From the IMG/VR virus record IMGVR_UViG_3300020220_000424, positions 1 through 20,316 of that record: a stretch of DNA of 20,316 bases; one strand, 5' to 3'. Positions 1-20,316 of the stretch are shown here, piece after piece. The DNA is from a virus. Position 1 is the first letter of the stretch, and every line of letters starts with the position of its first letter. Position numbers and translations under genes: made by a program. A model generated the notes under the pieces. The model had not been told where the DNA came from. It saw only the letters and a program-made list of their open reading frames with translations, and ran no database searches.

Positions 1-50
1 AGTCGACCGTCTCTCTTCTTGACTCTGATAGTGGTTGTGGTGCCTGGCAT
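1..50 (-). CDS. Possible 5' end of a minus-strand gene leaving the window
   Basis: An ATG at 48-50 on the minus strand opens a frame that stays open to the window edge and reads MPGTTTTIRVKKRDGR. Only 16 codons are visible, with no clear SD, and the upstream sequence is AT-rich. A short Thr-rich then basic N-terminus is compatible with the small phage proteins nearby, but no family can be named. The case rests on the open frame and on its position downstream of the tail spike on the same strand. Confidence 0.3.
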   Translation of the reverse strand, partial: MPGTTTTIRVKKRDGR

Positions 51-257
51 GACTGTTTTTGTTTTTGTGTCTGATTTTGCTATTGTTTGACTACGCATAT
101 TTAGCTAAAAAAATTTATTAATGTGTTAATTGAATTATTTCTTGATTATACAGCCAAAAGGTCTTGTTGTCTATTGGTAAGAAATAAATTAAAAATGCAA
201 CGTGCGGTAATCCAAAAGGTATTTTTCTGAAAAGATCTATTATTTTTTTGATAAGAA
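51..257. other. AT-rich intergenic stretch with a 9-bp direct repeat
   Basis: No convincing gene lies between the tail spike stop and the partial frame at the window edge. The stretch is AT-rich and contains CCAAAAGGT twice (around 153 and 213). There is no strong GC-rich hairpin, so I cannot point to a terminator for the tail spike. Confidence 0.4.
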
Positions 258-1865
258 TTAGACTATTTCAATAACTCTATAATCCATTGTGGCATCGGCG
301 CTGATCACTGTGGTGGTGTATTTGATGGTAACTGATTCGTTGCCAGCGGTGGCGTCTAAATTGTCCATCACAGCCGTCAACACAACTCCCATGTCTCCGT
401 TGCTCTCTTCAAAGTCATCATTGAAGGAAACATAATTGGTGCTAGCGTTTACGGTCAATACTCCCACTCTAAATTGTACGCCTCTTTCGATCTTGTATTC
501 TATACGTATGGATTTCCCCTCAAGTGCCGGCAGTGTGATGCCTGTGGTGATCGCTGAAGTATTGCCATCGGCCAATGTGATCTGCTTAATCTGTCTGCTG
601 TTGATACCGATCCCTTGAACTTCTGCTATTGGTTTGAATGCGGTACTCCTTTTTTGGGAAAGTTCAAAATAATCCAATTCGCTCACGCACTCATCGGTGT
701 CAAATTGAATGGCAGGATAGGTGTTAAGGCTGTTGACGCCTTCATTATTGGTTCCCACGGTGCTGGCGAAAAAATTATTGAAGCTGACGATATTTCCAAC
801 TTCTCCCACTCCGACGTCTGCTCCAACGCTGGATCCCTTGACCAATATGGCATTGGTTTTAATGTTGGCGAATTGACTGGACAATATCTTGACATCTTTA
901 GGACCTAAAGTAAGACCATTCGTCGAACCGTCCAATTGTTCTCCTATGATCACACCGTAATAACCTATAGAGAAATCACAGTTGATGAATTTTACACTGG
1001 TCGCGTCATAGCTGAAATCAACCAATCTTGCGAACTTGGTGAACTGGCAGCTGTCAAAAGCCACGTTAGAACAAGGCAACGAAGTGGTGCTGATCACCGT
1101 GACTCCTTTGCTGTTGGCAACATCTGCACCACCCGCTGCATAAGTGCCTTGAAACTTGCAATTATTGAATCTGATGTTGGATGCTCGCTCTATCTCAAAG
1201 CCCGCATAGGCCTCTCCATTTTTGAACGTGATATTTTCAATGTTGATGTTTGTGGGCACTGTGGCGCTGGAGTTTCCTATGTTGACTCCCTGTTGTTTCA
1301 GACTGTCCTGCATCTTGACCACGGCAGAGTTACCACCCGATTGATAGATCACCGTCTTGTCAGAGCCTTCGCCTGCTAACTGAGCGTGTGGTGGAATGTA
1401 TATTGGTCCAACTATGTTGTATTGTCCGGCCGGAAAAAATAGCAATCTTCTAGATCTCACATCAGTTCTGTCAGTGTCGCAGTATAATTCGTTCAGTGCT
1501 CTTTGAATCGCTGCTGTGTCATTGGCACTGCCATTTCCCACTGCCCCAAATGCTTTGACAGAGACGTAATCATCCAATCTTTCTTGCAGGGACCTTACTA
1601 CATCAATGCCATCTCCTGTGATTATTGGGGTGGCGTCTCCCAGATATCCTTTGTAGACATAAGCCACGGCATCGGAAAATGATGTGCTGTTCGCGGTAAG
1701 AATTTCCGTGTTGCCCACGGCTGGAGCACCGTCCGCCACTGTGCCATTGCCGATGTACAATCGCTGCTCGTCTATGACCCAGCCTAGCTCGCCGGCCGCC
1801 AGCTGAGGCAGATCCGTGGCTCTGCCACGCCTATGCTGTATTCTTGATATTTGCACTATGGGCAC
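258..1865 (-). CDS. Tail spike/fibre with Mtd-like N-terminus and pectate-lyase-type beta-helix
   Basis: A 535-residue virion protein, probably the host-surface receptor-binding or polysaccharide-degrading spike. Residues 1-55 (RRG..., LAAGELGWVIDEQRLYIGNG) match the N-terminal module seen in Mtd-type and other tail fibres. From about residue 100, YVSVKAFGAVGNGSANDTAA begins a pectate lyase/GH28-like right-handed parallel beta-helix, followed by repeated short Asn/Ile/Phe turns (NITFKN, NIRFNN, NVAFDS, SVKFIN) to about residue 330. The C-terminal 150 residues look like a trimerisation or carbohydrate-binding end. The start is GTG, with SD AGGAG 8 bases upstream and a CATAAATA late promoter before that. 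The catalytic residues of a lyase cannot be assigned by eye, so enzymatic activity is inferred from fold only. Confidence 0.88.
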   Translation of the reverse strand: MPIVQISRIQHRRGRATDLPQLAAGELGWVIDEQRLYIGNGTVADGAPAVGNTEILTANSTSFSDAVAYVYKGYLGDATPIITGDGIDVVRSLQERLDDYVSVKAFGAVGNGSANDTAAIQRALNELYCDTDRTDVRSRRLLFFPAGQYNIVGPIYIPPHAQLAGEGSDKTVIYQSGGNSAVVKMQDSLKQQGVNIGNSSATVPTNINIENITFKNGEAYAGFEIERASNIRFNNCKFQGTYAAGGADVANSKGVTVISTTSLPCSNVAFDSCQFTKFARLVDFSYDATSVKFINCDFSIGYYGVIIGEQLDGSTNGLTLGPKDVKILSSQFANIKTNAILVKGSSVGADVGVGEVGNIVSFNNFFASTVGTNNEGVNSLNTYPAIQFDTDECVSELDYFELSQKRSTAFKPIAEVQGIGINSRQIKQITLADGNTSAITTGITLPALEGKSIRIEYKIERGVQFRVGVLTVNASTNYVSFNDDFEESNGDMGVVLTAVMDNLDATAGNESVTIKYTTTVISADATMDYRVIEIV

Positions 1866-1890
1866 TGTGAATCGCTCCTAAAATTTACAG

Positions 1891-1898
1891 TATTTATG
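1891..1898 (-). promoter_or_regulatory. Late promoter CATAAATA for the tail spike
   Basis: CATAAATA on the minus strand matches the T4 late consensus TATAAATA at 7 of 8 positions. It lies just after the nuclease stop and gives a predicted leader of about 20 bases that carries AGGAG before the GTG start. This is a leader-plus-SD late gene. Confidence 0.65.
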
Positions 1899-2603
1899 TT
1901 ATAGGATGGACTTGTAATATTGCTCTACCCTATCGAACCACTTGCCCAACCAGTGATCGTAATTGTCTATGTCAAAAGTCTGGAATTCATTGTTTTGTGT
2001 GCAGATAAAGACCCTGCCATTGCGTATGTGTGTGCCAAATAGTTTATTGTGTGCCTCCGCATAGGCCACCAACTGCAGATAGTAATCTTGCACCCACTCC
2101 GCCTTTTTCAATTTGCGGGCCTGTTTGAAATCCATTATGGCGGGGGCACCTTTGTACACTCCTATCAAGTCCGTGGTTCCAGCATACAGTTCGGGATAGT
2201 AGAGATTGATCTCTGATCCCCAAACCTCGCTGACGTCCCTCAAGCCGTTCTCAATGATCACATTGGCCATGGCATGGGCCTGTTGCTGTATGAGATTGGA
2301 ACCGGGCACGCGAGCTTCGCCTTTGACATGTTTTTCAAGACTGCGATGCATCACGGTGCCTATGTTGGCTGATTCTGTGGCGATCCTCTGTGCCTCTTGC
2401 TCTCCCACTCGTTTCTTCCATGCATTGAGATGAGTCATGTCCTTGGTCTGGCTCAGTATCGTGGTCACGGAGGGCACCGTGCGTCCATCTGGGGTGACAT
2501 AGTGCCTCTTGCCCTCTGGAGATGCACGACTCAATTCATTGTAAGGGTATCGGGCCACGTAGGCTATGCCTTTGTCCAGGAGGATACTGTCATTGAATTT
2601 CAT
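1899..2603 (-). CDS. PD-(D/E)XK nuclease, MGME1/RecB-like
   Basis: Probable single-strand DNA exonuclease or recombination/replication nuclease of the RecB/Cas4/MGME1 superfamily. Counted from the upstream Met at 2609, the visible motifs are: GTVMHRSLEKH around His88 (the G-x3-H/E helix), E133, D147 in AGTTDLIG, D160-F-K162 (the D/E-x-K motif), and YYLQLVAYAEAHN (the Q-x3-Y helix) at 177-189. All core catalytic positions are intact. The size (about 235 residues) is usual for the phage members. I chose Met3 (2603) because a consensus TATAAT lies 7 bases before it, so the ATG at 2609 would sit upstream of the expected transcription start. Without that promoter argument the start is 2609. It is divergent from the radical SAM gene. 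Confidence 0.85.
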   Translation of the reverse strand: MKFNDSILLDKGIAYVARYPYNELSRASPEGKRHYVTPDGRTVPSVTTILSQTKDMTHLNAWKKRVGEQEAQRIATESANIGTVMHRSLEKHVKGEARVPGSNLIQQQAHAMANVIIENGLRDVSEVWGSEINLYYPELYAGTTDLIGVYKGAPAIMDFKQARKLKKAEWVQDYYLQLVAYAEAHNKLFGTHIRNGRVFICTQNNEFQTFDIDNYDHWLGKWFDRVEQYYKSIL

Positions 2604-2610
2604 TAGCATA

Positions 2611-2639
2611 ATTATACTATAAAAACGAGATTAGATCAA
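2611..2639 (-). promoter_or_regulatory. Sigma-70-type promoter for the nuclease, predicted leaderless
   Basis: On the minus strand TTGATC, a 17-base spacer and a perfect TATAAT. The expected start point is the A directly before the ATG at 2603. No SD precedes that ATG. It occupies the whole gap up to the divergent radical SAM start codon. Confidence 0.6.
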
Positions 2640-3938
2640 ATGGGAATATCACAGCATCCACCAAAGCCTTTCCCTATCAAGAAAGGACTGCCCTGCCAGC
2701 TGAAATGGACTCATTCCACGATTTATTTGACTGAAGGTGCATCTGCTTCTTGTCACAGGGTACAATTTGATCCTATAGAGATGGAGGGAAATAATTTTAA
2801 TTTTCATAATTTACCTGCAAAAGTTTTAGCCAGACAACAAATGTTGGCGGGAAAATGGCCTGGTCGAGGATGTGAACACTGTAAACATATTGAAGATTAT
2901 GGTGGAATTAGTGACAGGATGATACATTTAAATTTAGAAGGTACCACTGCTCCTCCAGAGTTGGATACAGATCTAAATGCTGTTTTAGTTACTCCTAGAC
3001 AATTAGAAGTATACTGGGGCAATACCTGTAATCTTAAATGTATCTATTGTGCTGCACATTTTAGTTCTAGTATCGACGCTGAAGAAAAACGTTTTGGTTT
3101 ATTTGATCAACAAGGTGTTAGAATAGGTGACAATTTTAAATTGTATGATCGAATTGAGGAGGCCACAGGTAAATTGTTTGTATGGTTTGAAAACAATATA
3201 CAAAATTTACACAAATTAATGATACTGGGAGGAGAACCATTCCTACAAAAAGAAACATATAGAATGGTTGAATATTTGGAACAGAAAACTTTGCCCGACT
3301 TGACATTGGTCTTTTTTTCTAATCTCACACTTGAACATGAACGTTTTAAAACTTGGATGTTGAGATTGCAAAAATTAGTAGAGCAAAAACGGCTGGACAA
3401 AATTAATGTTGTCGGCAGTATCGATTGTTGGGGCCCTCAGGCAGAATATATTAGGAACGGATTAAAATTAGATCTATTCAAAAAAAACTTTGATTGGATG
3501 GTTCACAATACTGTTTTTACTAACAACATCAATAGTGCATTCTCACTGCTCAGTGCTCAAACCATGCCAGAATTGGCTGAACGTATCAACGAGTGGAGCA
3601 AAACCAAACAGGTTTATTGGAGTATGATGAAATGTAATCAAAAAGAAATGCCGGGGAGACCTTATCTGTATCCGGGTATATTTGGAGACAAAGTGTTATC
3701 TTTGGGATTGAGAAAGGCTGTCGACATATTCGATCCCATGGTTGCAGGCTACAAAGATTCTGTAAAAGAGCAATATAAAATTTATATGAATGGTATAGCC
3801 AAAGAGATGGAAGAAGCCGAGCCCAACTTCGTGAGACAAAAACAATTTAAAATTTATTTAGAAGAGTTAGATCGCAGACGCGGAACAGATTATAAAAAAC
3901 TATTTCCTCTTGTGGCTGACTGGTTGGATAGAGTTTAA
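2640..3938 (+). CDS. Radical SAM protein of the twitch-domain phage type
   Basis: A 432-residue radical SAM enzyme. C130-NLK-C134-IY-C137 is the CxxxCxxC motif that binds the SAM-cleaving [4Fe-4S] cluster, preceded by a beta-strand (LEVYWGNT). LMILGGEPFL at 194-203 is the GGEP SAM-binding motif. The N-terminus has C19, C38 and a C78-EH-C81 pair in the segment GKWPGRGCEHCKHIEDYGGI, typical of the twitch-containing family found in marine myoviruses. Those cysteines could bind a second cluster or zinc. The substrate is unknown; peptide or protein modification is common for SPASM/twitch relatives. It stands alone on the plus strand among minus genes, its stop overlaps the convergent gene's stop within TTAA, and its codon use looks more AT-rich than its neighbours, which may indicate separate acquisition. 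Confidence 0.85.
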   Translation: MGISQHPPKPFPIKKGLPCQLKWTHSTIYLTEGASASCHRVQFDPIEMEGNNFNFHNLPAKVLARQQMLAGKWPGRGCEHCKHIEDYGGISDRMIHLNLEGTTAPPELDTDLNAVLVTPRQLEVYWGNTCNLKCIYCAAHFSSSIDAEEKRFGLFDQQGVRIGDNFKLYDRIEEATGKLFVWFENNIQNLHKLMILGGEPFLQKETYRMVEYLEQKTLPDLTLVFFSNLTLEHERFKTWMLRLQKLVEQKRLDKINVVGSIDCWGPQAEYIRNGLKLDLFKKNFDWMVHNTVFTNNINSAFSLLSAQTMPELAERINEWSKTKQVYWSMMKCNQKEMPGRPYLYPGIFGDKVLSLGLRKAVDIFDPMVAGYKDSVKEQYKIYMNGIAKEMEEAEPNFVRQKQFKIYLEELDRRRGTDYKKLFPLVADWLDRV

Positions 3939-4294
3939 CTTCTTCTCTTCATGGCTGCCTTGGCCATTTTCTTCACAGTGTCGGTGCTGCCGATGTTGTC
4001 TTTGTTCATTGCAGGATCTTTCTCTGCCTGCTTCTCTGTGTTGAGTATGATCTTGTCTTGATTGAAATCCGCCACAACGTTCTTCAACGCAGCGCCCTTG
4101 TCATATATGCTCTTGAACAGGTTGTAGTTGAAGGTGGGATAGCCCGTGTTCCGGATTATCTGCGACAGCGCTCCAAAACTGATCTCCGCCGTTTGTCCCT
4201 GCTCGTCGGCGTCTCCCCTGAGATTCTGCAGGGTGTTGACTATCACTGATTCCAGTTCATTGTTGGTGTTGTTGAGGAATTCGGAGAATCGCAT
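3935..4294 (-). CDS. Conserved-type small phage protein, MRFSEF N-terminus
   Basis: A 119-residue protein of unknown function. It begins MRFSEFLNNTNNELES, has a mixed helical middle (GALSQIIRNTGYPTFNYNLF), and ends in a basic tail KKMAKAAMKRRS. It follows the 283-residue gene by 5 bases and probably shares its transcript. The N-terminus resembles the M-K/R-x-x-E-F/I start shared with two basic proteins at 15.8-16.7 kb and, loosely, the T4 capsid-targeting sequence. Its size and position suggest a virion or assembly role, which is inference. Confidence 0.75.
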   Translation of the reverse strand: MRFSEFLNNTNNELESVIVNTLQNLRGDADEQGQTAEISFGALSQIIRNTGYPTFNYNLFKSIYDKGAALKNVVADFNQDKIILNTEKQAEKDPAMNKDNIGSTDTVKKMAKAAMKRRS

Positions 4295-4299
4295 TGGGA

Positions 4300-5151
4300 C
4301 TACTTCCCAGCTAGTTTGGAGTATATCCTTGAGCTTGATTCAAAAACCTCGCGGCTTTCTCTCTTCTGTCTGCCTTCTGGTTCGGTTCCGCCTGCGTTTG
4401 CGTCAGTGGCCGCGAACTCATCTGAGGACGGGGCGTTTAAAGTGTCCAGGTCATCGCCGGTGGCATCTAATGGCTCGTCAACCATGCCCATTGGTTCTGA
4501 AACTGTTTCTTCACCTGTGAGTATCCTCACGGCCTGATCTAATTCAGCTCTTGTATTGGTAAGTGTTTGTTCTGCTGCTTCAAGCGCCGGCTTCACTTTC
4601 TGTGCGAAACCGTCTGCCTTGTCCGCTCCCATCTCGTCTCTGATCCTGTCCGACAATTCCAGCATGCTCTCAGTTTTCATTTTGGCTAGATCTTCCAGGA
4701 ATGATGTAACCTTGTCCATCATGTCCTTGGCCGCCAGTATCAGTTCTGATTGATTTTCTATGCCTTCTTGCACTGCTGTCTCTTTCTGCACCATGGCACC
4801 AATGATCTGATCCTTGTCCGTGTCCTTCAATCCCGCCACTTGCTGGATTTTCTTAGCGATGCTCTGTTGCTGCGGAGTAATTTGTGTGTTGATGCCCTGA
4901 CCGGCTTCTCTCACTGCCTGATTTAGGATGTCCAACATCATTTGGTGCTTGTGGTAGTTGTCATCTTTCAGTTCCTGTCCAAAATGTTGATTGTTGGTGA
5001 TCTCGTGTATCTTGGTTCTGACCATGTTGGCCATGTCTTCCAATTGCTCTTGTGACAAGCCTTGCAGGTTCATGGTCTGACCAAATCTTGACTCGAATTG
5101 GGCCAACAGACCTTCTGTGGTGATATTTTTAGATAGGTCAGTTGCTTTCAT
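4300..5151 (-). CDS. Helix-rich coiled-coil phage protein, function unknown
   Basis: A 283-residue, mostly alpha-helical acidic protein. Residues 30-180 contain long runs with heptad-like Leu/Met/Ile spacing (LSQEQLEDMANMVRTKIHEI, then VTSFLEDLAKMKTESMLELS). About residues 180-215 look like another coiled coil (ALEAAEQTLTNTRAELDQAV). The last 65 residues are Asp/Glu/Pro/Gly-rich and probably disordered. This composition is common in scaffold, core or internal virion proteins of T4-like phages, but I do not recognise a named family. It starts 2 bases after the 107-residue gene, so the two are probably translationally coupled. Confidence 0.8.
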   Translation of the reverse strand: MKATDLSKNITTEGLLAQFESRFGQTMNLQGLSQEQLEDMANMVRTKIHEITNNQHFGQELKDDNYHKHQMMLDILNQAVREAGQGINTQITPQQQSIAKKIQQVAGLKDTDKDQIIGAMVQKETAVQEGIENQSELILAAKDMMDKVTSFLEDLAKMKTESMLELSDRIRDEMGADKADGFAQKVKPALEAAEQTLTNTRAELDQAVRILTGEETVSEPMGMVDEPLDATGDDLDTLNAPSSDEFAATDANAGGTEPEGRQKRESREVFESSSRIYSKLAGK

Positions 5152-5153
5152 TT

Positions 5154-5477
5154 TTATTCTTCAGTTATTGTTTGCGTGAAATCGATATTATTTTCTAAAT
5201 GATAAGCATCTCTTTCGGCCACGTAAGGAGCAAGTAAAGCAAGGTGTCCATCAACATCGGCCTGAGTAGAGTATCTATGGGTGGAAATTACTCTTGTTTT
5301 TCCATTTGGCAATTCTTGTGTGGTCATTTTGAATTGACAATTCTTTTGATTTCTATATGTATTGAACGCTGTCGATAAAGACATTTTTTGCCCATTTACT
5401 GATTCTAGATCTTTTTTTACAAACCATCTCACAGTATTTTTAGGTATGTCCATTGTTTGTGTTAATATTTTTGCCAT
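5154..5477 (-). CDS. Small phage protein, paralog family member 1
   Basis: A 107-residue protein of unknown function with a strong SD (AAGGAGG, spacing 7). The second half has beta-strands (QFKMTTQEL..TRVISTHRYS) and then a helix ending RDAYHLENNIDFTQTITEE. That pattern recurs in the 164-residue protein upstream (RDQYNKENNIVFSKQVI) and more loosely in the 109-residue protein between them. The three probably arose by duplication. It lies 17 bases after the 109-residue gene in the same orientation. Confidence 0.75.
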   Translation of the reverse strand: MAKILTQTMDIPKNTVRWFVKKDLESVNGQKMSLSTAFNTYRNQKNCQFKMTTQELPNGKTRVISTHRYSTQADVDGHLALLAPYVAERDAYHLENNIDFTQTITEE

Positions 5478-5494
5478 TTCAATTTTCCTCCTTA

Positions 5495-5824
5495 TTAATC
5501 TTCTTCTGTTTCGGTCACTGCCGTCGTTACACCTTTTCCGTTTGCGAGATTCCTGACAGCATAGTAATATTCAGATTTTGCATGATGATAATTTTCTATA
5601 GCCCAGTTTTTAAATGCCTCATAATCGTTTACATCGTTCCAAATACTGGTTGTGGTGACTGTGGTGAAGCCGTCTCCGTGATCCACCCACTCTTGAGGTA
5701 GATGTGTCACTTTTCCTTCAGCTTTTTTTGCAAGAAAAGCATTTCTAAGAGCTGGCACGGTATCTTGGAAACGAGGTGTCCCTGTTGGTATTTTCGCAAT
5801 TTCTTTCACTCTAATTTTTGGCAT
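5495..5824 (-). CDS. Small phage protein, paralog family member 2
   Basis: A 109-residue protein of unknown function beginning MPKIRVKEIAKIPTGTPRFQ, with central beta-strands (GFTTVTTTSIWND) and a Tyr-rich helix (ENYHHAKSEYYYAVRN). Its strand-then-helix order matches its two neighbours. SD TGGAG lies about 10 bases before the ATG, downstream of two copies of GATAAATA. This makes it the likely first gene of a late transcript running toward 3935. Confidence 0.75.
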   Translation of the reverse strand: MPKIRVKEIAKIPTGTPRFQDTVPALRNAFLAKKAEGKVTHLPQEWVDHGDGFTTVTTTSIWNDVNDYEAFKNWAIENYHHAKSEYYYAVRNLANGKGVTTAVTETEED

Positions 5825-5840
5825 TTTATAACTCCAAATT

Positions 5841-5860
5841 TATTTATCGTAATATTTATC
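5841..5860 (-). promoter_or_regulatory. Tandem late promoter motifs GATAAATA x2
   Basis: Two copies of GATAAATA on the minus strand (5853-5860 and 5841-5848), 12 bases apart, upstream of the SD of the gene starting at 5824. A further AATAAATA lies at 5972-5979 over the stop of the preceding gene. Either or all could drive the 5.8-3.9 kb gene run. Confidence 0.6.
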
Positions 5861-5970
5861 GCTTTACTTGAAATAATGCCATGGTGTATGCCCATTGTTT
5901 TAGGCGTTAAAATATGTATTTTTTAATGAAAGAAATTGTGTTGATCTATGATGTTTTAGTGTTTAAATCA

Positions 5971-6465
5971 CTATTTATTGACGTGATAGGGCGGATTATC
6001 AGTGTTTGTGGTGTAAGGGCCTGTCGTGATAATAAAATTAGCGGTTTTGGTTATGACCTGTTTAGAAAAAACAATATTGTTTTCTTTGTTATATTGGTCC
6101 CTTTTGGCATTGTATCCAGATTCTATCATCCATACCCAACTTGGTAAAAAATCTGCTTCTTTATGCCATTTCATCGACACTGTCAATCGGACGCTGTTAT
6201 CTTTCAAAGTTCTAGTGTCTTTCATTATGAGTACTTTGCCATCTTCCACAATATGTTTGAAGAAATCTCCTGATATCTTTGCAACATCAAAATTATTATT
6301 TCCGTAAAATCTTTCGATGCCCGGGGGTAAAAGATAGGAATCTATAACGGTGGCTTCATGGATCTGGGAGGCACACCAATGATCTTCTCCTGGCAATCTT
6401 TCAATTCGTTTTGCTACGCATGAACATTTGCCATGGTAGAGTTTATCGCACTCCGATCTTAACAT
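5971..6465 (-). CDS. Small phage protein, paralog family member 3 with Cys-rich N-terminus
   Basis: A 164-residue protein of unknown function. The N-terminus has C6, C14, C16 and C31 (MLRSECDKLYHGKCSCVAKR...HWCAS), possibly a metal or disulfide site absent from its two shorter relatives. The C-terminal half (RLTVSMKWHKEADF, then GYNAKRDQYNKENNIVF) matches the strand/helix pattern of the 107- and 109-residue proteins. No SD precedes the ATG. Instead AATAAATA ends 6 bases before it, so the message is predicted to be leaderless. Confidence 0.75.
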   Translation of the reverse strand: MLRSECDKLYHGKCSCVAKRIERLPGEDHWCASQIHEATVIDSYLLPPGIERFYGNNNFDVAKISGDFFKHIVEDGKVLIMKDTRTLKDNSVRLTVSMKWHKEADFLPSWVWMIESGYNAKRDQYNKENNIVFSKQVITKTANFIITTGPYTTNTDNPPYHVNK

Positions 6466-6471
6466 GACTTA

Positions 6472-6479
6472 TATTTATT
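6472..6479 (-). promoter_or_regulatory. Late promoter AATAAATA, leaderless type (N6-ATG)
   Basis: AATAAATA on the minus strand, overlapping the stop region of the preceding gene, with six bases (TAAGTC) before the ATG at 6465. T4-type late transcription starts about six bases past this element, which puts the start one base before the ATG. Confidence 0.6.
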
Positions 6480-6969
6480 TGAAAGTGCTGTCAAATAATA
6501 TTTGGATATTTTCTTTGAGCTCATCGGCTTTGCGATTGGCTTCTATGTATTTGTTTTCATATATGAACGCCTGTGCTTCATCATTGATTTTTTCGGCCGA
6601 TCGCCACTTAATCTTGAAGCTTTTTATCTCGAACAGTCTGCTGGCGAATTGCGTGTCAAGATCTAGGATTCTGTCGGGCACCGTCTTGCCGTCCGCCAGA
6701 TAGTGAGCTATCAATATGGCGCTCTGTTTGAGGTGTATGTCATCATGCAGTATCTTGGCCTGCACCATGTCCGCTATCACATACACGAAGCGGGTCTCGT
6801 CTGCTCTGCGTGGCACTATGGCGATGCTGCCGATCAGGATGCCCTTGCTGAACTGCTTGGGCAGGTGGCGGAATGGTCGCTGTTGTTCGCTGTTGCGAGC
6901 CAATGCCCGCAACTTGTCCTCCAGCTTGTAGGCCTTGATCTGCCTTATCAGTTCATCGCGATCACGCAT
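6475..6969 (-). CDS. Hypothetical phage protein, 164 aa
   Basis: Unknown function. The N-terminus is helical and charged (MRDRDELIRQIKAYKLEDKL). The middle is a hydrophobic alpha/beta region (GILIGSIAIVPRR..FVYVIADMV), and the C-terminus is helical and Lys/Glu-rich (KYIEANRKADELKENIQILF). There is no membrane segment. It starts 1 base after the stop of the 74-residue gene, so these two and the gene at 7204-7506 form a tight unit. Confidence 0.7.
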   Translation of the reverse strand: MRDRDELIRQIKAYKLEDKLRALARNSEQQRPFRHLPKQFSKGILIGSIAIVPRRADETRFVYVIADMVQAKILHDDIHLKQSAILIAHYLADGKTVPDRILDLDTQFASRLFEIKSFKIKWRSAEKINDEAQAFIYENKYIEANRKADELKENIQILFDSTFK

Positions 6970-6970
6970 A

Positions 6971-7195
6971 TTATTCTTTGGTGAATTTTATGTGCTTATT
7001 TAATGCGTACTGGGTGTCCGTGTCGAGTTTTTTCCTTACCAGGATGCCCTTGTCTGCCAGTGTCTTGGCGATGCTGATCTCTTCAACTGGTAATTCACTC
7101 TGCAGGAAATTTGCTCGGTTCTGCCACTTGCGAATGAACTCGCGTTGCTTCTCAATTAGAAATACTCGCACGTGGCGAGATATTGTTACGTACAT
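6971..7195 (-). CDS. Small basic hypothetical protein, possible winged-helix
   Basis: A 74-residue basic protein (MYVTISRHVRVFLIEKQREF...). The segment EEISIAKTLADKGILVRKKLDTDTQ could form a helix plus wing, as in a small DNA-binding domain, but there is no decisive motif. It lies 8 bases downstream of the coiled-coil/membrane gene and 1 base upstream of the next gene. Function unknown. Confidence 0.65.
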   Translation of the reverse strand: MYVTISRHVRVFLIEKQREFIRKWQNRANFLQSELPVEEISIAKTLADKGILVRKKLDTDTQYALNKHIKFTKE

Positions 7196-7203
7196 TATGG
7201 GGA

Positions 7204-7506
7204 TTAATTTATCTTCATCAATACCACTACGATGGTGCTCAATAGTCCTGCCACCACGGTGCCCGCGGTCATTATCAGGGTCTTGCTCTGGCTCTTCTGT
7301 CCCTCAAGCATGTCGTCGCTCAATCTCTTGAGGCTGACTTCTATGGCCGAAAGGCGGTCGTGTAGGCCCTTGTACCTCTCCGCGCAAAGGTCCACGTGTG
7401 CTTCCAAATTTGTTTTTTCTAAATCACTCATTAAAATTCTCAACTCTCGTTTTATTTCCGCTACCTGCGTTTGTAATTCTCTTAACCGAGCCTGTATATC
7501 TGCCAT
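7204..7506 (-). CDS. Coiled-coil protein with C-terminal membrane anchor (XhlA-like layout)
   Basis: A 100-residue protein. Residues 1-30 and 45-72 are amphipathic or coiled-coil helices (ARLRELQTQVAEIKRELRIL; LHDRLSAIEVSLKRLSDDML). Residues 77-98 are a single hydrophobic segment (TLIMTAGTVVAGLLSTIVVV), leaving a short tail KIN. Coiled coil plus C-terminal anchor is the layout of XhlA/haemolysin-type lysis accessory proteins, so a role in lysis or membrane attachment is plausible. SD AGGA lies 7 bases before the ATG, with CATAAATA further upstream. Confidence 0.72.
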   Translation of the reverse strand: MADIQARLRELQTQVAEIKRELRILMSDLEKTNLEAHVDLCAERYKGLHDRLSAIEVSLKRLSDDMLEGQKSQSKTLIMTAGTVVAGLLSTIVVVLMKIN

Positions 7507-7543
7507 TGCTTCCTGCTGTGCCTTTGAGTGCCTTGAGTAACAT

Positions 7544-7551
7544 TATTTATG
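7544..7551 (-). promoter_or_regulatory. Late promoter CATAAATA with leader and SD
   Basis: CATAAATA on the minus strand, 37 bases before the ATG at 7506. The predicted leader contains an AGGA SD. It lies just past the stop of the 151-residue gene and would drive the 7506-5971 run. Confidence 0.6.
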
Positions 7552-7557
7552 GTGTTA

Positions 7558-8013
7558 TTATAACTTAATAAAGTATGTGTTTAAGTAGCGCGGGTCCTGT
7601 GTGTCAAAAACCTTCCTGGCGAAGGTGGCAGTCTCCTTGCAGAAGTTTATGATGGGCACCTGGTCGAAATCCTCAATCAGCCCACCGCACTCGTCGCCGT
7701 CGAACTCATACACCGAGGGCTGCTCCACCTGCCACTGGAACTGCCATATGGCGTGCCGACCCTCATAGGCCGAACCAAAGCGCCAGTTGGCCACCGGTTC
7801 AGTCACCCGCTGGGGCACGTTGTCCCAGGTGATGTTGCTCCTGATCTGCAGCAGTTGTATCAGCGTGGTGAAATTGGCCTGCTGGTTGCGGGCCATTGTG
7901 AGAGTGGCGGCGTCATGCACCAGCTCGCCGCTCTTGGTGGTGAATGGAAACTGGTTCCGCAGCACTCCGTTCTCCGTGATGTCCACCAGCGTGGTAATTG
8001 AATATGTGTGCAT
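7558..8013 (-). CDS. Conserved-type hypothetical phage protein, 151 aa
   Basis: Unknown function. Trp/Phe-rich and mostly beta (NWRFGSAYEGRHAIWQFQWQ), with an acidic stretch EFDGDECGGLIEDFDQVP and a C-terminal helix. No signal peptide or membrane segment. It resembles the general character of small structural or assembly proteins. The start follows AT-rich DNA (GTAAATA 9 bases upstream) without an SD, and there is no later in-frame Met before residue 41. Confidence 0.7.
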   Translation of the reverse strand: MHTYSITTLVDITENGVLRNQFPFTTKSGELVHDAATLTMARNQQANFTTLIQLLQIRSNITWDNVPQRVTEPVANWRFGSAYEGRHAIWQFQWQVEQPSVYEFDGDECGGLIEDFDQVPIINFCKETATFARKVFDTQDPRYLNTYFIKL

Positions 8014-8022
8014 ATAATAGAT

Positions 8023-8029
8023 TATTTAC
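8023..8029 (-). promoter_or_regulatory. Late-promoter-like GTAAATA (N9-ATG)
   Basis: GTAAATA on the minus strand, 9 bases before the ATG at 8013, with no SD between. The predicted leader is only 3-4 bases. The match is weaker than others in the window because spacing and flanks differ. Confidence 0.4.
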
Positions 8030-8030
8030 T

Positions 8031-8068
8031 TGTAAAACAAGAAAGGGTGAACAAAAAATGTTCACCCT
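8031..8068 (-). terminator. Rho-independent terminator after the 103-aa gene
   Basis: Read on the minus strand, a perfect 9-bp stem AGGGTGAAC/GTTCACCCT with a 7-base loop is followed by TTTCTTGTTTT. It lies 30 bases after the stop of the 8098-8409 gene, and it separates that unit from the 151-residue gene. Confidence 0.8.
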
Positions 8069-8097
8069 CCCCATGATAAGATTTAACTTGTTAAACC

Positions 8098-8409
8098 TTA
8101 CTTGTCTTTGAAGATAGACAGCACTGTTGTGACAGCACCGGTTACTCCGTGAGCATTTGCGCCCACTGCTGAGTAGGTAGCAGTAGATTGTAGAGCAACC
8201 TGCACGTTGTCAGTTACTCCTGTGTCAAATGCTGAACCGTCCGCAGTTGCAACTCCAGCGATTGCAAATCCATCAGATTGCAATGCAGTTAGGATGGTTC
8301 CTAATTCTGCAGATGTGATGTTTGTTTTCGCTATGTTAACGATAGTGGTTCTACCACCTAAGCCGTTAACGATTGAGCCTGCTGACCTTGTGTCAGTTAT
8401 TGTAGCCAT
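8098..8409 (-). CDS. Probable abundant virion protein, 103 aa
   Basis: A Thr/Ala/Val/Gly-rich protein with alternating beta-type segments (GGRTTIVNIAKTNITSAELG, DNVQVALQSTATYSAVGANA), no cysteine, and a short basic end FKDK. It has the window's only perfect TATAAATA, a strong AAGGAG SD spaced 6 bases, and its own terminator. That is the usual dress of a highly expressed late structural protein, such as a head decoration protein or small tail protein. The role is inferred from expression signals and composition, not from a recognised domain. Confidence 0.82.
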   Translation of the reverse strand: MATITDTRSAGSIVNGLGGRTTIVNIAKTNITSAELGTILTALQSDGFAIAGVATADGSAFDTGVTDNVQVALQSTATYSAVGANAHGVTGAVTTVLSIFKDK

Positions 8410-8468
8410 TTTTTTCTCCTTTTTTCTCTGTTAAATGGCAAATCCACGCTCAGTGGATCTGTTGCATC

Positions 8469-8476
8469 TATTTATA
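8469..8476 (-). promoter_or_regulatory. Consensus late promoter TATAAATA
   Basis: A perfect match to the T4 late promoter on the minus strand, 59 bases before the ATG at 8409. The leader holds the AAGGAG SD. It anchors reading of the weaker NTAAATA motifs as late promoters. Confidence 0.8.
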
Positions 8477-8501
8477 TCTGTAGTTGGTAAATTTTACTGT
8501 G

Positions 8502-8642
8502 TTATATTGGATAATTGCTGTCCTTGATGGGCTTCCGCTCCTCGCAGTGACCACAGGCACAGGTGCCGCACTCCAGGCATTCAAAACACTCGGTCTCGCA
8601 ATGATGTTCACAAGCGCATTGTTCACACAAACATTCTAGCAT
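8502..8642 (-). CDS. Metallothionein-like Cys-rich 46-aa peptide
   Basis: A 46-residue protein with 11 cysteines and 3 histidines. The N-terminal block C4-L-C6-E-Q-C9-A-C11-E-H-H-C15 has the C-x-C-x2-C-x-C arrangement of bacterial metallothioneins (SmtA/BmtA type). The second block, C19..C22..C25..C28-A-C30..C33, continues with C-x2-C and C-x-C spacing, and the tail ERKPIKDSNYPI has none. Likely function: binding Zn, Cu or Cd in the infected cell (inferred from spacing; other bacterial metallothioneins are slightly longer). It has no SD. AATAAATA ends 5 bases before the ATG, predicting a leaderless late message. It is divergent from the glycosyltransferase-like gene and shares an AT-rich palindromic promoter with it. 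An alternative is a small zinc-ribbon protein. Confidence 0.75.
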   Translation of the reverse strand: MLECLCEQCACEHHCETECFECLECGTCACGHCEERKPIKDSNYPI

Positions 8643-8647
8643 GATGG

Positions 8648-8660
8648 TATTTATTAAATA
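8648..8660. promoter_or_regulatory. Back-to-back late promoters in one 13-bp palindrome
   Basis: TATTTATTAAATA reads as an inverted repeat TATTTA-T-TAAATA. The minus element (AATAAATA, 8648-8655) is 5 bases from the ATG at 8642. The plus element (TTAAATA, 8654-8660) is 5 bases from the ATG at 8666. Both messages are predicted to be leaderless. Confidence 0.6.
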
Positions 8661-8665
8661 TCATG

Positions 8666-9757
8666 ATGAAGAACTCCTATATCATTCTCGATGCCATGAG
8701 CACCGGCAACATTCCAGAAACTCGAGGCTATCTCAGCTATTTTGATCACGCACACATATCCCTCAGGATGTCCGATCATTACTTTGAGCATGAATCTGTG
8801 CCGTTAGATCTCTACAGTCACAAATATGTCATGCTTGACACATATTTTGTCAAGAGATTTAAATTGGGACAAGAATATAAAGATGATTTGTCAAGGAAAC
8901 TCACAGTGCTCAACAAATTAAATTTTATACCTGTGTTTGCGAATCTTTGGGAAAGATATAATTATAAAAATGCGGATATGGAGACTCTTGCACTTTTTCA
9001 ACAAGTTCTTAAAAAATCCAAAGCTGCTCTGTATGGCGAGCTACATGGCAGCCGATCTTTCTTTTGGTGGCTGATGTATGACAAATACATCAACAACAAA
9101 CTGATCGATTCTTTGAATATAGATCATTCGATCAAATCATTTGATTTTTTGTATCTGAACAAGGTGCCTCGCCTACACAGGATTCATTTATACAATCAAA
9201 TGATGGCTGTTGGAGCTTTGAAAAAATCTCTATTTACATATAGAATGGAAAACTTTAATAAACTCTTGCCCCCAGAATATGAAATTCCAGAATTCAAACA
9301 CAATTATCCATTTTATGGATATGACCAAACAATATATACCCTGCCTTACAATCATTCCAAGATCAACCTAGTCACAGAGACTCTCGCAGATGATCCAAAT
9401 TCGGGTGGGTATCCTTATTTTTTAACAGAAAAGATCTGGAAACCCATAATTTGCCAGCAACCTTTCATAGTGTATGGACAACGAGGTTATCTAAAATGTC
9501 TACGAGAAATGGGATTTAAAACTTTCAGTGATGTATGGGACGAATCTTATGATGATGAAAAAGATTGTTTCAAAAGGGGCAACAAGATAGCCAACTTGGC
9601 CAGATCTCTGTTGGATATAGACAGTGAAAAATTGTATTCAGACACCAAGCATATTAGATCTCATAATTTGAAGATTTTTTCCGATAAAGAAATATTGAAA
9701 TCTATCATCACACAAGACGTGTGCAGATCTCTATTCAATGATTTGATTAAGATTTAA
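8666..9757 (+). CDS. Glycosyltransferase-like protein
   Basis: A 363-residue protein with the C-terminal signature FLTEKIWKPIICQQPFIVYG, then LREMGFKTFSDVWDESYD. This resembles the nucleotide-sugar-binding region of GT10-like and related phage/bacterial glycosyltransferases (x-TEK-x-x-x-P...P-x-x-x-G). The upstream segment LYLNKVPRLHRIHLYNQM is also typical of this group. The N-terminal half is an unrecognised alpha/beta region. It is predicted to be cytoplasmic, with no signal or membrane helix. It may decorate a virion protein or a host glycan, and a UDP-glucose dehydrogenase family gene lies 5 kb away. I chose the second of two adjacent ATGs because TTAAATA ends 5 bases before it; 8663 is the alternative. 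The 3' end overlaps the convergent gene by 11 bases. Confidence 0.72.
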   Translation: MKNSYIILDAMSTGNIPETRGYLSYFDHAHISLRMSDHYFEHESVPLDLYSHKYVMLDTYFVKRFKLGQEYKDDLSRKLTVLNKLNFIPVFANLWERYNYKNADMETLALFQQVLKKSKAALYGELHGSRSFFWWLMYDKYINNKLIDSLNIDHSIKSFDFLYLNKVPRLHRIHLYNQMMAVGALKKSLFTYRMENFNKLLPPEYEIPEFKHNYPFYGYDQTIYTLPYNHSKINLVTETLADDPNSGGYPYFLTEKIWKPIICQQPFIVYGQRGYLKCLREMGFKTFSDVWDESYDDEKDCFKRGNKIANLARSLLDIDSEKLYSDTKHIRSHNLKIFSDKEILKSIITQDVCRSLFNDLIKI

Positions 9758-10961
9758 ATTTGTTGATCGCAGTTAGGTTCTTTCTGCTGAATCCCAAACG
9801 ATCCACCAACTTGACTGCATCTCCGGCCGTGCCCACTGCCACGAAACCTTCTGGATCTGTGACTTCCAACCCTGCGTCAGTCTGTGCGAATGCGCCTATG
9901 GAGGTGGCTTTGTTCAATTTTGCCAGTGTGAGATTCTTGAGTGCGATCACCTCCTTGTAGAATGCCATCATAGCAGCCAATGGCCGCTGCATCTGTTTCA
10001 GGAACAAAGGCATGTCTTTCATCTTCTGCTGTCTCAGTTGCAGAGCTTTCTGTGCTTTCAATCCCGACGCCTGCTGTTGCATCCTGCCCTGATAGTACTC
10101 AGCAAAATCTTTGAGATATTGATTGGTATCCGTGGGTATCTTGCCCTGCCTGATCTGATCATTGATGAACAGCATGAAGAAAGGCAGGAAGTCCCGGTTC
10201 ACTCCCAACATTGCGGAAAGATTTGTGGGCACCTTGCCCAGCAATGACTTCAATTGCTCTATGCCTGCCGTGAACTGCTGTTGCTCTTCTCTTGTGAAGT
10301 TGGCATTACCGCTGACATTTTTATATGTGGCATTGTCAAACCATACATCTGGCGTGCGACTGAAAGACTCCACATCAGCGCCATACTGGGCCTTTAGATT
10401 GGCTATGGCATCTCCTGTGTAGGTAGTATGGAATATGATACCCACTTGCGCCGCGGCTATTTGCTTGCCCAGGTCACTGTTCTCAGGCACTGCGTAGGTG
10501 ATGGTGTTGGGTCTGAAAGTTATGTAATTTTCTCCCGACATGCTCTGTCTTTTAAGGGTGTCCCTGTCAAACATAAAGTCACCCTGCACGATGCCCTGTA
10601 TATTGAGTTTTTGAAGATGCACCAGGCACTTCAATAATTTCTGTCCCAGATCATCGGTGCCGTGATTGCGGGCGATGTCTGCTTTTGTATAGTTCAGCTT
10701 GGGCGTCTTGGCGAATATGCCCTTGGTGCCCACGAACCACCGATCGTTCTCGGGATTGATGCCGCACACGATGGCCGGGGCGCCGTCCCATTTGACCGAC
10801 ACGTTGATGGGTTGGTCAGCAGATCCCTGCAGCGTTTGCAATATGCCCTGGAAATAATTGATCACGGCTTCGCCACCGGAGTGGCCATCTGTCAGTATAA
10901 TATCTTCTATGTGTTGCAGGTGAGTTCGCTTAAACTCGTGTAGTACTTCCTCTATCAGCAT
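9747..10961 (-). CDS. Nucleotidyltransferase/ligase-like protein with KWDG motif (DUF6267-type)
   Basis: A 404-residue conserved-type marine myovirus protein. VSVKWDGAPAIVCG at 54-67 contains K57-W-D-G60, the KxDG motif I of covalent nucleotidyltransferases (DNA/RNA ligases, capping enzymes). RWFVGTKGIFAK (74-85) could supply the following strands. IVQGDFMFD (124-132) resembles motif III, and YITFRPNTITYAV (146-158) resembles the motif IIIa/IV area. The C-terminal 190 residues are helical (LLGKVPTNLSAMLGVNRDF; KALQLRQQKMKDMPLFLKQM). I believe it belongs to the phage family called DUF6267, from memory. Enzyme activity is inferred. The start overlaps the preceding gene's stop as TAATG, and the 3' end overlaps the glycosyltransferase-like gene. 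Confidence 0.78.
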   Translation of the reverse strand: MLIEEVLHEFKRTHLQHIEDIILTDGHSGGEAVINYFQGILQTLQGSADQPINVSVKWDGAPAIVCGINPENDRWFVGTKGIFAKTPKLNYTKADIARNHGTDDLGQKLLKCLVHLQKLNIQGIVQGDFMFDRDTLKRQSMSGENYITFRPNTITYAVPENSDLGKQIAAAQVGIIFHTTYTGDAIANLKAQYGADVESFSRTPDVWFDNATYKNVSGNANFTREEQQQFTAGIEQLKSLLGKVPTNLSAMLGVNRDFLPFFMLFINDQIRQGKIPTDTNQYLKDFAEYYQGRMQQQASGLKAQKALQLRQQKMKDMPLFLKQMQRPLAAMMAFYKEVIALKNLTLAKLNKATSIGAFAQTDAGLEVTDPEGFVAVGTAGDAVKLVDRLGFSRKNLTAINKFKS

Positions 10962-11263
10962 TATTCATCCTCGTCTCGGAGTTCACCATCTTTGAGGCTG
11001 AGGCTGTTCTTGATCTCTTTGGATTCTTTTATCTTGGTGACGCCCCTGCTGAATTTGGTGGGATCTAAATTTTTTATGGCAGAATTGAATCTCTTTTCCA
11101 ACAGATATGCCGTCTCCTGATCAAAATTTTCTCTGATATAGTGTATGAGATTGATCGAAGAATCAATGATGTGGCTGGCCCTGCTCTCCACAAAGTTCTC
11201 TGGGTCTTTGTTGACCCTCAATGTGCTCAATTCTTCCAGGATGCTGCGAGTTTTTTTTTGCAT
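10961..11263 (-). CDS. Conserved-type helical phage protein, 100 aa
   Basis: A small helical protein of unknown function. It has basic and acidic helices (MQKKTRSILEELSTLRVNKD; RASHIIDSSINLIHYIRENF) and a segment KRFNSAIKNLDPTKFSRGVT that resembles a conserved small protein of T4-like marine phages. A longer frame from GTG at 11290 exists, but I chose the ATG at 11263 because TTAAATA ends exactly 5 bases before it and an alternative sigma-70 -10 (TATACT) overlaps the longer N-terminus. It is translationally coupled (TAATG) to the ligase-like gene. Confidence 0.75.
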   Translation of the reverse strand: MQKKTRSILEELSTLRVNKDPENFVESRASHIIDSSINLIHYIRENFDQETAYLLEKRFNSAIKNLDPTKFSRGVTKIKESKEIKNSLSLKDGELRDEDE

Positions 11264-11268
11264 ATAGG

Positions 11269-11275
11269 TATTTAA
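11269..11275 (-). promoter_or_regulatory. Late promoter TTAAATA, leaderless type (N5-ATG)
   Basis: TTAAATA on the minus strand with five bases (CCTAT) before the ATG at 11263 and no SD. Slightly upstream, TAGACA-N16-TATACT could serve as a sigma-70 promoter for the same gene, suggesting dual early/late control. Confidence 0.5.
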
Positions 11276-11330
11276 CTCATAGTATAGCACGATTATAGCG
11301 GTTGTCTATGGCAAAATACCAAATAATGGA

Positions 11331-11337
11331 GTAAATA
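11331..11337 (+). promoter_or_regulatory. Late promoter GTAAATA with leader and SD
   Basis: GTAAATA on the plus strand, 24 bases before the ATG at 11362. The leader contains AGGAGC spaced 5 bases from the start. It belongs to the leader-plus-SD class. Confidence 0.5.
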
Positions 11338-11361
11338 CAATTATATCTTACAGGAGCAGTT

Positions 11362-11772
11362 ATGGACTACATCACATATAGCGAAGGCTACAAATATCAG
11401 TTGGAAAAAGACTACACAGTAAAGCTGGATATCCTTAACGAATCTGTTGACACAGATTACATTGACCTGAACACAGATGGCATGCTTACCATCTATAAGG
11501 GTTACAGTTGGGACGGACCCAGCGGACCCACCATGGACACCAAGGATTTCATGAGAGGCGCCCTGGTGCATGACGCGCTATATCAATGCATGCGAATGGG
11601 CAAGCTGGACGCCAAGATATACCGCAAGGTGGCAGACGACACCATGAGGAAGCTGTGCAGAGAAGATGGCATGGGATGGTTCAGAGCCTATTACACCTAC
11701 CACGCTGTGAGACTGTTTGGCAGCAAGTCAGCTGATCCAGCGGGCAGCTACCCAATCAAGACTGCCCCATAG
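11362..11772 (+). CDS. DUF1353 family protein
   Basis: A 136-residue protein matching the DUF1353 pattern. Y48-SWDGPSGPTMDT60 is followed by GALVHDALYQCMR (66-78), a basic helix with ADDTMRKL (91-98), and YYTYHAVRLFGS near the end. The family is common in phages and prophages and often lies near lysis or tail genes. Its function is unknown, although the HDxLY motif has suggested an enzymatic role. The SD AGGAGC is good. It is divergent from the small helical gene. Confidence 0.85.
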   Translation: MDYITYSEGYKYQLEKDYTVKLDILNESVDTDYIDLNTDGMLTIYKGYSWDGPSGPTMDTKDFMRGALVHDALYQCMRMGKLDAKIYRKVADDTMRKLCREDGMGWFRAYYTYHAVRLFGSKSADPAGSYPIKTAP

Positions 11773-11857
11773 GCCAAGGCGACTACTTAGAACTTCAGTG
11801 CCCACATCGATCAAAATAGTCACTACACAGCATCATTTTAATAATTAATATAGTATC
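11773..11857 (+). other. Short intergenic stretch, promoter uncertain
   Basis: No gene or hairpin is visible. The last 20 bases are AT-rich and end TTAATATAGTATC before the ATG at 11858. A TTAATATA element sits exactly 5 bases before the ATG, the same spacing as the leaderless late genes, but it matches the late consensus poorly, and no -35 is visible. Confidence 0.35.
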
Positions 11858-12316
11858 ATGCCCGCACACTTTGGTAAAAATTATCACCGCTATCCGCCAT
11901 ACATGGGGCACTATCACGACTATGATGACGATGATGAGAATGACGTCTACATCATCATAGGTACGTTCTTCATATTATGGGCATTGTATTGGGCCGTGGT
12001 GCACTTCGTGGACTGGCTGGCGGGCAACTGGCTGCCATGGTGGATGGAACCCTTGACGCTGTTTTTCTGGCTGCCGCCCGCGATCGTGGTGCTGAAGTTT
12101 GGATGGAACCCGCTGCACTGGTGGCCCATGGTGTGGGGAACTAGGGTGCTGGCCCCGCAGCGAGTGGAGCAGGCACACAACATTGACGAGCAAAAGCTAT
12201 TGAAAAAATTGGGTGGCCCACGCAACGTATGGTTCACGACCAATGATGACTATGACCTTGTGCTGAAGTTCAGGCGACGCAGGGACGCCGTGTTCTTTTC
12301 TATGAAATATCTTTAG
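11858..12316 (+). CDS. Two-helix membrane protein with His/Asp-rich N-terminus
   Basis: A 152-residue protein of unknown function. Residues 1-28 are rich in His, Tyr and Asp (YHRYPPYMGHYHDYDDDDEN), a possible metal-binding or acidic cytoplasmic tail. Two hydrophobic segments follow, about residues 30-50 (VYIIIGTFFILWALYWAVVH) and 65-82 (LTLFFWLPPAIVVLKFG), joined by a Trp-rich loop. The C-terminal 60 residues are soluble and basic. It has no SD. Its 3' end overlaps the convergent coiled-coil gene by 17 bases. It may act in the inner membrane during infection. Confidence 0.72.
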   Translation: MPAHFGKNYHRYPPYMGHYHDYDDDDENDVYIIIGTFFILWALYWAVVHFVDWLAGNWLPWWMEPLTLFFWLPPAIVVLKFGWNPLHWWPMVWGTRVLAPQRVEQAHNIDEQKLLKKLGGPRNVWFTTNDDYDLVLKFRRRRDAVFFSMKYL

Positions 12317-12473
12317 TGGCGTTTAGTTTGGCCAGCCTGTCGTTGAGTTCTGTGATGATCTGTTGATAATCCGCTAGTTGCACTTCCAGGTTGCCCACAC
12401 GGAACTTTAGGCGCCGTATCTCCAGTGCCTGCTCCTCATTGGTCAGTGTGTCCTGTTCAAGATCCTGGATCAT
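12300..12473 (-). CDS. 57-aa coiled-coil protein
   Basis: Reads MIQDLEQDTLTNEEQALEIR, then a heptad-like segment (RRLKFRVGNLEVQLADYQQI) and ITELNDRLAKLNATKDIS. Its ATG overlaps the stop of the preceding gene as ATGA, so it is translationally coupled. A longer in-frame extension into the upstream gene would be Gly/Gln-rich noise from another frame and is not used. Probably an oligomerising small protein of unknown role. Confidence 0.65.
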   Translation of the reverse strand: MIQDLEQDTLTNEEQALEIRRLKFRVGNLEVQLADYQQIITELNDRLAKLNATKDIS

Positions 12474-13381
12474 TTTTTCTTCTTGCCCTTGGCCTTTGCC
12501 TTCTTTTTGGCCTTGGCTTTCTTTTTGGCTTCCTTGGCTGCCTCCGCCTCCTCTATCCATTTGAGCTGAACATCCAATGGTGCTGGCTGTGCATACTCTT
12601 CCACAGTGTCTGTGTCCGGCTGTGGCGCTTCTGCTTCGGCCCTTGCAATTTCTTTCTTCAGTTTCTTGCTCATGCTGTGCTCATCCATGTAGCCTTCTCT
12701 CACCTGGCACTGTTGGTCTTTGCCTGTGCTGTCCTCTTCCAGCTGTATGGGTTCTCCATCTGCATAGCTGATGGCATGGCAGATGTTGGAATCCTCTATC
12801 ATCCTATAGTGCAATTTCAATTTTTTGAGATCCAGTTCGCCATCAATCTCCATCATGCCCTCTGTGGTCCATCCACCCTTGTTGGTGGTGTATGCATACA
12901 AATAATATTGGTTTACAAGATTTGGGTGATCCACGTCCACACAATCTTCGGACTCCACACACTCAATGCCCAACTTGTGTCTGGTGTCAACGTCCAGTTC
13001 TATGGGTTCGCGGAACACGTAGTTTCCTTTGGCATCCTTGATGGCGTAGCCGTCCTGGTCAAATTCTTCAATGTGCAGGCAGTTGCCTGACTCGATGGGA
13101 GCGCCATTCGTGTGCGCCACGTCATCGTTCTCATACCAATCTTTCGTAAAACGTGCCTCTTCAGGTATGTTGTGTTCCTTCTCGTAATTTTCTCTGTCGA
13201 ACCCCATGAGATAGTCTGTGAGTTCGGACTCTCTGGCCTTCCAGTAGTGATACTGATAGGGAGTGATGGTGCCCACCACGGTCTCGCCGCCGTATCTCTG
13301 TATGCTGAATCTGTAGCGCCTGTTGCCGTGTATGATCTTGTCGATCAGCTGCTTTTTCTTCTTGAGTGATACCCGTGGCAT
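12470..13381 (-). CDS. Hypothetical phage protein with Lys/Ala-rich tail
   Basis: A 303-residue protein with an N-terminal basic segment (MPRVSLKKKKQLIDKIIHGN) and a domain beginning RYRFSIQRYGGETVVGTITP, whose style is seen in other marine myovirus proteins. The middle is acidic and beta-rich with several Cys (IECVESEDCVDVDHPN). The C-terminus is an Ala/Glu helix turning into an almost pure Lys/Ala/Gly tail (KKKAKAKKKAKAKGKKKK), suited to nucleic acid or acidic-surface contact. SD GGGGAGA precedes the ATG, which overlaps the previous stop as TAATG. Function unknown. Confidence 0.78.
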   Translation of the reverse strand: MPRVSLKKKKQLIDKIIHGNRRYRFSIQRYGGETVVGTITPYQYHYWKARESELTDYLMGFDRENYEKEHNIPEEARFTKDWYENDDVAHTNGAPIESGNCLHIEEFDQDGYAIKDAKGNYVFREPIELDVDTRHKLGIECVESEDCVDVDHPNLVNQYYLYAYTTNKGGWTTEGMMEIDGELDLKKLKLHYRMIEDSNICHAISYADGEPIQLEEDSTGKDQQCQVREGYMDEHSMSKKLKKEIARAEAEAPQPDTDTVEEYAQPAPLDVQLKWIEEAEAAKEAKKKAKAKKKAKAKGKKKK

Positions 13382-13542
13382 TATGGTCTCCCCTGCCCCC
13401 GGTAGATCTTGAAGGATCTCTTTCGGTGCTTGTTCATTGAGCTAGTCTTGGTGTGCTTGGAGGGCCTGCCCGCGGATGTGGTCTTCTTGCGGCCTTCCTT
13501 GGCCACGAACACTCCGCCGCCCATTGCAATCTTTCTAGCCAT
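13381..13542 (-). CDS. 53-aa very basic phage protein
   Basis: Reads MARKIAMGGGVFVAKEGRKK, then TTSAGRPSKHTKTSSMNKHR and KRSFKIYRGQGRP. About one third of residues are Lys, Arg or His. The TSSMNKHRKRSFKIYRGQG end resembles a small basic protein I associate with T4-like marine phages (from memory). Nucleic-acid or ribosome binding is plausible. Predicted promoter TTGACA-N17-TACATT with a TGn extension places transcription start at the A of the ATG, and there is no SD. It is coupled to the next gene through TAATG. Confidence 0.75.
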   Translation of the reverse strand: MARKIAMGGGVFVAKEGRKKTTSAGRPSKHTKTSSMNKHRKRSFKIYRGQGRP

Positions 13543-13548
13543 GAGCAC

Positions 13549-13591
13549 AATGTAGCACAGTTTGACAGACCTGTCAATCAGCTCTTATAAT
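13549..13591. promoter_or_regulatory. Bidirectional sigma-70 promoter with palindromic shared -35
   Basis: TTGACAGACCTGTCAA (13562-13577) is a perfect inverted repeat (7-bp arms, 2-base centre) and holds a consensus -35 on each strand. Plus: TTGACA-N18-TATAAT (13586-13591), start about 3 bases before the ATG at 13602. Minus: TTGACA-N17-TACATT (13554-13549) with TGC extension, six bases to the ATG at 13542. It probably also acts as an operator, since a dimer bound there would block both promoters. Confidence 0.7.
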
Positions 13592-13601
13592 AAGTAATAG
13601 C

Positions 13602-14069
13602 ATGATCAAGTATCAACTGCGGTGTGACAACAAGCACCAATTCGACGGATGGTTTCCAAACATAGCCGAGTTCGAGAGGCAGCAGGAGAACAGCATGATT
13701 GTGTGCCCCATGTGCGACAGCAGGCACGTGGACCGAGACATCATGTCGCCCAGCGTTGGTAAAAGCACCGACAAGAGCGGGCAAAGATCCCAGCACAAGG
13801 AGGCCAAGATCAAGAAGATGCGTCAGCAGATACAGGGCAAGGAGATGATGCTGGCCAGCAGGGCCAAGGAGATACTGAGGCAGATACGCCGTCACGTGGA
13901 GCAAAATTTCGAGAACGTGGGCAACAAGTTCGTCAAAGAAGTACGCAGGGCGGAAAAGGGTGATCGCGATGACAGGTTCTATGGCACGCCCACAGAGAAG
14001 GAAGTGGACCAGTTGCTGGAGCAGGGCGTGGACCTGTTCCACATACCAGATGTCAAAGAAGACGCATAG
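13602..14069 (+). CDS. DUF1178 family zinc-ribbon-like protein
   Basis: A 155-residue match to the DUF1178 family of Proteobacteria. MIKYQLRCDNKHQFDGWFPN is the family opening, with C8 and H12, followed by C35-PM-C38 as the second half of a likely zinc site and RDIMSPSV. The C-terminal VEQNFENVGNKFVKEVRRAE and FYGTPTEKEVDQLLEQGVDL match the usual VG-x-x-F-x-x-E-x-R and Y-G-x-x-x-x-x-E pattern. The cellular family has no established function. In a phage it may be host-acquired, so it is a candidate host-modifying protein. It is transcribed from the palindromic bidirectional promoter with an almost leaderless message. Confidence 0.85.
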   Translation: MIKYQLRCDNKHQFDGWFPNIAEFERQQENSMIVCPMCDSRHVDRDIMSPSVGKSTDKSGQRSQHKEAKIKKMRQQIQGKEMMLASRAKEILRQIRRHVEQNFENVGNKFVKEVRRAEKGDRDDRFYGTPTEKEVDQLLEQGVDLFHIPDVKEDA

Positions 14070-14088
14070 AACAACAAGATCTTAGCGG

Positions 14089-14116
14089 TTGACTTTTAAA
14101 AAATTTCGTGTAAAAT
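14089..14116 (+). promoter_or_regulatory. Sigma-70 promoter TTGACT-N16-TAAAAT
   Basis: TTGACT and TAAAAT separated by 16 bases, followed by a leader of about 55 bases with an inverted repeat CGGAA-TG-TTCCG near 14140. The 12-base context TTAGCGGTTGAC resembles TTAGCGATTGAC at the 17.6 kb promoter. Confidence 0.65.
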
Positions 14117-14179
14117 ATATTTTTATATGTCGCCGGAATGTTCCGATGGCACTAACAACTAACGAGAAAGAAGACTAAG

Positions 14180-14566
14180 ATGTTTTTTAACTTATTTGGT
14201 AAGTCTAAAAAAACTGGCTCTGCTTCTCAAACTACAAAGGAAGAGAAAACTATGTCAAGAACTAGCAACTTCGTGATCTACACGAGAGAGTTCAAAACAA
14301 GAGCAAAACAGATCGGCGTGTTCGCTGAACCTGCATCTGCTTACATGGTGGACGGTGAAGTTCACGGTGGAAAGATCAAGTTCAAAAATCTGAACGTGAG
14401 AAACACAGCGAGAAAGACAGCGACCAACAAGCTGATTTCCAAAGGTGTTGACTTTAACGTAAATGTTTTGGGAACTGCTCCTAAATCATCTGCGTTATCA
14501 ATCAAAGCTAACGTAATTTCTTTATTGAGAAAATCAGGAAGAAAAGTAATCAATTATAACGCATAA
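14180..14566 (+). CDS. Hypothetical early protein with two possible starts
   Basis: 128 residues from the first ATG, or 104 from the second (14252), which has the much better SD (AAAGGAAGAG). The first 24 residues are MFFNLFGKSKKTGSASQTTK and EEKT, a hydrophobic then basic leader. The body (MSRTSNFVIYTREFKTRAKQ..) is basic, with predicted beta-strands (GGKIKFKNLNVRN; VDFNVNVLGTAPK) and a C-terminal helix. No family is recognised. It forms an isolated unit with a clear promoter and a strong terminator, suggesting high expression. Both starts may be used, giving two products. Confidence 0.75.
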   Translation: MFFNLFGKSKKTGSASQTTKEEKTMSRTSNFVIYTREFKTRAKQIGVFAEPASAYMVDGEVHGGKIKFKNLNVRNTARKTATNKLISKGVDFNVNVLGTAPKSSALSIKANVISLLRKSGRKVINYNA

Positions 14567-14591
14567 TTGAATCGACGTTAAAATAGCAAAG

Positions 14592-14616
14592 AGGGCGGCC
14601 CAGTGTCGCCCTTTTT
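14592..14616 (+). terminator. Rho-independent terminator
   Basis: Stem AGGGCG/CGCCCT with a 9-base loop, followed by TTTTT, 25 bases after the stop. It abuts the convergent dehydrogenase stop and may work weakly in the other direction too. Confidence 0.82.
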
Positions 14617-15749
14617 CATTTGCCATAATATATAACATTCGCCGCCGGCGGATAAGTTCTCCAAGTATCAAAAACCTTACATCGACCATCGTCCACAAAT
14701 ACGTCACTCTCGTGTACTCGCACGATCACTTGCACGGAATCATCCAATTGGCTCGCTATTAGGCCTTGATGTTTTTGTATGTAATGTTGTACCAATAATG
14801 AATAAGATCCATCCACGAGGTCTGTGCCGGGCTTGTAGGCGTTGGAAGTGAAATATATCACTTGACCGTGCCGCAATATCTCCCGGGCCATGTTCTCTGC
14901 CTGCTGTTCTCGGGCAGACATGATGGCACCAAATAGATCATAACCCAACCCAAGCTCTTTTGACAGCCATCTCAGTGCTATGTTATCTCTGGGATGGCAG
15001 GCACCACCGTCTCCCATGCCGGCTTTCATGTATCTGGGGCTGGTGATTCTTTTGGTGCTGTGAGCTAGGGCTCGAGTGACCACATCTGTGTTGATGTGTC
15101 CTAATTTCCGTGCCACGTCCTGTATCATGTTGACCAATGTCAGTTTTGTGCTGATGAATGTGTTGTAAAATATCTTCATCGCCTCCACTTCCTCCCACGT
15201 GCCTGTCTCTGTTCGGGCGTTGAATCCCATGAGTTCCCTGTAGAAAAGCCGTAGCCTCTCTATGCCACTGTCACCACCGCCGTGCCGTGTACCTATCATG
15301 ATCATCTCTGGGTCAAGATAATCTTGCTTTACCGTGCCCATTGCTATCAGATATGGATTGTAGATGAGATTGGTGCGGCTGACCAAGGGAGCCAATTCTC
15401 TCCTGATCGTGCCCGGCAGCACCGTGGATATCAGCACCAACAACTGGGACTCTGCCATGTGCTCATTGCATTCTCGCAGGCAGTCAGTCACATATGAGTA
15501 GTCAAAGTCTCGTGGCGGCAAATCACTGCTGGGAGTGCCTCCATCATAGCCCTCGGAGTGTGGCGTGGGCACCGCTACGAACACGATGTCTCGGTCCTTC
15601 ACTGCCTCGGCCAGTGAGAATTTGATCTGTATCCTGCCACTGACCTTGGCCTTGTTGGTGTCATAGCCCGTGACGTCAAATCCTCTTTCCGCTGTGGCCT
15701 CCGCACAGGGTTGGCCCAATTTACCAAGTCCCACAAATGCTATCTTCAT
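14616..15749 (-). CDS. UDP-glucose/GDP-mannose dehydrogenase family enzyme
   Basis: Predicted NAD-dependent nucleotide-sugar dehydrogenase, which oxidises the C6 hydroxyl of a UDP- or GDP-sugar to the uronic acid. Rossmann motif G7-LGK-L-G12 is followed by D30 (GYD). PTPHSE at 61-66, EEVEAMKIFYNTF (186-198, with K192 and N196) and GMGDGGACHPRD (244-255, catalytic C251) are the active-site motifs, all present. At 377 residues it is shorter than typical members (about 430), with a reduced C-terminal domain. Product and substrate cannot be told by sequence alone. GTAAATA lies 6 bases before the ATG and there is no SD, so a leaderless late message is predicted. It may supply uronic acids for glycan modification. 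Confidence 0.88.
   Translation of the reverse strand: MKIAFVGLGKLGQPCAEATAERGFDVTGYDTNKAKVSGRIQIKFSLAEAVKDRDIVFVAVPTPHSEGYDGGTPSSDLPPRDFDYSYVTDCLRECNEHMAESQLLVLISTVLPGTIRRELAPLVSRTNLIYNPYLIAMGTVKQDYLDPEMIMIGTRHGGGDSGIERLRLFYRELMGFNARTETGTWEEVEAMKIFYNTFISTKLTLVNMIQDVARKLGHINTDVVTRALAHSTKRITSPRYMKAGMGDGGACHPRDNIALRWLSKELGLGYDLFGAIMSAREQQAENMAREILRHGQVIYFTSNAYKPGTDLVDGSYSLLVQHYIQKHQGLIASQLDDSVQVIVRVHESDVFVDDGRCKVFDTWRTYPPAANVIYYGK
14750..14764. repeat. 15-bp direct repeat, copy inside dehydrogenase gene
   Basis: GGCTCGCTATTAGGC, identical to 15765-15779 just upstream of the same gene. Here it encodes part of LIAS near the C-terminus. Confidence 0.6.
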
Positions 15750-15755
15750 GTGTGA

Positions 15756-15762
15756 TATTTAC
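15756..15762 (-). promoter_or_regulatory. Late promoter GTAAATA, leaderless type (N6-ATG)
   Basis: GTAAATA on the minus strand with six bases (TCACAC) before the ATG at 15749 and no SD. The tandem 12-bp repeat begins two bases upstream. Confidence 0.5.
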
Positions 15763-15764
15763 GT

Positions 15765-15788
15765 GGCTCGCTATTAGGCTCGCTATTA
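15765..15788. repeat. Tandem 12-bp repeat upstream of the dehydrogenase
   Basis: GGCTCGCTATTA occurs twice in direct tandem (15765-15776, 15777-15788). The first copy extends to the same 15 bases as 14750-14764. It lies between the late promoter and the next gene's stop. Confidence 0.65.
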
Positions 15789-15803
15789 AGGTTGTTGAGG
15801 TTG

Positions 15804-16043
15804 TTATTTGGCAGAGTAATCTGGCAGTGGTCCGCCATATTTTCGGCCCTTGATTCTTTTTCCGCCCACGGTCTGGGTGCGGCCATGTATCTTTTCCGGC
15901 CTGTTGCCGGTTCGCTTCATGCGCCCCTGGCTCTTGCATGATGATACCCACGATGCGGGCAGGCTGGCTTTGGGACGGCTACAAACGCCGCTGGGTGCGG
16001 GGCCTATGTTCTCTTGCGGCAGGCATATTTCGCGGATCTTCAT
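15804..16043 (-). CDS. Small basic protein with MKIREI N-terminus
   Basis: A 79-residue protein beginning MKIREICLPQENIGPAPSGV, with three Cys and a basic Gly-rich C-terminal half (GRMKRTGNRPEKIHGRTQTV, then GGKRIKGRKYGGPLPDYSAK). No domain is recognised. The M-K-I-x-E-I start is shared with the divergent basic protein at 16237 and resembles the short N-terminal tags seen on many small T4-like marine phage proteins. It could be an internal head or DNA-associated protein (inference). GTAAATA ends 5 bases before the ATG, so a leaderless message is predicted. Confidence 0.68.
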   Translation of the reverse strand: MKIREICLPQENIGPAPSGVCSRPKASLPASWVSSCKSQGRMKRTGNRPEKIHGRTQTVGGKRIKGRKYGGPLPDYSAK

Positions 16044-16048
16044 GACTG

Positions 16049-16055
16049 TATTTAC
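16049..16055 (-). promoter_or_regulatory. Late promoter GTAAATA, leaderless type (N5-ATG)
   Basis: GTAAATA on the minus strand with five bases (CAGTC) before the ATG at 16043. A GGGAGAG sits upstream of the element and is too far from the ATG to act as an SD. Confidence 0.5.
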
Positions 16056-16063
16056 TCTCCCGC

Positions 16064-16124
16064 GCGGAGTTGATCACTGCTCGCAGGTTGTGATGCCGCC
16101 GATAAAGACTGCTTTATCTCCGCG
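16064..16124. other. Possible three-way-junction RNA/DNA structure
   Basis: Outer arms GCGGAG (16064-16069) and CTCCGC (16119-16124) enclose two hairpins: ATCAC/GTGAT (16073-16077 with 16090-16094) and a perfect 7-bp GATAAAG-ACTG-CTTTATC (16101-16118). It lies between two divergent late promoters, outside both predicted messages. Function unknown. Confidence 0.4.
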
Positions 16125-16178
16125 TGACGCTGGTGCTTTCAGCTGGCACGCACGAAACTTTTTAGGTCGTTTATGACC

Positions 16179-16220
16179 GGCTTAAGGTGTGTGCGGCAAG
16201 GTTTCATTTGGCTTAAGGTG
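16179..16220. repeat. Direct repeat GGCTTAAGGTG, 31 bp apart
   Basis: GGCTTAAGGTG at 16179-16189 and 16210-16220, a centre spacing of about three helical turns, each with the palindrome CTTAAG. The second copy ends 3 bases before the GATAAATA late promoter of the basic protein gene. It looks like a pair of protein-binding sites. Confidence 0.5.
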
Positions 16221-16223
16221 CAC

Positions 16224-16231
16224 GATAAATA
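16224..16231 (+). promoter_or_regulatory. Late promoter GATAAATA, leaderless type (N5-ATG)
   Basis: GATAAATA on the plus strand with five bases (TTCAT) before the ATG at 16237, and no SD. The 8-mer is the same as the tandem motifs at 5.85 kb. Confidence 0.6.
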
Positions 16232-16236
16232 TTCAT

Positions 16237-16713
16237 ATGAAGATATCCGAAATCATGGGTCCAAAGATAGCTAGTTCTATCAACCCAACCCAGACGCAAG
16301 ATCTAGTGCCACAAGATATTGTGGCCATGCCCGCGGGCTCGGCCATAGCGGAGGGCATCAAGAGGATATTGAGGCGTGTCAAGGGCAAGGGCCTGAAGCA
16401 GGGTTTCAGATGCACAGATGGCCCGAGAAAGGGCAGGATAGTCGCCAACCCAGGAACCTGCAACGCCAGACTACAACCACTCAAGGGCGCCAAGATTGCC
16501 CAGAAGCGACAGAGGGTGGCCAAGCAGACCGCGATCAAGAGAGCTAGAACGATGCGGGCCGGCGGGGCTTCAAGGAGGCTGTCTGCGATACAGGTTGGAA
16601 GACATGGCGGCACCGCTCCGCTCAAGAAAGCCAAGAAGCTGAAAAAGGGCACATCGCTGAAGAAGAAACAAGCATTCCAGAAGAGCAAGATAATCAAGCC
16701 CAAAAAGAAATAA
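16237..16713 (+). CDS. Highly basic protein, candidate DNA-binding/internal head protein
   Basis: A 158-residue protein with N-terminus MKISEIMGPKIASSINPTQT, then a Pro/Asp segment and a strongly basic body (KRILRRVKGKGLKQGFRCTD, KRQRVAKQTAIKRARTMRAG), ending in a Lys-rich tail (KKLKKGTSLKKKQAFQKSKI). Two Cys. There is no recognised enzyme motif. The composition is histone- or protamine-like, and the short N-terminal tag resembles T4 capsid-targeting sequences, so a packaged DNA-condensing role is a reasonable guess. The start at 16237 is fixed by GATAAATA-N5-ATG. Longer in-frame extensions to about 16189 would begin upstream of the promoter. Confidence 0.75.
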   Translation: MKISEIMGPKIASSINPTQTQDLVPQDIVAMPAGSAIAEGIKRILRRVKGKGLKQGFRCTDGPRKGRIVANPGTCNARLQPLKGAKIAQKRQRVAKQTAIKRARTMRAGGASRRLSAIQVGRHGGTAPLKKAKKLKKGTSLKKKQAFQKSKIIKPKKK

Positions 16714-16757
16714 TCATTCAAAATCAAACACTTAACCAAGCGACCTGGTTTTACCAA

Positions 16758-16808
16758 TTGATTTCTAGCCCAGACCATATAATATGTGTGGAGTAAATCG
16801 AATAAATT
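16758..16808 (+). promoter_or_regulatory. Overlapping early- and late-type promoter signals
   Basis: TTGATT-N16-TAATAT (16758-16785) is a weak sigma-70 promoter. AATAAATT (16801-16808) differs from a late motif by the last base and is exactly 5 bases from the ATG at 16814. No SD is present. Confidence 0.4.
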
Positions 16809-16813
16809 ATTAT

Positions 16814-17020
16814 ATGAACTTTATAGGAATGATCACAGGACTGATGGCACTGATACAGGCCGGCACGACGGGTCATATCACTGTCAACACCGTGTACCAA
16901 GGGGCCGTGATGGTGGACCGGGCTCATACCTGGAGCTCACAGGGCACCTGGACCTCGTCCATGCAGGAAGAGGGCATCCAGACCATCAAGAACCTACTGA
17001 ACCACGGCAATGATCGCTAG
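16814..17020 (+). CDS. Small exported/membrane protein, paralog of the 17641 gene
   Basis: A 68-residue protein from ATG 16814 (MNFIGMITGLMALIQAGTTG). The N-terminus is a short hydrophobic segment that could be a signal peptide cleaved near AGTTG. The mature part aligns without gaps to the protein at 17641: IT, V, G, then SQGTWTSSMQEE against QSGTWSASVHEE, with Q and K later, 12 identities in about 45 positions. Probably periplasmic. The ATG at 16784 directly abuts a -10 element and is rejected as the start. The 3' end overlaps the next gene by 11 bases. Confidence 0.65.
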   Translation: MNFIGMITGLMALIQAGTTGHITVNTVYQGAVMVDRAHTWSSQGTWTSSMQEEGIQTIKNLLNHGNDR

Positions 17021-17195
17021 AAAGAATAAGTCAGCCGCCATGGCCCACATCCAGGGCCAGATCGAGCGATTGCACCAGGACATCGAGAACATCTGCCGCA
17101 CGGGCGAATACAATTACACTCCATTGCTGATCAGCGTCGAGGGACTCCGTGCCAGGTTCGAGGAATTGAGATCAAGGCCCATACGAAAATCATAA
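17010..17195 (+). CDS. 61-aa helical protein
   Basis: Reads MIARKNKSAAMAHIQGQIER, then LHQDIENICRTGEYNYTPLL and a basic end RARFEELRSRPIRKS. Likely two helices, soluble, function unknown. It overlaps the preceding gene by 11 bases and is followed 10 bases later by the membrane protein gene. Met11 (17040) is an alternative start. Confidence 0.6.
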   Translation: MIARKNKSAAMAHIQGQIERLHQDIENICRTGEYNYTPLLISVEGLRARFEELRSRPIRKS

Positions 17196-17205
17196 CACTT
17201 CAAAA

Positions 17206-17568
17206 ATGAAAAAGAAACTATATGACCTGGGGCTGGTGTTGTTTGACGACAGCCAGAACGACCTCAGGGCCCTGCCCAAGACTGTGAGATTGCAGGTGCT
17301 GGTGGTGCTGAGCCTGATGTGGAGCACCATATTCACCATCATATTCTTCTCCTACTCCTATTGGGGTGTGGTGTGGAGCGTCAGTGTGGTGGCACACATA
17401 TTGGCCATCATAGGCGTGTACTTCACCATGAAGAGCTTCGTGCTGGCCGAGAACTTCAAAGTGAGGACGGATGGATATCACTCCACCAGCAGGAGCAGGC
17501 AGAACCTATGGATCAACGGCCAGAAAGTGGTTCTACCCAAGGGCGATCCCGGCGGCGAGCACGAGTAG
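17206..17568 (+). CDS. Two-helix membrane protein
   Basis: A 120-residue protein. Its short acidic/basic N-terminus (MKKKLYDLGLVLFDDSQNDL) is followed by two hydrophobic segments, about 30-50 (LVVLSLMWSTIFTIIFFSYS) and 54-75 (VVWSVSVVAHILAIIGVYFT), and a soluble basic C-terminal tail ending PKGDPGGEHE. Topology is probably both ends in the cytoplasm. No family is recognised. It may be an inner-membrane effector or a superinfection/lysis-timing protein, but there is no direct evidence. Confidence 0.72.
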   Translation: MKKKLYDLGLVLFDDSQNDLRALPKTVRLQVLVVLSLMWSTIFTIIFFSYSYWGVVWSVSVVAHILAIIGVYFTMKSFVLAENFKVRTDGYHSTSRSRQNLWINGQKVVLPKGDPGGEHE

Positions 17569-17575
17569 GCCGCTC

Positions 17576-17634
17576 TAAGTCATTGATTCTATTGACTTTT
17601 TAGCGATTGACATATTACCAAACGGTATTATTAT
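17576..17634 (+). promoter_or_regulatory. Operator-containing sigma-70 promoter P1, leaderless
   Basis: TTGACA (17607-17612), 16-base spacer containing TACCAAACGGTA (17616-17627), then TATTAT (17629-17634). Six bases later is the ATG at 17641, so transcription should begin at its A. TAAGTCATTGATT lies exactly 31 bases upstream of TTGACA, as at P3. Confidence 0.75.
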
Positions 17635-17640
17635 AAGTGT

Positions 17641-17847
17641 ATGAAAATATCGGCAATGGTAATGATCCTACTTTTGATCACGACCTCGACCACGCGGGCC
17701 GAGATAACCGCCCGTGATGTGTGGGTGGGATTGCTGATCGCCAGCAAGGTGATCGCCAAGACCCAATCCGGCACTTGGTCGGCGAGTGTCCATGAGGAGG
17801 TGCATCAAGTGGTCAAGGACATGATCAGGAAGGCTGGCGAGAATTAA
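17641..17847 (+). CDS. Small secreted protein, paralog of the 16814 gene
   Basis: A 68-residue protein with a classical signal peptide: MKISAMVMILLLITTSTTRA, likely cleaved after TRA, leaving about 48 residues in the periplasm. The mature part EITARDVWVGLLIASKVIAK then QSGTWSASVHEEVHQVVKDM matches the 16814 product around GTW-S-x-S-x-x-E-E. It has no SD and the promoter places transcription start at the ATG. Met6 and Met8 are alternative starts that would shorten the signal peptide. Probably an early envelope-acting protein. Confidence 0.68.
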   Translation: MKISAMVMILLLITTSTTRAEITARDVWVGLLIASKVIAKTQSGTWSASVHEEVHQVVKDMIRKAGEN

Positions 17848-17863
17848 GGCTTTTCGAGGCAGG

Positions 17864-17891
17864 TTGACATATTACCAAACGGTATTAATAT
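17864..17891 (+). promoter_or_regulatory. Operator-containing sigma-70 promoter P2
   Basis: TTGACA (17864-17869), TACCAAACGGTA (17873-17884), then TAATAT (17886-17891), the same geometry as P1 and P3. It lacks the upstream TAAGTCATTGATT element because the preceding gene occupies that position. The leader contains GGGAGG before the ATG at 17921. Confidence 0.78.
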
Positions 17892-17920
17892 AACGAGTAA
17901 ATTTTAACAGGGAGGACAGA

Positions 17921-18586
17921 ATGCCCAATTGGTGTTCAAACACAGTTGAAGTAAGAGGACCAACAAAGATAGTGAAATCACTTGTGGACCACAAGTTTGA
18001 TTTCCAAAAGATACATCCGTGCCCCGAGGCACTTAATATTACCGCGGGTCGCGAGGGTGCAGATGAAGACGAGGCACAGAAGGAACTGGTCAAGAAGGAA
18101 AAGGCGAATATGAAAAAATACGGCTACAAGAACTGGTATGACTGGTGTGTGGACCAGTGGGGCACCAAGTGGAATGCCGGTGGATCTGACAGAGAAGATA
18201 TGCTGGTGGACTTTGACGACGACGTGGATGACACAGGCATCGCCGTGTTCAGTTTCTCGTCCGCGTGGGCACCACCCGTGGGAGTGTATGACAAGCTGAA
18301 AGAGCTACACCCTGAACTATACATACAGGGCAGATACTATGAGCCCGGCGTGGGCTTCATGGGAGTGTGGGATGACGGCGACGACCGTGCCTACAACATG
18401 GAGGGCTTCCTGACGGGAGGTTCCAAGGACCCGTTCTGGAAATCCGAGGACGGCATATTGCTTGACGAAGAATTTGACATCGTGGAGGACATCATCCGCA
18501 ACGAGGAATACCAAATGGAGGAGGGTGCCAGAAAGGTCAGAGACTATGTGAAGGGCGAGGCCCAGAACTGTGAGGAGACCGCATAA
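17921..18586 (+). CDS. YubB/Api92-type ferredoxin-like-fold protein (DUF1281)
   Basis: A 221-residue protein with the family opening MPNWCSNTVEVRGPTKIVKS and a P-rich loop (FQKIHPCPEAL). WYDWCVDQWGTKWNAGG at about 67-83 is the diagnostic W-x-x-x-x-W-G-T-K-W motif, followed by FSFSSAWAPPVGVYDKLKEL, another conserved segment, and YYEPGVGFMGVW. The family is carried by phages and conjugative plasmids and its biochemical function is unknown. The C-terminal half is acidic. It has a strong SD (GGGAGG) and is first in an overlapping operon (TAATG with the next gene) driven by P2. Confidence 0.88.
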   Translation: MPNWCSNTVEVRGPTKIVKSLVDHKFDFQKIHPCPEALNITAGREGADEDEAQKELVKKEKANMKKYGYKNWYDWCVDQWGTKWNAGGSDREDMLVDFDDDVDDTGIAVFSFSSAWAPPVGVYDKLKELHPELYIQGRYYEPGVGFMGVWDDGDDRAYNMEGFLTGGSKDPFWKSEDGILLDEEFDIVEDIIRNEEYQMEEGARKVRDYVKGEAQNCEETA

Positions 18587-19134
18587 TGGCGACCAGAGCT
18601 AGGATAGGAATTCAATTACCGGATGGCCGCATCCGGGCCTCCTACAATCACTGGGACGGATACCCAGGGGGACTGGGCTACAACCTAAGCGACAACTGGA
18701 CCCGCCCTGAAAAACTTTTGAAGGCCATAGAGTTGGGCAACTCCAGCCATTGGGGCATGATCGTGGGCGACAAGACCGATTTCGATGACAGGAAGAACGA
18801 GATGCACGACGTCCAGAACGTCTATTATGGCAGGGATCGCGGCGAGAAAGATCAGAAGGCTTTTACCTATGCCAACGAGCAGGAGTACCTGGAAGAGGGC
18901 TGGGGTTCCGGCGAGGAATACATATACCTCATGAAGGACACGGGCCAGAAGGATCCTTATGGACAAGCACAGGGCGAGTGGTTCTATGCCACGAGGGTGT
19001 GGAACACCAATGAGAAGGACTATGATCCAGCGGTGGGATTCCTGCCATTGAGAGAGGAAGCCATAAGAGACAGGATCCGTATGTTGCAATTTGAACTGAA
19101 ACAGATCGAGGACACGAGGAAGAAGGTGGCATAA
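18586..19134 (+). CDS. Conserved-type phage protein (HWDGYP family)
   Basis: A 182-residue protein with MATRARIGIQLPDGRIRASY followed by NHWDGYPGGLGYNL (21-34), a motif widely seen in a phage-encoded family of unknown function. The middle contains HWGMIVGDKTDF and YYGRDRGEKDQKAFTYANEQ, and the C-terminus is a basic helix (REEAIRDRIRMLQFELKQIE). It commonly accompanies YubB-like genes. Starts and ends in TAATG overlaps with both neighbours, so it is translationally coupled. Soluble. Confidence 0.85.
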   Translation: MATRARIGIQLPDGRIRASYNHWDGYPGGLGYNLSDNWTRPEKLLKAIELGNSSHWGMIVGDKTDFDDRKNEMHDVQNVYYGRDRGEKDQKAFTYANEQEYLEEGWGSGEEYIYLMKDTGQKDPYGQAQGEWFYATRVWNTNEKDYDPAVGFLPLREEAIRDRIRMLQFELKQIEDTRKKVA

Positions 19135-19421
19135 TGATACAATTGAAATTTTTACTCAAGACGGAGGATGGGGAGATGCTGACCAGACAACAGGTGATAG
19201 ATCGCCTGTGCCAGTACGATGTGTTCATGCTTATGAAGAACATAGAGCTGGAGGACTATGATTGGTTGAGCGACACCAGAGAGCATGGTTTCAAGGGCTA
19301 CGCCAACTACACCGACGAGGAATTGAAAGATGAATGGTTGGAATCAGAAGCGGGTTGGAGCAACATGATAGCGGACGAGGAGCAACCCTACGACATAGCG
19401 TCAACCCTGGATGTCAAGTGA
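19134..19421 (+). CDS. Small acidic phage protein, 95 aa
   Basis: Reads MIQLKFLLKTEDGEMLTRQQ, then VIDRLCQYDVFMLMKNIELE and an acidic tail rich in Trp, Glu and Asp (ELKDEWLESEAGWSNMIADE). No family is recognised. It is coupled to the previous gene (TAATG), and its stop overlaps the GTG of the following small membrane protein. Confidence 0.75.
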   Translation: MIQLKFLLKTEDGEMLTRQQVIDRLCQYDVFMLMKNIELEDYDWLSDTREHGFKGYANYTDEELKDEWLESEAGWSNMIADEEQPYDIASTLDVK

Positions 19422-19612
19422 TCAGGAGCATAGAGAGAATATGGGCTCGGGCCACTGGACACCTGATGGGGGAAACGGACAGCGACCGCCCGGACACTCC
19501 CATATTGACCCTGCGGGAGGCAAGGGTGGCATTGTTCCTCAAGACATTCTGGGTGATACTACACGCGATAACCTGTGTGTTCATCATAGCCAACATAGTG
19601 AGGCACTGGTGA
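19418..19612 (+). CDS. 64-aa single-pass membrane protein, GTG start
   Basis: Starting at the GTG that overlaps the previous stop (GTGA), it reads MIRSIERIWARATGHLMGET, then DSDRPDTPILTLREARVALF and a hydrophobic segment LKTFWVILHAITCVFIIANI with the end VRHW. A C-terminal anchor with a cytoplasmic N-terminus is likely. The choice of GTG rests on the coupling. A longer frame begins inside the previous gene and is less likely. Function unknown. Confidence 0.55.
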   Translation: MIRSIERIWARATGHLMGETDSDRPDTPILTLREARVALFLKTFWVILHAITCVFIIANIVRHW

Positions 19613-19824
19613 GGAGGACTTTGCTGACAGTATCGGCTCTGGCCGCCCTGTTGTATCTGGCCTACACGGCCGTGATAAGGGCCAACCACGAGGCCACAAT
19701 GCTTGATCGAGAAGCGGCGGCGGTGAGGATATTGAAGGAGGCGGGCCTTTTCGAGCCCGATTGCGTGACCAGGGGTGATTGCCGAAGATCAAAAAGGGCA
19801 GGTGCCCAAAGCGGATCAAAATAA
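19609..19824 (+). CDS. 71-aa membrane-anchored small protein, GTG start
   Basis: From the GTG overlapping the preceding stop (GTGA): MRRTLLTVSALAALLYLAYT, then AVIRANHEATMLDREAAAVR and ILKEAGLFEPDCVTRGDCRR. An N-terminal anchor or signal segment is followed by a soluble part with two Cys seven residues apart and a basic end. Facing the periplasm is likely. A TTG at 19621 after GAGGAGG is an alternative start. Together with the preceding protein it forms a pair of opposite-orientation membrane proteins. Confidence 0.55.
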   Translation: MRRTLLTVSALAALLYLAYTAVIRANHEATMLDREAAAVRILKEAGLFEPDCVTRGDCRRSKRAGAQSGSK

Positions 19825-19880
19825 GTCATTGATTTTGAACACTTATTTGTGATTGACATATTACCAAACGGTAGTATTAT
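19822..19880 (+). promoter_or_regulatory. Operator-containing sigma-70 promoter P3
   Basis: TTGACA (19853-19858), TACCAAACGGTA (19862-19873), then TATTAT (19875-19880). TAAGTCATTGATT (19822-19834) is 31 bases upstream of TTGACA, as at P1. The leader carries AGGGAGG before the ATG at 19914. Confidence 0.78.
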
Positions 19881-19913
19881 TAGAGCATAACAAATGGACC
19901 AGGGAGGTTCTAG

Positions 19914-20204
19914 ATGAAGTTGAAGTTGATAGACATACTAAATGACATCATGAAGATGGACAGGATCGAGATGGACAAGGTCATGGAGGCTGTGAGAAAC
20001 AGAAGAGACCAATTGCATTTCTCCAGTGCCAGAACATTCAGGGTGGGAGACAGAGTGAAATTCAAGGGCAGAGGTGGACTGGTCATCACTGGTTCGATCT
20101 CAAAGGTAAAGATCAAAAAATGCTCCGTGGAGGCAGACAACGGCCAGAGATGGAATGTGCCGGCTGGTATGCTGGTGGCCATGGAAGACAAGGTGGTGGC
20201 TTGA
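19914..20204 (+). CDS. KOW/SH3-like phage protein
   Basis: A 96-residue protein with an N-terminal helix (MKLKLIDILNDIMKMDRIEM, then DKVMEAVRNRRDQLHF) followed by a small beta-barrel: FRVGDRVKFKGRGGLVITGS, ISKVKIKKCSVEADNGQRWN and VPAGMLVAM. The F-x-V-G-D-x-V-x-F...G...K-V-x-x-K...W-x-V-P order matches a small KOW/SH3-like protein widespread in T4-like marine phages. Probable nucleic-acid or ribosome interaction, but not demonstrated. Strong SD, driven by P3, coupled to the next gene. Confidence 0.82.
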   Translation: MKLKLIDILNDIMKMDRIEMDKVMEAVRNRRDQLHFSSARTFRVGDRVKFKGRGGLVITGSISKVKIKKCSVEADNGQRWNVPAGMLVAMEDKVVA

Positions 20205-20316
20205 TGACAAAGACAAAATTATATCCCAGAGCAGAGGACCTAGGCAAGAACGCCTACAGGAAGAGAACCTACTACACACTATTGGTGGAGCAAGATGTAC
20301 TGGCCAAGGACCAAGA
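20204..20316 (+). CDS. Partial gene coupled to the KOW-like gene
   Basis: The ATG overlaps the previous stop (TGATG), and the frame is open to the window edge: MTKTKLYPRAEDLGKNAYRK, then RTYYTLLVEQDVLAKDQ. 37 residues visible, basic then mixed. No family can be assigned from this portion. Confidence 0.65.
   Translation, partial: MTKTKLYPRAEDLGKNAYRKRTYYTLLVEQDVLAKDQ

Follow-up and report, generated by a model that had tools for sequence, protein, structure and literature searches.

What does a phage gain from a 46-residue peptide that contains 11 cysteines? The question is raised by a minus-strand open reading frame (ORF) in the window analysed here, which comprises the entire 20,316-base IMG/VR virus record IMGVR_UViG_3300020220_000424. 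Little is known of metal handling as a phage-encoded trait, and a widespread, phage-only family of metallothionein-like proteins would imply that, late in infection, phages control Zn or other soft metals, which can be scarce in the environments concerned. Annotation misses genes of the kind described below, because they run to only 35–60 codons and have no entry in Pfam, NCBIfam or PHROGs.

The ORF encodes MLECLCEQCACEHHCETECFECLECGTCACGHCEERKPIKDSNYPI, ends at a stop codon and sits between a 103-amino-acid gene and a divergently oriented one (Table 1). An earlier note on this DNA had described, without naming the strand, 11 Cys in 46 residues, three His and a definite set of Cys spacings, all of which were confirmed by reading the minus-strand frame: the Cys occupy positions 4, 6, 9, 11, 15, 19, 22, 25, 28, 30 and 33, and the His positions 13, 14 and 32. 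With 24% Cys and a net charge of −7, the peptide has the composition of the metallothionein class (small, 15–35% Cys, C-x-C motifs and few aromatic residues). No run of 30 open codons with 11 Cys arose in 300 dinucleotide-preserving shuffles of the window, in which the maximum was 9.

Table 1 Features around the Cys-rich ORF in the window
Feature	Position	Strand	Basis
151-amino-acid gene, conserved neighbour (74–100% identity)	7558–8013	−	Sequence comparison
103-amino-acid gene downstream of the Cys-rich ORF, with TATAAATA at 8476–8469 and a Shine–Dalgarno sequence	8098–8409	−	Sequence reading
46-amino-acid Cys/His-rich ORF, a type-1 member of the phage metallothionein-like family	8502–8642	−	Frame, relatives and pN/pS of 0.18
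T4-late-promoter-like AATAAATA, 3′ end 5 nt before the ATG of the Cys-rich ORF (leaderless type)	8648–8655	−	Same spacing in 11 distinct members; promoter activity predicted
ATTAAATA, opposite to and overlapping AATAAATA, 5 nt upstream of the start codon (ATG 8666) of the divergent gene; the weaker site, with 2 mismatches to TATAAATA	8653–8660	+	Sequence reading
Divergent 364-amino-acid gene, conserved neighbour (34–100% identity), no Pfam or PHROG match	8663–9757	+	Sequence comparison
DUF6267 (phrog_455) gene, anchor to T4-like Kyanoviridae	9747–10961	−	Best match Pelagibacter phage HTVC008M, 40%

A scan of IMG/VR for the Cys/His spacing, followed by inspection of the frames, identified 57 genuine loci of this type (type 1), encoding 36 distinct short proteins; these locus counts do not equal independent events, because many contigs are fragmentary and related metagenomes contributed some of them. 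Most of what broad Cys patterns picked up was low-complexity noise, which was weeded out by frame reading. The search patterns partly force Cys conservation, but the final pattern fixes nothing beyond the sixth Cys, and the five C-terminal Cys that lie outside it nevertheless occur in every one of the 36 proteins. Position 32 carries His in 33 of them and Cys in the other three, which reads as a ligand exchange. According to the earlier note, a frame or Cys conservation missing from close relatives would speak against its proposal of a phage metallothionein-like peptide; frame and all Cys are kept, and a real, conserved gene of this kind is borne out. In each of the two subgroups tested pN/pS is 0.18, synonymous change is close to saturation and most invariant Cys codons switch between TGT and TGC; as judged from its codons, the gene is plainly under purifying selection. 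Among 84,980 species genomes of bacteria and archaea the same Cys/His pattern gave 18 matches, none of them a family member, and the type-1 profile, which recovers the known viral members, found none in 754 further genomes of two classes. The family therefore appears to be phage-specific as far as tested. A tblastn search of a phage collection with four members returned no true relative, probably in part owing to low-complexity masking of such Cys-rich queries; a match in Arthrobacter phage ArV1 (E 3) is an unrelated 107-amino-acid protein.

The nearest isolate match of the DUF6267 product is HTVC008M, followed by cyanophages, and on this basis we assign the window to a Kyanoviridae-related, T4-like myovirus. 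Across the window clade, where the Cys-rich gene stands alone, the order DUF6267, divergent gene, Cys-rich gene, a gene of about 103 amino acids and one of about 151 is kept, and the Cys-rich gene holds its place while its divergent neighbour drops to 34% identity. When DUF6267 alone was used as bait, a family member turned up in 38 of the 79 loci recovered, invariably on the strand of the bait gene and, with few exceptions, about 1.1–1.9 kb downstream of it. Elsewhere the context of type 1 varies, adjoining genes for DNA polymerase, a GH19 lysin, TauD or a superoxide dismutase (SOD)-domain protein, a spread more readily expected of a diffusible product than of a component of any single machine. 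The window also encodes, at 258–1865(−), a tail protein that combines an Mtd_N domain (N terminus of the major tropism determinant) with a pectate-lyase-like domain. Among the products of window genes (3935–4294, 4300–5151, 9747–10961 and 16237–16713) and of neighbouring genes at L029, L123, L130 and L281, several have M-x-x-x-[ED]-[ILFVM]-like N termini (MRFSEF, MKATDL, MLIEEV, MKISEI, MKFKEM and MRWAEI) that recall T4 capsid-targeting sequences.

A T4-type late transcript of the Cys-rich ORF would begin at or next to the AUG, because AATAAATA ends so close upstream. The leaderless-type late promoter claimed in the earlier note holds up in comparison: in 11 distinct members, including that of the window, the gap between the end of an xATAAATA motif of T4-late type and the ATG is exactly 5 nt and a Shine–Dalgarno sequence is lacking, and most other members carry a Shine–Dalgarno sequence 6–9 nt upstream of the start. 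From these signals we infer that the gene is expressed late. Such starts look like a common habit of the window phage, because the same layout (GATAAATA-N5-ATG) recurs at 16224–16237 and nearly so at 6479; the xATAAATA-like sites at 16224–16237, 6479 and 2616 all lie 5–6 nt upstream of an ATG. At 8648–8660, two oppositely directed late-promoter-like sites overlap, each 5 nt from an ATG, one of the Cys-rich and one of the divergent gene.

Searching with the type-1 profile also uncovered a sister type with 10 Cys and one His (type 2), which reads C-x2-C-x-C-x2-H-C-x3-C-x2-C-x2-C-x2-C-x-C-x2-C and shares its core with type 1. The superfamily then comprises 145 distinct proteins, 38 of type 1 and 107 of type 2, and the two stand in tandem in certain records closely related to the window (L048 and L134). 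Unlike type 1, type 2 lacks the first Cys and two of the His, and it is often coupled or fused to an FkbM methyltransferase (PF05050, E 2.5e-10 and 3.8e-16; TIGR01444). At 62 loci the type-2 gene ends between −19 and +13 nt from where the FkbM match begins, in most cases overlapping it, and several different overlaps occur among those junctions that were read exactly; at 11 loci (on nine contigs) type 2 is fused in frame to the N terminus of FkbM. Tandem pairs of Cys-rich genes, of type 2, often precede FkbM. Examples of overlap or fusion are L312:8090–8815, L321:8719–9441 and L476:3548–4269, in addition to some 60 other loci. This association gives a second, unexpected handle on the family.

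What the proteins have in common is their ligands. Members are 35–61 amino acids long and average 26% Cys and 2.3% aromatic residues, with repeated C-x-C motifs and a mean net charge of −4.6, and in an alignment of both types conservation is essentially limited to ligand-type residues while the remainder varies. Because the family is so rich in Cys, almost devoid of aromatic residues and acidic, with Cys and His alone invariant, it very probably binds metal. The number of ligands in the window peptide, 11 Cys and three His, leads us to expect about four Zn ions (range 3–5) gathered in a single cluster, and the invariance of the His favours Zn or Cd over a Cu(I)-thionein. The confidence of the AlphaFold model of the peptide (pLDDT 68, pTM 0.41) is too low for the model to be relied on, and a Foldseek search of the PDB with this model returned no matching fold.

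Our main reading, to which we give a probability of roughly 0.55, is that the window gene encodes a late-made, metallothionein-like Zn-thiolate protein that buffers or donates metal. The T4-like phage would make this small protein late in infection; the peptide would fold around metal, most likely Zn(II), and capture Zn, or a toxic metal, released as host proteins are lost in the dying cell. Metal so captured could stay available, or harmless, while virions are built. We propose metal buffering as its job with moderate confidence. The proposal raises a testable question: do infected cells hold the metal, and does the phage keep it?

That the ORF is a gene at all could be doubted, because a short frame with no database family might be open by chance. 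Conservation across diverged phages, the pN/pS value, start signals, synteny and fusions all argue against this reading, which is ruled out at the sequence level and is left with a negligible chance. The main rival is an enzyme partnership, on account of the overlap and fusion of the sister type with FkbM, which also weaken the case for a buffer or donor by suggesting such a partnership for at least that branch. Here the peptide would serve one particular phage enzyme as a Zn-thiolate partner module: type 2 would be a translationally coupled or fused subunit of FkbM that stabilizes it or supplies a metal site, and type 1 would be the same module, working in trans with a different enzyme. Analogies are offered by small Zn partners, Trm112 among them, and by the Zn3Cys9 pre-SET cluster of SET methyltransferases. 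The 62 close junctions, the tandem pairs and the in-frame fusions speak for this idea; however, FkbM is found in only two of 49 type-1 records, and the window has no FkbM gene that its Cys-rich gene could overlap or join. Nor does FkbM need a Cys-rich partner everywhere, because 17 of the 41 DUF6267 loci with no family member do have FkbM. In an AlphaFold model of a type-2/FkbM fusion, in which no metal was modelled and only three sequences cover the Cys domain, that domain is disordered beside a confident FkbM fold. As an account of the window peptide, we consider enzyme partnership rather doubtful, yet a role beside specific enzymes is a serious alternative to free storage, given the FkbM overlaps and fusions and the SOD-domain neighbour in one clade.

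That neighbour is also the reason for considering a metallochaperone or antioxidant, which would load a phage metalloenzyme with Zn or Cu, or use its thiols to scavenge oxidants late in infection. In this one type-1 clade, the gene comes directly after one for a 639–739-amino-acid protein that contains an entire Cu/Zn superoxide dismutase domain (PF00080, E 1.5e-45). PF00080 occurs, however, in only five of 50 type-1 records, four of them from that clade; the window lay outside this search, and none of its ORFs was noted as a SOD. We regard such a role as unlikely. The SOD-domain ORF lies directly upstream of the type-1 gene at L141, where it is 739 amino acids long, and is also present in the records of L129, L138 and L140; the N terminus of the L141 protein, MKWRDIKEDG, resembles the short charged N termini of neighbouring late genes. 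Small Cys/His-rich phage proteins can act as regulators, and a weak profile likeness to AIR2 and retroviral zinc knuckles (E 0.04 and worse) would suit a small zinc finger that binds nucleic acid or RNA polymerase. This is less probable still: the peptide is strongly acidic (−7), no basic, aromatic or hydrophobic position is conserved, and 14 ligands in 30 residues leave scant recognition surface. The buffer or donor remains our preferred reading for the window gene. A wider and more tentative possibility joins it to the FkbM association, with a phage-evolved metal-thiolate superfamily, unrelated to cellular metallothioneins, in which type 1 proteins are free late buffers and type 2 proteins are Zn-cluster partner modules of FkbM, separate or fused. 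If this were true, type 2 would represent a metallothionein-like cluster recruited into a methyltransferase.

How does the family relate to systems already described? No family in Pfam, NCBIfam or PHROG covers it, and its matches to PHROG 24592 and 16378 are weak (E 0.0085 and 0.048). A 4Fe-4S ferredoxin (C-x2-C-x2-C-x3-C with a remote Cys) was rejected, as that spacing is conserved in neither type and no Pfam ferredoxin matches. A viral metallothionein may reportedly have been associated with Vibrio phage PWH3a-P1, but the genome of that phage contains no ORF with at least seven Cys in 40 residues; we found no report of a phage metallothionein in open-access full text, and an earlier one in the subscription literature is possible. 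Among cultured pelagiphages, HTVC008M (30276–30398) and Mosig (90375–90512) each carry a small Cys/His gene a few genes upstream of a baseplate wedge gene. Their products share the N-terminal C-x2-C-x-[C/H]-x2-H-C, or a close variant, and the C-x2-C-x-C tail, but have fewer Cys than type 1 and an insertion in mid-protein; the type-1 profile matches the HTVC008M gene at E 0.03 and the Mosig gene not at all. These likenesses are suggestive of distant relatives, and only that.

The closest comparison is with the bacterial metallothioneins SmtA and BmtA (PF02069, Metallothio_Pro), whose N-terminal spacing the earlier note had likened to that of the first Cys block. The likeness lies in small size, abundant Cys with His, and an N-terminal C-x-C-x2-C-x-C that does match SmtA (PDB 1JJD); the x3-C that the note had counted in the same block is not shared, the next Cys of SmtA lying 15 residues on. 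The phage proteins have 11 Cys rather than nine, are found in phages only and have no visible smtB-type regulator; the central Y-C-x3-C zinc-finger half and the C-terminal C-x-C of PF02069 are absent from them, and the spacing differs throughout. The PF02069 model matched none of 14 and 30 members, nor any of 19 records, though it recognized SmtA (3.9e-21) and the S. elongatus protein, and hhalign gave the family profile a 1.7% probability against SmtA. With the second half also wrong, membership of PF02069 was rejected, and kinship with SmtA and BmtA is not supported. SmtA binds four Zn ions (PMC10612145). In arrangement, the phage family differs from the alpha domain of eukaryotic metallothioneins in its invariant His, its other spacing and the lack of a Pfam match. 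That domain (M4Cys11) holds 11 Cys in about 30 residues with many C-x-C motifs, and in both respects the phage proteins resemble it. They form a large, previously undescribed family that, on the best reading of these sequences, would work like a metallothionein yet belongs to no known metallothionein family.
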